Origin: Verrucomicrobiota bacterium JB023
GTDB lineage: Bacteria > Verrucomicrobiota > Verrucomicrobiia > Verrucomicrobiales > Akkermansiaceae
NCBI GenBank assembly: GCA_030673895.1
Contig: JAUTCR010000067.1
Span: forward strand, 1-64,000
DNA length: 64,000 bases
Reading direction: 5' to 3'
This document shows, piece by piece, positions 1 to 64,000 of the stretch. The position numbers and the translations under genes are program-made. Each line of letters opens with the position of its first letter. Position 1 is the stretch's first letter. The notes below the pieces were generated by a model. The model was not told the DNA's origin. It did not search any database and saw nothing but the letters and a program-made list of their open reading frames with translations.

Positions 1-1
1 G

Positions 2-2104
2 GAAAGCACGGCGATTTACGTCGCGTTCGAGTTGGAAGGAGATGCCTTCCCCGGTCACTCGCTGGTGATCTGGACGACCACTCCGTGGACGCTGCCAGCG
101 AACCTAGGCATCGCGGTCCATGAGCGCTTTGTCTATGTCGCGGGTGAGTTCGAGAAGGAGGGGGCGACTAAGAAGCTGATTATCGCCCGCGATTTGGTCG
201 GTCAATTCGCCGAAAAAACAGGCTGGGTGGCCAAGGGTGAACTGACCGAGCTTGATGGCAAAAAGCTGGAAGGCCTCCAAGCCAGTCATCCCTTCCTCGA
301 TCGTCAGTCCAAGGTGATCTTTGGTGGCTTCGTGACCGCAGATGCGGGCACCGGCGCCGTTCATATCGCCCCCGGCCACGGTGCCGATGACTATGTAGCC
401 GGACTACAAAACGGCCTCGAAGTTCTCTCCCCCGTCGATGATGATGGCAAATACACCGAGGAATGTGGGCTGCCTGATCTGGTCGGCAAGCACGTCTTCT
501 CCTGTAACAAGCCAATCGTGGAAATCCTGCGCGAGAACGGTTCGCTCCTCGGTGAAGAGACCTACAAGCATCAATACCCCTTCTGCTGGCGCTCCAAGAC
601 TCCCATCATCTTTCGTGCCGTAGAGCAGTTCTTCATCAAGATCGACGAGCTGCGCGAGACCGCCCTCAGCGAGATTGATAAGGTGCAATGGCTCCCTCAC
701 TGGGGTCGCAATCGAATCCATGGCACCGTGGAAGCACGGCCGGATTGGTGCATCTCTCGCCAGCGAACCTGGGGTGTTCCTCTCCCTGTCTTCTTCGATG
801 CGAAGGGTGAGGTCATCCTCGAGGCCGGGCTGGCACGTCGGATTGCCGACCTCGTCGAGAAGGAAGGCACGAACGTTTGGTTTGAGAAGAGTAACGAGGA
901 GTTGTGTGAGCTACTAGACCTTCCCTCCGGTTGCAAGCGGGCCACCGATACGCTCGATGTTTGGATTGACTCCGGTTCCAGTCACGTCGCGGTGATGGAG
1001 AAGAATCCCGAGCTGGGTGTGCCGGCGGATCTGTATCTGGAAGCGACCGATCAACACCGGGGATGGTTCCAGAGCTCTCTCATGCTCAGCGTCGGTTACC
1101 GCGGGACAGCGCCCTATAAGGCAGTCTTGACCCACGGCTTCGTCGTTGATCAGGAGAGCGGTGGAAAGATTTCCAAGAGTGCGGCAAAGAAGAAATCCAA
1201 GCCCACCGATGCCGCCCACTACTATAACAAGTATGGCGCCGACATCCTCCGTCTCTGGGTGAGCTCGGTCGATTGGCAGAATGAGGTTCCATTCGGAGAA
1301 AATCTTTTCCAACAAGTCGGAGAACCTTACCGACGCCTGAGGAATACTTTCAAGATCCTGCTGGGGAACCTGCACGGCTTTGATCCCGAGGCCCATGCGG
1401 TCCAGCCCGAGCAGATGACCCTCATTGATCGTTGGATCCTTGAGAGGCTGCACGCGGTGGTTGAAGACTGTCGCAAGGCTTACGAAGCCTACGAATTTCG
1501 TAAGGTCTTCTCCGTCGTCAACCAATTCTGCGCACACGACCTCAGCTCGCTCTACATCGACATGACGAAGGACCGTCTCTATTGTGATGAGGAGAATGGG
1601 CTCCGCCGTCGGGCCAGCCAAACTGCCATTTACGCCGTATTTGACTCGTTGGTTCGGCTGTTGGCTCCCATCATCGCCTACACGGCGGATGAGGCTTGGG
1701 AGCATGCGGGACGGGAAGGAAGCGTGCACGAGCAAGACTTCCCCGTGGCGGACGAACGCTTTGGGTCGGGTGAGGCCTCGGCGCTGGTCGATAGGCTTTT
1801 GGAAATCCGCGATCTCGTGCAGAGCCAGATCGAGCCCAAGGTGCAGGCAAAGGAATTTAAAAAGAACAACGAGGCCCACGTCACCCTCACCGTGCCTGCC
1901 AACCATCCTTGCCGGGAGGTTCTGAACGATGGAGAGTTCCTCAAAGAATTCTTCATCGTGGCTAAGATGGATCTCGTCGAGGGTGCTGAGCTCGCGGCGA
2001 CAGTTGCCAAGACAACGGATCCCATGTGCCCGCGCTGTCGCCGCTATGAGCCAGCCGTCGACGAGGCCGGCTTGTGCCAGCGCTGCCACGATGTGGTGAG
2101 TTGA
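2..2104 (+). CDS. ileS: Isoleucyl-tRNA synthetase, C-terminal part (5' end outside window)
   Basis: Frame open to the window edge. TTTPWTLPAN and DWCISRQRTWGVPLP motifs, KISKS signature (GGKISKSAAKKKSKP), anticodon-binding region and C-terminal zinc motif CPRCRRY...CQRCHD. Confidence 0.97.
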   Translation, partial: ESTAIYVAFELEGDAFPGHSLVIWTTTPWTLPANLGIAVHERFVYVAGEFEKEGATKKLIIARDLVGQFAEKTGWVAKGELTELDGKKLEGLQASHPFLDRQSKVIFGGFVTADAGTGAVHIAPGHGADDYVAGLQNGLEVLSPVDDDGKYTEECGLPDLVGKHVFSCNKPIVEILRENGSLLGEETYKHQYPFCWRSKTPIIFRAVEQFFIKIDELRETALSEIDKVQWLPHWGRNRIHGTVEARPDWCISRQRTWGVPLPVFFDAKGEVILEAGLARRIADLVEKEGTNVWFEKSNEELCELLDLPSGCKRATDTLDVWIDSGSSHVAVMEKNPELGVPADLYLEATDQHRGWFQSSLMLSVGYRGTAPYKAVLTHGFVVDQESGGKISKSAAKKKSKPTDAAHYYNKYGADILRLWVSSVDWQNEVPFGENLFQQVGEPYRRLRNTFKILLGNLHGFDPEAHAVQPEQMTLIDRWILERLHAVVEDCRKAYEAYEFRKVFSVVNQFCAHDLSSLYIDMTKDRLYCDEENGLRRRASQTAIYAVFDSLVRLLAPIIAYTADEAWEHAGREGSVHEQDFPVADERFGSGEASALVDRLLEIRDLVQSQIEPKVQAKEFKKNNEAHVTLTVPANHPCREVLNDGEFLKEFFIVAKMDLVEGAELAATVAKTTDPMCPRCRRYEPAVDEAGLCQRCHDVVS

Positions 2105-2111
2105 CTCTCTT

Positions 2112-2152
2112 TTCGGCTCCCCTTTCCTCTTTTGTAGGAGCCGAAGGGGAGC
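2112..2152. repeat. Compound inverted repeat downstream of ileS
   Basis: TTCGGCTCC(2112-2120)/GGAGCCGAA(2137-2145) and overlapping GCTCCCCTT(2116-2124)/AAGGGGAGC(2144-2152). Confidence 0.6.
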
Positions 2153-2251
2153 GACCTAGATTGGTTAATAGAGTTTTGGGGGCGCAAAACGACATCTCTC
2201 AATCAGACCAAGAAAACTCACCGAAGACCGATTGCCAGGGATAGCGCGAGT

Positions 2252-3337
2252 CTACAGCCTCCTGCTCATTCGGCTTGTCGCCAGAAGGGGCGGTTGCAAT
2301 CGGGTCGACTTGCTCTCGGGAAAGATATGTTTAATGAGGTGAATTATTTTTCTTAAAATCACCGATAGTAAAAACGTTAAGACGAGAATGAGAGGGGCAA
2401 TTGCGAGGTCGTGAAGGGCTCCCCCCATTCTGGCTCTTACCAAAAGATAGCTTGCAGGAGCGATGAGGTAGGGGTGCAGGATGTATATCCACAGCGTGTG
2501 GTTCTTTGCCAAGGAGCCCACGGTTTTCATTTTTGGAACGTGAATTTGCTGGGCAAGACCAAATAGCCCGATGGCGATCATGATCGTCCCAAAATAGATA
2601 GGACATTCCAAAAGGTCGATTTGCGGATGCAGTTGTTTCATTAGGAAATTCTCGGCCAGCTGGCTGAACGCTCCCGCAATCACCAAGCAAAGAGCAACCT
2701 TTAGAGGAATTGCGAAATTCGACAAGACAACGCCAAGGAGAATGAAACCTGTTCCAGCCAAGTTTCTTATGAAGAAAGTTTCGCTCACTCGGTCGCTCAA
2801 ATAGGTGCCAAAAACTACCCAGGATAGAATGGCGAGTGCTGAGAATCCCGGATAAAATCTGCTGAGACCGTGCTGGTCGGTCAGATAAATCAGAAAGAGG
2901 GAAGACCACATTGCGCCCAAGAACCAGAGGTGGAAATAAGAGCCGCGGAATGCCATTTTCCCGGAGAGGAATGCTTGAACCGTCTCTTCGGCTCCTTGGT
3001 TAACGAGAGAAAGGGGCAAGAGGACGACCGAGGCAATCAATAGCAGACTAAGGAAGCGACTGGCAGGCTGGAGCGATCGGTCTCTTTCTGTCTTCTTGCC
3101 CAGATAATATCCCGAGACGATGAAGAAGTAAGGGACGGCCCACCGACCCGAGTTCTTTAGGAAGACTCCGAGCCAGTCGGGAAGATGAGGGTAGGGTCCG
3201 ACGTGGAGAGAGATGACTGATAGGCATGCAAATATTCGGAAAATATCGATTCCGATATTTCTTTCTGTATTATTCATTAATGTTGGCGTTGTTGTTTGTC
3301 CACTTCGTGGAATAGTTAAACTATCTTTTGATGGCAA
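2252..3337 (-). CDS. Acyltransferase 3 family integral membrane protein
   Basis: N-terminal GIDIFRIFACLSVISLHVG...FFIVSGYYLGKK, typical of acyltransferase_3; multiple TM segments. Start may be 3274 (MNNTERNIGIDIFR). Confidence 0.85.
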   Translation of the reverse strand: MPSKDSLTIPRSGQTTTPTLMNNTERNIGIDIFRIFACLSVISLHVGPYPHLPDWLGVFLKNSGRWAVPYFFIVSGYYLGKKTERDRSLQPASRFLSLLLIASVVLLPLSLVNQGAEETVQAFLSGKMAFRGSYFHLWFLGAMWSSLFLIYLTDQHGLSRFYPGFSALAILSWVVFGTYLSDRVSETFFIRNLAGTGFILLGVVLSNFAIPLKVALCLVIAGAFSQLAENFLMKQLHPQIDLLECPIYFGTIMIAIGLFGLAQQIHVPKMKTVGSLAKNHTLWIYILHPYLIAPASYLLVRARMGGALHDLAIAPLILVLTFLLSVILRKIIHLIKHIFPESKSTRLQPPLLATSRMSRRL

Positions 3338-3566
3338 TAAAATAGAATGGGTTGAGTGCCCTTAGTTGTCTTGTTCGATGGTAATCAACGAGTTAAAAGG
3401 CTATAAATAATAGTAAGGATTTCCGATAATCAATGGTGGCTGTTGGAGAAAGCGGCGGTTGAAGGGCTTCTCTGAAGGTAACGATGACAGCGCTCCTCCG
3501 ATCGCAGGGGCAACAAAGCCTTGAGAATTTGCTCGAATCTGCGTCCATCAGGGGTTCCGAATCACG

Positions 3567-4145
3567 ATGTCCCAGCCCTCATTTCAGCTTCTCGGCAAGC
3601 TCTTGCTCGTCATCAGCCTCCCTCTCTACATTCTCGACCAGATCTCGAAATGGTGGGTGGTGAAGTTCTTCCCCGAGCCTCCGCAAGGCTACACCGGGAT
3701 CCATCCTGATGATGCTATCACCGTGATCCCGGGCTTTTTTAACCTGACGCGGGTGCACAATCAGGGGGTCGCTTTTGGCTTCGGCAATGGCACGGAGTGG
3801 GCACCGATTGTTTTTCTTCTCGTGCCTGCTCTCGCGGTGGGGCTCCTCCTGCATTTTTGGAAGAAGGGCGCATTCACGACCACTTCGATGAAGGTGGCCT
3901 GCGCGCTTCTTTTTTCCGGTATTGCCGGCAATGTGACGGACCGTCTCCTCCAAGGATTTCAGCTGTCGTATCTCCGCGATGCGTCATTTTGGGAGCGATT
4001 CAAGGCGGGCTACGTGGTCGATTTCCTCGATTTCACCATCCCGCTGATCAATTACCGTTGGCCAAGCTTCAACGTGGCGGATTCTTGCATTTCGGTGGCC
4101 GCAGTGCTTCTTGTGGTTTCAAGTTTTCGGGAAGAATCTTCTTAG
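3567..4145 (+). CDS. lspA: Lipoprotein signal peptidase (signal peptidase II)
   Basis: LDQISKWWV, NQGVAFG, GNVTDRL and VVDFLDF...WPSFNVADSCI motifs. Confidence 0.95.
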   Translation: MSQPSFQLLGKLLLVISLPLYILDQISKWWVVKFFPEPPQGYTGIHPDDAITVIPGFFNLTRVHNQGVAFGFGNGTEWAPIVFLLVPALAVGLLLHFWKKGAFTTTSMKVACALLFSGIAGNVTDRLLQGFQLSYLRDASFWERFKAGYVVDFLDFTIPLINYRWPSFNVADSCISVAAVLLVVSSFREESS

Positions 4146-4310
4146 ACGGGAACAAGGCTCGTCGAGGACCCTGGTCATCGGGGATGGCAACCGAATCGAT
4201 TCTCCGAATTTCGAGAGGCGAGCCGGATAGCGGGATGCGACCGCGGATGGGAGAGCAAAGGAGCGAATCTCTTGTGAGAAAAGGATGAGGCGCTTCGTTC
4301 TTATCCTCCT

Positions 4311-6188
4311 ATGATTTTGCGAGTCCTCGTTCTCTCGTCGCTAGCTCTTCTTACGGCCATTGCGAAAGAGCGGCCAAATATCGTCTGGATCACCTCCGAG
4401 GATAATTCCGCTCATTGGCTTGGCTGCTATGGAAACAAAGATGCGAAAACGCCTCACCTCGATCAGCTGGCTGCGGAGGGTCTTCGCTTCACCAGCTGTT
4501 TCTCCAATGCGCCGGTTTGTGCCGTCGCTCGGTCGACGATTCTGAGAGGGGTGCACGCGGTTAGTAGTGGCACCCAGCACATGCGGAGCCGTCATCTCAT
4601 CCCTTCACGATATTCGTCGTACGTCGACTCCTTCCGGGAAGCTGGCTACTATTGCACGAACAACTCAAAGACGGATTACAATTTCGCAGGGAACTACCAT
4701 AGCATGTGGGATGAGTGCGGAAAGGCGGCCCACTATAAAAACAGGAAGGACGACCAGCCGTTCTTTGCGGTCTTTAACATTGGCTCCTCACATGAATCGG
4801 CTCTCTTCGAAGGCAACATCAAAAAACGCAGGGCGAAAGGGCAGATCCCGTCTACGCCCCGTGTGCCGGCAGAGGACGTGTTGGTGCCTCCCTATCTCCC
4901 TGATCTACCTGCAATTCGTTCTGATATCGCGATCTATCACGATACGATGACCCTGATGGATCGCGAAGTGGGATCGATCCTGCAGGGACTTGAGGAGGCG
5001 GGGTTGGCTGAGAATACGATCGTCTTCTACTATGCCGACCATGGAGGTATCTTGCCGAGAGGGAAGCGATACCTGAGGGATACCGGAGTTCTGGTCCCCC
5101 TAATTGTTCGGATTCCTACGAAGTGGGAAAGCATCTCCACTCACCAAGCTGGCACGGTGGTGGAAGAGCCGGTATCGTTTGTTGATTTCGCACCGACAGC
5201 CTTGTCCGTAGCAGGACTGGATGCTCCGGAGGTGATGCAGGGACGGGCTTTCCTGGGCTCCAACCGTGAGGAGCCTGAGGAAGGTGAGCTGGAGTTTCTA
5301 TTCGCGGATCGCTTTGATTCCTACTACGGGATGCGTCGGGGAGTCACTGACGGTCGCTGGAAGTATATCCGCCGTTTCACCCCACACCTCCCGGCGGCAC
5401 CGTACAGTGAGTATCAATTCGGGCAAGCGGGCTGGAGGGCTTGGCGGGCTGCCTGGCAGGAGGGGCTTCTGGAGGAAAGGTTCAAGTCGATATGGGAGAG
5501 AGGGCAAGAAGTGGAGCTGCTCTTTGATACAGATGCGGATCCTTGGGAGACGACCAACTTGGCCAATCACGAGGCTCATCAGCAACGCCTCCGTTCGATG
5601 AGAAAGGGTTTGGAAAAGACGATGGCCCGGTATGGAGACACTGGGATCATTCCCGAGCCAATGTTCGACGAACTTGCCGGGAGCAAGCCACTTGCCGATT
5701 ACGTGAACAAGAGGCGGCCTGATTGGGCGGACTTGGTTCGCCTCTCGTTCATCGCAACGGAGGGGCAGGAGGAGAATCTGCCGGTTCTATTAAGCGAGGC
5801 GTCGTCCGACGATCCTCTCCGCCGATTCTGGGCCGCCCGGGGATTGATTCAATTGGGTGATGGTTCGGTCAAGGTTCGAGAATCTTTGGACCGGCTATTG
5901 GATGATTCTCATGCTGCCATCCGGGTGGAGGCAGCCTACGCCTTGTCCGCTCTCGGAGAAGGAGGGTTGGCCATCGAGGCTTTGCTCGCTGAGTTGGATA
6001 AGCCTCTCTCTCCCTACAATCAGCTTTACCTGCTCAACGCGTTCTCGCAGCTCGATGCGATGGATTCGATCCCGGACCGATGGATTTCGAAAGCACTGAA
6101 GGAGCACGCAGATGGAGGGAAACATGACTATGTCCTTCGCTTCGCTGAACGAGAGAGGAAGGCAAGGCGGCCAGAGCCGCGGAAGTGA
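4311..6188 (+). CDS. Sulfatase with C-terminal HEAT-like region
   Basis: RPNIVWITSEDNSAHWLGCYGN, NAPVCAVARSTILRG, YYADHGG; C-terminal RRFWAARGLIQLGD and AAIRVEAAYALSALGE repeats. Confidence 0.9.
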   Translation: MILRVLVLSSLALLTAIAKERPNIVWITSEDNSAHWLGCYGNKDAKTPHLDQLAAEGLRFTSCFSNAPVCAVARSTILRGVHAVSSGTQHMRSRHLIPSRYSSYVDSFREAGYYCTNNSKTDYNFAGNYHSMWDECGKAAHYKNRKDDQPFFAVFNIGSSHESALFEGNIKKRRAKGQIPSTPRVPAEDVLVPPYLPDLPAIRSDIAIYHDTMTLMDREVGSILQGLEEAGLAENTIVFYYADHGGILPRGKRYLRDTGVLVPLIVRIPTKWESISTHQAGTVVEEPVSFVDFAPTALSVAGLDAPEVMQGRAFLGSNREEPEEGELEFLFADRFDSYYGMRRGVTDGRWKYIRRFTPHLPAAPYSEYQFGQAGWRAWRAAWQEGLLEERFKSIWERGQEVELLFDTDADPWETTNLANHEAHQQRLRSMRKGLEKTMARYGDTGIIPEPMFDELAGSKPLADYVNKRRPDWADLVRLSFIATEGQEENLPVLLSEASSDDPLRRFWAARGLIQLGDGSVKVRESLDRLLDDSHAAIRVEAAYALSALGEGGLAIEALLAELDKPLSPYNQLYLLNAFSQLDAMDSIPDRWISKALKEHADGGKHDYVLRFAERERKARRPEPRK

Positions 6189-6293
6189 GGTCGCTGGAAG
6201 CACCGGCTTGCTCGGGAGGATGCACCGCCTTTACCAAAACTTAAGATGAACATCCAAGGAGATGGGCTAGTGTGAAAATAATACCCACAACCT

Positions 6294-7430
6294 ATGAAGA
6301 TGCACCCATCCTCCACTGCAGCCGTCATGAGTTTGCTGGCCTTGAGTCCGGCCTACTCACAATCGAGCGAGACAATCGATACCACGCGGAAGATCGTGGC
6401 AGTCGATCCTTCCCACTTCATCGCGGAAAGCTTGCTTGAAGAAATCATCCAGGAAGAGCGTGAATTGTCGGACGGCACAACCGCATTGTGTTATGTGATC
6501 AAGGCGAAGTCCCAACCTCATGAGCATGAGATGGGACCGTGGAGTCCCAGGACGGTGACCGATGGCCCGGAGAAAGGAGGCATCTGGTTCGAGAACGGTC
6601 GTGTTTACGACGTCGATGGGCCCTTTGTGCGAAACATGGCTGTGTTTTACAACGATCCGGAGTGGAGGCTCTTTCGCGAGGATGGAACGATCAAAATAAC
6701 GGAATCGAAGGAAGCTTTCCTTGCTGCCGCGCGGCCTGATGTCGACCCGGAATACAAGAATCACGTCGTAGAGGGGAAAAGTGAATGGTTCGAGGGAACG
6801 GTGACCACCTACGTGATTCCGGTGAAACCCATTCACTCGGAGGAGCCCTACCGCTTTGGTCATGGAGCCATTGGGCTTGCGTTCAATGGTGTTCATTACG
6901 ACCCGCCGGCACCGACCCAGGCAATTCTCGAGGCGCACACGTTGGCACCACTGGATGATGCCGGGGGGCATTTGAACCCGTTTGAGGGATATCACTATCA
7001 CGCGGCCACCGGTGATACCAAGGAGATCGGGCAAGACGATGGGCATGCTCCACAGATCGGCTACGCTCTTGATGGGTTTCCTATCTTTGCCCATCTAGAT
7101 GAGAACGGTCAGGCTTCCGAGGGTCTTGACGAATGTGGAGGCCACTACGACGAGGTGAGAGGCTACCACTACCATGCCGGAGCTCCGGGCGATAATCAGA
7201 TTTTCAAAGCCTTCCGGGGGATTCCAGGCTCCTACACTACGACCCGGCCGGAATGGGTAAAGGAGGGAGAGAACGCGCGCGGAAGTGGACGTGACGGTCG
7301 TCCTCCCCGAGGCGAAGGCCCTCCGCCCCATGAACGGCCTGAGCCTTCCACTCATGAAGGGCAGGGCGCTCACAGCCACCCCCATACCCACGACGGGGAA
7401 CCCCATACGCACGACGGAGAGCCTCACTAA
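6294..7430 (+). CDS. YHYH domain-containing secreted protein with His-rich tail
   Basis: Signal peptide; GYHYHAATGD, IGYALDGFPIF, GGHYDEVRGYHYHA; C-terminal HSHPHTHDGEPHTHDGEPH. Confidence 0.85.
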   Translation: MKMHPSSTAAVMSLLALSPAYSQSSETIDTTRKIVAVDPSHFIAESLLEEIIQEERELSDGTTALCYVIKAKSQPHEHEMGPWSPRTVTDGPEKGGIWFENGRVYDVDGPFVRNMAVFYNDPEWRLFREDGTIKITESKEAFLAAARPDVDPEYKNHVVEGKSEWFEGTVTTYVIPVKPIHSEEPYRFGHGAIGLAFNGVHYDPPAPTQAILEAHTLAPLDDAGGHLNPFEGYHYHAATGDTKEIGQDDGHAPQIGYALDGFPIFAHLDENGQASEGLDECGGHYDEVRGYHYHAGAPGDNQIFKAFRGIPGSYTTTRPEWVKEGENARGSGRDGRPPRGEGPPPHERPEPSTHEGQGAHSHPHTHDGEPHTHDGEPH

Positions 7431-7517
7431 TCCAATTGCCCCTTTCCTTTCGTTCCCTCCCTTAACGATGGGAAGGGGGGGAGGGGGAAAATCAACGGGT
7501 TAGCTGAGAGCGGGAGG

Positions 7518-8468
7518 TCAAGCGCAGGCCTTTAAAGCAAGGCCCGCGCGCATTCTCGGATCATTCTTCCAAGAGCTTAAATCGAGGCCGGTCAGCGACT
7601 CGGTCTCTTCGATATCGTTGATAAAGAGTGGAGCCAGCCGCTTAAGCGATTCCTCATTGAAGCTCGGCTTCTCCGCCTTGTGGGGAGGAATCACTTTGCG
7701 AACCACCCGGTCGCAATAGGTCCAAGCCTTGAGGGCGATCTGATTTGTAGACGATTTTTCAGGCCTCGGAGCGAGTCGGGTTCGATCTGAATTGTAGGTG
7801 TAAAGAAAGCGATTGCGTAACGTCGTCCATCTCAAGCGCATCACTCCATATTCAACTTTCTGAGGTCGCAAATTCAATAGGTCTTTGTTAAAATCAGGAG
7901 TTACGCCGATGAATTCCAAAGCTTTCTCGATCTCCTTGGAAGCATTCTTTACGATATCATCGTGAGTTGTGAAATAGCATTGGTTTTTGCCAAACTTTTT
8001 GATGTAGCGCTGAAGGCCGGGAGAGTAGAGGGAGAAGTTGACGATCTCTTCCGCCCGTTTCCACTTATCAATTTGGGTTCGATCCAAGAGTTGCTGTACC
8101 CCCTTGTTCAGCGGGACCGGTGGCCAGAAGCCGTCGGCAATATAGTGGTGAAAGGCGGAATTGAATCGGTCCAAGGGATTCCTCAACACGACAACGATTT
8201 TGGTCTTTGGAAAAGTTTTCGCAATGCGTTCGGGGACATCCTCGATACAGAGGTTGTTCGGGCGCTTAATTCCAAAGACGTGGTCTTCAGGAATTTCCTC
8301 AATAGTTGAAAGGAATGACTTCAAGCTTCCTTTTTCCCACTCCGGAGATTCAAAGACAGCGGTCTCTCCTGAGGGCGAGTGAACTTTGGGACAACTCGCC
8401 ACACAATCGTGTAAGAAGGACGATGCTGACTTTTGGGCACCGACTATGATAAAATCTATTTTGTTCAT
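7518..8468 (-). CDS. Sulfotransferase family protein
   Basis: 5'-PSB-like loop IIVGAQKSASSFLHDCV; VVVLRNPLDRFNSAFHHY (3'-PB-like); AT-richer than flanking genes. Confidence 0.85.
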   Translation of the reverse strand: MNKIDFIIVGAQKSASSFLHDCVASCPKVHSPSGETAVFESPEWEKGSLKSFLSTIEEIPEDHVFGIKRPNNLCIEDVPERIAKTFPKTKIVVVLRNPLDRFNSAFHHYIADGFWPPVPLNKGVQQLLDRTQIDKWKRAEEIVNFSLYSPGLQRYIKKFGKNQCYFTTHDDIVKNASKEIEKALEFIGVTPDFNKDLLNLRPQKVEYGVMRLRWTTLRNRFLYTYNSDRTRLAPRPEKSSTNQIALKAWTYCDRVVRKVIPPHKAEKPSFNEESLKRLAPLFINDIEETESLTGLDLSSWKNDPRMRAGLALKACA

Positions 8469-8913
8469 ATTCCCTCCAGTGAATCCTTTCTATGGCTGAA
8501 CGAAGGGGGTATCAAGAAGCATCTTGGAGGCTCTTCCTGCCTTTTTGATTGTTAGTCAATTGACAGGACAAATTTTTTCACTCGTTGATAATGAGCTTTT
8601 TATTTATCATAACTTAAATGAGCTGATTGTTCTTATTAATAAATTCACTTAATAAAAATCTCTTGAGAAAAGAGGATGGACTGAGGCCGCGTTTCCTTTT
8701 CGGGCCCTACTGGATGGGTGTGCGGCGCGAACGGCACCTTGAGAAAATCCGGAAGTCAGCAGGTTGCCGAAAAAGGTCGGGGGCGCGGTCGGAGGTTGAT
8801 TGCCGAGAATTCCCTAATGATGAACTCGACCAACGTTTTTCTCCCGCCTTGTCCTTGAGGAGGTCTTCCAGCCGTTGACTGGAGAACGAGCCTTTCAGAG
8901 GCGCTCTGAGAAT

Positions 8914-8942
8914 AAAAAAAGGGAAGCGCGCGAACGCTTCCC
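8914..8942 (-). terminator. Intrinsic terminator of the PfkB-family gene
   Basis: On the minus strand GGGAAGCG-TTCGCG-CGCTTCCC followed by TTTTTTT. Confidence 0.85.
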
Positions 8943-8962
8943 CGTAGCGTTTGAAATCGGTC

Positions 8963-9898
8963 TTACCAGCAGCACATCTCGCGGAAGAGCTCAAGGCGGG
9001 CGAGGAGCTCCGCTTCGGTGAGTGATTCCAGCCGGCGGGTGGAGAAGTCTTCGCAGGTGTAGCTGGCGAGGACGGAGCCCCGGACGACACCGTCGCGCAG
9101 TTCTTCAAAGGTGAACTCGGTCTTGCCGAGCGATGCTAGGTAGCCGGCGAGACCGCCCAAGAAGGTGTCGCCTGCTCCGGTGGGGTCTTGCACGTCCTCC
9201 AGCGGGAAGGCGCCGCAGCGGAAGAGGCCGTGGTGGTCCTCCTGCGGGCCGAAAAGAATGGCTCCGAATTCGCCCAACTTGATGACGACATATTTGGGTC
9301 CTTTTTCGCGAAGAATCTTGCCGGCAGTGACGAGGTTCTTGGTTTGGGCAAAGTCGCGGGCCTCGCTCTCGTTGATGACGAGGAGGTCGACTTGCTTAAG
9401 CACTTCATGGAGTTCCGCGTTCGCGATCTCAATCCAGAGGTCCATGGTATCGATGAGCACGAATTTGTTCTCAGCTTTGCAGGCGGAGATCATCTCCATC
9501 TGATTCTGTGGCGACATGTTCGCGCAGACCACGATGGGGCTGTCGGCGGCGGGGCCGGGCACCTTGACCGACCAGCTTTCGAGGACATTGAGGCCGACGC
9601 TTAGCGTCTTCCGGTCGTTCATGCTGTTGAAGTATTCACCTGTCCAAGTGAAAGACTCGCCTTCGCTCCGTTCGAGCGAGTTCAGGCAGACGCCACGGGA
9701 TTCGAGCATGGAGAGATGCTCCGCCGGAAAGTCCTTCCCGACGATGCCCACCAGGTTGACGGGCTTGGAGAAGAAGGTGGCCGCAAGGGAGGCGAATGAA
9801 GCTGAGCCGCCGAGCAGGTTTTCATGCTTGGCTGCGGGGGTGATGACGTTGTCGATGGCGACGGTTCCTCCGATGACGATTGGCAGTGAGTCGGACAT
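8963..9898 (-). CDS. PfkB-family carbohydrate kinase
   Basis: GGSASFASLAATFF, C-terminal DPTGAGDTFLGGLAGYLA. Start chosen at 9898 (MSDSLPIVIGG); the track ORF runs to 10078. Confidence 0.9.
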   Translation of the reverse strand: MSDSLPIVIGGTVAIDNVITPAAKHENLLGGSASFASLAATFFSKPVNLVGIVGKDFPAEHLSMLESRGVCLNSLERSEGESFTWTGEYFNSMNDRKTLSVGLNVLESWSVKVPGPAADSPIVVCANMSPQNQMEMISACKAENKFVLIDTMDLWIEIANAELHEVLKQVDLLVINESEARDFAQTKNLVTAGKILREKGPKYVVIKLGEFGAILFGPQEDHHGLFRCGAFPLEDVQDPTGAGDTFLGGLAGYLASLGKTEFTFEELRDGVVRGSVLASYTCEDFSTRRLESLTEAELLARLELFREMCCW

Positions 9899-10173
9899 GC
9901 GACTTGCTTGGGTTAAATCGGCGGAAAGAGAAACAAAAAACGCCGTTTCTCTTGGATTGGGAGCTGTTAGGTTGAGTTGGAATTCTCCTGAGAGTGCTCG
10001 CGGATTTGCGCAGCGAAGAAGGTGAATGGGGCTCGCAGAGTCTCCGGAAAGTCGTGGCCCGGGCATCATCGGAATCATCTAGGATGCATTGCTTCTTGCC
10101 GCTTTGTTCGGAGGTCTTGAATTAGGCTTTGGAGGAGGAGCTCATGCCGCTACTCTCTCGGGCCCCTTAAATT

Positions 10174-12033
10174 ATGTGTGGAATTGTCGGATACACGGGA
10201 AAGAAGTCTGCAGCGCCCATCCTGCTGAATGGTCTGCGTCGTTTGGAATATCGCGGTTATGATTCGGCCGGTCTGGCGCTCTCGACCGAGGCCGGTATCC
10301 GGGTGGAGAAGTCGGAAGGCAAGGTCGCCAAGCTAGCGGAGATTCTGGGTGACTATGAAGAAACGCCCGGCTTGGGCGATGCTCTGACTGGTATTGCCCA
10401 TACCCGTTGGGCGACGCATGGTCCGCCCACCACGATCAATGCCCATCCTCATGGCGCTTGTCCTCCGGGCGGGGGAGAGGCTCCCCGTGTGGTCCTGGTT
10501 CACAATGGGATCATTGAGAATTACAAGACCCTGAAGGTCTTGCTCGAGGGTGAGGGGCGGACCTTGGCATCGGAGACTGATACCGAGGTGCTCGCCCATC
10601 TCGTGGATTCCTACTACGAGGGAGACCTCCAGCAGGCGATGACCAAGGCTCTTGCTAAAGTGACCGGAACCTTCGGGATCGTCTGTATGGCCAAGGATGA
10701 GCCGGGGGTGTTGCTGGTCGCGCGGCGGGGTAGCCCTATCGTCATCGGGCTGGGAGAGGACGAAACTCTCGTCGCGAGTGATGCGGCTGCCATTCTCCGC
10801 CACACCCGTCAGGTCGTTTACCTCGATGACAACGACATTGCGCGCATCGAGGGGGCCGAGGTCGAGATCCGCTCGCTGGATACCGGGCCGGTGACCCGTC
10901 ACCCGACCGAGATCGACTGGTCGGACGATGCTGCCGAGAAGGGAGGCTATGCTCACTACATGCTCAAGGAGATCTTCGAGCAACCGGATGCAATCTGGAA
11001 CACCATTCGCGGGCGCATGGATGCGGATCGGGGCAATGCCGTCCTCTCGGGACTGAATCTCAACCCTCGCGATCTGGCCGATCTGCGGCGCGTGCTCGTG
11101 GTGGGATGCGGCACGAGCCTTCATGCCGGTCTGGTTGGGGAGTATGCGATCGAGGACTTCGCGGGCTTACCCGCCGAGGTCGAGCAGGCGGCCGAATTCC
11201 GCTACCGCAATCCCATCGTGGGCGCGCGCGATCTCGTTCTCTCCATCTCCCAGAGTGGCGAAACTGCCGATACGCTGGCAGCGGTGCGGGAGGCAGTCGA
11301 CAAGGGGGCTCTGGTGGCCGGGCTGGTTAACGTTGTTGGCTCCACCATTGCCCGCGAGACCGGGAGGGGCATCTACCTCCATGCGGGCCCGGAGATTTCA
11401 GTGGCCTCGACGAAGGCCTTCACCTCCCAGGTCAGCTGCCTCCTGATGATTGCGCTCAAGTTTGCCCGGGCCGCCCGTATGTCGCGGGAGCGGGGGATGC
11501 AATTTGTCCGCGAGATCGAGGCGATTCCTGAGCTGGTGCGCAGCGTCCTGGCCACCAATGACGCTATTGCGAAAGTGGCGGAGCGTTATGCCAAGGCGGA
11601 GCATGCCTTCTATCTCGGGCGCGGCTACATGTATCCTGTCGCATTGGAGGGAGCCTTGAAATTAAAGGAGATCAGCTACATCCACGCCGAGGCCTTCCAT
11701 GCCGCCGAGCTCAAGCACGGCTCCATCGCACTCTTGACCGAAGAAATTCCGGTGGTGGCCATCGCTCCCGAGGGGCCGGGCAAAGAGAAGACGCTCTCCA
11801 ATGTAGCCGAGTGCCGCGCGCGCGGCTCCAAGGTCGTATTAGTGGCCACCGAGGGAGATGAGGAAGTCGATGGCTATGGGGACGATGTGCTCTGGATTCC
11901 GGAGTGCCCGCTTCACACGGCCGTCATCCCTGCCACCGTCGCTTTGCAGCTCTTTGCCTATCATGTCGCGCGTGTGCGCGGTTGCTCCATCGATCAGCCG
12001 AGGAATCTGGCCAAGAGCGTGACCGTTGAGTAG
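10174..12033 (+). CDS. glmS: Glutamine--fructose-6-phosphate aminotransferase (isomerizing)
   Basis: MCGIVGYTGKKSAAPILLNGLRRLEYRGYDSAG, two SIS domains, C-terminal DQPRNLAKSVTVE. Confidence 0.98.
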   Translation: MCGIVGYTGKKSAAPILLNGLRRLEYRGYDSAGLALSTEAGIRVEKSEGKVAKLAEILGDYEETPGLGDALTGIAHTRWATHGPPTTINAHPHGACPPGGGEAPRVVLVHNGIIENYKTLKVLLEGEGRTLASETDTEVLAHLVDSYYEGDLQQAMTKALAKVTGTFGIVCMAKDEPGVLLVARRGSPIVIGLGEDETLVASDAAAILRHTRQVVYLDDNDIARIEGAEVEIRSLDTGPVTRHPTEIDWSDDAAEKGGYAHYMLKEIFEQPDAIWNTIRGRMDADRGNAVLSGLNLNPRDLADLRRVLVVGCGTSLHAGLVGEYAIEDFAGLPAEVEQAAEFRYRNPIVGARDLVLSISQSGETADTLAAVREAVDKGALVAGLVNVVGSTIARETGRGIYLHAGPEISVASTKAFTSQVSCLLMIALKFARAARMSRERGMQFVREIEAIPELVRSVLATNDAIAKVAERYAKAEHAFYLGRGYMYPVALEGALKLKEISYIHAEAFHAAELKHGSIALLTEEIPVVAIAPEGPGKEKTLSNVAECRARGSKVVLVATEGDEEVDGYGDDVLWIPECPLHTAVIPATVALQLFAYHVARVRGCSIDQPRNLAKSVTVE

Positions 12034-12174
12034 GCGCCGGCGCCTCGATGCGGGACAAAAATTTGGCGAAAAGATTCGATCCTGCCTTGTGCATATCACG
12101 GCTTGGGTAAGGGTGATAAGCGAACACCGGCTTCACGCTCACCCCAAGCGGTGCCCGGATTCCGTTCTCTATCC

Positions 12175-13695
12175 ATGAAGAAAGTTATCATCATCGGCTC
12201 CGGTCCAGGCGGTCTGGCGAGCGGCATGCTGCTTGCCCATCGCGGTTACGAGGTCACAATGCTGGAGAAGCAGGACCGAGTCGGAGGGAGGAATGCCAAG
12301 TTGAAGCTCGGACCCTACACCTTCGATACGGGCCCGACCTTCCTGCACCAAAAATTCACGCTCGATGAGATTTTCGCCGAAGTCGGACGCAAGCCGGAAG
12401 ATTATGCCAAGTTCATCAAGCTTGATCCCATGACGAGGCTTTCCTGGCCCGGCGCGTCTCTGGAGACGAGCTGTGATCGGGAGAAGATGGCTGCCAATAT
12501 CGAGAAGGTCTTTCCCGGAGAAGCTGATAGCTATCGCCGCTTCATGAACGATCACGCGGATAAGCTGGAAGCGATCTTCCCGTGCCTCTTGCGACCTTAT
12601 GATCAAATTAGCTCGTTCCTCAGCCCCCATCTGCTCAAGGCCTTCAAGTATGTCGCGACGCCCAACTCGGTGATGGACATCCTGGATCAATATTTTTCCG
12701 ATGATCGCCTCAAGCTCGCTTTCACCTTCCAAGCAAAATACCTCGGGATGTCGCCTTGGAAGTGCCCGGGGCTCTTCAGTATTCTCTCCTACATCGAGTA
12801 TGCCCACGGCATCTACCATGTGGAGGGAGGATTGGCCGAACTCTCAGAAGCGATGGGTCGGCTATTCGAGGAATTAGGCGGCAAGATTCGCCTTTCAACC
12901 GAAGTGGATGAAATCCTCTTCACGGGGAAAAGCGCCCGTGGAGTGAGGTTGAAAAATGGAGATGAGTTGGCCTGCGATCACCTCATCTGTAATGCCGACT
13001 ATGCCCACGCGCGCAGCACCATCTTCGGCGAGCACAATAAGAGCCGCGAGGAGCTGCTGAAGAAGAAGTATTCCTGCTCGACCTTCATGCTCTATCTCGG
13101 TCTTGATAAGATCTACGAGGATGAGCCCCATCATCACATCATCTTCGCGGATGACTACCTGAAGAATGTGCAGGACATCCAAGGGGAGCGAGAGGTCTCC
13201 AAGGACATGTCCGTCTATGTGAGAAACTCAAGTATCAACGATCCCAAAGTGGCTCCACCAGGCCACTCGCAGATCTACGTGCTGGTGCCCACCATCAACA
13301 ACCGGCATGGCGACCGATGGGAAGAGCACAAGCAGGAGTATCGCGACCTTGTTGTCGACCGGATCATTGCCAATACCGGGATGAAGGATCTGCGTGAGCA
13401 CATTGTGGAGGAAGCGGTCTTTACTCCGACCACTTGGGAGGACAACGACATCTTCATCGGCGCCACCTTCAATCTGGCTCACACCATCGACCAGATGCTC
13501 TACTTCCGTCCTCAGAACCGCTTGAGCGGTTTCAATAATCTCTACCTGACGGGAGGGGGGACTCATCCGGGCAGCGGCTTACCCACCATCTTCGAAAGCG
13601 CCCGCATCTCCTCGAATCTGATCTGCAAGACAGACGGTTTGGATAAATTCGAAATCGACTTCGCTTCCGATATTTTGGCAGAAAGAACGGCATGA
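12175..13695 (+). CDS. crtN: CrtI/CrtN-family carotenoid desaturase (probable C30 desaturase)
   Basis: KKVIIIGSGPGGLASGMLLAHRGYEVTMLEKQDRVGGRNAKL dinucleotide-binding motif; C-terminal GGGTHPGSGLPTIFESARIS. Start at 12175 rather than 12103. Confidence 0.88.
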   Translation: MKKVIIIGSGPGGLASGMLLAHRGYEVTMLEKQDRVGGRNAKLKLGPYTFDTGPTFLHQKFTLDEIFAEVGRKPEDYAKFIKLDPMTRLSWPGASLETSCDREKMAANIEKVFPGEADSYRRFMNDHADKLEAIFPCLLRPYDQISSFLSPHLLKAFKYVATPNSVMDILDQYFSDDRLKLAFTFQAKYLGMSPWKCPGLFSILSYIEYAHGIYHVEGGLAELSEAMGRLFEELGGKIRLSTEVDEILFTGKSARGVRLKNGDELACDHLICNADYAHARSTIFGEHNKSREELLKKKYSCSTFMLYLGLDKIYEDEPHHHIIFADDYLKNVQDIQGEREVSKDMSVYVRNSSINDPKVAPPGHSQIYVLVPTINNRHGDRWEEHKQEYRDLVVDRIIANTGMKDLREHIVEEAVFTPTTWEDNDIFIGATFNLAHTIDQMLYFRPQNRLSGFNNLYLTGGGTHPGSGLPTIFESARISSNLICKTDGLDKFEIDFASDILAERTA

Positions 13696-14285
13696 AAGGC
13701 CTCCCGCTGTTCGTCCTGACGCTCGGACTCGTTCTGTTTCTCACTCACCCGGAGGCTCACGCAGATGATGCCGCCAAGGCCCGCCAATACTACCAGTGGA
13801 ACGAGGTCTGCCAAGAGGGAGATCTTGATCAGATAGACAAGACGATCGGGCTCCTGGTGAAGGCTTTGCAACAGGAACCCAACGACCACCTGGCGCGGGC
13901 TTACCTCGGCAGTGCCTATGCTCTGCGGGCGAAGTTTGGCAAGTGGCCGCCCACTCGCTTGAGCAATCTGAACAAGGCGAAGGAGCTGATGAACCAAGCC
14001 GTCCGCCACGCCCCCCATGATGCTCGCGTTCGCACGGTCCGCGCCATTGCCGGCTACAAAGTGCCCAAACGCTTTGGCTATCGCGAGGTGGCGATTGGTG
14101 ATTTCAAAACCGTCGTCCCACTTGCCCTCAAGGGTGGGCAGGGACTCACCATTCGCGAGCGCCAAGCCATTCTCTACTACGCTTCCCAAGCTTATCGAGA
14201 GGAAGAGGTGAAGGGCTGGAAGACGCTCCGCCAAGCCTGCCATCGACTCGATCCTGATAACGAGTACGGGCAGGCGACAAAGTGA
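13692..14285 (+). CDS. Secreted TPR-like protein, 4-nt overlap with the carotenoid desaturase gene
   Basis: Signal peptide MKGLPLFVLTLGLVLFLTHPEAHA; repeat-like helices (NDHLARAYLGSAYALRAKFG). ATGA overlap. Confidence 0.75.
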   Translation: MKGLPLFVLTLGLVLFLTHPEAHADDAAKARQYYQWNEVCQEGDLDQIDKTIGLLVKALQQEPNDHLARAYLGSAYALRAKFGKWPPTRLSNLNKAKELMNQAVRHAPHDARVRTVRAIAGYKVPKRFGYREVAIGDFKTVVPLALKGGQGLTIRERQAILYYASQAYREEEVKGWKTLRQACHRLDPDNEYGQATK

Positions 14286-14438
14286 AATATTTAGATAAGT
14301 TAGCTAAGTGTCGCTTTGGGGTGATGAGGATTCAGGTTGACTTTTCTGCGGGTGTTTCCTAAGAGGCCGAGTCCTCCTAGTTATCAAATCCGATTTCTTG
14401 GGGATGTCACACGATACCAATTCCTTAACACTAGAAAA

Positions 14439-15452
14439 ATGAAAAGGGTTCAAACTCAAACGTCACGTTCACAGCGTGTTACAAGACTGTTGCTCTGTGC
14501 GGGAGCCAGTCTCTTTGTTGCTGACAAGGCAATGGCTGTGTCTATGTTACACACACTTAACTGGGGCCTAACAGATGACCAGAACCCTTATATTGCCGAG
14601 GGAGCAAATTGGGATTCAGTAGGATATATCTATTGGGAGGAGAATGGGAGTGCTTTCACCGGAACAGGAACTCTGGTTAGGTCGGCTGTGGATGGTGAGT
14701 ATAAGTTTCTGACTGCTGCGCACAATCCGAACAGCGATCACGATAATGTGATTCCTGCATCCGAGTTCTTTGTCTACTTCGGCGATGATGCCGGAGAGGA
14801 TGGTCAGGACGCGGTGGCTTCGGTGACTGTCTCCAGTTCGAATGTCGCTCTTAATCCTCTATGGGCCTCAACAAACGGTTCTTCTCAATATGATCTCGCT
14901 GTCTTCTCTTTTTCACCAGAGGCTGTCACGGGGGTGTTGCCTTCGGCAATGAGCCTGTCTACCGCCAATCCAATCGGTCAAATGGGCACCACCGTTGGTT
15001 ATGGCACATGGGGTAACGGTCAAAATTTTGCTGGTTTTGGTGCAGACGGCATCCGACGGGCCGGAACCAACATGATTGATGTCGTGGGAGACCCGGATGA
15101 TAATCCGACCAATACGGGTTTCACGATTCAGACTGATTTCGATGGCCCCAATGGAGAGGGGCATACCATCGGTTCTTCAGTCGGTTTACCTTTGGAGGCG
15201 ACAACAGCTAGTGGCGATAGTGGGGGGCCTTTGTTGGTCGATGGGGAGATCGTCGGGGTGCTCAATGGAGGATTCCCGGGTCTTGATGGAAATGCCTCGG
15301 AGTATGGTGATAGAAGTATCTGGGCTCCAATTATGGATCCAGACAACCAGGCTTTCCTGATCGCACAGGGTATTGTCATTCCTGAGGTATCATCAGCTTT
15401 CCTTTTGGCGGTCTGTGCTTGCGGAGGTTTGGTCCGCCGGCGCCGACTTTAA
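14439..15452 (+). CDS. Secreted trypsin-like (S1) serine protease with PEP-CTERM-like tail
   Basis: TAAH, YDLAVF and GDSGGPLL catalytic-triad motifs; C-terminal IPEVSSAFLLAVCACGGLVRRRRL. Confidence 0.85.
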   Translation: MKRVQTQTSRSQRVTRLLLCAGASLFVADKAMAVSMLHTLNWGLTDDQNPYIAEGANWDSVGYIYWEENGSAFTGTGTLVRSAVDGEYKFLTAAHNPNSDHDNVIPASEFFVYFGDDAGEDGQDAVASVTVSSSNVALNPLWASTNGSSQYDLAVFSFSPEAVTGVLPSAMSLSTANPIGQMGTTVGYGTWGNGQNFAGFGADGIRRAGTNMIDVVGDPDDNPTNTGFTIQTDFDGPNGEGHTIGSSVGLPLEATTASGDSGGPLLVDGEIVGVLNGGFPGLDGNASEYGDRSIWAPIMDPDNQAFLIAQGIVIPEVSSAFLLAVCACGGLVRRRRL

Positions 15453-15455
15453 TCG

Positions 15456-15881
15456 TTGAGAACCGTGAGAATTCTCCTTCTAGCTGCTTTCGCCTTCCTT
15501 GCAGGACTTTCAATTTCCTTGGGGAAAGAGAAAGCTGGCGCTCAAGTGTGGCTGCTGACACTCCTTGAGCAGGATGGCGAAGAGCTCGCTATTCCTAGCG
15601 AGAAGGAGATTCTCATTGTGATAGACGGGCAGGGTTCCGTCACCGGTACGACCGGAGTCAATCGGTTCTCGTCACAATTTGAGAGAAAAGGCAATTCCCT
15701 GGAGTGGACCGAGGCGTTCAAGTTGACTCGGAGAGCAGGTTCCCCAGAGATGATGAACTTCGAGCGAGCATTCCTCAAAGCCTTGCGAAACTCAAATATG
15801 ATTGAGCAACAGGGAGAAGTCCTGACTTTCAAAAGTGGGCAAGACGCGAAGGCTGCTCGTTTGCGCTTTCGCATGAGGTGA
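15456..15881 (+). CDS. META-domain (HslJ-like) secreted protein, TTG start
   Basis: Signal peptide; GVNRFSSQFERKG...TRRAGSPEMMNFERAFLKALRNS...LTFKSG resembles the META domain. Confidence 0.65.
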   Translation: MRTVRILLLAAFAFLAGLSISLGKEKAGAQVWLLTLLEQDGEELAIPSEKEILIVIDGQGSVTGTTGVNRFSSQFERKGNSLEWTEAFKLTRRAGSPEMMNFERAFLKALRNSNMIEQQGEVLTFKSGQDAKAARLRFRMR

Positions 15882-15902
15882 GCGGGCTCCGGATAGCGCG
15901 CC

Positions 15903-17252
15903 TCACTTGAGCCACTTCCGCAAGGTCTCGAAGCGTTCCTCCTTGGGCGGGACCATATCGACAGGGTCGGGGAGGAAATAGCGTTTACTCACCGGACAGG
16001 TGTAGGAAAGTGATTCCACGCCGTAGCGCCCGCGGTAACGCCCATGTCCGCTTGCGCCCACTCCGCCGAAGGGGAGCTTGAGGTTGGCGGCTTGCTTGAT
16101 GGTGTCATTGAAGCAGAAGGAGCCCGTGGCGAAGGTGCTCTTAAGCCGTTTGAAAAAGTCTTCATCCTTGGAGAAGGCGTAAGTGACGAGCGGCTTGCCG
16201 AGGGGAGTGAGCGTCTCGCGAAAATCCTCGCCGTCCTTGTAAGTGATCACGGGGAGAATGGGGCCGAAGATCTCCTCCTTGAGCAGTGGATGTTGCCTAT
16301 CCTCGACGTGCACGAGGCGGGGCGCGAAGTGACGGTCGGCAGGGCTGTCCTCACCCTTTTGGAGGACAAGGTTGTCGGTGGGATAGGCGCTGAGCCGCTC
16401 GTAGTGACGCTCATTGACGATGCGGGCCATCTCCTTCTCCCAAGGGGCGTCGGCGAGCGTTTTTTCCAAGGCCGCGAGTAGTGGATCGCGGAGTTTCTCG
16501 TGAACAGCCACGAAGTCGGGCGCGAGGCAGGTCTGCCCGGCATTAAAGAGCTTGCCTACCCAGATGCGGCGCGCGGTGATTTCCGGGTCGGCGGTTTCAT
16601 CGACGATGACGGGGCATTTGCCTCCCAGCTCGAGTAGGGTGGGGGTCAGGTTCTTGGCTGCGGCCTCGGCGACCTTGCGGCCATTTTCCGTGCTACCGGT
16701 GAAGAAGATGAAGTCGAACTCCTCTTCTAACAGCCGGGAGGCCACCGAGCCATCACCAGTGACAGTGTTGACCCATCCGGGAGGAAAGACCTCCGAGATT
16801 AAGCGGACGAGGAAGGCTTCGCTGGCAGGAGTGAGCTCGGAAGGCTTGAGGAGCACGGTATTGCCTGCCGCGACTGCTGCGATGAGGGGGGAGAGCGCGA
16901 GCTGGAGAGGGTAGTTCCAGGGGGAAAAGATGAGGACGACGCCGAAGGGTTGGCGCTCGATGCGACTGCGCATCGGCCAGAAATAGGGAGGGTTCGAGGC
17001 CCGCTTGGGCCGAAGCCATTTGCGTAGATTTTTCCTAACAAGTTTGATTTCCTGGCGAAGGAAGAGGAACTCAGACATATAGGATTCCAAGCGCGGCTTG
17101 CCGAAATCGGTTTCCAGAGCCTTGAGGAATTCCTCTTCATTGGCGGCAAGGAATTCATCCAGCTTGGCAAGGGCGGCCAAGCGAAACGGGATCGATCGGG
17201 TCTCCCCGGCAGCAAAGAAAGTTCGGAGTTCAGATAGGACCTTCTCGTTCAT
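15903..17252 (-). CDS. aldH: Class 3-type aldehyde dehydrogenase, candidate carotenoid aldehyde dehydrogenase
   Basis: FSPWNYPLQLALSPLIAAVAAGNTVLLKPSELTP, LELGGKCPVIVDETAD, FNAGQTCLAPD catalytic Cys. Start at 17252 (MNEKVLSELR). Confidence 0.88.
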   Translation of the reverse strand: MNEKVLSELRTFFAAGETRSIPFRLAALAKLDEFLAANEEEFLKALETDFGKPRLESYMSEFLFLRQEIKLVRKNLRKWLRPKRASNPPYFWPMRSRIERQPFGVVLIFSPWNYPLQLALSPLIAAVAAGNTVLLKPSELTPASEAFLVRLISEVFPPGWVNTVTGDGSVASRLLEEEFDFIFFTGSTENGRKVAEAAAKNLTPTLLELGGKCPVIVDETADPEITARRIWVGKLFNAGQTCLAPDFVAVHEKLRDPLLAALEKTLADAPWEKEMARIVNERHYERLSAYPTDNLVLQKGEDSPADRHFAPRLVHVEDRQHPLLKEEIFGPILPVITYKDGEDFRETLTPLGKPLVTYAFSKDEDFFKRLKSTFATGSFCFNDTIKQAANLKLPFGGVGASGHGRYRGRYGVESLSYTCPVSKRYFLPDPVDMVPPKEERFETLRKWLK

Positions 17253-17312
17253 CGGGTAACCTCGCGAGGCTTGACGAGTTGACAAGGAGGAAAAGCTCGG
17301 AAGATTGCTGAT

Positions 17313-18815
17313 ATGCAACAGGCAAGGGTAGCCGTAATAGGCTCGGGATTGGGCGGGATGTCGGCGGCGATTTCTTTGCGAGCCCATGGCTACGACGTCA
17401 CGGTCTTCGAGAAGAACGAGCGACCGGGTGGGAAGCTCAACGTGATGGAGAAGGACGGCTTCACCTTCGATCTCGGGCCCTCAATTTTCACATTGCCTGA
17501 ATACTTTGAGGCCCTCTTTGCGAGGGCGGGGAAGAAGATGGAGGACTACTTGCAGTTGCAGTCAGTCACCCCGCATTGGCGCAATTTCTTCGAGGACGGG
17601 CTGGTGCTCGATCTCTACGAGGAGGATGAGAAGATGCGGCGGGAGTTGGACAAGTTGCCCGGCGAGGGCGAGGCTCATTGGAGGGAGTTGCAGGCCTTTC
17701 TCGACTACGCGCGCGGCCAATATCAATTTGTCGAGCGCGGCTACTTTGCCAAGGGGCTGGATACGCTATGGAGCTTTCTCAAGTTCTATCATGTCGATCT
17801 CCTAACCGGGAAGAATGACTACCGCACCACGATGGCGGATGCCATTGCCTCCCGTCTAACGGATCCCAAGCTTCGGCTAATCTTTGAATACTTCATCAAG
17901 TATGTCGGTTCATCCGCGCTGAAGGCGCCGGGATACATGAATTTGATGCCAATCATCCAATTCGATAAAGGGCTGTGGTATGTGAAGGACGGGATGTATC
18001 ATCTCGCCAGCGGTCTTGCCCGCTTGATGGATGAGATGGGAATCCGCCTCGAGCTGGGGACCGAGATTCGTGCTCTCACGCGGGAGGGTAAGAAAGTGAC
18101 CGGGGTCGAGATGGCAGACGGAAGCCAGGAGGCTTTCGATATCGTGGTCAGCAACATGGAGGCGATACCCACCTATCGTCATCTCCTCAAGGAGCCGGCG
18201 AAACGCCTGCAAAAGCTGGAGAAGTTTGCCCCGGCCTGTTCGGGCATCGTGCTTCATCTGGGGACCGATCGCGTCTTTCCCCAGCTGGCCCATCATAACT
18301 TTTTCTACTCGGAGGATCAGCATAAGCATTTCCGCACCGTCTTCGAAAAACATCGAATCCCCGATGACCCGACCCTCTACGTCGTCGCTCCCACGCGAAC
18401 GGATCCCAGCAAGGCGCCCGAAGGCTGTGATAACATCAAAATCCTGCCCCACATTCCACCTCTGCAAGATGACCATGAGGTCTCTCATGACGAGTATGTC
18501 GCTCTGAAGGAACGCTGCCTCGATAAGATGGAGCGCTGTGGTCTCGAAGGCTTGCGGGAGAGTATCATCACCGAGGACTTGCTCACGCCGGTCGATATCG
18601 AGCGCATGTATCGCTCGAACCAAGGCTCCATCTATGGGGTGGTGACTGATTGGGAGAAGAACCGGGGGTTCAAGGCGCCGACGCGGAGCCAATTTTACCA
18701 GAATCTCTATTTTGCCGGAGGGAGTGCGAATCCTGGCGGCGGCATGCCGATGGTGATTCTCTCCGGGCAGAATTGCGCGGACCGCGTCCAGCGTGATTTC
18801 CCTCTCCGGTCATGA
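17313..18815 (+). CDS. crtP: CrtI-family FAD oxidoreductase, probable CrtP-type carotenoid terminal oxidase
   Basis: VAVIGSGLGGMSAAISLRAHGYDVTVFEKNERPGGKLN; C-terminal FAGGSANPGGGMPMVILSGQ, which resembles the CrtP/CrtNb clade. Confidence 0.8.
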   Translation: MQQARVAVIGSGLGGMSAAISLRAHGYDVTVFEKNERPGGKLNVMEKDGFTFDLGPSIFTLPEYFEALFARAGKKMEDYLQLQSVTPHWRNFFEDGLVLDLYEEDEKMRRELDKLPGEGEAHWRELQAFLDYARGQYQFVERGYFAKGLDTLWSFLKFYHVDLLTGKNDYRTTMADAIASRLTDPKLRLIFEYFIKYVGSSALKAPGYMNLMPIIQFDKGLWYVKDGMYHLASGLARLMDEMGIRLELGTEIRALTREGKKVTGVEMADGSQEAFDIVVSNMEAIPTYRHLLKEPAKRLQKLEKFAPACSGIVLHLGTDRVFPQLAHHNFFYSEDQHKHFRTVFEKHRIPDDPTLYVVAPTRTDPSKAPEGCDNIKILPHIPPLQDDHEVSHDEYVALKERCLDKMERCGLEGLRESIITEDLLTPVDIERMYRSNQGSIYGVVTDWEKNRGFKAPTRSQFYQNLYFAGGSANPGGGMPMVILSGQNCADRVQRDFPLRS

Positions 18816-19900
18816 TCTGGCTCTTCCCCATTCTCGCGCTGCTCGGTTGGTTCGCCTTTTTCCTTATCTTTGGCCGGCCTCGTTACCTGACGAAGCAGGC
18901 GGAGGGGGAGCAGGCTCCGCTATCCGTCATCATTCCCGCGCGGGATGAGGAGGAGAATCTGGTGGGCCTACTGGCCAGCTTGCGGGAGCAAACGCTCAGG
19001 CCTCTGGAGGTGATTGTGGTGGATGATCAATCGGAAGACGACACCGCGCGCGTGGCCCGGCAGGGCGGGGCCGAGGTTCTGCCGGCTGTGGATTTACCTC
19101 CCGGATGGAAGGGAAAGCCCTGGGCTTGCCAACAGGGCGCCAATCTGGCACGCGGCGAGGCTTTCCTTTTTCTCGATGCTGATACCAGGCTGGAGCGCGA
19201 GGGCTTGGCGAAGCTTTGGGCTCAATACGAAGAGAGAACCGCGCTCTCGATCTTGCCTTATCATCGTCTCGGATCGCTGGTGGAAGAGCTCTCGGCTTTC
19301 TTCAATCTGTTGATGGCGATGGGATCGAACGCCTTCGCTCCCCGCTGGGAGCGGGAGATTGGACTATTCGGTCAGTCGCTGCTCATCGGGCGCACCGTCT
19401 ATCAGGAGATTGATGGCCATGAGCGGGTGAAGGACAAGGTGCTGGAGAATCTCTACCTCTCGCAGGAGCTGAGGAGGGCTGGAGTCAGCTGCCAGGCCTT
19501 CTTGGGGCGAGGCACCATTGTGATGAGGATGTTTCCCGAAGGGTTCGGCCAGCTCTGGGCGAGCTGGCAAAAAGGGGCGGTGGCTGGAGCGGGGGCGGCA
19601 CCGGGGCGGGCGCTTTTGTGGAGCTCGCTGTGGATCAGCGGGGCCATGTTCGCTCTCGTGGCAATCTTGCTGACGGGCCTCGGGGGGAGCTTTTACGCTT
19701 ATCTGGCTCTTGCGGTTTATGGGCTCTACGTGCTGCAGGGTGGGTGGGCCTTGCGGCGGATTGGCTCGTATTCTTGGGCGACCGCGCTCTTTTTCCCCAT
19801 CCCCTTGCTCTTTTATCAGTTTCTTTTTCTCAGTACCTTGGCTCGCGAGAAGCTTGGCTGGAGGTCGACTGTGAAGTGGAAGGGGCGGGATGTGGCTTGA
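18812..19900 (+). CDS. crtQ: CrtQ-like family 2 glycosyltransferase
   Basis: APLSVIIPARDEEENLVGLLASLREQ...IVVDDQSEDDTA...PPGWKGKPWACQQGA...FLDADTRL; C-terminal TM segments. Confidence 0.83.
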   Translation: MIWLFPILALLGWFAFFLIFGRPRYLTKQAEGEQAPLSVIIPARDEEENLVGLLASLREQTLRPLEVIVVDDQSEDDTARVARQGGAEVLPAVDLPPGWKGKPWACQQGANLARGEAFLFLDADTRLEREGLAKLWAQYEERTALSILPYHRLGSLVEELSAFFNLLMAMGSNAFAPRWEREIGLFGQSLLIGRTVYQEIDGHERVKDKVLENLYLSQELRRAGVSCQAFLGRGTIVMRMFPEGFGQLWASWQKGAVAGAGAAPGRALLWSSLWISGAMFALVAILLTGLGGSFYAYLALAVYGLYVLQGGWALRRIGSYSWATALFFPIPLLFYQFLFLSTLAREKLGWRSTVKWKGRDVA

Positions 19901-20378
19901 GTTATCAAGGTGGCAGATTGCCCTACTGAACGTCCTCGGCATCCCCGCCGCCCACCTGCTGATCTCTTGGTGGGTGACGCAATGGCCGACCCCTTTGGTC
20001 GAGCGCTTGCTCAGATTTCTTCCCATTCCCCGCTCGGAGGCGGCAATCCACCGCTTGGTCGGTGTAAGGCGCTGGAAGCGTCTTCTGCCAGATGCTGCCG
20101 GCTGGTTCGGTGGCGTCAGCAAGGGGGAGTTGCCGGCAATTTTCGCAAAAGATGACAACGGGTTGAAGGCCTTCCGGGTTGAAGCGGGGCGAGGAGAGTT
20201 CGCCCATTGGCTGCAGCTGGCGGTCATTTCAAGCTTTGTGATCTGGACGCCGGGGGCGGGAGCCTGGGTCATCGTTGCCTACGCCGGCTTATCCAATCTT
20301 CCTTGCCTCCTGAGCCTGCGCTCGCTCCGGCTCCGATTGGACAAGCTGATTAATGCCAAATCTTGCCCGGACCGCTGA
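19890..20378 (+). CDS. crtO: CrtO-like glycosyl carotenoate acyltransferase
   Basis: 162 aa, overlaps crtQ. VRRWKRLLPD...GRGEFAHWLQLA...YAGLSNLPCLLSLRSLRLRLDKL parallels S. aureus CrtO as recalled (VRKWKHKILD...KRAELIHWISIL...[20 protein letters not shown]). Confidence 0.72.
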   Translation: MWLELSRWQIALLNVLGIPAAHLLISWWVTQWPTPLVERLLRFLPIPRSEAAIHRLVGVRRWKRLLPDAAGWFGGVSKGELPAIFAKDDNGLKAFRVEAGRGEFAHWLQLAVISSFVIWTPGAGAWVIVAYAGLSNLPCLLSLRSLRLRLDKLINAKSCPDR

Positions 20379-20449
20379 GATGCAGGGTTTTCCTTTGATT
20401 GAGATTTCTGCTTTTGCCTTTCGCCTCGCTGCCCTTAGTCTCCCCCGCG

Positions 20450-21721
20450 ATGGCCAACTGGAATCATCTAGCCCTGGAAGTTCTTGAGCACTTTTGGAAG
20501 CCAAAGTGGAAAAAGGAAGCCTTGGCCACTTACAAGGGAGGGGAGAAATTCCTTAATTATAAGCGGGATCTGATCGAGCCGGACCGGGCCAACGAAATCA
20601 AATCCCGTCTTCGTGATCTCAAGCTCGCCATCCGCAAGCGCGATCAAGAGGCCATCAAGGAGGCAAGCAAGCAGCTCGTCGGCACCTGCGAGCATTCGCT
20701 GAGGTCCTACCGACCACCTGATGCTCTGGCTGAGAACATCGAAGTCCTCTTCGTGGCCATCGCGGTGGCTCTAGGCATCCGGGCCTACTACCTGCAACCC
20801 TTCCGCATCCCCACCGGGTCCATGCAGCCCACCTTGAACGGAATCATTGGCCATGTGGAGCCCGACCCGAGCTGGAAAAAGCCGAACATCATCACCCAGG
20901 CCTTCCACAAGGTCACTGAGGGGCGGACCTACGTGAAGAAGGTGGCCGATGACGATGTCGTCATCACCTACAACAACATCAAGGACCGGCAATTCCTCTG
21001 GTTTTTCACCAAAACGGATATTCGTCTCTCAAATGGTGAGACGGTCACCGTCAATGGCTCCAAGAATGCGATTCTCTCCGGCCTCGGCCTCGGCGAACGC
21101 ATGGGAATCATGGATGAGCACGGCAATTACCTCCGTGGCGCCCGCCTCAAGCCCATCGTGGTGAAGGAGGGCGAAGTCATCGTGCAAGGATGGGTCGATA
21201 CCGGCGACCTTGTTTTAGTCGACAAGTTCTCCTACCACTTCCGCAAGCCCAGACGAGGTGAAGTCTTCGTCTTCGAAACCCGCGGTATCGAGAAAATCAT
21301 CTCGGACGAAAAAACCAAGAATCAGAACCGCGGCTCCCACTACATCAAGCGCTTGGTGGGCGTGCCCGGCGATACTCTCCGGGTGGAAAGGCCAAATCTC
21401 TTAATCAACGGTAAGCCAGCCGAAGAGAAGGGCATCAAGAAGGTGATGAGCCTGAAAGATGGCTATGAAGGCTACTACAATATCGACCGGTTCATCGATA
21501 AATCGCCCGAGGATCCCATCGGTTTCGAGACGTTCCTTAACGAGCCAAGTTCGACCATCACCTTGGATGAGGGGCACGGGAAGGACCAGTATTTCGCGAT
21601 GGGTGACAATTCCAACAACTCCTCGGATTCCCGCTACTGGGGACCGGTCGACGAGTATCTTCTGGTGGGACCCGGCTTGTTCACGCTTTGGCCCTTCGAG
21701 CACTTCGGCTTCATTCGCTAG
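20450..21721 (+). CDS. lepB: Signal peptidase I with N-terminal extension and large insertion
   Basis: RIPTGSMQPTL catalytic Ser box; GDLVLVDKFSYHFRKPRRGEVFVF; HYIKRLVGVPGD catalytic Lys; YFAMGDNSNNSSDSRYWG. Track ORF begins at a TTG at 20399. Confidence 0.93.
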   Translation: MANWNHLALEVLEHFWKPKWKKEALATYKGGEKFLNYKRDLIEPDRANEIKSRLRDLKLAIRKRDQEAIKEASKQLVGTCEHSLRSYRPPDALAENIEVLFVAIAVALGIRAYYLQPFRIPTGSMQPTLNGIIGHVEPDPSWKKPNIITQAFHKVTEGRTYVKKVADDDVVITYNNIKDRQFLWFFTKTDIRLSNGETVTVNGSKNAILSGLGLGERMGIMDEHGNYLRGARLKPIVVKEGEVIVQGWVDTGDLVLVDKFSYHFRKPRRGEVFVFETRGIEKIISDEKTKNQNRGSHYIKRLVGVPGDTLRVERPNLLINGKPAEEKGIKKVMSLKDGYEGYYNIDRFIDKSPEDPIGFETFLNEPSSTITLDEGHGKDQYFAMGDNSNNSSDSRYWGPVDEYLLVGPGLFTLWPFEHFGFIR

Positions 21722-21745
21722 TCGTTCACACTCAAATTATTCCTT

Positions 21746-22582
21746 TTGACTGAAGCTCAAAATATCACCCGCAAGGCCAAGTCGAATCTCGCTTTCGCGC
21801 TCTTGTCCTTGCCGAAAGAGAATCGGGACGACGTCACGATTTTTTACGCTTTCTGCCGGCAGATTGACGATTTAGCGGACGATCCCGATCTTCCCGAGGA
21901 CGAGAAGATCGAAGGTCTCAAGCGCTGGAAACAGCTCTTCACCGATGGCTTGGAGGGAAGCAGCGAGCTGGAATCCGAGGTGTTGCGTATCAAGGAAAAG
22001 CACAACATCCCCGCCGAGCGCTTCGTGAATCTGATCGAGGGCTGCGAGATGGATCTCGTGCCCCAGCGTTTCGAGACTTGGGAGGACCTCCAGGGTTACA
22101 CCTATCGGGTTGCCTCGACAGTCGGCCTCATTTGTCTGCCGCTCTTTGGTTCCAAGGATCCCGAGGCGGAGAAATATGCCGTCACCCTGGGCCACGCCCT
22201 GCAGCTCACGAATATCATGCGGGATGTAGGCGAGGACCTTGACAACGGTGAACGCATCTATCTGCCAATCGCTGATCTCAAGCGCTTCAACTACAGCGAG
22301 GCCGATCTGGAGAATCGAGTTTACGATGAGCGCTTCCGTGAGATGATGGCCTTCCAAGCCGAGCGGGCCAATCGGCTTTTTGCCGAGGCGCGGGAACTCG
22401 TGCCGAGTGGTGACCGGAGGAATTTGGTCGCTGCCGAGATGATGCGCTCGCTTTATCACGTCCTCTTGGAGAAAATGATGGCGGACGACTTCAAGGTCTT
22501 TCACCAACGATATCGTTTGGCCAAGTGGAGAAAGGTGCTCACGCTTGTTCTTCACTTTCTGCGCTCGCGCATTTCCGATTGA
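21746..22582 (+). CDS. crtM: Squalene/phytoene synthase family enzyme (CrtM-like), TTG start
   Basis: FYAFCRQIDDLADD and TNIMRDVGEDLDNGERIYLP (both Asp-rich motifs), YRVASTVG. Confidence 0.88.
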   Translation: MTEAQNITRKAKSNLAFALLSLPKENRDDVTIFYAFCRQIDDLADDPDLPEDEKIEGLKRWKQLFTDGLEGSSELESEVLRIKEKHNIPAERFVNLIEGCEMDLVPQRFETWEDLQGYTYRVASTVGLICLPLFGSKDPEAEKYAVTLGHALQLTNIMRDVGEDLDNGERIYLPIADLKRFNYSEADLENRVYDERFREMMAFQAERANRLFAEARELVPSGDRRNLVAAEMMRSLYHVLLEKMMADDFKVFHQRYRLAKWRKVLTLVLHFLRSRISD

Positions 22583-22592
22583 GAGGTGCTTT

Positions 22593-23051
22593 TCAATTGG
22601 CCGCGTTGTTGGCGGCCCGGCGCCAGACAAGCGAGCTGAGCCAAAAGGAGAAGGTGATCACGAGCGGATTGTCGCCCTCTCCCGTGATTGTCGCCTTGCG
22701 GGTGAAGGGATGATTCGGCGCAATCTTCAGCCGATGGCCAGGGCCGGAGAGAGTCATCGTTCTCCCCAAGCCGGCGGGTTGCAGGATGTGATGGCCTGCC
22801 GCGGATTTGATACGAAAGCGACGGGTGAGAGGATTGCTCTTGTGAGCGCCAAGAAGGTGTTCGTTCCCTTGCCAGACCTGCCATTCACCACTGAGGAATC
22901 CCTGCTTTTTCACCTCGAAACGTTGACCTTCGATCAGGAGACTCCCGCTCTCACCGAAGACATCAAGCTCGCTCCGAGCAGTCCATGAAGCGCCAGTGAG
23001 GGTGTAACCCCAGCTGAAAAAGCCCTTGGGCCGACATTGAATGATTGGCAT
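22593..23051 (-). CDS. Hypothetical protein
   Basis: Coherent ORF from ATG at 23051 (MPIIQCRPKGFFSWGY); the track ORF extends to 23081. Convergent with crtM. Confidence 0.6.
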   Translation of the reverse strand: MPIIQCRPKGFFSWGYTLTGASWTARSELDVFGESGSLLIEGQRFEVKKQGFLSGEWQVWQGNEHLLGAHKSNPLTRRFRIKSAAGHHILQPAGLGRTMTLSGPGHRLKIAPNHPFTRKATITGEGDNPLVITFSFWLSSLVWRRAANNAAN

Positions 23052-23119
23052 GAGCTTATCCTGAAGGCTCCCTCGGGCCAATAGCTCCTACAAAATGAGG
23101 GCGAAATTACCACCTCCCT

Positions 23120-23962
23120 TCACTCAGGCTTCTCGACGTCCCAAGCAGTCAGCCAGCGATGGGTCGTCTTCTCGAAGCCCCTGGTGAGAAGGCGCTCCTC
23201 CATCTCAGGGAAGTGGGCCGCCCCGTAGAAAATGCCGATGTTGGTTTTGCCTGCTTTGATTTGTTCGTCGAGGATGAGGAAGCATTTCTCGTTTCTCTCA
23301 CCGATGATGATGTTGTCTCCGGCGATCGCCGCCGCGGCCTCGTCGCCGGTGTCCATGTTCTTCATCATCTGCAGCTTCAGTCCCGAGCTGTCGCCCGAGA
23401 GGATGGCCCGCATCAGCAGGCCCATATCAACACCGCCGAAGGCGTCGCCAGTGATCTCGCTATTCTTGGCATTCGCTTCAAAGGCGAAGGCGAGGATCTC
23501 GTCCTCCTTGCCATCCATCACGTCGTCATACTCGGCGAGCGTCAGGTCAGCGTGGACAAAGTTATCCGCCGTGTAATCGATGTGATGGACTTGCTCGCTG
23601 AGCTGCATGCTGCGGGCGAAGGAGCCATAGATATCGCGCAAGCCTTCTGCCGGGCGACCGTCCACCGGCTTCTCCGGCTGGCCTTGGCCATTGAGGAATT
23701 GCGCTGCCTTCTCGCCCCCAATCAGCTCGAAGAGGACCACCTCGTAATCCCGAAAAGTCTCATTGAGCTTCTGATAATAGCCCTCATCCCCGATGTGGAC
23801 GGCTCCAATGAGGGTGATGGCCAAATCCTCTTTTTCATAGGTCGTGATTGAGGTCTGGAGGCGGGCTCGCCCTTCATCCTCATCGACTTGAATGAAATCG
23901 GTTGGCTCCTCCGCGGGAAGGAGTCCGAGCAAGAGAAGCGAGACAAAGAGCGACTTAATCAT
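23120..23962 (-). CDS. TraB/GumN-like secreted protein
   Basis: Signal peptide; ITLIGAVHIGDEGYYQKLNETFRDYEVVLFELIGG resembles the TraB/PrgY/GumN N-terminal motif. Confidence 0.7.
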   Translation of the reverse strand: MIKSLFVSLLLLGLLPAEEPTDFIQVDEDEGRARLQTSITTYEKEDLAITLIGAVHIGDEGYYQKLNETFRDYEVVLFELIGGEKAAQFLNGQGQPEKPVDGRPAEGLRDIYGSFARSMQLSEQVHHIDYTADNFVHADLTLAEYDDVMDGKEDEILAFAFEANAKNSEITGDAFGGVDMGLLMRAILSGDSSGLKLQMMKNMDTGDEAAAAIAGDNIIIGERNEKCFLILDEQIKAGKTNIGIFYGAAHFPEMEERLLTRGFEKTTHRWLTAWDVEKPE

Positions 23963-24024
23963 GGCCGCTTCAATTAATCACAGACTCGCCGGCACACACC
24001 AAATATTTCTTGCTGAATGCGTGG

Positions 24025-24432
24025 TCACTTTCTCGCGTAGGCCCGCGGGCCAGTGCCAGAGCTTAGGAATCCTCTCCGGATTGGCTCGGCGATACTGAAG
24101 GTGATTAGTCCATCCGAGCGGAGGGTCAGAGTCACGGGACCGGCGATAGGGGTCGGATTACTCAGAGTTGGCACCGGGAGGCGAAGGCGCTGGCTGCGAC
24201 CGCTGACGACGACACCGTGGCGAGGCCGATAGAATTCGAATTGTTGCGGCCGACGCCCCCGGGGTTTCACTTCCAGGATGGTTTGCTCAGTCGCCGCGAC
24301 GATCATCACGGTTTGGCCTTCTTCCACCGTCACCGTGTCACGTGCTCCGCTAAGGGAGCCATACTCCTGCGCGGAGGCCAGGCCCGCCGCGGTGATAAGA
24401 AAAGAGATGAACAGGGAGCAGATTGTCTTCAT
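24025..24432 (-). CDS. Hypothetical secreted protein
   Basis: Signal peptide MKTICSLFISFLITAAGLASAQ; 135 aa. Confidence 0.6.
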   Translation of the reverse strand: MKTICSLFISFLITAAGLASAQEYGSLSGARDTVTVEEGQTVMIVAATEQTILEVKPRGRRPQQFEFYRPRHGVVVSGRSQRLRLPVPTLSNPTPIAGPVTLTLRSDGLITFSIAEPIRRGFLSSGTGPRAYARK

Positions 24433-24614
24433 GCCGACTCAAGTCGCAACAGGCTTAGAGCCAAAGGTCAACTTAATCACTGTCATTGGCTGACGGCGGC
24501 TTGGACGCGCCTTTCGAGTCTCTTTTTAACGTTTTCTGGATGAATGGATTAAAAAAATGTGGCGAAAGGTGGTTGTTGCGGAGTGATTAAAATTTATTCT
24601 TTCCCGACATTCTT

Positions 24615-24657
24615 GCGGTCAGTGCCAAAGCCCCGATTTAGGGGAAGGCAGGACCGC
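24615..24657. other. Nested stem-loop upstream of 24751 gene (candidate structured RNA leader)
   Basis: GCGGTC-AGT-GCC-AAAG-CCCC-GATTTA-GGGG-AA-GGC-AG-GACCGC: three coaxial complementary helices. Confidence 0.5.
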
Positions 24658-24750
24658 TACGTAAGGGGGCGCTTGGCTTCTCGTTTGGCGAGTCCCATTT
24701 TCACTTCTAATTAAAAATTGCGAAAATAAGGACTGCAGGTAGTTTGCAGC

Positions 24751-25368
24751 GTGAATCGCGGAATGCTCATCGCAAAGGTGGCGGGTCTCTTGCTCGTTGT
24801 CTGGCTCGTTGTCTTTGGGATCAAGTCTTTGGTGGCTCCCCATCAGGCCACGCCGGAGAAGGTCAATCGCTTGGTTTCGGAAGCGAATTTTGAAGACTAT
24901 TCCGACCAAGAGCGTGTCCCGAATTCGGCAATCGCCGAGCAGCGGGAGGAGGTCATGGAGGAGGTTGCCGAAGTGGTCAATCGCCTCGGGCTTGAGGAGC
25001 GGGAAACGACCCGCGACACTCTTGAAGGCTTCTGGGCGAAGATGTCCGGGCAAGAGCGGGAGCGCTTCGTGGACCTGACGATGGAGTCGTTCTATCAGTT
25101 CTTCGAAGCCCTTGATGCCATGACGCCGGAAGCGCGCCGGAGCTTTGTGGAGAAAGGGCTCCGGGAGCTGGAGGATGGGAGCACCGAGAGGCGGCTTGAG
25201 CGCCTGATGTCGCGGGACCCGCAGATTCTTGAGAAAATTACCGAGAACGGCATGAAGGCCTACTTCGATACCGCGAGTGCGGAGACCAAGATGGAATTGG
25301 CTCCGTTCTTAAAAGCCACCAACGAAGTCCTCCAAGGGATGCGGGGGAAACCCTTTCAAGGCCAATGA
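24751..25368 (+). CDS. Hypothetical single-TM protein, GTG start
   Basis: N-terminal TM helix, coiled-coil-like remainder, ATGA overlap with the next gene. Confidence 0.7.
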   Translation: MNRGMLIAKVAGLLLVVWLVVFGIKSLVAPHQATPEKVNRLVSEANFEDYSDQERVPNSAIAEQREEVMEEVAEVVNRLGLEERETTRDTLEGFWAKMSGQERERFVDLTMESFYQFFEALDAMTPEARRSFVEKGLRELEDGSTERRLERLMSRDPQILEKITENGMKAYFDTASAETKMELAPFLKATNEVLQGMRGKPFQGQ

Positions 25369-25895
25369 AGCGCGCCTTCACCATGCCGGAACTTCTCGTC
25401 GTCATCGCGGTCATTGCCGCGCTGGCGGGGATTGCCATCCCCATCGGGATGGGGATCTATCGAAAGGCGCAGAAGGTTCGCTGCCAAAGCAATCTGCGCG
25501 AGATTGGCCTCGCCTTGGATGCTTATGCCAATGATCATCGTGGCAACTTGCCGGACCTCATGTCGATGCGTCGGAAGAAGAACGAAGACCTTCCAGTTTT
25601 GGAGACCGTGCTCTCTCGCTATTTGACGAACCCGGAGGTTTTCCGCTGTCCCGCAGATAAGGAGTTTTACCAGAAATCAGGTTCCAGCTACGCTTGGAAT
25701 CATTTGGTCAGCGGGATGAATGTGAATATGATGGAGTTTTTTGGCTCCGAGGAGAGGTCTAGTATTCCCCTCGTTGGAGACAAGGAGGCCTTCCATGGCA
25801 AGGAGGATGGAACGAACTTGCTCTACGGCGACTTCCGCGCCCGTGACAAGGTGAGATTCCAGACCGGTGGAGGAGCCCTGGGGCACGCTCGTTAG
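25365..25895 (+). CDS. Type II secretion/type IV pilin-like pseudopilin
   Basis: Prepilin-type N-terminus MKRAFTMPELLVVIAVIAALAGIAIP; C-terminal LLYGDF. Confidence 0.88.
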   Translation: MKRAFTMPELLVVIAVIAALAGIAIPIGMGIYRKAQKVRCQSNLREIGLALDAYANDHRGNLPDLMSMRRKKNEDLPVLETVLSRYLTNPEVFRCPADKEFYQKSGSSYAWNHLVSGMNVNMMEFFGSEERSSIPLVGDKEAFHGKEDGTNLLYGDFRARDKVRFQTGGGALGHAR

Positions 25896-25922
25896 AGTCA
25901 ACTGTTAGTAGTCCGCGCGAAT

Positions 25923-26837
25923 TTGATGAAGGAAAGTGATGAGAGGCCGATGATCGAGGCGAAGAACCTGCGCAAGCGTTTCGCGGGGAAGGAGGCTCTG
26001 AAGGGGGTCAGCTTCGAGGTGAAGCGAGGGGAGATTCTCGGCCTTCTGGGCCACAATGGTGCGGGCAAAAGCACGTCCCTGGGTATCCTGTTAGGAATGG
26101 TGGCTCCTGACTCGGGAGAGGCAGCCATTGATGGCCTCTCGGTGCAGGCATCCCGCTCGGCCGCGTTGGCCAAGGTTGGGGCCATCTTCGAGAGCCCGGG
26201 CTTCTACGATTATCTGAGTGGATGGGATAACCTGAAGATTCTGACCAATTACTCCGGCGGGGTGGATGAGGCTTTGCTCGCTGATGTCGTGGAGAGAGTC
26301 GAAATGACCTCCCGGATCCGGTCCCGCGTGGGGACCTATTCCCATGGCATGCGGCAGCGACTCGCCTTGGCCCAAGCGCTCTTGCCGGGTCCCGAAGTCT
26401 TGCTACTAGATGAGCCCACGGATGGGCTTGATCCAGAGGGCATCAAGTGGTTCCGCGACTTCATTCTCGACCTTCGGGCCGAGAGGGGCATGACGGTGTT
26501 ATTCAATTCCCACCTGCTCGCGGAGGTGGAGCAGATGTGCGATCGAGTCGTCATCCTCCAACAGGGAGAGAAAGTCTTCGAGGGACGGACTGGTGACCTT
26601 GAAGACGACCACCTCAAGCTGAAGATCGACGCGGGGCCTCCGGAGCTTGTCGACAAGGTGCTCGCTGAGCAGGGATGGCTGCGGCAGGGTGAGCGCATCG
26701 TCCTGCCGAAGGAGGCCGATGCGGCGGACTTCACCAGCTCGGTCATTCAGCGGGGAGGCTGGGTGCGCGAGGTGTCTCCGGTGAAGCGCTCTCTGGAGGA
26801 CCTTTACCTCGAGATGTCGAAGGGAGGGGGACGATGA
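25923..26837 (+). CDS. ABC transporter ATP-binding protein
   Basis: GHNGAGKST Walker A, YSHGMRQRLALAQALL signature, VLLLDEPTDGLDP Walker B. Confidence 0.95.
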   Translation: MMKESDERPMIEAKNLRKRFAGKEALKGVSFEVKRGEILGLLGHNGAGKSTSLGILLGMVAPDSGEAAIDGLSVQASRSAALAKVGAIFESPGFYDYLSGWDNLKILTNYSGGVDEALLADVVERVEMTSRIRSRVGTYSHGMRQRLALAQALLPGPEVLLLDEPTDGLDPEGIKWFRDFILDLRAERGMTVLFNSHLLAEVEQMCDRVVILQQGEKVFEGRTGDLEDDHLKLKIDAGPPELVDKVLAEQGWLRQGERIVLPKEADAADFTSSVIQRGGWVREVSPVKRSLEDLYLEMSKGGGR

Positions 26838-27685
26838 TTTTTCTCAAGCAATTCGGGAGCGAGCTACGCAAGCTCTTCGGCCGCCGCAGGACCTACGTCG
26901 GCTATGGAGTCTTTTTGGTCTTTGAGTTGATTCTTCTCATTACCTTCCAGCTCCAGGGGGTCAAGGAGCGGCAGATGGAATTCATGGAGCAGAACGGCCT
27001 GGCGGCGGACGAATACTTTAGCTCGCTGACCGTGACCTTCATGGTGATGGCTTTCAGCCTCTTTCTCCTGGGCTCTATCTACTTCGCGCTCGTCAGTGGA
27101 GACATTGTGGCGAAGGAGGTGGAAGACGGGAACATGCGCATGGTGCTTGCCCGCCCGGTCAGCCGCTTCCGGGTCCTTCTCCTTAAGTTTCTCGCGGTGT
27201 GCCTCTACACTATCACCTTCGTCATCTTCGTCGGCATCACCGGCTATGCGATGGCGGTGGTTGCGCTGGGCGCCGATGGAGGGATGCTCGCCTTCAGCCC
27301 CAAGATGAAGCTGTTTGCGGTTTATCCCGAATGGGGTCCGGCCATGTTGCGCTTGGCAGTAGCCGCTTTGCTGATCGGGGTGAGCATGTGCACCATCTCG
27401 GCGGTCGGTTTCTTTTTCAGCTGCCTGAAGATGAAGCCCGCCACGGCGACGATCATGGCTCTGAGCGTTCTCTTCCTCGACATGGTCCTGCAAGAGTTCC
27501 CCATCTTTAAGCCCTATGAAGCCAACTTCGTGACCTACAAGATGAGCACGTGGCTCTACGCCTTCGAGGCGCCCCATTTTCCTTGGGCGAAGCTGGCGGA
27601 CAATTTTTCTTTCCTCATTGGCTTGGACCTCACGCTCTTCGCCATCGGCTGCGTCGTCTTTCAATTGCGCGACTTCAAGACCTAA
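26834..27685 (+). CDS. ABC transporter permease (ABC-2 type)
   Basis: Six-TM pattern, ATGA overlap with the ATPase gene, AKEVEDGNMRMVLARPVSR motif. Confidence 0.9.
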   Translation: MIFLKQFGSELRKLFGRRRTYVGYGVFLVFELILLITFQLQGVKERQMEFMEQNGLAADEYFSSLTVTFMVMAFSLFLLGSIYFALVSGDIVAKEVEDGNMRMVLARPVSRFRVLLLKFLAVCLYTITFVIFVGITGYAMAVVALGADGGMLAFSPKMKLFAVYPEWGPAMLRLAVAALLIGVSMCTISAVGFFFSCLKMKPATATIMALSVLFLDMVLQEFPIFKPYEANFVTYKMSTWLYAFEAPHFPWAKLADNFSFLIGLDLTLFAIGCVVFQLRDFKT

Positions 27686-27780
27686 GCGCCATGCTCATCC
27701 GCCGCCCGGGGAGTGAATCGTCGTTATGGAAAAATATCGGGTGATTATTTCCTTTCTCGACATCGCGCGGTTCCCTTCCC

Positions 27781-28053
27781 ATTAAATGGCTGTGGTTTTC
27801 CCCCAAGGCAGTCATTCCGTCGATTCTGGTGATCGGCCACTTCGGGATCATTCCTGTATGTCCGGGCTCTTGACGTCGACCCTGTCGGAGGCGCGTCCAT
27901 GGGGGGATTTTGGGCGGGTTTCTCATCGTTTCGGGAAGCTCGTGGATAAAGCGCGGCCTCATGGCCGTGGAACGAATGATGGGAGTGATGCTGACGATGA
28001 GCGCCGTCCAGAGATTATTGGATGGACTGAATCTCCCGCCGACTGAACGATGA
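27781..28053 (+). pseudogene. Probable degraded MarC-family membrane protein (C-terminal remnant)
   Basis: Frame beginning at 27781 ends in GLMAVERMMGVMLTMSAVQRLLDGLNLPPTER*, which resembles the MarC C-terminus. An in-frame stop lies at 27871-27873 and the N-terminal family motifs are missing. Confidence 0.45.
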
Positions 28054-28970
28054 CGATGCTTGCAGCGAAACAACGACCTGTTCTGGACTTAATTGGTGAG
28101 ACGCCACTGATTCCATTGCAATTCGAGGCCGAGGGGCTCGAAATTTGGGCCAAAGCCGAATTCCTTAATCCGAGTGGTAGCGTGAAGGATCGACTGGCTC
28201 GTTGCCTGATTCTTGATGCGGAGGCGAAAGGGGAGCTCACGCCGGAGTCCCTCATTCTCGAGTGCACAAGCGGTAACACCGGTATTTCCCTCGCCATGAT
28301 TGGCGCGGCTTGTGGCTACCGGGTCAAGATTGTGATGAGCAGTAGCGCCAGCATCGAGCGGCGGAATTTGCTCTATCGTCTGGGGGCGGAACTCGAGCTC
28401 TTTGACTGTGCGGGTAGCTATCAAGCCGGCATCGATCTGACCCGGGAGATGGCAGCGGCGGATTCCAATATCTTCCTACCGCGTCAGTTTGAGAATCCTC
28501 TCAATGCCGATGATCATGCGGAAACCACCGCCCAAGAGATCATTGGCCAGGCGGGCGAGGTGCACGCCTTCGTCAGTGGCTACGGCACGGGGGGGACGAT
28601 CGCGGGGACCGGCCGGGCGCTGAAGGAAAAGTGGCCCCACCTCAAGGTCGTGTGCATGGAGCCATCCGGAGATGCTCTGCCGGGTGAATTCCCCTGCTGC
28701 CATCGCATTGAGGGCGTTTCGGTCAACTTCAAGCCAGCATTGCTCGAGGGTGCTCCCATCGATCAGAAGATTGCGGTCAATGGTCGCGACGCCATGGAGA
28801 TGACCCGGCGGCTGCATCGTGAGTTTGGTCTCTTGGTTGGTACCTCATCGGGAGCCAATGTTGCGGCGGCCCTCCAAGTGGCCAAGGAGCTTGGGTCCAA
28901 GGCCAAGGTGGTGACGATCCTCTGTGATCGGGCGGAGCGCTACTTCAGCACCGCGCTTTTCCAGCATTGA
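28050..28970 (+). CDS. Cysteine synthase/cystathionine beta-synthase family PLP enzyme
   Basis: LIGETPLIPL, NPSGSVKDRLA (PLP Lys), ECTSGNTGISLAMI, SGYGTGGTIAGTGRALKE, GTSSGANVAAAL. Confidence 0.93.
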   Translation: MTMLAAKQRPVLDLIGETPLIPLQFEAEGLEIWAKAEFLNPSGSVKDRLARCLILDAEAKGELTPESLILECTSGNTGISLAMIGAACGYRVKIVMSSSASIERRNLLYRLGAELELFDCAGSYQAGIDLTREMAAADSNIFLPRQFENPLNADDHAETTAQEIIGQAGEVHAFVSGYGTGGTIAGTGRALKEKWPHLKVVCMEPSGDALPGEFPCCHRIEGVSVNFKPALLEGAPIDQKIAVNGRDAMEMTRRLHREFGLLVGTSSGANVAAALQVAKELGSKAKVVTILCDRAERYFSTALFQH

Positions 28971-29068
28971 GTATCGTGGCGACCTTGCCGGACAAGACCA
29001 TTTCATCACCTCATTTCATCGCGCGGACGGGGTTCAGAAAAAATTCTTCTCTGCAACCCCTCGCGAGC

Positions 29069-29096
29069 TTGACACAGGTGAAAATCTGACTAACGT
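29069..29096 (+). promoter_or_regulatory. Candidate sigma70 promoter for tRNA-Arg
   Basis: TTGACA (29069-29074), 16-nt spacer, TAACGT (29091-29096); predicted start about 29103. Confidence 0.6.
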
Positions 29097-29102
29097 CGCC
29101 GC

Positions 29103-29219
<117 letters not shown>

Positions 29220-29228
29220 ACATTCGGA

Positions 29229-29261
29229 GCGATGGCTGGTCGGAGCCCCAGTGGCCATCGC
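29229..29261 (+). promoter_or_regulatory. Structured hairpin in rpsA 5' leader
   Basis: GCGATGGC (29229-29236) / GCCATCGC (29254-29261), with inner TGG/CCA pairing. Confidence 0.5.
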
Positions 29262-29322
29262 AATATGGGGGCAACTGCCGGATGGATTAAAAACCAAACT
29301 AACCTAACCTTAACCTACAGTT

Positions 29323-31062
29323 ATGAGTACAGCATTGACCGAGCCGGCCAACGATGAGTTGTCGGCTCTTATTGATCAGGAGTTCCGCGAATTTAAAGAG
29401 GGCTCCATTGTGAACGGAACCATTCTCGACATCCGCCCCCAGGTGGTGATCGTCGACATTGGCTACAAATCAGAGGGAGTGATTCCCGTCTCCGAATTCG
29501 AAGACGAGGAAATCGAAGCGGGAGACGAAGTCGAAGTTTTGCTCGAGAAGCTCGAGGACGACGAGGGCATGATTGTCCTCTCGAAAGAAAAAGCAGCCCA
29601 CAAACAGAACTGGGACAAAATCGTTGGCGTTTACGAAGCTGGCGGTCTCGTTCGCGGCAAGGTCAAGGCCGCCGTCAAGGGAGGCCTCATGGTCAACGTT
29701 GGCGTGGAAGCCTTCCTTCCCGGCTCACAGGTGGACATCATCCCACCGAAGGACTTGTCCGAGTATGTCGGCAACGTCTACGAATTTAAAATCGTCAAGG
29801 TCAACGACGACCGTAAGAACATCGTTCTCAGCCGTCGTGAAGTCATCGAGGCCGAGCGCTCCGAGCGCCGCCAGAAGTTCCTCACCACCGTCGCGGTGGG
29901 CGACAAGGTCACCGGTCAGGTCAAGAACCTTACCGACTTCGGTGCCTTCGTTGACCTTGAGGGCATGGACGGTCTTCTCCACATCACCGACATGAGCTGG
30001 GGCCGCGTGACTCACCCGAGTGAAGTTCTCCGCATCGGCCAGGAGCTTGAGGTGCAGATTCTTGAGGTGGACCGCGAGAAAGAGCGGGTCTCCCTCGGTC
30101 TCAAGCAGATGACCGACAACCCATGGGCCGATATCCAGAGCAAGTTCCCTATTGGTTCCGAGGTTTCCGGCAAGGTCACCAAGCTTCTTCCTTACGGTGC
30201 GTTCGTGGAAATCGAGCGCGGTGTCGAAGGCTTGGTCCACGTTTCCGAGCTTTCCTGGGTCAAGCGAATCAATCGCCCAAGCGACGTCCTCGAGCTCGAC
30301 CAGGAGATCAAGGCTGTGGTCCTCGGCATCAGCGAAGAGGAGCAGAAAATTTCCCTCGGTGTCCGCCAGTTGGAGCCAAATCCATGGGACGAGATCGAAG
30401 AGCGCTACCCAATCGGCGCGCAGGTGAAGGGCGAAATCCGCAACCTCACCGCCTACGGTGCCTTCATGGGCCTCGAGGAAGGTATCGACGGCATGATTCA
30501 CGTCTCCGACCTCTCCTGGACCCGCAAGATCAACCACCCGAGCGAAGTGCTCAAGAAGGGCGACGAAGTCGAAGCGGTTGTTCTCTCCATCGACAAGGAG
30601 AACCAGCGTGTCTCCATGGGTATCAAGCAGCTTGATAGCGACCCATGGTCCGACATCGAAGGCAAGTTCAAGGTGGGCGACATCGTCAAAGGAACTGTCG
30701 CGAAGATCGCCAGCTTTGGTGCCTTCGTCAGCCTCGACGGCGATATCGACGGCCTCATCCACATTTCCCAGCTCAGCGAGGAGCATGTGGAGCGCGTCAA
30801 GGATGTCATCAAAGTGGGCGACGAAGTCGAAGCCCGCGTCATCAAGGTCGACAAGCTCGAGCGCCGAATCGGCCTCTCCATCAAGGCGGTCTCCTACAGC
30901 GAAGACCAGCTCGAGAAAGAGAGCCAGAGCTTCGAGTCTCTCCGTCCCGCCAGCGACCTGGTTGGTCTGGAGCAGGCCTTCAACCTCGCAGCCTTCGGCA
31001 ATGCGCCGGAAGAGCCCGAGGAGTGGAGCCCAAGCTCGGAAGACGACGGCGAAGCGAAGTAA
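29323..31062 (+). CDS. rpsA: 30S ribosomal protein S1
   Basis: Six S1 domains (repeated GAFV.L..G..GL.H.S.LSW motifs), acidic tail. Confidence 0.97.
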   Translation: MSTALTEPANDELSALIDQEFREFKEGSIVNGTILDIRPQVVIVDIGYKSEGVIPVSEFEDEEIEAGDEVEVLLEKLEDDEGMIVLSKEKAAHKQNWDKIVGVYEAGGLVRGKVKAAVKGGLMVNVGVEAFLPGSQVDIIPPKDLSEYVGNVYEFKIVKVNDDRKNIVLSRREVIEAERSERRQKFLTTVAVGDKVTGQVKNLTDFGAFVDLEGMDGLLHITDMSWGRVTHPSEVLRIGQELEVQILEVDREKERVSLGLKQMTDNPWADIQSKFPIGSEVSGKVTKLLPYGAFVEIERGVEGLVHVSELSWVKRINRPSDVLELDQEIKAVVLGISEEEQKISLGVRQLEPNPWDEIEERYPIGAQVKGEIRNLTAYGAFMGLEEGIDGMIHVSDLSWTRKINHPSEVLKKGDEVEAVVLSIDKENQRVSMGIKQLDSDPWSDIEGKFKVGDIVKGTVAKIASFGAFVSLDGDIDGLIHISQLSEEHVERVKDVIKVGDEVEARVIKVDKLERRIGLSIKAVSYSEDQLEKESQSFESLRPASDLVGLEQAFNLAAFGNAPEEPEEWSPSSEDDGEAK

Positions 31063-31091
31063 GCTTCCGACAGCCTATCAGTTTAATGAAG

Positions 31092-31120
31092 AACGCCCCG
31101 GATTGCCGGGGCGTTTTTTT
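31092..31120 (+). terminator. Intrinsic terminator of rpsA
   Basis: AACGCCCCG-GATTGC-CGGGGCGTT followed by a T-run. Confidence 0.92.
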
Positions 31121-31222
31121 GTTATGAGGAGGAAGGGCGGCAAAGGCTCCGTCAGGAGTGTGCACCGCCCCTCGATGTTGTCTATGGAGGCAGCGCAGGG
31201 CTCCTCTGTTTGGGAGCTCGCT

Positions 31223-31435
31223 CTAGCTAAAGAGCTTAGCGGCTTCGCCGGGCTCGGGGAATCCGCCGGAACGAACTTTCTTGAAGAGCACCTCGCCATC
31301 CTTGCGGATTTCGAAGATGCCGCCACCTCCACCGACGAGCTTGATATCCTCGTCGGTCACGCCCTGAATTTCAGCCGACACACGGTCGGCTTCCGGACGG
31401 TAATTTCACTTTTGGCAATACTCGATCTCGATCAT
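31223..31435 (-). CDS. SelW-like (Rdx family) candidate selenoprotein, in-frame TGA read as Sec; not in ORF track
   Basis: MIEIEYCQKUNYRPEADRVSAEIQGVTDEDIKLVGGGGGIFEIRKDGEVLFKKVRSGGFPEPGEAAKLFS*. TGA (31408-31406) sits at the second position of the CxxC/CxxU motif. GGGGIFEIRKDGEVLFKK and GGFPEPGE fit the Rdx fold. Stop TAG at 31225-31223. Confidence 0.8.
31373..31408 (-). promoter_or_regulatory. Candidate bacterial SECIS element
   Basis: After the TGA: 14 nt, then AGCCGAC-CGTGT-GTCGGCT (7-bp perfect stem, 5-nt loop with G at loop position 2). Apical loop begins 21 nt after the UGA. Confidence 0.7.
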
Positions 31436-31510
31436 GTCCCTTCTAGGTAGCCCTTGAGCGGGCATCGTGCAAGAGGCGATCGATGCCTTGCCACTGGTCG
31501 CTCTTGTTCC

Positions 31511-31933
31511 TTATTGACCACGCTGTGCAGCTAGGTCTTGCGCAAGGTTTTCCAGCTCCCGAGCCTTCTGTGAGACCGTCTGCCAATGCTTGCCGACTCC
31601 CCAGATCCCGACGACATAGGTGAGGAAAGCGAGCATGGAAAGCCCGCCGAAAATAAGGGAGGAGATTTGCATCAATTCGATGTAGCGATCCATGTCGGTG
31701 CTTAAACCCGTCCCAGATGAGGATGCAGACGCTTTAGCCATCTGATTCCCAAGGTAAGCCTGAAAGCCAATTTGACCGACCATGGTGATAATCAACAGGC
31801 CGACCCCGCCTGCCATCATCCAAGCTGCCCAGAAGGATTTCCCGCGTAAAATGAGAATGGCGGGGGCCATGAGCAGCAGGACAAAACCGAGCGGGATGAG
31901 GAGGGAAATGATCGAGAACGCAATCGATGGCAT
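31511..31933 (-). CDS. Hypothetical small membrane protein
   Basis: Three predicted TM segments, C-terminal charged helix; adjacent and co-oriented with the similar-size 31936..32364. Confidence 0.65.
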   Translation of the reverse strand: MPSIAFSIISLLIPLGFVLLLMAPAILILRGKSFWAAWMMAGGVGLLIITMVGQIGFQAYLGNQMAKASASSSGTGLSTDMDRYIELMQISSLIFGGLSMLAFLTYVVGIWGVGKHWQTVSQKARELENLAQDLAAQRGQ

Positions 31934-31935
31934 GC

Positions 31936-32364
31936 CTATTGGGTGGTTGGATTGGCTTGGGCGGCCCGTTGCTCTGCGTCCACAGTCGCAGCGAGGGCGG
32001 CAGTAATTTCCTCAAGCTCCTTGGTCCGGCGGCAGGTGGCACCGAATTTTGCTGCGAAGGCAATGAGGCCGATAAGGAAGAGCAGAGAAGAGGTAAAAAA
32101 CGCCAGGGCGAAGACGAGTGCTCCCTCAAAGCTGCCGGACTCTTCGAGAAAGATGGCCAGAGCAAGAACACCGAAGGAAAGGGTCATTCCCACGCTCCCG
32201 CCAGCCATCGACTTGGTAGCCCAATAGGATTGGCCGTTGTTGGCCGCAAACGAGCCACCAGTCTGGATGACTAGGACCAGAAGATAGAGGGCGACTATCG
32301 CCTTGCCATAGAGTTCGAAGTCCACGCGCTCATAAGATAGGCTTGGCGGTCCGTCGGGAAGCAA
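31936..32364 (-). CDS. Hypothetical small membrane protein
   Basis: Several TM segments; 2-nt gap to the downstream membrane-protein ORF. Confidence 0.65.
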   Translation of the reverse strand: MLPDGPPSLSYERVDFELYGKAIVALYLLVLVIQTGGSFAANNGQSYWATKSMAGGSVGMTLSFGVLALAIFLEESGSFEGALVFALAFFTSSLLFLIGLIAFAAKFGATCRRTKELEEITAALAATVDAEQRAAQANPTTQ

Positions 32365-32598
32365 AATCTATAGTGTGAGCGTCTTCCTGGCCATCGCTCT
32401 CTCATTGGGGCCTCTCTTCGCCAATTTGGTCGCGGACTAACATTCTGAGGAGATTGAGGCATTCGCCCTTCATTGTTTGAAAATGCGCGGACTTTTAAGT
32501 CTCTTTAAAACTCACGGATAGAGTGGTTTGAGGGATTCATGAAAAATCGTTATCGCATTAAATTGCATATTGATTAGATTGTCCCCACAACGCTTCTT

Positions 32599-34413
32599 AT
32601 GAACCTAACGTCCCTCCAAGTCCTCCTTGCCGTCCTCGTCGGATGGTGGCCCATATTCTTGAATGCAGAGCGAGTGGAGATCGCAGAACGGGGCGGAGCC
32701 TGGCAGGTCTTGGTCGAGGGAGAGCCCTTTTTCATCAAAGGATTCACGTGGTCTCACTGCCCGGTAGGGAAGAAGTATGACTATGACCTCTTCGCTGAAG
32801 AGGAAGCGACGATTCAAGCCGCTTTGCAACGAGATCTGCCATTGATGAAAGAGGCCGGGGCGAACACCTTGCGGCACATCGTCCCCGAAGAATGGATGGG
32901 CAAAATTCATGAACGCTTTGGCTTTTACTTCATCGCCAATGATTACTGCGGGCGGTACGGAGTCACCCTTGATGGCAAATTTATCGCTCATCCGGACTAT
33001 TCTGATCCGAAGACCCGGGAGCTCATCAAGGCCCGGTGGAGGGAGTTGGCCACCCGCTACCGTGATGCGCCCGGCCTCCTTCTTCATGCCTTGGGTAATG
33101 AGAACAACTATGGGTTGCAGTGGGAGTCAGAGGCTGTTGCGAACTTACCGCAAGACGAGCAACAGCGGGAGAAGGCCAAGCACCTTTACTCGCTCTTCAA
33201 TGAAATCGCCGTCGAGGTGAAGGCCATTGATCCCGACCATCCGGTGGGCATCGTGAACGGGGATTTGCAATATCTCGACCTCATTGCTGAGCTTTGTCCT
33301 GATATCGATTACCTCGGCGTGAATGTTTACCGGGGACGAAGCTATCGCGATCTTTTTAAGCGGGTGAAGGAGACCCTCGGGAAGCCCGTCCTCTTCATGG
33401 AGACGGGTTGTGATGCCTATAATGCGGTCACTCATCAGGAGGACGAGCTTGCGCAGGCGAGGATGATTCATGCCAATTGGGATGAAATTTATCAGCATTC
33501 CGGGACGAGAAAGGGCGAGGGCAATTGCCTGGGCGCGATGGTGTTTCAGTGGGCTGATGAATGGTGGAAAACGGGGCAGCAGATTAACCTCCATCAGCAC
33601 GACCGAACGGCGACTTGGTACAATGCGGAGTATCGTTTCGATGCCGCTGCCGATCCCAATATGAATGAGGAATGGTTTGGAGTCTGTGCCATCTATCCCG
33701 AGGTGGTTGATGGTGCGCATCTGATTCGGCCACGCGCCGCCTACTACACCTTGCGTGAGATCTGGCAGGCAAATCCTAACGGGTATTCCAAGGAGGGGGG
33801 AGATTTTCCCTCCTTTTCTCCTGAGAAGATGATGGAGCAATCGCAGCGGGCAGCCAAGGAGCTGGAGGCGAGACGCGTCAAAGCCGCCATCCCGTTCGAG
33901 CGACCGAAAAAGCTCCCGCTCCCCGCAATGGTTTATACAGAGGGAGGAGAGGAAACGCCTTGGGCCCCCTCCGGCTTCATGCCTGCGGAGAACTTTCTCG
34001 CCCTTGATCCATCTTGTCGGATACAGCCTCACGAGGGAGAGACCTGTCTCGCGTTAAGCTACCGCTCGGGAGGTGATTGGTCGGGGCTTGTTTGGCAAAA
34101 TCCGCCCGGCGACTGGGACAATGACCAACCGGGTGGTTATGATTTGAGTGGAGCCACCGTCTTTCGCTTCTGGGCACGCGGCGAAGTTGGGGGAGAAAAG
34201 TTGACCGTCTCAATGGGCGGTCCCTTGACTGGCCTTTATCCGAATACTTTCGAGGCTGAGCTGGGGGAGATCACGCTCACCAAAGAGTGGCAGGTCTATG
34301 AAAAATCGCTTGAAGGAATGGATTTGAGACGGATTAAGAATCCACTGACGTTAGTCTTCAAGGGAAACGGATTTCCCTACCGAGTGTTCTTGGATGATAT
34401 TGGTTTTGAATAG
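32599..34413 (+). CDS. Secreted glycoside hydrolase (GH2/GH5-like TIM barrel) with C-terminal carbohydrate-binding-like region
   Basis: Signal peptide; FFIKGFTW, LHALGNENNYGL (acid/base-like NE), LFMETGCDAY nucleophile-like E; C-terminal beta-rich segment. Confidence 0.8.
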   Translation: MNLTSLQVLLAVLVGWWPIFLNAERVEIAERGGAWQVLVEGEPFFIKGFTWSHCPVGKKYDYDLFAEEEATIQAALQRDLPLMKEAGANTLRHIVPEEWMGKIHERFGFYFIANDYCGRYGVTLDGKFIAHPDYSDPKTRELIKARWRELATRYRDAPGLLLHALGNENNYGLQWESEAVANLPQDEQQREKAKHLYSLFNEIAVEVKAIDPDHPVGIVNGDLQYLDLIAELCPDIDYLGVNVYRGRSYRDLFKRVKETLGKPVLFMETGCDAYNAVTHQEDELAQARMIHANWDEIYQHSGTRKGEGNCLGAMVFQWADEWWKTGQQINLHQHDRTATWYNAEYRFDAAADPNMNEEWFGVCAIYPEVVDGAHLIRPRAAYYTLREIWQANPNGYSKEGGDFPSFSPEKMMEQSQRAAKELEARRVKAAIPFERPKKLPLPAMVYTEGGEETPWAPSGFMPAENFLALDPSCRIQPHEGETCLALSYRSGGDWSGLVWQNPPGDWDNDQPGGYDLSGATVFRFWARGEVGGEKLTVSMGGPLTGLYPNTFEAELGEITLTKEWQVYEKSLEGMDLRRIKNPLTLVFKGNGFPYRVFLDDIGFE

Positions 34414-34476
34414 GTTTGTGGATGCGCAAACCTCACTTGACTATTTAGTGTTTAATAATCAACAATTGATAGAGCT

Positions 34477-35565
34477 GTGGCCAGAGAGATAAATCAACAG
34501 GCAATTGCCGACCGTTTGAACATATCGCGGGCAACGGTTTCCCGTTGCTTCACCGGACATGCCGGCATCAGTCCGGTGACGCGAGCCAAGGTCTTTCAAG
34601 TGGCGGCGGAGTTGGGTTACACCCACATGGAGACGCGAACGCCCTCCGCGAAGAAAAAGAGCCGCAGCGGAGCGCACTTCACCGTTCTCATCTGTTCGGA
34701 GCCCGATGAATACTTTCATGGTGCCTATCAGAGCCCGGGGGAGCAAATCATGGCGGGGGTCTCGGAATATGCCCAAGTTCACCAAGCGCGGGTCGATGTG
34801 CATATCATCCCACCGCAGGTGAGAAGCATCGGGAATCCGGCCTTCGACGGTATTGAAGGCCTCTCCAAGCGCGGCAAGTCCGGTGTGTTGCTGATTTATC
34901 CATTCCCCAAGCCGATCGTCAGTGAACTGTCTCTGAAGTTTCCCTTGGTCTCTCTGGTGGATCAGGCTGATTATAGTAATTTTGATTGTGTCGATGTGGA
35001 CCACTCGGGGGGGATCGCAATGGTGGTCGACCACTTGGTCGCTGCCGGGCATCAGCGTATTGGCTTCTATACCCGCGACTATCCGGTGGAGGCGTCGTGG
35101 TCTTTCCGACGATACAGCGCCTTCGTCGAGAAGATGGCGAGATTGGAGCTCAAAGTCTCCCCCGATGACATTATCGGCATGTTCCCGCAGCGGAAATATG
35201 AGGTCGAGCGAAGCATTGACGAGGCCGCGCGCCGGACATCTCTTGGCGTGACCGCTTGGATTTGTGCTGCTGATCACCAAGCTTTCGACCTAGTGAATGG
35301 TCTTCGCGCACGAGGGGTTCGGGTTCCCGAGGATGTTTCGGTCACTGGTTTTGACGGGCTAGCCCGGTCTCCCGAGCTGCCCAATCTGACCACGGTGGAA
35401 ATTCCCTTCCGGGATATCGGGATGACGGGGGCCGAGCGCTTGGCCTCCCGGCTCAATCGCCGCTTCCATGGTCGTCGTCATGTCTCCGTGATGGGGAACC
35501 TCCGGGAAGGTGAGACGGTGGGGCCTCCTCGTAGTAATCCACAGCCTATCGCGGTGAGCGGTTGA
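34477..35565 (+). CDS. LacI family transcriptional regulator, GTG start
   Basis: INQQAIADRLNISRATVSRCFTGHAGISPVTRAKV HTH; periplasmic-binding-like domain with VDHLVAAGHQRIGF. Confidence 0.93.
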   Translation: MAREINQQAIADRLNISRATVSRCFTGHAGISPVTRAKVFQVAAELGYTHMETRTPSAKKKSRSGAHFTVLICSEPDEYFHGAYQSPGEQIMAGVSEYAQVHQARVDVHIIPPQVRSIGNPAFDGIEGLSKRGKSGVLLIYPFPKPIVSELSLKFPLVSLVDQADYSNFDCVDVDHSGGIAMVVDHLVAAGHQRIGFYTRDYPVEASWSFRRYSAFVEKMARLELKVSPDDIIGMFPQRKYEVERSIDEAARRTSLGVTAWICAADHQAFDLVNGLRARGVRVPEDVSVTGFDGLARSPELPNLTTVEIPFRDIGMTGAERLASRLNRRFHGRRHVSVMGNLREGETVGPPRSNPQPIAVSG

Positions 35566-35582
35566 GCAGGGTGGCAAGTTCT

Positions 35583-36971
35583 TCAAGCGTGGTCTTCGGC
35601 CTCACGCTCTCTCCTCTCGGCCAGTTCACGCACGACGGTTTGCATCTGCTGGTGGCTGAGCTTGTAGCCCAAGAGAATGATGCCGGTAGCTACGGCGAGA
35701 AGGCCGGGAATGAGACTGAAGATGATGCGTAGGCCGTTGAGGGTCGCTTCGCTGGGCGCTTGGTCGGCGACAAATCCGAACAAGGCGAGGGTCCAGCCAC
35801 AGAGGCTTCCCCCGAGGCTGATGCCAAGCTTTTGCGCAAACATGGCTGCCGAGAAGGCAAGACCTGTCATGCGGTGGCCGAATTTCCATTCTCCGAAGTC
35901 CGCCACATCCGTATAGATGGCCCAGACGAGGGCGGGCGTCGGGCCTGCCAGGAGATTCGTGATCAAATTGACGATGACCATCGTGAGGTAGGCATCGCGG
36001 GGGATGAAGAAGAAGCTGCAGATACTCAGACCGTTGAGAATGGTGAGAGCCATGAGCGAATTCCGTTTCCCGAAGCGGCGGGAGAGGTGTCCGGTGAAGA
36101 AGACTCCGAGAATGAAGGCGAGCGTCCCGGTCGTCATGACGAAGGAGGTTCTGTCCAAGAACCACCAGTAGGGACTCGCGTCCGCCCCAGCATAGTATTT
36201 GTAATAGTGGGGTGTGACGGTCCAGCGAATCGCCGCGCTGGAGAGGGTGAGAAGGGCGGCCAGGGCCATGATGACCCAAGGCCGATTCTTGAAAAGAAGT
36301 CGCGCATCGTTAGCAAGCGAACTTCTCGTTTTGGGTGGTTTGACTCGTTCGCGAGTTCCCGCAAAGGTCAGGAGGAAGAAAAGAATGGCCAGGAAGGCAA
36401 GGATCGCCATCGTGTGGGGAAATCCCTTGCCCTCGTCTCCTCCCCCTAACAATCGAACCAAAGGAAGAAAGGCCAGGGAGACCAGCAGCTGTCCGCTAAA
36501 GGCTCCTACGAAGCGAAAGGTCGACAGGGAGGTTCGCTCCTCGGGGGATGCGGACATGACACCCATCAGCGCGGAGTAGGGGACATTGATGGCGGTGTAA
36601 GCCGTCATCAGGAGGATGTAGGTGACATAGGCATAGATGAGCTTGCAGCTTTCACCCAAGGCTGGATTGGCGAAGGCCAGGTAGCCAGCAAGGCCCGCCG
36701 GGACCGCCATCCAGAGCAGATAGGGCCGATAGACGCCGAAGCGGGAGCGGGTGCGATCCGACAGGCTGCCCATGAGAGGGTCGCTGATCGCATCCCAAAG
36801 TCGGGTAACTAACAATAGCGAGCCCGCAGCCGCAGGGTGCAGCATGAAGACATCGGTGTAGAAGTAGAAGATGAAGACATTGACGGCATGAAAGAAGATG
36901 TTCGATGCCGTATCTCCGAGGCTGTAGCTCACCTTCTCCCGAGTGGTGAGTCGGGAAGAAGGAAGGTTCAT
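35583..36971 (-). CDS. MFS sugar transporter (GPH/MelB-like)
   Basis: YSLGDTASNIFFHAVNVFIFYFYTDVF, TRLWDAISDPLMGSLSDRTRSRFGVYRPYLLW. Confidence 0.92.
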   Translation of the reverse strand: MNLPSSRLTTREKVSYSLGDTASNIFFHAVNVFIFYFYTDVFMLHPAAAGSLLLVTRLWDAISDPLMGSLSDRTRSRFGVYRPYLLWMAVPAGLAGYLAFANPALGESCKLIYAYVTYILLMTAYTAINVPYSALMGVMSASPEERTSLSTFRFVGAFSGQLLVSLAFLPLVRLLGGGDEGKGFPHTMAILAFLAILFFLLTFAGTRERVKPPKTRSSLANDARLLFKNRPWVIMALAALLTLSSAAIRWTVTPHYYKYYAGADASPYWWFLDRTSFVMTTGTLAFILGVFFTGHLSRRFGKRNSLMALTILNGLSICSFFFIPRDAYLTMVIVNLITNLLAGPTPALVWAIYTDVADFGEWKFGHRMTGLAFSAAMFAQKLGISLGGSLCGWTLALFGFVADQAPSEATLNGLRIIFSLIPGLLAVATGIILLGYKLSHQQMQTVVRELAERREREAEDHA

Positions 36972-36983
36972 GGTGTTGTTTGG

Positions 36984-39900
36984 TTAGACGTCCAGCAGAC
37001 AGCTGGACGGAATGGTGACCTCGATCCTTTTGAGCGAAATATCACGGGAAACTAAATAACAAGTGACTTCGCGTGATAGCAAGGCTTGAGGAAAAATCTT
37101 ATGGCCTCCATCGATAAAAAAGACGGTGGCCTCATAGTCTGTTGCTTCCGTCGATTCCGAATAGATGATCGGCGTGTTGGCATAGGTGAAGCGCAACGAG
37201 CCTTGCTCAGGATGTGACGGGTTGGCTGTCGTCAATTCCGACCTTCGTAGTAGCTTCGGTTGAAACCTTATCAGGCCCCGCTCGAACCGGACGCCCAACT
37301 CGCCGAAGCGAGCGATAATTCCTTCCTTGGCGTGGCCGGTCAGCCCCGGCTGCTGGGCACCTCCATGGCCCGGGCTGTGACTGTAAGGATCGTGGGGAAA
37401 GGCACCGTAACTGCGCGCCGTCTGGCGAAAGCCGAGCCCGCTCTGGATCTGATGGTAGCTGGCGGCGAGACGATGGAAGGTCTCCTGTCCGACTGCGCTG
37501 AGAGCCACCTCTTGGGTGGCGACGAGAAGCTTGGAGACCATGTGCCAATAGACACAACCCAGGCCTTCATAACTGAACATCCGGCCACTGCGGCCGGTGA
37601 ACATCCGATGCTGGAAGGTCTCTTCATAGAGGGCGAGGATGGCGGCCCGGTCTGCCTCGAGAGCTGGATGACGGGTGCTCAGCTTCGTCACGCGATTGTC
37701 CAGCTCCGCTGCATTGGTGAGGTCGGCATGGAAGCGGAAGCCGCAGGTGCTATCCTCGACGAGTAAGCTTTCGTCACCCACCGCAATGAGCTTGGCCAAG
37801 CCGGGGATGGCTAGCGCAGCCGAGGGGGTGACTTGGTTCGACTCGAGAAATCCATCAATCTCGGCGTCCGGATAGAGGGTGTAGGTGGGATGGCGGTCTG
37901 AGCGCAGCTTGCTGGTTGCGAGGCGGTCTAGTAGGTCGGCGGCTTCTTCCGTGCCAAGGATCCCGGAGGTCAGAATGGCGACCTGGCCCTCAAGCATGAG
38001 CTGGAGATGGCGGAGAGTGAACGAGTCACCGTCAGCAACCAAGACGTTGTAGGCGTGCCATAGTCCATCAGGGCGTTGGTTCTCCCTCAGGGTGGCCCGG
38101 AGGCAGACGGAGGCCCGTTCAAGGAACGAGAGTAAGGCTTCCGCGGAGACCGAGGTCTTGTCCTGTTCTGCTATCGCGTAGACGGCTTCGCGATACTGTT
38201 GCCCGGCCAGGCCAAGCTTCTTGGCGAGTTGGAATCGCTCTTCTCCGTTCAAGTCGTTCACTTCAAGCCAGCGGGGGCTGGCGAGGCCAGCGCCGAGCTC
38301 GGTGAGGAATCGGGCGAGCGGTGGCGAGAGCTGGTAGGAGGAAGCAGCTTGTTCGCCCAGAGTGGATTTGAGAAAGCTGAAGTAGCGATGAAGATAGGCG
38401 GTGGTGACGACGGAGAGCCCCGGCCCGGCCAGTGCGTTATTGGCGTCATTCCATTCCGGCCGTTGCGTGTTCATCCAGATGCCTCCTCCGGGGACGAGAT
38501 TCGCCAGCTTGACGAGGGCAGGGATGAGCAGCTTCTCAAGCATGGTAGCGCGCACAATCTCGCCCGACGGAGTCCGGAGGAGAAAGGCGTCGGCTCCTTC
38601 CTCCTCGCGCGCTGTGTGCAGGTTCTCGTGTCGTTCCCAGTCAAAGCGAATACTGGCGCGTGGGTTGGCAAGGATCTCCTCCCAGGATTTCAATCGATAG
38701 GGAACATCAACGAAGACAAAGTTGGGTTTATCCAGGTTGTTCGCGAGATTTTTGGGATGAATTCCGGCCTTCATCTCGAGGAGCTTGAGGAGGTAGATGA
38801 TCTGATGGTCGCCCCAATAGCCAATCGAAGCCCAAGGGTCCTCGGGATCGGGGACCTCCCAATCCACACCCTCGGAAGTGACGCGGTAGGGATTGTAACC
38901 GTCGATGGTTGAGGCATTAAGAAACTTGGAGATGAATGCGGGAAGATACTCGGGGAAGCTCAGTGCCAGCGCCTTCCAGTTCTGGAAGATGTCCCGCCAG
39001 TTTCCTTCGTAGTGATGGCGGTCGGATTCGTTGCCCTTTAGATTGCGGATGAAAAAGCGGTTCCAAGGACGGCTCGGGTCTCCATGTCTCCGGCTCATGA
39101 CGAGAGGAAGATACTCGGTGGCGAGTCGAAGGAGATCGACATCACCGGTCTCGGAGAGGCGGGCTAGAAGCTCGCGCCGCGGCAAGCTCTCGGGTAGGCT
39201 GAGCAGTGTTTCTTCATGCCTCGATGCCAAGGGCCGGTTTTGTGTCTGAAGGTAATTGAGAAAGGGTGCGCGCCTCAGCGAATAGCCGTCTTCCGGCACG
39301 CCTCCACGCATGATGTTGCAGAGAGTATTCTGGTAGTGATAGAGGGCGACATCCCGCTCGGCGGAATGCTGGACACCGTCTGAAGAAGCGACAAGCTGGA
39401 AGAGGGCTTGGCGTCCTTGCTCGATATCGGTGAAGACGTCGGCCAAGAAACTTTCGGGCTCATTGAGCCTTTGGAGGAGCTTCGCTGTCTCGGCCTGGGT
39501 CTTGTTGATGTCCGCGACGATGTGCCAGCGGAGCGACTGCCGGGGGGCGAGGGTGACCTCGTGCGCGAGGAAGAAGGCGCCCCGTTTCCCCCGGGCCCGT
39601 GCACGATCCTCGACGTGCTGGCCCCGCAGGAAGGTGAGGGCGTCTGGCCGGGTGAGCAGCGTCCGGCTGCCCTCTAGGCCATGCGTCCAGACGGTGGTGG
39701 CAAGCAGGGATTCCAAGGGCTTCGGCTCGTCGGTGATGCCGGAAGCCAAGCGGTGGATTAGGAGCCTGCCATCCGCCAATAATTCACTATGCTTGTATCC
39801 GTCAGCGAGGCAGGAGTACTGTAGCTGGGTCCGGTTCGAGACACCTGCGGGGAGGAAATTGTCGATTCCATCAACTAGGCGGAGGGGGACCTCGCGCTCG

Positions 39901-40388
39901 CTGCGATTAATCAGCTCGGTGGTGCGCACGAAGCCGTAGGATGCGGAGAAGCGCCAGCGGTAGCGAATCACTAGATCCAATCCGTCATGCCTCTCCTCGA
40001 AGATCACCTCATCACTGGTGACACTTTTCGAGAGTCGTCGCTCTCCATCCGCATTCTGCCGAAGCGATGGGGTGAAGGGATTCCACAGAATGTCGCCGGA
40101 TTGCAGGGCTGTCCATGGGCCCGTGCTATTCCAGCTGTCCATGATCTTATCGACAGTCTGGTAAGGGAAGAGGGAGTTCTCAGCCGATTCCCGGCCGGCG
40201 GCCAGCGAGCCGTGGCTGCTGAGGAACATCCACTGGTCGCCCGGACTAACGAGGCTGAAGAAAAAAGGCTCGAAGGTTTCGAGGTGCTCAATGGTTACGT
40301 AATCCTGCGGCGCGGAAGCCTCTGCCTGTCGTGCCGGCGGGGGCGAGGGCAAGGGTGAGCTGTTATCTGAAAGAGATGAGGTGGACAT
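36984..40388 (-). CDS. Large GH94-like/glycoside-phosphorylase-like protein
   Basis: GNWRDIFQNWKALALSFPEYL, IGYWGDHQIIYLLKLLE, GGGIWMNTQRPEWNDANNALAGPGLSVVTTAYLHRY. Start chosen at 40388 (MSTSSLSDNS). Confidence 0.65.
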   Translation of the reverse strand: MSTSSLSDNSSPLPSPPPARQAEASAPQDYVTIEHLETFEPFFFSLVSPGDQWMFLSSHGSLAAGRESAENSLFPYQTVDKIMDSWNSTGPWTALQSGDILWNPFTPSLRQNADGERRLSKSVTSDEVIFEERHDGLDLVIRYRWRFSASYGFVRTTELINRSEREVPLRLVDGIDNFLPAGVSNRTQLQYSCLADGYKHSELLADGRLLIHRLASGITDEPKPLESLLATTVWTHGLEGSRTLLTRPDALTFLRGQHVEDRARARGKRGAFFLAHEVTLAPRQSLRWHIVADINKTQAETAKLLQRLNEPESFLADVFTDIEQGRQALFQLVASSDGVQHSAERDVALYHYQNTLCNIMRGGVPEDGYSLRRAPFLNYLQTQNRPLASRHEETLLSLPESLPRRELLARLSETGDVDLLRLATEYLPLVMSRRHGDPSRPWNRFFIRNLKGNESDRHHYEGNWRDIFQNWKALALSFPEYLPAFISKFLNASTIDGYNPYRVTSEGVDWEVPDPEDPWASIGYWGDHQIIYLLKLLEMKAGIHPKNLANNLDKPNFVFVDVPYRLKSWEEILANPRASIRFDWERHENLHTAREEEGADAFLLRTPSGEIVRATMLEKLLIPALVKLANLVPGGGIWMNTQRPEWNDANNALAGPGLSVVTTAYLHRYFSFLKSTLGEQAASSYQLSPPLARFLTELGAGLASPRWLEVNDLNGEERFQLAKKLGLAGQQYREAVYAIAEQDKTSVSAEALLSFLERASVCLRATLRENQRPDGLWHAYNVLVADGDSFTLRHLQLMLEGQVAILTSGILGTEEAADLLDRLATSKLRSDRHPTYTLYPDAEIDGFLESNQVTPSAALAIPGLAKLIAVGDESLLVEDSTCGFRFHADLTNAAELDNRVTKLSTRHPALEADRAAILALYEETFQHRMFTGRSGRMFSYEGLGCVYWHMVSKLLVATQEVALSAVGQETFHRLAASYHQIQSGLGFRQTARSYGAFPHDPYSHSPGHGGAQQPGLTGHAKEGIIARFGELGVRFERGLIRFQPKLLRRSELTTANPSHPEQGSLRFTYANTPIIYSESTEATDYEATVFFIDGGHKIFPQALLSREVTCYLVSRDISLKRIEVTIPSSCLLDV

Positions 40389-40890
40389 GCGTTGTCGATT
40401 AGGAAGTTGTGCGGAGGCGACCCGCAGGCGGGGGCATGTGAGCTTGAGCGACAGCGGTTGCAGGAAGTTGCATAGCACGGTTTCGCTGTGGCGGACAACC
40501 ATGATTCATAGAATTTAAGAAGAGCGGGCCTTGTTCGATAAAAGCTGGCAAAGCAAAAAAGAGAATTGCTCCAGCGAGGAGCTTTGGCTGTCGGATGAAC
40601 CGCCTTGAGAGCCACCGTTCGAAGAAACGAACGTTACATCGATCGCTCTTCGTGCTCTCGATTCAGAGGGGGACCTGCGGGAAAAGACGTGGATGCAAGT
40701 GAACGGGGCAAGTGTTAAGAATTCTAATTCATTGAGCACGAAAGGTTTGATGGGTTGTCTCTCGTGGAAAAAGACAAGATGGTAAAAAAGTCTTTCAGGC
40801 TTGCATTTCTGGCATCATTCCTGCATACATTGCCTCGTTATTTGCGGGACCGCTTAAATTGGGTTGAGCGTTACTTTCAAGCAACCGGCA

Positions 40891-40932
40891 AGACCTCCCT
40901 CGGATTTGACTATCCAGGGAGGTCTCTTTTTT
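40891..40932 (+). terminator. Strong intrinsic terminator with no clear upstream gene
   Basis: AGACCTCCCT / AGGGAGGTCT 10-bp stem followed by CTTTTTT. Confidence 0.85.
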
Positions 40933-40997
40933 GCCGCAGTGTTTCGCGCTTGTCCTAAAAGTCAGCATTCTCTAATACTTTAGCTAATTGTTTAGCG

Positions 40998-43436
40998 ATG
41001 AGTATTCTGCCTGCTGCGTCTTTCGCATTATCAATCGGCCTCGCCTTATTGGCGAAGGGAGAGCCAGTGTTTTTCCCCAACGGCGACTTCACAGTCGGCG
41101 GGGGTGCCTCTTGGTCAGAGCTTAGCGGGGAAGGCGACTTTCTCTTCACCTACCCAGAAACAGGCGGAAATCCCGGTGGATTTGTCGAGATTGACCAGGT
41201 TCCCGGGAGTGGGGGTTTTGGAATCCTCATCTCGGACGGCAACGAGGTGACGCCGCTCACCACGCTCGGTCTGGTGGCCGGCGGCTTTTACACCTTTAGC
41301 CTCGATATGCTGATCGTCGACGGCAGCGAGATCGGGGGGGTGAAAGTGGATTTCTATTCGGGTGATTCGTTGATTGCCTCGACTGGAGACATGCGACTCG
41401 AGACGATCGGTGATGGCACCAGTTGGGAGTCCTACGATTATCTTGTCGAAATTCCCCCCCAAGCCGATGGGCTGAAGGCCGTCCTGCTATGGGGAGAGGG
41501 GGCGATCGTGGGCTACGACAATATCAGGGTGGATGATGAGGCGATTCTCCCGGTCTCTGACATCCCGGACGCCGATTTTTCGGCAAGCGATTCGACGGCT
41601 TTCTGGGACTTTGATAGTGGGTTTGGAACTCTATCCGCTAGCTTCCCGGCTACGGGAGGCAATCTTGACGGCCACGCCGTGATTGACCACTCAACCAATG
41701 ATGGAGGGTTCGGCGTCCTCGTCTCGAATTCGGATCAACCCCTTTCGTTGGCGGCGCTCGGATTAGTTCCGGGCGAGTCCTATCGCTTCAGTCAAGATAT
41801 GAAGATCCTCGGAGGCTCATCCGGAGCGATTGGTGGATTGAAGGTCGATTTCTTCAATACCTGGAACTACAGCCTGCCTGATGGGGTCCCCGTCAGCTCG
41901 ACCACGGACCTGAGGCCGGACCTCATTGGTGACGGTTCGACTTGGGAGACTTATGACTTCACGGTCACCGTCCCGGAGAACGCGAGTGGTTTCAAAATCG
42001 TCCCCCTCTGGGGACCCGGCTCAATCGTTGGCTACGACAACATCGCCGTCGATCCCGAGCCATTAGGAAGCGCGCCGATTACCGAGATACCGAATGGTGA
42101 CTTCGGTTCGAATGGTTTGGCTTGGTCGCCCGTCGGGGTGGAGCACACCACCTTTTCCTACCCGACGGAGGGAGGTCACCCCGGAGGGTTCGGCATCATG
42201 GACAATGATGGAGCGGGCTACGGCGTGTGGGTGGCCAATGGGGGCGCGGAGATTCCGCTGTCGGGTCTTAATTTGCAGCCAGGAGAAGCCTACGTCTTTA
42301 GCCAGGACATGAAGCTCATCCGCGGCGAAAACATCGGGGGGCTTAAGGTTGAGTTCTTCGCCCAAGGCGTTGAGATAGCGGAGACGGCGGACTTGTATCT
42401 TCCTCTCTCCGGCGATGGGTCGGAGTGGGCAAGCTATGAATTCACGGTGAGCATCCCCGAGGAGGCTGATGCCTTCAAGCTGGTGCCGCTCTGGGGGCCG
42501 GGGTCGGCGGTGGGCTTCGATAATTTCATGGTGAGTGACCAGCCGGTCTCCCTTCCTCCCATACGGAACGCCTCCTTTGAGGACGGAGGACTGCACTGGT
42601 ATCAGGAGGGTGAGGGGACTGCCTTCAGTTTCGCCCCTTCCGGTGGCAACCCCGGAGCTTACGCGGTCATGGCCAATGAGGGGTATGGATACGGTGTCCT
42701 GGTGGCCAACGGAGGAGCCGAGATCGGATTGCAGGAGCTGGGGATGACGGCGGGGATGACCTATCGCTTCTCACAGGATATGGTGATCCTTGAGGGCAGT
42801 GCCATCGGTGGTTTTAAGGTGGATTTCTTCGCGGGCGGGGAGCTGGTGGGGAGCACTGGAGATCTCTTTCCGACTCCAGCTGCGCCGGCAGGGGCCTGGG
42901 CAAGCTACGACTTCGAGGTGTCCATCCCGGCAGCGGTGGAAAGCCTCAAGGTGGTTCTTCTTTGGGCGGAAGGCGCTACGGTGGGCTTCGACAACATCAC
43001 CTACTCCAGCGAGCCGCTCGCGGTACCCGACACCTTCGCGGATTGGATCGCCGCTTATCCGGGGGTTGGCGAGGAAACAGGCTTTCTTGATGATCCTGAC
43101 GGGGATGGCTTGAGCAATGGGGTGGAAAACCTTTTCGGCTCGGACCCGTCCGCCTTCTCGCCTGGGCTTCTTGTGAGCCGGAGGGAGGGGAATCGCTTCA
43201 TCATAACCCACCCGTCAGGTGAGGCCGCGAGTGACGTGGGGGGACCAATCTATCATTGGTCGACTAACTTGGAGAATTTCCATCCCGACGGGGCCAGCGT
43301 GGGCGGTGTTGAAGTTATTTTCTCAATCGCGGAGGATACACCCGCCGAGGGCATGGTCGAGGTTTCGGCCAATGTGGACGGTGGCTTGCCTCCTGCCCTA
43401 TTCCTCCGGGTATCTGCTGTGCAGGCACTCCCTTAG
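40998..43436 (+). CDS. Secreted protein with four tandem beta-sandwich-like repeats and a calcium-binding-type linker
   Basis: Four repeats of about 165 aa each with FSxDMxIxxGxxIGGxKVxFF...WxSYxFxVxIP...VGxDNI; then FLDDPDGDGLSNGVENLFGSDPS. Confidence 0.85.
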   Translation: MSILPAASFALSIGLALLAKGEPVFFPNGDFTVGGGASWSELSGEGDFLFTYPETGGNPGGFVEIDQVPGSGGFGILISDGNEVTPLTTLGLVAGGFYTFSLDMLIVDGSEIGGVKVDFYSGDSLIASTGDMRLETIGDGTSWESYDYLVEIPPQADGLKAVLLWGEGAIVGYDNIRVDDEAILPVSDIPDADFSASDSTAFWDFDSGFGTLSASFPATGGNLDGHAVIDHSTNDGGFGVLVSNSDQPLSLAALGLVPGESYRFSQDMKILGGSSGAIGGLKVDFFNTWNYSLPDGVPVSSTTDLRPDLIGDGSTWETYDFTVTVPENASGFKIVPLWGPGSIVGYDNIAVDPEPLGSAPITEIPNGDFGSNGLAWSPVGVEHTTFSYPTEGGHPGGFGIMDNDGAGYGVWVANGGAEIPLSGLNLQPGEAYVFSQDMKLIRGENIGGLKVEFFAQGVEIAETADLYLPLSGDGSEWASYEFTVSIPEEADAFKLVPLWGPGSAVGFDNFMVSDQPVSLPPIRNASFEDGGLHWYQEGEGTAFSFAPSGGNPGAYAVMANEGYGYGVLVANGGAEIGLQELGMTAGMTYRFSQDMVILEGSAIGGFKVDFFAGGELVGSTGDLFPTPAAPAGAWASYDFEVSIPAAVESLKVVLLWAEGATVGFDNITYSSEPLAVPDTFADWIAAYPGVGEETGFLDDPDGDGLSNGVENLFGSDPSAFSPGLLVSRREGNRFIITHPSGEAASDVGGPIYHWSTNLENFHPDGASVGGVEVIFSIAEDTPAEGMVEVSANVDGGLPPALFLRVSAVQALP

Positions 43437-43520
43437 CGGGAGTCCAGCCGGCGGGGTGCGGGCGCCGGCTTGTCCCGAATTTGAGTTTTACGGGGCGAGG
43501 TGCTGCTCTCAAGGGCGCGC

Positions 43521-43554
43521 AAAAAAGCCTGGCCACAGGGCCAGGCTCTTTTTT
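43521..43554. terminator. Bidirectional-type intrinsic terminator
   Basis: AAAAAAGCCTGGCC-ACAG-GGCCAGGCTCTTTTTT. Confidence 0.9.
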
Positions 43555-43676
43555 GGGGGGTGGGGGCTATTGGGGGTTGTTGGGGGCAGGAGTTGGGGAA
43601 CTCCGGGGATTACTGGGGGCTAGTTGGGGGTTGGGGAATGGGGATTTCGGGGATTAATTGCTTCTTTATTGGGGGG
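43555..43676 (+). repeat. G-run array (G-quadruplex-prone, decayed short tandem repeat)
   Basis: Twelve runs of at least 4 G with starts at 43555, 43562, 43572, 43582, 43595, 43605, 43615, 43626, 43633, 43640, 43649 and 43671. Confidence 0.85.
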
Positions 43677-43992
43677 CAATGAGACGTTTGAAATCTTTAG
43701 GGAGTGTTTGGAATATCTTGCTGGAGCAATCAACTCGGATGCTGAATCGGCGAAGGCGAGCGCATTTGCTTTCTCCTCCGCCATCGTCCCAGCTCGCTGT
43801 CCACTGAGATGTTGGCAAGCTCCGAAAATTGCGGACACCATGAGTAAGAGTTGGAAGGTCTGTTGGTTCCGGCTCATCATGGTTAACTTACTCCCTCGGT
43901 TGACGTAGGGAGGAAAACAGAACTTGTAATAGTGTGCAACATAATTCCAAAAAAATTGCACTTTAGTGGCCAGAATCGGCCGAATATCCCCT

Positions 43993-45708
43993 CTATTTGA
44001 AGAGGGAATCGACTCCCATAGCGGAATTTCGCAAATTTGACGGAAGAGCCTTCTGCGAGCGGTTCTTGAAAAAGCGATAGAGGAAGCTCAGGAGATTCAG
44101 GGTGATGACCCTATCGAGGAAGTTCCGGTAGCCTCGCTGGCGTCGTAGGAAGATGCGAGAGAAGATAAGAAGCTGCCTCCGGTTGAGTGGGGAGGGGTCG
44201 AAGAAGGTCTTTACGCGGTAGCGAGCCCTGACTTGGCGAGGCCAGGCTTTCTTATAGTCCCGCTTGGCTTGCTTGATTTCCTCGACGAGTTGCTCGTCAT
44301 AGCTCGTGAAGTAATAGGTGCGGGCCAAGTGGATGAGCTGGCAGGTATCCCGCATGAAGCGCAGGTCATCGCTGGGCCACCCTGCCTTTTCGGCCAATTC
44401 GATGATGCGCGGGAAGCGGCGCATGCTCCCGGCAGACTGTTGGATAGCGTCTTCGTGGTCGGTTACAAAGTGTCGCAGGAGCTTGCGCACCGGCGAGTGG
44501 AGGTAAATGGAGTCCCAGTAAACATGCAGCAAGGGGGGGAGACGCACCCGCCGGAAGAAGAGTTTCTGCCGGGCATACTCGGGGATGTAATAGAGATTGA
44601 GGATGACGTGCCGGGTGTGATTGAGCATCTCAATGGCTGAGGCGGCGCGGTCGGGGCCCACGACCTTGGCGACTGATTGATCCGAGGAGAGACCGTGGCG
44701 GAAGACGTCGATGGCCACCTTAGTATTCAGCTCGGCCCAGAGAGCTTCCGGTTGCAGGAAGGTCAATCGTTTGAAGCGGTGCCAACCGCCTGTCTGGCAC
44801 CAGACTGAGATGCCCCTCATGTTTTCCGCATTGGCGAGCTCATCGCGGAGCTGCTCGCAATCCGGCCCGATCCAAGAGGGGAACTCACCTGCTCCCTCAT
44901 ATTCCCGCCGGGCCTGCAGCTCGAGAATCTTGGGGCCCTGATAGCGGAAGAAGGCGCGGTTGAGGGGAAGATGGCGAAAGAAATCGGACTCCCCGGGCTT
45001 CATGGAGAGAATGAAGCGGGGCGAGTCGATCCCGTCCAAGGCATCGGCCAATCGGCCACGGTGCCAGATGAGATCGCCAATCCGGTGCGCCCCGACAGTC
45101 CAGGTCCGCAGGATCAGATCCAGCTCCAGTCGTTCGGCGAGCGGCACCAGTTGCTTGAGGAAGGCGTTCACCTGCTTGGCATTGCGGAGGTGCAGCTCGG
45201 AGCGGAGGTCATCCTTGACGTCGAGGCCGTCGGATTCCCCGATGCGGAGAATCAATCCTTTCACCGAGGGATGGCGTTGTTGAAAGAGCTCGACGAGCTC
45301 GAGGAAAAAGTCGTTTCGGGCGGCAAAGGACGATCCCGTTTTGTCCCGAACTCCCTCGGAGAGGGTGAGAATGTCCACCGTGACCCAAGCCTGCAAATCA
45401 AGCTCGGCCAAGATGGCAAAGAGGGGATCGAAGCGTCGAGCGAGTGACTCAATACGATGATTCAGTTCCTCACCGTGCCAAGGGTGGGGCGTTAAGTGGG
45501 GGAGATCGTCGAGCGTCAGGGCATTGTAGCCCAGCTCGCGAGCGCGGGAGGCGAGATGGCGGAAATCCGATTCCAGCTTTTGCCAAAATTCGTCGGCCTC
45601 GGGGCCTTCCAAGGGGAGGTGGTCGAAGGGAATTTTTGACCAATTGATCAGCGCGGACTGCATTCCGCGGAAAAAAGGACCGATGGCGTCAAGGAGGAAT
45701 AGATTCAC
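43993..45708 (-). CDS. Predicted TIM-barrel glycosidase-like protein of unknown family
   Basis: 571 aa; LDLQAWVTVDILTLSEGV, VKGLILRIGESDG, GISVWCQTGGWHRFKRL: barrel-like acidic motifs. No family recognised with certainty. Confidence 0.6.
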   Translation of the reverse strand: MNLFLLDAIGPFFRGMQSALINWSKIPFDHLPLEGPEADEFWQKLESDFRHLASRARELGYNALTLDDLPHLTPHPWHGEELNHRIESLARRFDPLFAILAELDLQAWVTVDILTLSEGVRDKTGSSFAARNDFFLELVELFQQRHPSVKGLILRIGESDGLDVKDDLRSELHLRNAKQVNAFLKQLVPLAERLELDLILRTWTVGAHRIGDLIWHRGRLADALDGIDSPRFILSMKPGESDFFRHLPLNRAFFRYQGPKILELQARREYEGAGEFPSWIGPDCEQLRDELANAENMRGISVWCQTGGWHRFKRLTFLQPEALWAELNTKVAIDVFRHGLSSDQSVAKVVGPDRAASAIEMLNHTRHVILNLYYIPEYARQKLFFRRVRLPPLLHVYWDSIYLHSPVRKLLRHFVTDHEDAIQQSAGSMRRFPRIIELAEKAGWPSDDLRFMRDTCQLIHLARTYYFTSYDEQLVEEIKQAKRDYKKAWPRQVRARYRVKTFFDPSPLNRRQLLIFSRIFLRRQRGYRNFLDRVITLNLLSFLYRFFKNRSQKALPSNLRNSAMGVDSLFK

Positions 45709-45741
45709 TGCTGGAGGAAATTCTAGCTGGAAGGTGGTAAT

Positions 45742-45771
45742 TTGACTCGTGACGGTTCCGTCACGTAAAAT
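45742..45771 (+). promoter_or_regulatory. Candidate sigma70 promoter with palindromic operator filling the spacer
   Basis: TTGACT (45742-45747), CGTGACGG-TT-CCGTCACG (45748-45765), TAAAAT (45766-45771). Confidence 0.6.
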
Positions 45772-45777
45772 TTATAA

Positions 45778-45902
45778 AATTCGCTGTAACGATTGGATGT
45801 AGAGGACGTAAGTAATTGCGAGGAAGCTTGCTTCTCTCTTCAAAACAACGCCGTCCCCTAACCAAGGCTCTTTCTTTTGGGAGAGCCTTGGTTCTTTTCT
45901 CC
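45778..45902 (+). ncRNA. Candidate small RNA
   Basis: Follows the predicted promoter; internal GAAGC-TT-GCTTC hairpin; ends in AACCAAGGCTCT/AGAGCCTTGGTT 12-bp stem plus CTTTTCT. No ORF; both neighbouring genes are on the minus strand. Confidence 0.5.
45860..45900 (+). terminator. Terminator-like hairpin of the candidate sRNA
   Basis: 12-bp stem 45860-45871/45882-45893, then CTTTTCT. Confidence 0.65.
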
Positions 45903-45916
45903 AGTCGCTGCGGAAT

Positions 45917-45962
45917 AAAAAAACGGCCGGTCTCTTCGCGGGGAAAAGACGTGGCCGTATCG
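45917..45962 (-). terminator. Intrinsic terminator of the PVC dehydrogenase gene
   Basis: Minus strand ACGGCC...GTCTT...AAGAGAC..GGCCGT followed by TTTTTT. Confidence 0.7.
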
Positions 45963-45991
45963 TGACTTCCATTCGCTGGAGGTCGTCAGGT

Positions 45992-48900
45992 TTAAGATTT
46001 GCCGAGAATCATCTTCACCGTTGTGAGTCCGATGAGGACGAGGAAGACGATCGCGAAAAGAGGCATTGGGAATTCGAAATCAGATTCGCCCTTCGGCATC
46101 TTCACGTCCGGGCCGATGGCGGATTTGAGTTCGGTTGGGCCCTGTTTTGCTGCTGGTTCGGGCTCTGCCTCGGCGGGGTCCTTGAGGTCGGCCACGGTCA
46201 GCATGGGCTGGCCAGCTTCATCGCGGAGGGCCGCGACCTCGTCGGGAGAGACGGGAGAAGCACTGTTGCCGAAGGAATTCCGGACATAGGTGAGAACAGC
46301 GGCGATTTGCTCATCAGTTTGATAAGCCATCGGAGGCATGATGTTGTTGTAGGTCTCGCCCTTGACCTCGATCTCGCCCTGCAGGCCGCGAAGCTGCATG
46401 CGAATCAGGTTTTCCACCGGGCCGGTAACCCACTCGGATCCGGCGAGGGGAGGGAAGGCTCCGGGGACGCCGGCTCCATTCGCTTGGTGACAGGCGGTGC
46501 AGGTGGCGTAGGCGGTCTTGCCGACTTCCCAGAAGTCGGAGTCAATGCCTTCGGGGATGCCGCCAGCAGCATTGGCTGCGTCGGCTTCAGCGGGAGCGGG
46601 TGTGGTGGTTTCTTCGGCCATCTCTTCTTTTTCCGGTGCAGGGAATGGATGATAGGGTTTTGGGTCTTGAGCAAGTGGTTTTTTGATGGCGGGTTCGACC
46701 TTCAGGGTATTGAGGTAGGCCACGAGGTCTCGGATCTCGCTTGAGGCAAGCAGTGGGCCCATGGGCGGCATGGGAGAGGTCGGGTCGCTGGTATTGGCGA
46801 TGTCCTGGGTCTTGATACGGAGCGCCTCGCCCTCGACGAGCAGGTCCACGTGGTCGGCAGTGCGCTCTAGGAGGGTGCCGGAGAGGATCTCATCGTTGGT
46901 GAGTTTGATTGTCAGGGGCGCAAACCCGCTGGCAATGGTGTCGGAGGGGCGGATGAGTGCCTCCAAGAGGTAGCGATGGCTCTGCTGGCCTATCCCTGCC
47001 AAATGGGGGCCGGCCATATTGGCTGCGTCTGCCTTGGGATCCACGGCATGGCAGCGGGCGCATTGGGCGGCGGGATGAGTCTCGAAGAGGCTCTTGCCAT
47101 GAGCGGGATCACCTCCCGCGAGAGCTGGGTAGAAGGGGGCCAGGGGATCATTGGGAGGCAGCGAGAGCTGGTAGTTCTCCAAGGCGATTTGGACGGCGGG
47201 CTCGTCGCGCGCTTGGGCCGAGGTGAGGAGCTCAAGGAGAATGCGGGGATCCCCATCCCCCCGGGTGAAGAGCTCCAGGCGGTCGATGAGCCATTCTGCA
47301 GCCTGCGGGGAGGGGCTCCCGGCGAGGAGGGATATCGCGCCTCGGCGCAAGGTGAGTTGGTCGGACTTCAGTCCCTCTTTGAGCGCGGGCAGAGCCTCGG
47401 CGGGGGATGACTGGGCGAGGTGCTCGAGGGCGGCGAGGCGGAGCCCGGCAGGTTGGGAGGTGTCCTCGAAGAGGCTTTGGACGAGGGCCGGCAGGCCGTC
47501 GGGCTGTTGCTGGAGGAGCAGATCGAGGCCCAGCTTGCGGGCCTGTTCGCCGAGTTTTTTGTTTTTAACCAAGTCAATGACCTGTCGGGTGGAGAGGGAC
47601 TCGGGCAGGATGCCGTAGCTGGTGACCAGCGCGATGGCCTCCGAAGTGAGACGGCTTTCTCCCGCGAGCAGCGGTGCGAGATCCCGGGCGATAAGCGGCT
47701 CAATCTCGCTCTTGGGGCGCGGGCGCAGCGGTGCGTAGCGGCCGAGGGATTGGTCGACGGGATGGGGGGATGTCCATTGCTCGAGGAGCCGGAGGGCCTC
47801 TCGGCGGATGGGGAGGGCGACGTTCTCGTCCAGCGCGACGGTCATGAGACGTTTGGCGTTCTCAGCGGTGCCGAGGCGGAAGAGGGAGTGGATAAGGCGA
47901 CGGAAGACCAAGGAGGGGAGCTTGTTCTTTCCGCCCTGTAGGACTTGGTCCGCGACGGCGGCCAAGGCAGGGCGCGCGGCCTCGATGGGGCCATCATGGA
48001 TGGAGCGGATGGCCTCCGCTTGGATGCGGGGGTCGAGATCGAAAAGGAAATTAGCCACGCCGGGATCACCCAGGCGACGCAGAGCCAGAAGGGCGGCCAT
48101 CCGCGCGGAGGGTAGGGCGTGGCTGGAGAGCGAGGTCAGCTCCGTGGGATTGGAGCAACCACTCAGGCCGACCACAGCGGCATGGAGCAAATAGCGGTCA
48201 TTGGCCTTGCCTGCCTTGATAGCGAGACCGAGCAAAGGCTCGAAGGCTTGCGGAATGCGCTGGCGACCCAGGGCGAGGGCGGCATGGAAGCGGACGCGGG
48301 CGGAAGGGTCGGCCAGAGCTTCGAGCAGCGAGCTGCCATCAGTAAGGGGGGCTTCTCCCAGAGCGCGGGCAGCTTGCGCCCGCAATTCGGCCGAGGGATC
48401 CTTGAGGCTGGCAACCAGCAGGGAGGCGGCTCGCTCGTCGCGCTCCAGACGGGAGATCATCCAGAGGCCCCAGAGAGCATGGAGGCGGGGATAGGTCAGA
48501 GCCTCATTGTCCCCCGGGAGCAGATTTTGGGAGAGCGGGACACCGACCACTTGGTCGTCGAGACTGGGGAGTAAGGAAGCGTCTGCTCCATTCTCTTGCG
48601 GAGCGAGGAGCGTCGCAAAAATCCCGAGCCCGGTGGGGCGGCGGGCGAGCTCATATTGGGCGCGGAGGCGGATGCGGAAGTCCTCGTGGCCGATTAGCTC
48701 CGCCAATTCGTCATCGTCTCGCTCTTGGAAGCCTTCATCCATCAGCTGAGCGACCTCCTCTGCCTTCTCGTGAGGGCTGGAAGTTTCCAAGCTAATGACG
48801 CGACCCTTATTCGAGGAAGACCACCCGGTGACAAAATCGGTGATGTAAGCGCGGCCATCGTAGCCGAATTCGATATCCGTGGCCCCGAGACCCCAGAGAA

Positions 48901-50593
48901 ACTTGCGTGGTTCCGTGATGCGGTAGCCCGCGCCATCAGTCTCCGTGCCGAAGCTCCAAATGCCGGAAGCGGCAGGCCCGCCCTTGTAATCGCAGATGAA
49001 AAATCGACCTTCATGTTCCCCGCCTAGAGCGGTGCCGGGCTGATAGGTGAGGCCGGAGGGGCCATTGGTGAGGTGGGAAATCGGAGGGAGTAGCCAGGCG
49101 GGTTGCTCGTCGTTCTCGGTATCCCACCATCGCTCGCCCATCCAGACATTCGGAGGACGCTTCTCCAAGCCGATCTGGCGATGGAAGGTGTGCATCACCT
49201 GGTGGTCAGTCCGCCATCCGGAATCCCCGCCATCGACCAGATAGACAAGCCGTGCCTTGTCACCCATGTCGGCATTGTTATCGACCGAAAAGGCATCTCC
49301 GACCTCGTTGAAGGCGATCTCCTTCGGGTTCCGGAGACCGAGGTGAAATATCTCGAAATTCGAGCCGTCGGGGTCGAAGCGAAAAGCCGCGCCCTGCTGG
49401 GGCAGGATGTATTGCAGGCCCTCCTTGGTCGTCAGATTCAGCCCGCGGTCGCCCACGCTGCCGTAGATGCGGCCATCGGGCCCCAGCGTGAAGCCATTGA
49501 GATCATGTCCGGACAGGGACACCCGCACCCCGAAGCCCTCCTGCAGGCTGGTCCGCTCATCCGCGACTCCATCGCCATCGTCATCCGACAAGGCCCAGAT
49601 GTGCGGGATGCAGGCGAAGTAGACCGTGCCCTCGAAGGCAAGAATCCCGGCAGCCGTCCCATCGAGTAAGTCGTCGAAGCCCTCGGCGAAGACCTTGGAC
49701 TCATCCGCCCGCCCATCGCCATCATGGTCAATGAGGAGGCGAATCCGCTCCGACTTGGCGGTCAGCTTCTCGATCGGGACGCGATCCTTCCACTTCTCAT
49801 GCAGCTCGCGGCGGTCATCAGTCGTCTGGGAGGCGATGTCATCGAGGACCCAGAAGAGACGGTCGCGATTGTCTTCGATCCCGAAGCGGAAGCGATGGGT
49901 CTCGGTGACGTAGAGGTCGCCGTTCTCCGCGATGCTAAGCGCGGTGGGAGAGACCACGCCATGGCTGTTTTGATCAGAGTGAATGGTGGCTTGGATGCCT
50001 GCGGGGAGAGTGAGGCCGGGCAGGGTGGGGGAGGATTTCAGGCCCGGCTCGAAGGGTTTGCCCTCGCGGGTGGCGGCAGGGAAGGCGGCATTCGGATTCG
50101 TGTGAAGCTGAATGTGATCGACGAGGAGGAAGCCCTCCGCAGAGTCATCGCGGAGCCGGAGAGTCACCTTCTCCCCCGCCAAGTTCCCGACATCGAGCGT
50201 GCGGGGGCGCAGCAGGCTATCGCCCTGACCCGTTTCTCGGAGAACGATCTCGCCCTCCCGAAGGATCTCGAAGGCGACCTCCTCCTTGGCGCCGCCGATG
50301 AGCAGGCTTAGGTAAGGGCGGTCGATGGTGATCTCCGGGGAGATCAGGGAGCCGGTCGATTTCGGTCCGCCGTGAGCAGAGGATGCGAAGGATTCCCGGG
50401 CATAACCCTGGATTTTTCCTTTCAAGGACGCGGGGCCATCGACGGCGGGGCCGAGACCAAAGGCTTGGCCCTCGGCCTGCCAATCGCCAAAGCCATCACC
50501 CTCAAAGGCTTGCAGTAGGCGGGGCTTTGACGGGGACTCGTCGACGGCGAACGCTGCCAAGGTCGTCGCGAGGAAAGCATAGAAAAATTGCAT
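45992..50593 (-). CDS. PVC-type membrane-bound dehydrogenase with HEAT repeats and two c-type cytochrome domains
   Basis: Beta-propeller dehydrogenase motifs (GDLYVTETHRFRFG, HLGLRNPKEIAFNE), HEAT array, CARCHAVD and CTACHQAN heme motifs, C-terminal TM. Confidence 0.9.
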   Translation of the reverse strand: MQFFYAFLATTLAAFAVDESPSKPRLLQAFEGDGFGDWQAEGQAFGLGPAVDGPASLKGKIQGYARESFASSAHGGPKSTGSLISPEITIDRPYLSLLIGGAKEEVAFEILREGEIVLRETGQGDSLLRPRTLDVGNLAGEKVTLRLRDDSAEGFLLVDHIQLHTNPNAAFPAATREGKPFEPGLKSSPTLPGLTLPAGIQATIHSDQNSHGVVSPTALSIAENGDLYVTETHRFRFGIEDNRDRLFWVLDDIASQTTDDRRELHEKWKDRVPIEKLTAKSERIRLLIDHDGDGRADESKVFAEGFDDLLDGTAAGILAFEGTVYFACIPHIWALSDDDGDGVADERTSLQEGFGVRVSLSGHDLNGFTLGPDGRIYGSVGDRGLNLTTKEGLQYILPQQGAAFRFDPDGSNFEIFHLGLRNPKEIAFNEVGDAFSVDNNADMGDKARLVYLVDGGDSGWRTDHQVMHTFHRQIGLEKRPPNVWMGERWWDTENDEQPAWLLPPISHLTNGPSGLTYQPGTALGGEHEGRFFICDYKGGPAASGIWSFGTETDGAGYRITEPRKFLWGLGATDIEFGYDGRAYITDFVTGWSSSNKGRVISLETSSPHEKAEEVAQLMDEGFQERDDDELAELIGHEDFRIRLRAQYELARRPTGLGIFATLLAPQENGADASLLPSLDDQVVGVPLSQNLLPGDNEALTYPRLHALWGLWMISRLERDERAASLLVASLKDPSAELRAQAARALGEAPLTDGSSLLEALADPSARVRFHAALALGRQRIPQAFEPLLGLAIKAGKANDRYLLHAAVVGLSGCSNPTELTSLSSHALPSARMAALLALRRLGDPGVANFLFDLDPRIQAEAIRSIHDGPIEAARPALAAVADQVLQGGKNKLPSLVFRRLIHSLFRLGTAENAKRLMTVALDENVALPIRREALRLLEQWTSPHPVDQSLGRYAPLRPRPKSEIEPLIARDLAPLLAGESRLTSEAIALVTSYGILPESLSTRQVIDLVKNKKLGEQARKLGLDLLLQQQPDGLPALVQSLFEDTSQPAGLRLAALEHLAQSSPAEALPALKEGLKSDQLTLRRGAISLLAGSPSPQAAEWLIDRLELFTRGDGDPRILLELLTSAQARDEPAVQIALENYQLSLPPNDPLAPFYPALAGGDPAHGKSLFETHPAAQCARCHAVDPKADAANMAGPHLAGIGQQSHRYLLEALIRPSDTIASGFAPLTIKLTNDEILSGTLLERTADHVDLLVEGEALRIKTQDIANTSDPTSPMPPMGPLLASSEIRDLVAYLNTLKVEPAIKKPLAQDPKPYHPFPAPEKEEMAEETTTPAPAEADAANAAGGIPEGIDSDFWEVGKTAYATCTACHQANGAGVPGAFPPLAGSEWVTGPVENLIRMQLRGLQGEIEVKGETYNNIMPPMAYQTDEQIAAVLTYVRNSFGNSASPVSPDEVAALRDEAGQPMLTVADLKDPAEAEPEPAAKQGPTELKSAIGPDVKMPKGESDFEFPMPLFAIVFLVLIGLTTVKMILGKS

Positions 50594-50710
50594 GACTGTG
50601 ATCTCGTGGAAGCATTTAGCGGCCGCTCCCTGCGGCTGTCAAAAGCTAGTCTTGCGAAACGTGCGGCCTTCGCTCTCGACAGATTTGAGCGACTTTCGAA
50701 TGCTGGACCC

Positions 50711-51337
50711 GTGAGCCAAGTCCACGTTGTCGATCATCCCCTTGTTAAGCGGAGCCTCACCATTCTGCGTGATGAGGCCACCCTTGCGCCGGACTTCCGG
50801 TTGCACCTGCGTCTCATTGCTCGTTTTTTAGCCGCCAAGGCCTCGGAAGATGTGGGTGTGGTGGAGACAGAAGTGCGCACCCCCCTGCAGATGACGAGCG
50901 GGACCGCCCTGGCCCGACCCATCGTGCTGGCGCCCATCCTGCGGGCTGGTCTGGGCATGGCTGAGGGCATGCTGGAGATGGTGCCCGATGCCCGGATGGC
51001 CCACCTCGGTCTCTACCGGGATGAAGAGACGCTCGAGCCCAAGGTCTATTATGAGAGCTATCCTCCGGATTTCGCGGAAAGCCACGTCGTCCTTGTCGAC
51101 CCGATGCTGGCGACGGGCGGGAGTAGCGTGGCTGCGGCGGATATGGTCAAGGCCGCAGGCGCGACCTCGGTGAGTTTTCTCAATCTGGTGAGTTGTCCCG
51201 AGGGCATTGCCGAATTTCACAAGCATCACCCGGACATTTGCATCGTGACCGCATCGGTCGATGAGGGCTTGAACGAGAAGGGCTACATCGTGCCGGGTCT
51301 GGGCGACGCCGGGGATCGATACTTTGGAACCTGTTGA
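50711..51337 (+). CDS. upp: Uracil phosphoribosyltransferase, GTG start
   Basis: VHVVDHPLVKRSLTILRDEAT, PILRAGLGMAEGML, VVLVDPMLATGGS, YIVPGLGDAGDRYFGT; 208 aa from this start. Confidence 0.95.
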   Translation: MSQVHVVDHPLVKRSLTILRDEATLAPDFRLHLRLIARFLAAKASEDVGVVETEVRTPLQMTSGTALARPIVLAPILRAGLGMAEGMLEMVPDARMAHLGLYRDEETLEPKVYYESYPPDFAESHVVLVDPMLATGGSSVAAADMVKAAGATSVSFLNLVSCPEGIAEFHKHHPDICIVTASVDEGLNEKGYIVPGLGDAGDRYFGTC

Positions 51338-51764
51338 GACGATGACGGATGACGAACTCATGAGCGTGGCGCGGGAGGTAGCTGGGCGGGCTTATTGCCC
51401 CTATTCCGGCTTCCGGGTGGGGGCGGCTCTGCTGAGTCGGAGTGGCCAGGTCCACGCGGGCTGCAATGTGGAGAACGCCTCCTACGGGGTGACCATTTGC
51501 GCGGAGCGGGGGGCTCTCATGTCCGGGCGCGCTGCCGAGGGTGAGGAGTTTGCCATTGCCCGGGTGGCTCTTTGTTTGCCGGGTATTCCGCGGGAGGAGT
51601 TGCCCGCAGGAGGCTGGCCTTGCGGTGCTTGTCGCCAGGCCTTGGCAGAGTTCGCCTCAGATGAGGTGATGGTTCTCAGCACGGGGGAGGATCCGGGCTT
51701 CATGGTCACCAGCACGATGGGGGAATTACTTCCGATGGCCTTCCGCGGAGCGGTCCTCAAATGA
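51324..51764 (+). CDS. cdd: Cytidine deaminase
   Basis: RAYCPYSGFRVGAALL, GCNVENASYGVTICAERGA, PCGACRQALAEF; overlaps upp. ATG alternative at 51342. Confidence 0.95.
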   Translation: MEPVETMTDDELMSVAREVAGRAYCPYSGFRVGAALLSRSGQVHAGCNVENASYGVTICAERGALMSGRAAEGEEFAIARVALCLPGIPREELPAGGWPCGACRQALAEFASDEVMVLSTGEDPGFMVTSTMGELLPMAFRGAVLK

Positions 51765-51777
51765 GCGTTTCAGCAGC

Positions 51778-52506
51778 TTACCAAATCGCCGGCGGCAGCT
51801 CAACCACGCGGTCGTTGAGCGCGGTGAAGAGGCGATCCCCTTTTCCGAACGAGTAGGTCTTCCCTCCAGTAAAGGATCCGAAGGCTGGTAGGACGAGCTG
51901 ATTGCCCCGCCACCAGAAGACGGGAGCACGGAATCCCGCCGCCGTGCCGTCCTTGATGCGGGCTACGGGGTGGAGGTGTCCGCCGAGGTGGAAGCCTTCG
52001 CTGTTCCCTGATTCCTCATCAGGGTCATGCAAGAGATGGAAGCCGTCGAGGGTCACTTCCCTGACGAGCGGCCAGTCCGGCCCAAGCGGATTCCTGCCGC
52101 AGGAGGCATCGTGATTGCCCTCAATCAGCGTGATTTCCGCCGAGCAGCTTTGCAACCAGGGGAGCAGCTGGTCCAGCACCTCGGGGGCGCAACCGACGCG
52201 GGCGTGCAGCAGGTCCCCGGCGATGAGGAGTTGTTCCGCTCCACAGCGCTCGAGCAAGCGCGTGATGCGACCCAGGTCGGTGGCGGTATCGCCCTCCGGG
52301 ACGGGCAGGCCCCGGGCGCGGAACGCAGCGGACTTGCCGAAGTGGGTATCGGATAGGACCAGGCACTTCGAGGAGGGAAGATAAACGGAGCGGTCAGCGA
52401 GGAGCTCGAGGGGGCCGGGAGGAAGGTCGAGGAGCACGGAGAGAAGAGCGGTTGCGGGCGGCAGATTCAAAATGGCGCAAGCTGCCAGGGAAAGGCTTGT
52501 CTCCAA
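51778..52506 (-). CDS. Metallophosphoesterase, PdeM-like (ligase-associated type)
   Basis: LVLSDTHFGKSAAFRARGLPVPEG, AGDLLHAR, IEGNHDASCG, GGHLHP. Confidence 0.85.
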   Translation of the reverse strand: METSLSLAACAILNLPPATALLSVLLDLPPGPLELLADRSVYLPSSKCLVLSDTHFGKSAAFRARGLPVPEGDTATDLGRITRLLERCGAEQLLIAGDLLHARVGCAPEVLDQLLPWLQSCSAEITLIEGNHDASCGRNPLGPDWPLVREVTLDGFHLLHDPDEESGNSEGFHLGGHLHPVARIKDGTAAGFRAPVFWWRGNQLVLPAFGSFTGGKTYSFGKGDRLFTALNDRVVELPPAIW

Positions 52507-52533
52507 GTTTCTGGTCTCTGCTAAAAGCGGGAC

Positions 52534-53220
52534 GTGATGATGTCTCGGAACCTGCGGGCCGGCCTGGCCGTTCTCGCTGCGATTTTTCCACTACTCGGGG
52601 TCTTCCTCTGGGGGTGGAATGTGAGGGAAGTGGTCATTCTTTATTGGTTCGAGAATCTTATCATCGGGCTTTGGCAGCTTGCCAAGATGGGCTTGGCTGG
52701 CATTGGGCAGAAGTCGGCGGGCTGCAGCCTCTTCTTCCTAATGGGCTTCTTCACCGTGCATTACGGGGGCTTCTGCGCAGGTCACGGAGTGTTTATTCTC
52801 GCCCTGACCGGGGGTGAGGGGGCTTCCGGGGCTCCCAGAGCATTGGGGTCGATGGGAGATTGGTGGGGGCCCTTCATCTTCATCGGTCTGTTAATCAGCG
52901 TGGTGCGGGATGCTTGGGCCAGCTTGCCCGAAGCCGCCCTCTGGTCGGTGGCCTCCATGTTTGCGATGCGCGGGCTTGGGGTTTGGCAGGACTTCATTCA
53001 AAGCGGCGAATGGAAAAATGTGGAAGGCAATCGCCTCATGCTAGAGCCCTATCAGAATGTGATCATCCTCCACGTTGCTATCATCATCGGTGGAGGGCTG
53101 GTGATGTGGCGGCAAGACGCCTGGCCCCTGCTGGGCTTGATTGTTCTCGGTAAACTAGGTCTCGATCTCCGCGCAATCTTCAAGGCCCCAGCCACGACCA
53201 AGGAGGGCAACACAAGGTAG
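52534..53220 (+). CDS. DUF6498-like integral membrane protein
   Basis: WNVREVVILYWFENLIIGLWQLAKM, FFTVHYGGFCAGHGVFI. Confidence 0.7.
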   Translation: MMMSRNLRAGLAVLAAIFPLLGVFLWGWNVREVVILYWFENLIIGLWQLAKMGLAGIGQKSAGCSLFFLMGFFTVHYGGFCAGHGVFILALTGGEGASGAPRALGSMGDWWGPFIFIGLLISVVRDAWASLPEAALWSVASMFAMRGLGVWQDFIQSGEWKNVEGNRLMLEPYQNVIILHVAIIIGGGLVMWRQDAWPLLGLIVLGKLGLDLRAIFKAPATTKEGNTR

Positions 53221-53329
53221 AGAATCCGGTCTCTGGCAAGAAAAGCCGGGCTCTAGCAGAGGATAGCGCGCTGAAAATATCGGCTCTTGGCTGTAAAGCG
53301 ACCGGTCCAGCGGACGTAGCAAAGCGAAA

Positions 53330-54874
53330 ATGATGGGGATGCGTATCGGTTGGGTGGGATTGATGGCCTTGGCTCTGGCCTTGGCGGCAAGGGGGCAGGA
53401 CATCGACGGTAAGGCGCAATACGAGATGCTGTGCGGGGCTTGCCACGGTGCGGATGGCAGAGGAGCCAGTGCGGAATTTCCCCCTTTGCAGGGAAGCGAA
53501 TGGATACAGGGGGATCCGGAGCGCATGATCCAAGTGATCCTGCATGGTCTGGAGGGGCCGGTCACGGTCAAGGGGAAGACTTATAACCTCGCCATGCCAC
53601 CACAAGGCGCGGCGCTCGACGACGACCAGATTGTGGCCATCGTCAACTACGTCCGAGGCCAATGGGGGGAAGATGAAGGAACGGTCACTCTCGATGAGGT
53701 GGCCAAGGCGCGCAAGCATACCGAAGGGCGCGGCGAAATGTGGAAGGATTGGCAACTCCTCAAGCGCTGGCCGCTGCCTTCGCAGGCCGGGCCGATCAAG
53801 AATCTCATTGCGAGTGTCTACAAGGGCACCTTCAAGACGATGCCTGACTTCGAAAAGCTGGAGCTGGCCGCCGTGGAGGAGGAGCATTCCGGCCTGATCG
53901 ATGTGGCCCAAGCGGGCTTGAAGGACCATTTCGCCGTCGTTTGGGAGGGCGACCTCAAGGTCGCATCCAAGGGCCGCTATCGGTTCCGTCTCAACTCGGA
54001 CGATGGTTCCCGCGTCTTCGTTAATGGGAAGGAAGTTGTTCGCATTGACGGATTGGGTCCAATGAAGCGGCAGCAGGAAGGAGCGATCGAGCTCGAGCCT
54101 GGAATCGCCAAGTTGCGGGTGGAATACTTCGAGCATACCGGCGAGGAGGGCATTTCCCTCTCTTGGGGAAAGGGAGGGAAGTTGGAGCCCCTGTCCCAAG
54201 GGCGTCAGGCCAGCCGTCGGGGTCGCTACTCGCCTCACCCGCTGGTTGTTAGTGAGAAAGCGAGGATCTACCGCAATTTCATCGAGGGAACCGGGGCGCG
54301 CTCCATCGGCGTCGGCTATCCCGGTGGAGTGAATTTGGCCTTTGATGCGGACGAGCTGAGCCTCGGACTCGCATGGGTGGGTGATTTCATCGATGCCGGC
54401 CTCCATTGGACCGCGCGGGGGCAGGGCAGTCAGGTCCCGGCGGGTCAGCGCATCATCGAGCTGGGAGGCGCGCCAGGCTTTGCCCTTGATGAGGGCGGGG
54501 GCTGGCCGACCGATTGGCAGAAGCATCTGACGCACACCTTCCGGGGCTACCGCCTTGACGAGATGCGGCGCCCAACCTTCCGCTATGAAGTGGGTGGCGT
54601 GAACGTGGAGGACAAGCCTCAGAACGTGGGTAGCGACGAGCTGGTGCGCTCACTTGTCTTGCAAAGCCGGGGGCCTGCCGAACTCATGATGCGCTTGGCT
54701 GGGCAGGGAGTCCGGCGTCTCGGGTCCCATCACTACGACTTGGGCGAAGGGGTGCATCTCGAGATTGCGCAATCGAATCAAGTGGAGCCCATCTTGTCCG
54801 ATGGCGCTCTCCTGCTTCGCCTGAAGCTGAAGAAAGGGGAAAACCGCCTGGGGCTCCGATACATGTGGAAATGA
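53330..54874 (+). CDS. Secreted c-type cytochrome/PA14-domain protein
   Basis: CGACHGADG heme motif; GRYRFRLNSDDGSRVFVNGKEVV...LRVEYFEHTGEEGISLSW PA14-like region. Confidence 0.87.
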   Translation: MMGMRIGWVGLMALALALAARGQDIDGKAQYEMLCGACHGADGRGASAEFPPLQGSEWIQGDPERMIQVILHGLEGPVTVKGKTYNLAMPPQGAALDDDQIVAIVNYVRGQWGEDEGTVTLDEVAKARKHTEGRGEMWKDWQLLKRWPLPSQAGPIKNLIASVYKGTFKTMPDFEKLELAAVEEEHSGLIDVAQAGLKDHFAVVWEGDLKVASKGRYRFRLNSDDGSRVFVNGKEVVRIDGLGPMKRQQEGAIELEPGIAKLRVEYFEHTGEEGISLSWGKGGKLEPLSQGRQASRRGRYSPHPLVVSEKARIYRNFIEGTGARSIGVGYPGGVNLAFDADELSLGLAWVGDFIDAGLHWTARGQGSQVPAGQRIIELGGAPGFALDEGGGWPTDWQKHLTHTFRGYRLDEMRRPTFRYEVGGVNVEDKPQNVGSDELVRSLVLQSRGPAELMMRLAGQGVRRLGSHHYDLGEGVHLEIAQSNQVEPILSDGALLLRLKLKKGENRLGLRYMWK

Positions 54875-54888
54875 GAGGAAGAGAGAAG

Positions 54889-56334
54889 ATGAGGAACTTA
54901 TTCACAGCCGCCATTGGGCTCGCCTTGGCCGTGGCTTCGCCTGCGGAGGATTACTACTCACGTGAGGAAATCCCCCTGCCACCGGGCGAGGTGATGGAAC
55001 TCGGTTCCATCGCTCTATTACCGGAGAAGCGAGTCGCAGTCTCTAGCCGCCGGGGGGATATCTGGATTTGTGAGGGCGCCTACGGGGAGGACTTGACGAA
55101 GGTCACTTGGAAGAAATTCGCGGAGGGCTTGCACGAGCCATTCGGCATGTTCTGGCGCGATGGCTGGCTCTGGCTCACGCAGCGGCCCGAGGTGACGAAG
55201 ATCAGGGACACCGATGGGGATTGGGAAGCTGATGAGTTCGTCACGGTCGCGGCTCCCTGGGGCATTAACGGCAATTATCACGAATACGCCTTCGGCTCCG
55301 AGCCGGATCAGAATGGTGACATTTGGGTCGCGCTGTGCCTGACCGGATCGGGCTCGGCAGCGGACGAGTCCCCCTTCCGGGGCTGGGGCTTCCGCATCAC
55401 GCCCAAGGGGGATGCCATCCCGGTGGTTTCGGGAATCCGCTCGCCGGGAGGGATTGGCTTCAATGCCAAGGGCGATACCTTTTACTGTGATAATCAGGGG
55501 CTTTGGAACGGCAGTTCGTCGCTCAAACACATGAAGCCGGGCGGCTTCATGGGCAATCCCACGGGCAACAAATACTGGAAGCTCCAGAATGTCCTCCCGC
55601 AGCCTCCCGAGCCCGCGAACGAGTCCCGCATTGAGACAGAGCGGAAGAAGTTCCCCGCCTTGGTTCCTCCCGCCGTGGTCTTTCCACACGGCTTGGTCGG
55701 CCAGTCGCCCACCGCAGTGCTGACCGACACCACGGAAGGCCAATTCGGTCCCTTCGCCGGGCAAGTCTTCGTCGGCGAGCAGACCCACTCGCAGGTGCAG
55801 CGGGTCTTTCTTGAGGAGGTCAAGGGCGTGTATCAGGGTGCCGTTTGGCACTTCACCGAGGGCTACCGCTCCGGCATCGTGCCGATGAGGATGGCCGCAG
55901 ATGGCACCCTCTTCGTGGGCGGGACCAATCGCGGCTGGGCCTCGCGGGGAGGGAAGCCATTCACCTTCGAGCGGACCCGTTGGACCGGCCGGGTGCCTTT
56001 CGAGGCGAAGGAGATGAGAATTACCCCGGAAGGGTGGGAGCTCACCTTTACCAAGCCCGTCGACGCGAATCTCGCGGCGGACACCGCCAACTACAAGATG
56101 GCGGCCTGGACCTACGTTTATCAAAAAACCTATGGCAGTCCGCAAGTGGACAAGGTGACGCCCAAGGTCGTGAAGGCAGAAGTCGCCGGAGACGGACTGA
56201 GCGTCAAACTGACGGTCGAGGGACGGGTCAAGGGGCACGTCCACGAGCTGGATTACAGCCCGCTGCAGAGTGCTGCGGGCGAGGCTCTCTGGCACTCCAA
56301 GTGTTGGTATACCATCAACGAGTGGGCTCCCTGA
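54889..56334 (+). CDS. Sorbosone dehydrogenase-like beta-propeller protein
   Basis: GSIALLPEKRVAVSSRRGDIWICEG, LHEPFGMFWRDGWLWLTQRPEVTKI, TFYCDNQGLWNGSSSLKH. Start at MRNLFTAAIGL; overlaps the previous stop in the track. Confidence 0.85.
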   Translation: MRNLFTAAIGLALAVASPAEDYYSREEIPLPPGEVMELGSIALLPEKRVAVSSRRGDIWICEGAYGEDLTKVTWKKFAEGLHEPFGMFWRDGWLWLTQRPEVTKIRDTDGDWEADEFVTVAAPWGINGNYHEYAFGSEPDQNGDIWVALCLTGSGSAADESPFRGWGFRITPKGDAIPVVSGIRSPGGIGFNAKGDTFYCDNQGLWNGSSSLKHMKPGGFMGNPTGNKYWKLQNVLPQPPEPANESRIETERKKFPALVPPAVVFPHGLVGQSPTAVLTDTTEGQFGPFAGQVFVGEQTHSQVQRVFLEEVKGVYQGAVWHFTEGYRSGIVPMRMAADGTLFVGGTNRGWASRGGKPFTFERTRWTGRVPFEAKEMRITPEGWELTFTKPVDANLAADTANYKMAAWTYVYQKTYGSPQVDKVTPKVVKAEVAGDGLSVKLTVEGRVKGHVHELDYSPLQSAAGEALWHSKCWYTINEWAP

Positions 56335-56451
56335 GCAATTGGCCGTCAAAGGAGACATTCCAGAGCGCATCGCCGCGCGGCGGGGCAGGAGACCCGGCCC
56401 TCCCGTGCATTTTTCATTTGGCCTTCTCCCAAGCCCGTTCAAGACTTCCCT

Positions 56452-57378
56452 GTGATCAAGCTCCTCATTCCCATCTGCGCTCTCGCCGTCGTCGGGTGCG
56501 AATCCTTTACTGACAGCGATACCCCGCCGCTGGTCGGCTCCGTCCAGGGCAAGAGCCCGGAAGCCGCCGTGCTCTTCCAAAAGGCCCAAAATTATCAGGC
56601 GGCGGGCAATACGAAGAATGCCATCAAGACCTTCCGCCGCGTGGCGAATAACTACCCATCTGATGCCAATGCCGCCGAGGCCCGTTTCATGGAGGCTTAC
56701 CTCCTCGATCAAAGCGGGGATCCGCTGGAATCCTTCGACGCCTACCAGAAGTTCATCAATCGTTACGCTGGCAGCCCCCGCTACGCGCAAGCGGTGAAGA
56801 GTCAGGAAGAGGTCGCCTATGCGGCGGTGAACGGGACGCTCAAGAGCAACTTCCTCGGGTTGAAGTCGCGTATCGATGAGAAGAAGCTCGTCGCGATGCT
56901 TGAGAAACTGCGCGACAACGCTCCCCAGGCGGCTTCCGCTCCCCGCGCGCAATACGCCATCGGGCAAGTCCTGGAATCACGCGACAAGCCCAAGGAGGCA
57001 ATTCTGGCCTACGAGCAGCTCGTTTCGGAATACCCCAAGTCAGGCTACGCGCCGGAAGCCCAGTTCCGGATTGGGGAAATCCTCATCAAGGATTCTCAGA
57101 GTGGTAATCCTGACCAAGCTAACCTCGAGCGAGCCAAGCGAGCTTATAACGATCTCCTGTTGGCTTACCCCAGCTCGCCCTTCGCCCCCCAGGCCAAGCA
57201 GCGCATTGCCACCATTGGGCGTAGTGATTTACAAGCCTCCTACAACATCGCGGAATTTTATCGCAAGAAAGGTCAACTGGCTTCCGCAGCCTACTACTAT
57301 CAGGAGGTCGTCACCAAGGCTCCCGCCGGTCCCCTCCGCAATCAGGCCGCAGCTCGTCTGGGCGAGATCAATCGCTAA
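56452..57378 (+). CDS. TPR outer-membrane lipoprotein (BamD/YbgF-like), GTG start
   Basis: Lipobox VVGC; FQKAQNYQAAGNTKNAIKTFRRVANNYPSD and further TPR units. Confidence 0.82.
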   Translation: MIKLLIPICALAVVGCESFTDSDTPPLVGSVQGKSPEAAVLFQKAQNYQAAGNTKNAIKTFRRVANNYPSDANAAEARFMEAYLLDQSGDPLESFDAYQKFINRYAGSPRYAQAVKSQEEVAYAAVNGTLKSNFLGLKSRIDEKKLVAMLEKLRDNAPQAASAPRAQYAIGQVLESRDKPKEAILAYEQLVSEYPKSGYAPEAQFRIGEILIKDSQSGNPDQANLERAKRAYNDLLLAYPSSPFAPQAKQRIATIGRSDLQASYNIAEFYRKKGQLASAAYYYQEVVTKAPAGPLRNQAAARLGEINR

Positions 57379-57383
57379 CAACT

Positions 57384-57902
57384 ATGGGCCGCCTCTTCTC
57401 CAGCCTTTGGGCAAGCATACTGCCGATTCTGCTCGTCTCCTGTGCGGGCTATCAACTCGGTGGACCCAAACCCACCGCCCTCGCTGAGGTCTCCGCCATC
57501 CATGTGGCCATGGCGGAGAACAATACCCAGATCCCCCGCGCCGCCGCCACGGTGACCAATCATGTGGTGGATGCCTTGATTCGTGAGGGCACCTATCAGA
57601 TTGCCGATGGGGACTCAGCTGATGCGGTCCTCAAGGTCGCCTTTCATACCGTGGAGTTCGATGCCATCCGGACCGCGCGAGAGAATCGTCTCCGCCCCGA
57701 GGAGATGGAGATGACGGTGGAGCTGCGCTGGGAAATCGTCTCAGCCGCCAATCCTCTTGCGAAGCTGGATGCCGGCACCTCCAAGGGGCGGACCAATCTC
57801 TTCGTTGACCCCAACCTCCAGGCGGCGCGTCAATCCGCTCTCTCCGATGCCTTGCAACGGGCGTCCACCTCTCTCGCCGCCCGCTTGGCCAATGGTTTCT
57901 AA
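57384..57902 (+). CDS. lptE: LPS assembly lipoprotein LptE
   Basis: LVSCAGYQLGG lipobox plus LptE-like N-terminus; size and context. Confidence 0.82.
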   Translation: MGRLFSSLWASILPILLVSCAGYQLGGPKPTALAEVSAIHVAMAENNTQIPRAAATVTNHVVDALIREGTYQIADGDSADAVLKVAFHTVEFDAIRTARENRLRPEEMEMTVELRWEIVSAANPLAKLDAGTSKGRTNLFVDPNLQAARQSALSDALQRASTSLAARLANGF

Positions 57903-57907
57903 CGACG

Positions 57908-58579
57908 ATGTTCACCGTAGTTCCCACACCCATCGGCAATCTTGGCGACATCACCGTGCGCGCGCTCGAGGTTCTCAAGGCGGCGGATTGGATTGCCTGT
58001 GAGGACACCCGTCACACCAGGCGCTTGCTGAATCACTACGAGATTGAGGGCCGTCTCATGGCTGTTCATGATCATAATGAGGACAAGCAGATCCCGGAGA
58101 TTCTGGCCAAGCTGGAGGCCGGTGAAAGCGTCGCCCTCGTCTCGGATGCGGGCATGCCCCTGGTCTCGGATCCAGGCTTCCGGATTGTGCGTGCTATTCG
58201 TGAGGCAGGGCAGGAGATGACGGTCTTGCCAGGGGCCTCCGCTCCCACCACGGCCCTGGTGGCCAGTGGTTTGCCGCCCTATCCGCACCGCTTTGCCGGC
58301 TTCCTTCCCGTCAAGAAGGGGAAGCGGGGCAAGGAATTACAAGCGGCTCTCGACAGCGGGGAGACCACGCTGTTCTTCGAGTCCCCGCACCGGATTGGAT
58401 CAACCCTGGAGATTCTCTCCGGGCTGGCTCCCGGCGTCGCCACCGTGGTGGCGCGGGAATTGACCAAAAAGTTTGAAACGATCCACCGCGGTAGCGCGTT
58501 GGAATTGCACGAACATTTTAAAAGCCATCAGGCCAAGGGAGAAATCGTCCTCTTACTCAATTCGGGTGTTTCCGATTGA
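57908..58579 (+). CDS. rsmI: 16S rRNA (cytidine(1402)-2'-O)-methyltransferase
   Basis: TVVPTPIGNLGDITVRALEVLKAADWIACEDTRHTRRLLNHY; VSDAGMPLVSDPG; FFESPHRI; C-terminus short (223 aa). Confidence 0.95.
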   Translation: MFTVVPTPIGNLGDITVRALEVLKAADWIACEDTRHTRRLLNHYEIEGRLMAVHDHNEDKQIPEILAKLEAGESVALVSDAGMPLVSDPGFRIVRAIREAGQEMTVLPGASAPTTALVASGLPPYPHRFAGFLPVKKGKRGKELQAALDSGETTLFFESPHRIGSTLEILSGLAPGVATVVARELTKKFETIHRGSALELHEHFKSHQAKGEIVLLLNSGVSD

Positions 58580-58632
58580 CCCGCCGGGATCCAAGTCTTG
58601 TTTCTTCCGCCTTTTGCTCTTGAGTCTTTCCT

Positions 58633-59430
58633 ATGAACTACATTGAACCCCACGCCCACATGGTCAGCCGCACGACGGCGGATTACGAAGCGATGGTCCA
58701 GGCGGGATGCGTCGCAGTCTGTGAGCCCGCCTTCTGGGCAGGATTCGACCGCGCAAGCCCACAGGGCTTCTACGATTACTATCGCCAACTCACCGAGTAT
58801 GAGCCGGCCCGCGCTGCCAAGTTTGGCCTGCCACATTACTGCTGGCTCTGCATCAACCCCAAGGAGGCCGAGGACGCCGGATTCGCTCGTGAGGTGATGG
58901 CATTGATTCCTGAATTTCTCGACAAGGAAACGGTGCTGGGGATTGGCGAGATCGGCCTCAATAAGAACACCCGGCATGAGCTGGAAATCTTCGAGGAGCA
59001 TGTCGCGCTCGCCACCAAGCATGACTTGCCCATCCTCATCCATACTCCTCATCTGGAGGATAAGTTGAAGGGGACGAAGCTCATCATTGATGCGCTCAAA
59101 AACGCAAGGGTCGATCCTTCCAAGGTCATCATCGATCACGTCGAAGAGCATACCGCGGGGCTGGTCCTTGATTCGGGCTTCTGGGCGGGGATGACCTTGT
59201 ATCCGGAGTCCAAATGCACGCCAGCGCGCGCGATTGACATCCTGGAAACCTTTGGGATGGAGCAAATTTGGATGAACTCGGCTTGTGATTGGGGTGTTTC
59301 TGATCCTTTGGCTGTCATCAAGTGCGCCCTTGAGATGCGGAAGCGCCAACATGCGCAGGCAATTATCGACAAGGTTATCTACGAGAATCCTCGTAGCTTC
59401 CTCAGTCAGAGCAAGAATTTCAAAGCCTAA
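58633..59430 (+). CDS. eboB: TatD-family hydrolase, EboB-type
   Basis: EPHAHMVSRTTADYEAMVQAGCVAVCEPAFWAGFDR, GEIGLNKNT, LIHTPH, ACDWGVSDPLAV. Confidence 0.85.
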   Translation: MNYIEPHAHMVSRTTADYEAMVQAGCVAVCEPAFWAGFDRASPQGFYDYYRQLTEYEPARAAKFGLPHYCWLCINPKEAEDAGFAREVMALIPEFLDKETVLGIGEIGLNKNTRHELEIFEEHVALATKHDLPILIHTPHLEDKLKGTKLIIDALKNARVDPSKVIIDHVEEHTAGLVLDSGFWAGMTLYPESKCTPARAIDILETFGMEQIWMNSACDWGVSDPLAVIKCALEMRKRQHAQAIIDKVIYENPRSFLSQSKNFKA

Positions 59431-59442
59431 CCGCAGGAGGGT

Positions 59443-60597
59443 ATGAAGATTTCCGACTGGCAGCACCTCGCGTACTGCACCAACGTCCATCCGGCGGAAA
59501 GCTGGGCTGCTACCAAGGAGGTTCTGGGAAGCGAGGTCCTGAGTGTGCGCGACGCCCTTATCCGGGAAGGCCGAGGGACGAGTCCCTTCGCCATTGGTCT
59601 CCGTCTTTCCGCGCAGGCTGCCAGGGAGTTGTTAGCTGGCGATGAGCTTAAGAAGTTTCAAGCCTGGCTGGAAGAAACGGAGACCTACGTCTTCACGATC
59701 AATGGCTTTCCCTACGGCGACTTCCATGGCACGCGGGTGAAGGAGAAGGTCTATCAGCCGGATTGGACAACGAGTGAGCGACTTGTTTACACCAAGGACT
59801 TGTTCGATATCGTCGCAACCCTCGCGCCCGAGGAGGCCGGAGGCTCGGTCTCGACCTTGCCAGGTTCCTACAAGGATTTTAAGGCGGACGAGTCGCTTAT
59901 CTTCAAAAACCTGGAAGAGTGCGCACTCCACATCGAGAAGCTCGCGCAGCAGACCGGCAAGGATCTGCATCTGGGGCTGGAGCCCGAGCCGCTTGGTCAC
60001 TTCGAGAATACGGCGGAGAGTCTCGCCTTCTTCGAGCGCTTCTTTGCTTCAGTCGCGGATGAGGAGATGGTCCGGCGCCGGGTGGGCCTGAATTTTGACT
60101 GTTGTCACTTCGCCATCGAGTTCGATGATTGCCGCGAGGCCTTGGATGCCTTCGAGGCGGCGGGCATCCGAATCTCGAAAGTTCATCTCTCTTCTGCGGT
60201 GGAGTTCGACATCAGCGATGAGGCGGCGATGGAGAAGCTGCGCGAGTTTGATGAGCCGACTTACCTTCACCAAGTGATCACCAGCGGCGGAGAGACCCGT
60301 TATCGTTTCGGGGATTTGCCTGATTTCTTCGCCGCGATTGGTCGGCAGGAGGTACGGGACACGGCAGGTGAGGTGGCCCGGTGTCACTTCCATGTCCCGC
60401 TTTATGCCGAGGCGGCACCGCCTCTGCGGACCACTCAATTTTTTGTCAACGACCTGATGGCCTACTGTGACGAGAAGCCGGGCTTCTGCCCTCATTTTGA
60501 AATTGAGACCTACACCTGGGGCGTGCTTCCCGAGAGTCTTCAGACCGGTCTAACAAATATGATCGTGAAGGAATTTGAGTGGGTGCTGGCGCGATGA
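59443..60597 (+). CDS. eboE: Metabolite traffic protein EboE-like TIM-barrel protein
   Basis: HLAYCTNVHPAESWA, FAIGLRLS, YVFTINGFPYGDFHGTRVKEKVYQPDW, LGLEPEPLGHFENT. Confidence 0.87.
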   Translation: MKISDWQHLAYCTNVHPAESWAATKEVLGSEVLSVRDALIREGRGTSPFAIGLRLSAQAARELLAGDELKKFQAWLEETETYVFTINGFPYGDFHGTRVKEKVYQPDWTTSERLVYTKDLFDIVATLAPEEAGGSVSTLPGSYKDFKADESLIFKNLEECALHIEKLAQQTGKDLHLGLEPEPLGHFENTAESLAFFERFFASVADEEMVRRRVGLNFDCCHFAIEFDDCREALDAFEAAGIRISKVHLSSAVEFDISDEAAMEKLREFDEPTYLHQVITSGGETRYRFGDLPDFFAAIGRQEVRDTAGEVARCHFHVPLYAEAAPPLRTTQFFVNDLMAYCDEKPGFCPHFEIETYTWGVLPESLQTGLTNMIVKEFEWVLAR

Positions 60598-60625
60598 GGC
60601 CGGGTGAAAGCGGGCGGAAACGACC

Positions 60626-61606
60626 ATGAATCAAACAGTGAGAGACTGGCTGGCCATGGGCCGGGTAGCGAATCTGCCCACGGTAGTGAGCAACGTCTTG
60701 TTAGGGATGGTGCTGGGCGCCTTTCCGCTTCGATGGATTGACTGGGCCGTGCTGCCTGTTCCCTTGGTCGCCGCCTGCCTGCTCTACTTGGGAGGGTGCT
60801 ATCTCAATGATTGGTGGGATCGTAAGTGGGACGCGGCGAACAAGAACGACCGCCCGTTGCCGATGGGGCGAATCGCGCCGGGGGCCGTGCTTCTTGTCGC
60901 TTCGGTTTGCTTGGCGGCCGGGCTGGCTTTGGCCGCCACTCTCAGTTTGGAGACCTTCCTCATCGGTCTGCTGATCGTTGGGTTGATTATCCTTTATACG
61001 GCTCTTCATAAGAAGACTCCTTGGGCGGTCCTGCCGATGGGAGGCTGCCGCGCGGGATTGTACCTTTTTGGGATTTCCTCCCAGATTGGCTTGAGTGCCT
61101 CTCGTCTCGTCTGGCGAGGCGATATGGTGGACTACTATTGGTGGCTCTTCGCGCCACCCCTCGGGATACTGGCCTACATTGGAGGATTATCCCTCTGCGC
61201 TCGACAGGAGGCCAAGGGGCAGCTTCACCGAAGTAATGTGGTGCTGGCCTCACTCCTCCTTTTTTCGCCTTTGGTGACTCATCTATCCTGCCTCGCTTCC
61301 AATAATATCAAAGATCCTCTTCTTGCTCCTTGGGTTCTGCCGGCTGCCATGGTCCCTTTCATCGCCGCAGTTGTCTGGGGGCTGCGGGTGGTGAAGAAGT
61401 CAATTGGAGGTGCCGTTTCCATTTGGCTGGCCTCGATTGGTCTGCTCGACTTCCTTCTCTTGTTTCCCGTTGCTTTTGCAGCCCACTTGCCCGCCCCATA
61501 TACTAGAATCGAGGGGCCTCTCCCGAGTCTTTTGCTTGTTCCGGGCGTGGCCTTGGCCGCCTTTCTTCTAGCTCGCCTTCTCCAGCGCCTGGCTCCCGCC
61601 ACTTGA
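60626..61606 (+). CDS. eboC: UbiA-like prenyltransferase family protein, EboC-type
   Basis: MGRVANLPTVVSNVLLG, GGCYLNDWWDRKWDAANKNDRPLPMGRI (UbiA Asp motif), adjacent to eboB/eboE. Confidence 0.82.
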   Translation: MNQTVRDWLAMGRVANLPTVVSNVLLGMVLGAFPLRWIDWAVLPVPLVAACLLYLGGCYLNDWWDRKWDAANKNDRPLPMGRIAPGAVLLVASVCLAAGLALAATLSLETFLIGLLIVGLIILYTALHKKTPWAVLPMGGCRAGLYLFGISSQIGLSASRLVWRGDMVDYYWWLFAPPLGILAYIGGLSLCARQEAKGQLHRSNVVLASLLLFSPLVTHLSCLASNNIKDPLLAPWVLPAAMVPFIAAVVWGLRVVKKSIGGAVSIWLASIGLLDFLLLFPVAFAAHLPAPYTRIEGPLPSLLLVPGVALAAFLLARLLQRLAPAT

Positions 61607-61660
61607 GCCCCATCGGGCCGCAGCCTTGCACAGAACCTGCTGTTCGCCACACTCTTGCCA

Positions 61661-63382
61661 ATGTCAGAATACAAAACCAGTCCCGCCGATCTGGAGGGGA
61701 TGCCCCCCGGGGTGCCACATATTATCGGAAACGAGGCCGCCGAGCGCTTCTCGTTCTATGGGATGAAAGCCGTGCTCGCCGTCTTCATGGCGCAGTATCT
61801 TCACTTGATGAATGATGTGCCGGGGGAAGCCATGAGCGAGGCTTCCGCGACGGCCAACGTCCACCTCTTTAATGGTTGGGTCTATCTCACTCCTTTTCTT
61901 GGGGCAATTTTGTCCGACGTCTTTTGGGGCAAATACAAGACGATCATCTGGCTCTCCCTGGTCTATGTGATGGGGCATGCTGCCCTGGCCTTCATGGGAG
62001 TGACGGGAGAAGCACGTTGGTGGCTCTTTGCCGGCCTCGCCCTGATTTGCTTGGGCTCGGGTGGGATTAAGCCCTGCGTCTCCGCCCACGTCGGCGATCA
62101 ATTCGGGGCGCGCAACGCCCATCTCCTGCCGAAGGTTTTCAACTGGTTCTATTTTTCCATCAATCTGGGGGCCATGGCCTCCATGATGTTAACGCCGTGG
62201 CTGCTGAAGTGGTATGGGCCGCACTGGGCCTTCGGGGTCCCGGGCGTCTTGATGGCCTTGGCCACGGTCGTTTTCTGGGTTGGCCGGAAGCGTTTCATCC
62301 ATGTCCCCGCCGGCGGCAGGAGCACCTTGGCTGAGATGACGAGCCCCGAGGGCGTGAGCACCATTCTCCGCCTCCTTCCGCTCTATCTTTTTGTGGCCAT
62401 GTTCTGGGCTCTTTTTGATCAGACTGGGTCCACCTGGATCTTCCAGGCTCAGGATATGGACCGCGAGTTCCTGGGCTTCGAGTGGCTGCCCTCGCAGGTG
62501 CAGTCGCTCAATTCGCTCTTCGTCCTCACCTTCATTCCGCTCTTTGCCTACGTGCTCTATCCCAAGCTTTCCAAGGTTTGGCCGCTCACACCTCTGCGTA
62601 AGATCAGCGTGGGCCTCTTCGTGATGGCTGCCGCCTTTGGTATTGTGGCGCTTGTGCAAACTCGCATTGATGGCGGGGCCAGCCCGAACATTGGCTGGCA
62701 GGTTCTCGCCTACGCCATGTTGACGGCCTCCGAGGTGATGGTCTCCATCGTGGCCCTCGAATTTGCCTACACCCAGTCGCCGAAGACGATGAAGTCGATG
62801 GTGATGTGCTTCTACCTTGGCGCGGTGGCGCTCGGCAATTTCTTCACCGCGGGTATCAATCACTTCATTGAGATCGACGAACCTGAGAAAGTGGTCGAGA
62901 GCGTGGGCACCAAAGCGGCCTTGGAAGAGGCGGTGGCACGGGTCTCTGCCGAAGGGCGGGGAGTTAAGGTCGATGATTTGCAGGACGAGTGGGGCAACCC
63001 GCTGCAGGCGAAGGTGCTGAACTCACGCACACTCCGCATCTCCTCTGCGGGAGAGGATAACAAGCCACGCACCCAATGGGACCGTGGGGTGCGACTCGTC
63101 TGGCCGGAGGAGGTGAAGGAAGAGAAGGAGAGCTGGACCTCGGCCCTTCAGCCCGACACGCCTTGGCTGGAGGCTCGCATGGACGAGCTGGGCCTGAATA
63201 CCGATGAGGAACAAGTGGAGGCCAGTGACTACCCCTTCGAGGTGGAATGGTTCGTGGGCGGAGGAACCAAGTTGGAAGGCGCGGCCTACTTCTGGTTCTT
63301 CGCGGGGCTAATGCTACTCACCGCGATTGGCTTCATTCCTTACGCGATGAAGTATCGCGGGAAGACCGTCCTGCAGGATTGA
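61661..63382 (+). CDS. POT/PTR-family MFS transporter
   Basis: IIGNEAAERFSFYGMKAVLAVFMAQYL; GSGGIKPCVSAHVGDQF; FYFSINLGAMASM; about 140-aa insert before the last TM. Confidence 0.92.
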   Translation: MSEYKTSPADLEGMPPGVPHIIGNEAAERFSFYGMKAVLAVFMAQYLHLMNDVPGEAMSEASATANVHLFNGWVYLTPFLGAILSDVFWGKYKTIIWLSLVYVMGHAALAFMGVTGEARWWLFAGLALICLGSGGIKPCVSAHVGDQFGARNAHLLPKVFNWFYFSINLGAMASMMLTPWLLKWYGPHWAFGVPGVLMALATVVFWVGRKRFIHVPAGGRSTLAEMTSPEGVSTILRLLPLYLFVAMFWALFDQTGSTWIFQAQDMDREFLGFEWLPSQVQSLNSLFVLTFIPLFAYVLYPKLSKVWPLTPLRKISVGLFVMAAAFGIVALVQTRIDGGASPNIGWQVLAYAMLTASEVMVSIVALEFAYTQSPKTMKSMVMCFYLGAVALGNFFTAGINHFIEIDEPEKVVESVGTKAALEEAVARVSAEGRGVKVDDLQDEWGNPLQAKVLNSRTLRISSAGEDNKPRTQWDRGVRLVWPEEVKEEKESWTSALQPDTPWLEARMDELGLNTDEEQVEASDYPFEVEWFVGGGTKLEGAAYFWFFAGLMLLTAIGFIPYAMKYRGKTVLQD

Positions 63383-63412
63383 GGATCCACTAACAGATGT
63401 TTCTAACGAAAG

Positions 63413-63444
63413 AAAAAGCGCGGACCCTGGGGTCCGCGCTTTTT
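63413..63444. terminator. Intrinsic terminator (bidirectional type)
   Basis: AAAAAGCGCGGACC-CTGG-GGTCCGCGCTTTTT. Confidence 0.92.
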
Positions 63445-63485
63445 GTCAAATGGAGAGAGGAAGGGGTTCGGATCCGCCAGCTTGT

Positions 63486-64000
63486 TTAGGCGAGGCCATT
63501 CCTTGCGAGGAAGGCGTTGAGATCGGGATCCCGGCCCATGAAGTCGCGGAAGGTCTGGTCGACGGGTTGCGAATTGCCTCGCGAGAGAATCATCTTGCGG
63601 AAGTCGCGCCCGGTGGATTCGTTGAGGATGCCCTCTTTCTGGAATCGGGTGAAGGCATCCGCATCAAGAACCTCGGCCCACTTATAGGAGTAGTAGCCGG
63701 CCGCATAGCCGGTGGGGCTGGAGAAGAGGTGATTGAAGCGCTTGGCCATTCCGGGAACTTCGCTAGCGAGCGGAGCCCGGTAGGTGGCCAGGATTTCTTT
63801 CTCCACCTCATCGAGGTCACGGCCCTGATACTTGGCCAGATTGATGTGCAGCTCGAGGTCGAGCTTGCCGAAGGAGAGTTGGCGCATGTTCGCTGTTGCG
63901 GAGAGGTAGTTGCGGGCAGCGAGCATCTTCTGGAAGAGTTCCTCCGGGATGGGTTCGCCGGTCTCGTAATGACGGGCGAAGAAGTCGAGCGACTCACGGT
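63486..64000 (-). CDS. M3-family metallopeptidase, C-terminal part (5' end outside window)
   Basis: Frame open to window edge ([29 protein letters not shown]); [42 protein letters not shown]. Confidence 0.9.

Follow-up and report, generated by a model that had tools for sequence, protein, structure and literature searches.

The genes eboB, eboE and eboC, which lie one after another in the stretch of DNA analysed here (the window; positions 1 to 64,000 of contig C67), very probably belong to a complete ebo set of the eboG type that is divided among three loci of the same genome, and this holds for the identity of the genes, the completeness of the set and its type. The genome is a 4.03-Mb draft in 77 contigs, 97.5% complete, so that a single gene may be missing from the sequence. 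An earlier note, made from the window alone, had described a reduced cluster of three consecutive ebo-family genes in the order eboB-eboE-eboC. The genes and their order are borne out by the coordinates and the family assignments, as is the absence of EboA, EboD and EboF from the window. The cluster is not, however, reduced, as eboD-eboF are found on contig C33 and eboG, which replaces eboA in the eboG-type variant, on contig C51 (Table 1). The set is of a known kind, the eboG type, and its dispersed layout is ordinary for the class.

Table 1. Positions of the ebo genes, their neighbours and other large reading frames of the window
Feature	Contig	Positions	Strand	Description
eboB	C67 (window)	58633-59430	+	TatD-like metallo-hydrolase, 265 aa
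eboE	C67 (window)	59443-60597	+	xylose-isomerase-like TIM barrel, 'metabolite traffic protein EboE', 384 aa
eboC	C67 (window)	60626-61606	+	UbiA-superfamily membrane prenyltransferase, 326 aa; NDWWDRKWD (NDxxDxxxD) motif
BamD/YfiO-like gene, LptE-like gene, rsmI	C67 (window)	56452-58579	+	TPR lipoprotein, LptE-like protein and 16S rRNA C1402 methyltransferase; upstream of eboB
POT-family peptide transporter	C67 (window)	61655-63382	+	TTG start; 48 bp downstream of eboC
eboD	C33	49383-50576		sugar phosphate cyclase; NF004852 489 bits (cut-off 333)
eboF	C33	50573-51928		type I phosphodiesterase/pyrophosphatase, Ebo clade; PF01663 226 bits
eboG	C51	25222-25482		91-aa ORF; E 5.7e-37 to EboG profile
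Large ORF	C67 (window)	36984-40502	-	1172 aa; zero Pfam matches
Large DUF7133 gene	C67 (window)	45992-50593	-	DUF7133/HEAT/cytochrome c protein
Gene pair	C67 (window)	53330-56334	+	PA14/cytochrome c + DUF7133

The three window genes run head to tail, eboE following eboB after a gap of 12 bp and eboC following eboE after one of 28 bp, and their GC content is about that of the window. EboE scores 412.1 bits against NF035939 (E 1.8e-123), where the curated equivalog cut-off is 250, and both peptides that had been quoted for it, HLAYCTNVHPAESWA and YVFTINGFPYGDFHGTRVKEKVYQPDW, are found in the protein. EboB is matched by Pfam TatD_DNase at 42.9 bits and is an Ebo-type TatD-like hydrolase, set apart from true TatD; it reaches 31.7 bits against the TIGR00010 TatD model, whose cut-off is 206, and is 44-46% identical over about 260 aa to the EboB of two complete clusters (L044 and L048), both of which also carry A, C, E and F. 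Its residues H7 and H9 (HxH), E106, H137, H169 and D219 are invariant across the EboB alignment and, judging from the superfamily, are candidate metal ligands. EboC belongs to the UbiA family (67 bits, Pfam), and its top NCBIfam model is that of EboC (NF035940), against which it scores 93 bits where the curated cut-off is 250. A non-Ebo UbiA enzyme was considered for this reason, but was rejected because the EboC proteins of bona fide clusters miss the same cut-off (L044, 88 bits; L135, 80; L132, 96; L048, 198), which is therefore too narrow to decide the matter; a Bacteroidetes EboC scores 342 bits against the model. The window protein has the Asp-rich motif, and eboE is adjacent to its gene. 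All three are taken as Ebo proteins, and the profile searches assigned none of them to a subfamily outside the group.

Searching the genome for proteins resembling 3-dehydroquinate synthase gave two good matches, one on C33 and one on C75. The C75 protein is the true AroB (TIGR01357, 371 bits against a cut-off of 305), whereas the C33 protein scores only 199 bits against the same model and is 48% identical to the EboD of L046, which lies beside eboE in Pseudoduganella; the presence of a separate AroB rules out that the C33 gene is the aroB of the shikimate pathway. The eboD and eboF genes overlap by 4 bp, and EboF is 48-53% identical to the EboF of complete clusters. The ebo genes are therefore found at three places in the genome, B-E-C on C67, D-F on C33 and G on C51, and not in one physical cluster; no ordinary complete cluster exists elsewhere in the genome. 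The search of the complete genome for eboA and eboD, which the earlier note had proposed, gave no eboA but did give eboD. A genuinely reduced three-gene module of narrowed function, as suggested by the presence of B-E-C alone in the window and by the lack of EboA from the genome, is hardly credible in the face of the D-F and G loci, and the joint retention of B, E, D, F and G in the class speaks against it as well. Calls of a 'reduced cluster' that are made from one window need a check of the whole genome.

No EboA was found in this genome even at E<=10, in any of 236 genomes sampled across the class, or in 12 PVC-group genomes searched with the EboA model; the same model gave 143-158 bits in all three complete-cluster genomes that served as a positive control. 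Nor did the EboA and EboG profiles match any of the six reading frames of the window. A divergent EboA hidden beside the other genes is ruled out, since the EboA profiles match nothing in the window or at the BECDF loci.

In contiguous clusters of other verrucomicrobial families, a small conserved ORF lies directly 5' of eboB, and it is also found upstream of eboB in most related loci that have this gene and enough sequence before it. The family has no match in Pfam or NCBIfam, and its profile separates well, with the weakest accepted match at 68 bits and the best other at 8.6 bits. A variant of the ebo operon that lacks eboA has been described from Deinococcales and others, where a short, poorly conserved gene, eboG, stands in the place of eboA; the same paper reports that in Deinococcus eboG lies in one cluster with the remaining ebo genes (PMC5133447). 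The verrucomicrobial profile recognises the hypothetical protein encoded between eboD and eboB on two Deinococcus plasmids (72 and 82 bits), and the small-ORF family is therefore taken, from position and taxon, to be the EboG of that study. It is not a form of EboA; profile-profile comparison of the two families (hhalign) gave a probability of 0.04%, in agreement with PMC5133447. An AlphaFold model of EboG has three helices and a mean pLDDT of 58, too weak for a fold search. The gene lies within 1.5 kb of eboB in 65 of 75 genomes, and this near-constant pairing points to EboB as the partner of EboG. A gene resembling sugar phosphate isomerases beside the eboG of the window's own genome (L125:7523-8449) was rejected as a member of the set because it is not beside eboG in the congeneric genome. 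Outside the phylum, plasmid 2 of Gemmatirosa kalamazoonensis (L134; Gemmatimonadota) also carries an eboG-type set, with eboE on the strand opposite to G-B-F-C; the record is unannotated.

The set can be compared with the ebo systems already described. The eboG-type operon is known from Deinococcales, Herpetosiphon, Acidobacteriaceae KBS 96 and Thermithiobacillus (Yurchenko et al. 2016, PMC5133447); it consists of the six families found here (G, B, C, D, E and F), eboA is absent from both, and the EboG described here has a homologue in the protein that Deinococcus encodes between eboD and eboB. It differs in that the genes are here split over three loci, and the order in contiguous verrucomicrobial runs is G-B-E-C-D-F whereas that in Deinococcus is D-G-B-E-C-F. 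Verrucomicrobia are not named in the main text of the 2016 paper (PMC5133447). With the classical eboABCDEF operon of Bacteroidetes, Cyanobacteria and eustigmatophyte plastids, which serves scytonemin export in Nostoc punctiforme (PMC6282210), five of six families are held in common (B, C, D, E and F), but EboA, to which EboG is unrelated, is absent here, order and clustering differ, and there is no scytonemin link. The EDB cluster of Pseudomonas fluorescens NZ17, associated with nematode repellence (PMC6282210), likewise contains ebo homologues, but it has eboA and extra non-ebo genes. The links to scytonemin and to a nematode repellent that had been drawn for the window genes agree with what is published (PMC6282210), but are not informative about this bacterium in particular. 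Unclustered ebo genes have also been reported from Planctomycetes, another phylum of the PVC group (PMC5133447), although two of the three species there are without eboD, which is present here.

Among the 236 genomes of the class, eboE was found in 91, eboF in 90, eboB in 89, eboD in 78 and eboG in 75; the threshold for EboC was loose and its count of 95 takes in seven genomes with C alone. All six genes are present in 70 of the 102 genomes that have any of them, and every genome with G also has B and F. Fisher tests of co-occurrence gave values from 1e-34 to 1e-58, uncorrected for shared ancestry. In this class, retention and loss of G, B, E, C, D and F thus come close to affecting all six together. 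Their physical arrangement is far looser: in six genomes the full set forms one uninterrupted run, G-B-E-C-D-F, and in 27 of the 70 genomes with full sets the genes are dispersed with at most G and B together, while D and F lie within 1.5 kb of each other in 29 of 74 genomes and E and C in 23 of 71. Contig ends in draft assemblies make the dispersal look greater than it is, but it is seen in single-contig genomes as well. The division into B-E-C, D-F and G was seen in the sample only in the window genome and in a Roseibacillus relative (G176), which is taken to be R. persicicus since its eboB has the contig coordinate, 169928, that this gene has in the record of that species. It probably derives from an ancestral G-B-E-C-D-F run that was broken between C and D, the G-B junction having been lost in the genus.

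Within the same family, a genus that is probably Akkermansia has the set in 13 genomes (G019, G028, G037, G046, G053, G065, G082, G087, G095, G100, G157, G166 and G185) and lacks all six genes in 10 of 23. In these small genomes the ebo genes lie at about five separate loci, the single-contig genomes G019, G028, G053 and G100 included; their EboC is divergent (about 90-101 bits), and none was recognised in G087. The broken-up operon of the window genome and its divergent EboC, 93 bits where the cut-off is 250, could be read to mean that B-E-C, D-F and G are the remnants of a system in decay which has ceased to function. This is very unlikely, since all the ORFs are intact, the candidate catalytic residues are conserved, and divergence of EboC is common to bona fide clusters. 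Furthermore, full dispersal in closed genomes has not ended the all-or-none retention seen within the one genus (13 with, 10 without).

Upstream of eboB the genes for the BamD-like lipoprotein, the LptE-like protein and RsmI are separated by 5 and 5 bp, and a further 53 bp lead to eboB. The gaps of the bamD-lptE-rsmI-eboB-eboE-eboC run contain no promoter-like or terminator-like consensus site, and it is therefore possible that the six genes form a single predicted transcript. The same order is found in Roseibacillus persicicus (L013), whose strain KCTC 12988 is the nearest named relative found (EboE 67% identical). In the EboE tree the window protein pairs with that of R. persicicus (support 100/97) within a Verrucomicrobiota clade (100/100), and this placement is consistent with vertical inheritance of EboE and stepwise break-up of the ancestral run. 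The POT-family transporter downstream of eboC was not met again as a neighbour in the other ebo loci screened, apart from L001, which is the window's own copy.

The tight same-strand run with bamD and lptE in both organisms, its lack of internal terminator-like or promoter-like sites and the vertical descent of EboE would each fit the recruitment of the ebo genes to a housekeeping role in the envelope, in which the product is a structural prenyl-cyclitol membrane lipid and not an aid to the traffic of secondary metabolites. We consider this unlikely. EboE is absent from 145 of the 236 genomes, and 10 of 23 in one genus are without all six genes, so the set is dispensable; moreover, the genes of dispersed operons commonly come to lie beside housekeeping genes. 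A broader form of the idea is a little less probable again, namely that ebo in Verrucomicrobia is a dispersed, obligately complete pathway in which EboG is a partner subunit of EboB and which yields an unrecognised envelope lipid or carrier of prenyl-cyclitol type, and that the general function of ebo is envelope chemistry and not the export of secondary metabolites.

The preferred reading, a complete eboG-type set at three loci, concerns a system with a known phenotype. Arguments that start from operon structure lose force where the genes are dispersed in this way. In Nostoc punctiforme the scytonemin monomer stays in the cytoplasm of every ebo deletion mutant tested (PMC6282210), and a homologue of EboC is an active farnesyltransferase in vitro that farnesylates quinoline acids (PMC9235831). 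By analogy, EboD might convert a heptose phosphate to a cyclitol, which EboE, EboB and EboF, acting on it or on its partner, could isomerise, trim or dephosphorylate, and EboC would attach a prenyl chain at the membrane; EboG, small and probably helical, would assist EboB. The lipid-linked product would then aid the passage of a metabolite from the cytoplasm through the inner membrane. This scheme, in which a prenylated membrane molecule derived from a cyclitol eases the crossing of metabolites, is a tentative one, somewhat more likely to be wrong than right. Most useful among the present results are the joint retention, across the class, of genes that are not linked and the pairing of G with B. 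Because the six genes are scattered and still kept or lost together, they provide evidence on the working unit, namely G, B, E, C, D and F without A, that is free of the confounding effect of operon linkage.

A further arrangement was observed within the phylum. Eight verrucomicrobial genomes (G003, G011, G020, G047, G029, G038, G054 and G030; loci L108 and L137-L143) carry a variant without eboG and with no eboD in the run, in the order C-F-TIM-E, where TIM is a xylose-isomerase-like protein of about 285-330 aa encoded between eboF and eboE. Two gammaproteobacterial clusters, with no eboD in the stretch examined, encode a homologue of this protein immediately 5' of eboC (L048:6142-6984 and L049:810-1652). 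The TIM barrel of the C-F-TIM-E run may replace EboD; in one of the eight genomes, G029, an EboD is present on another contig.
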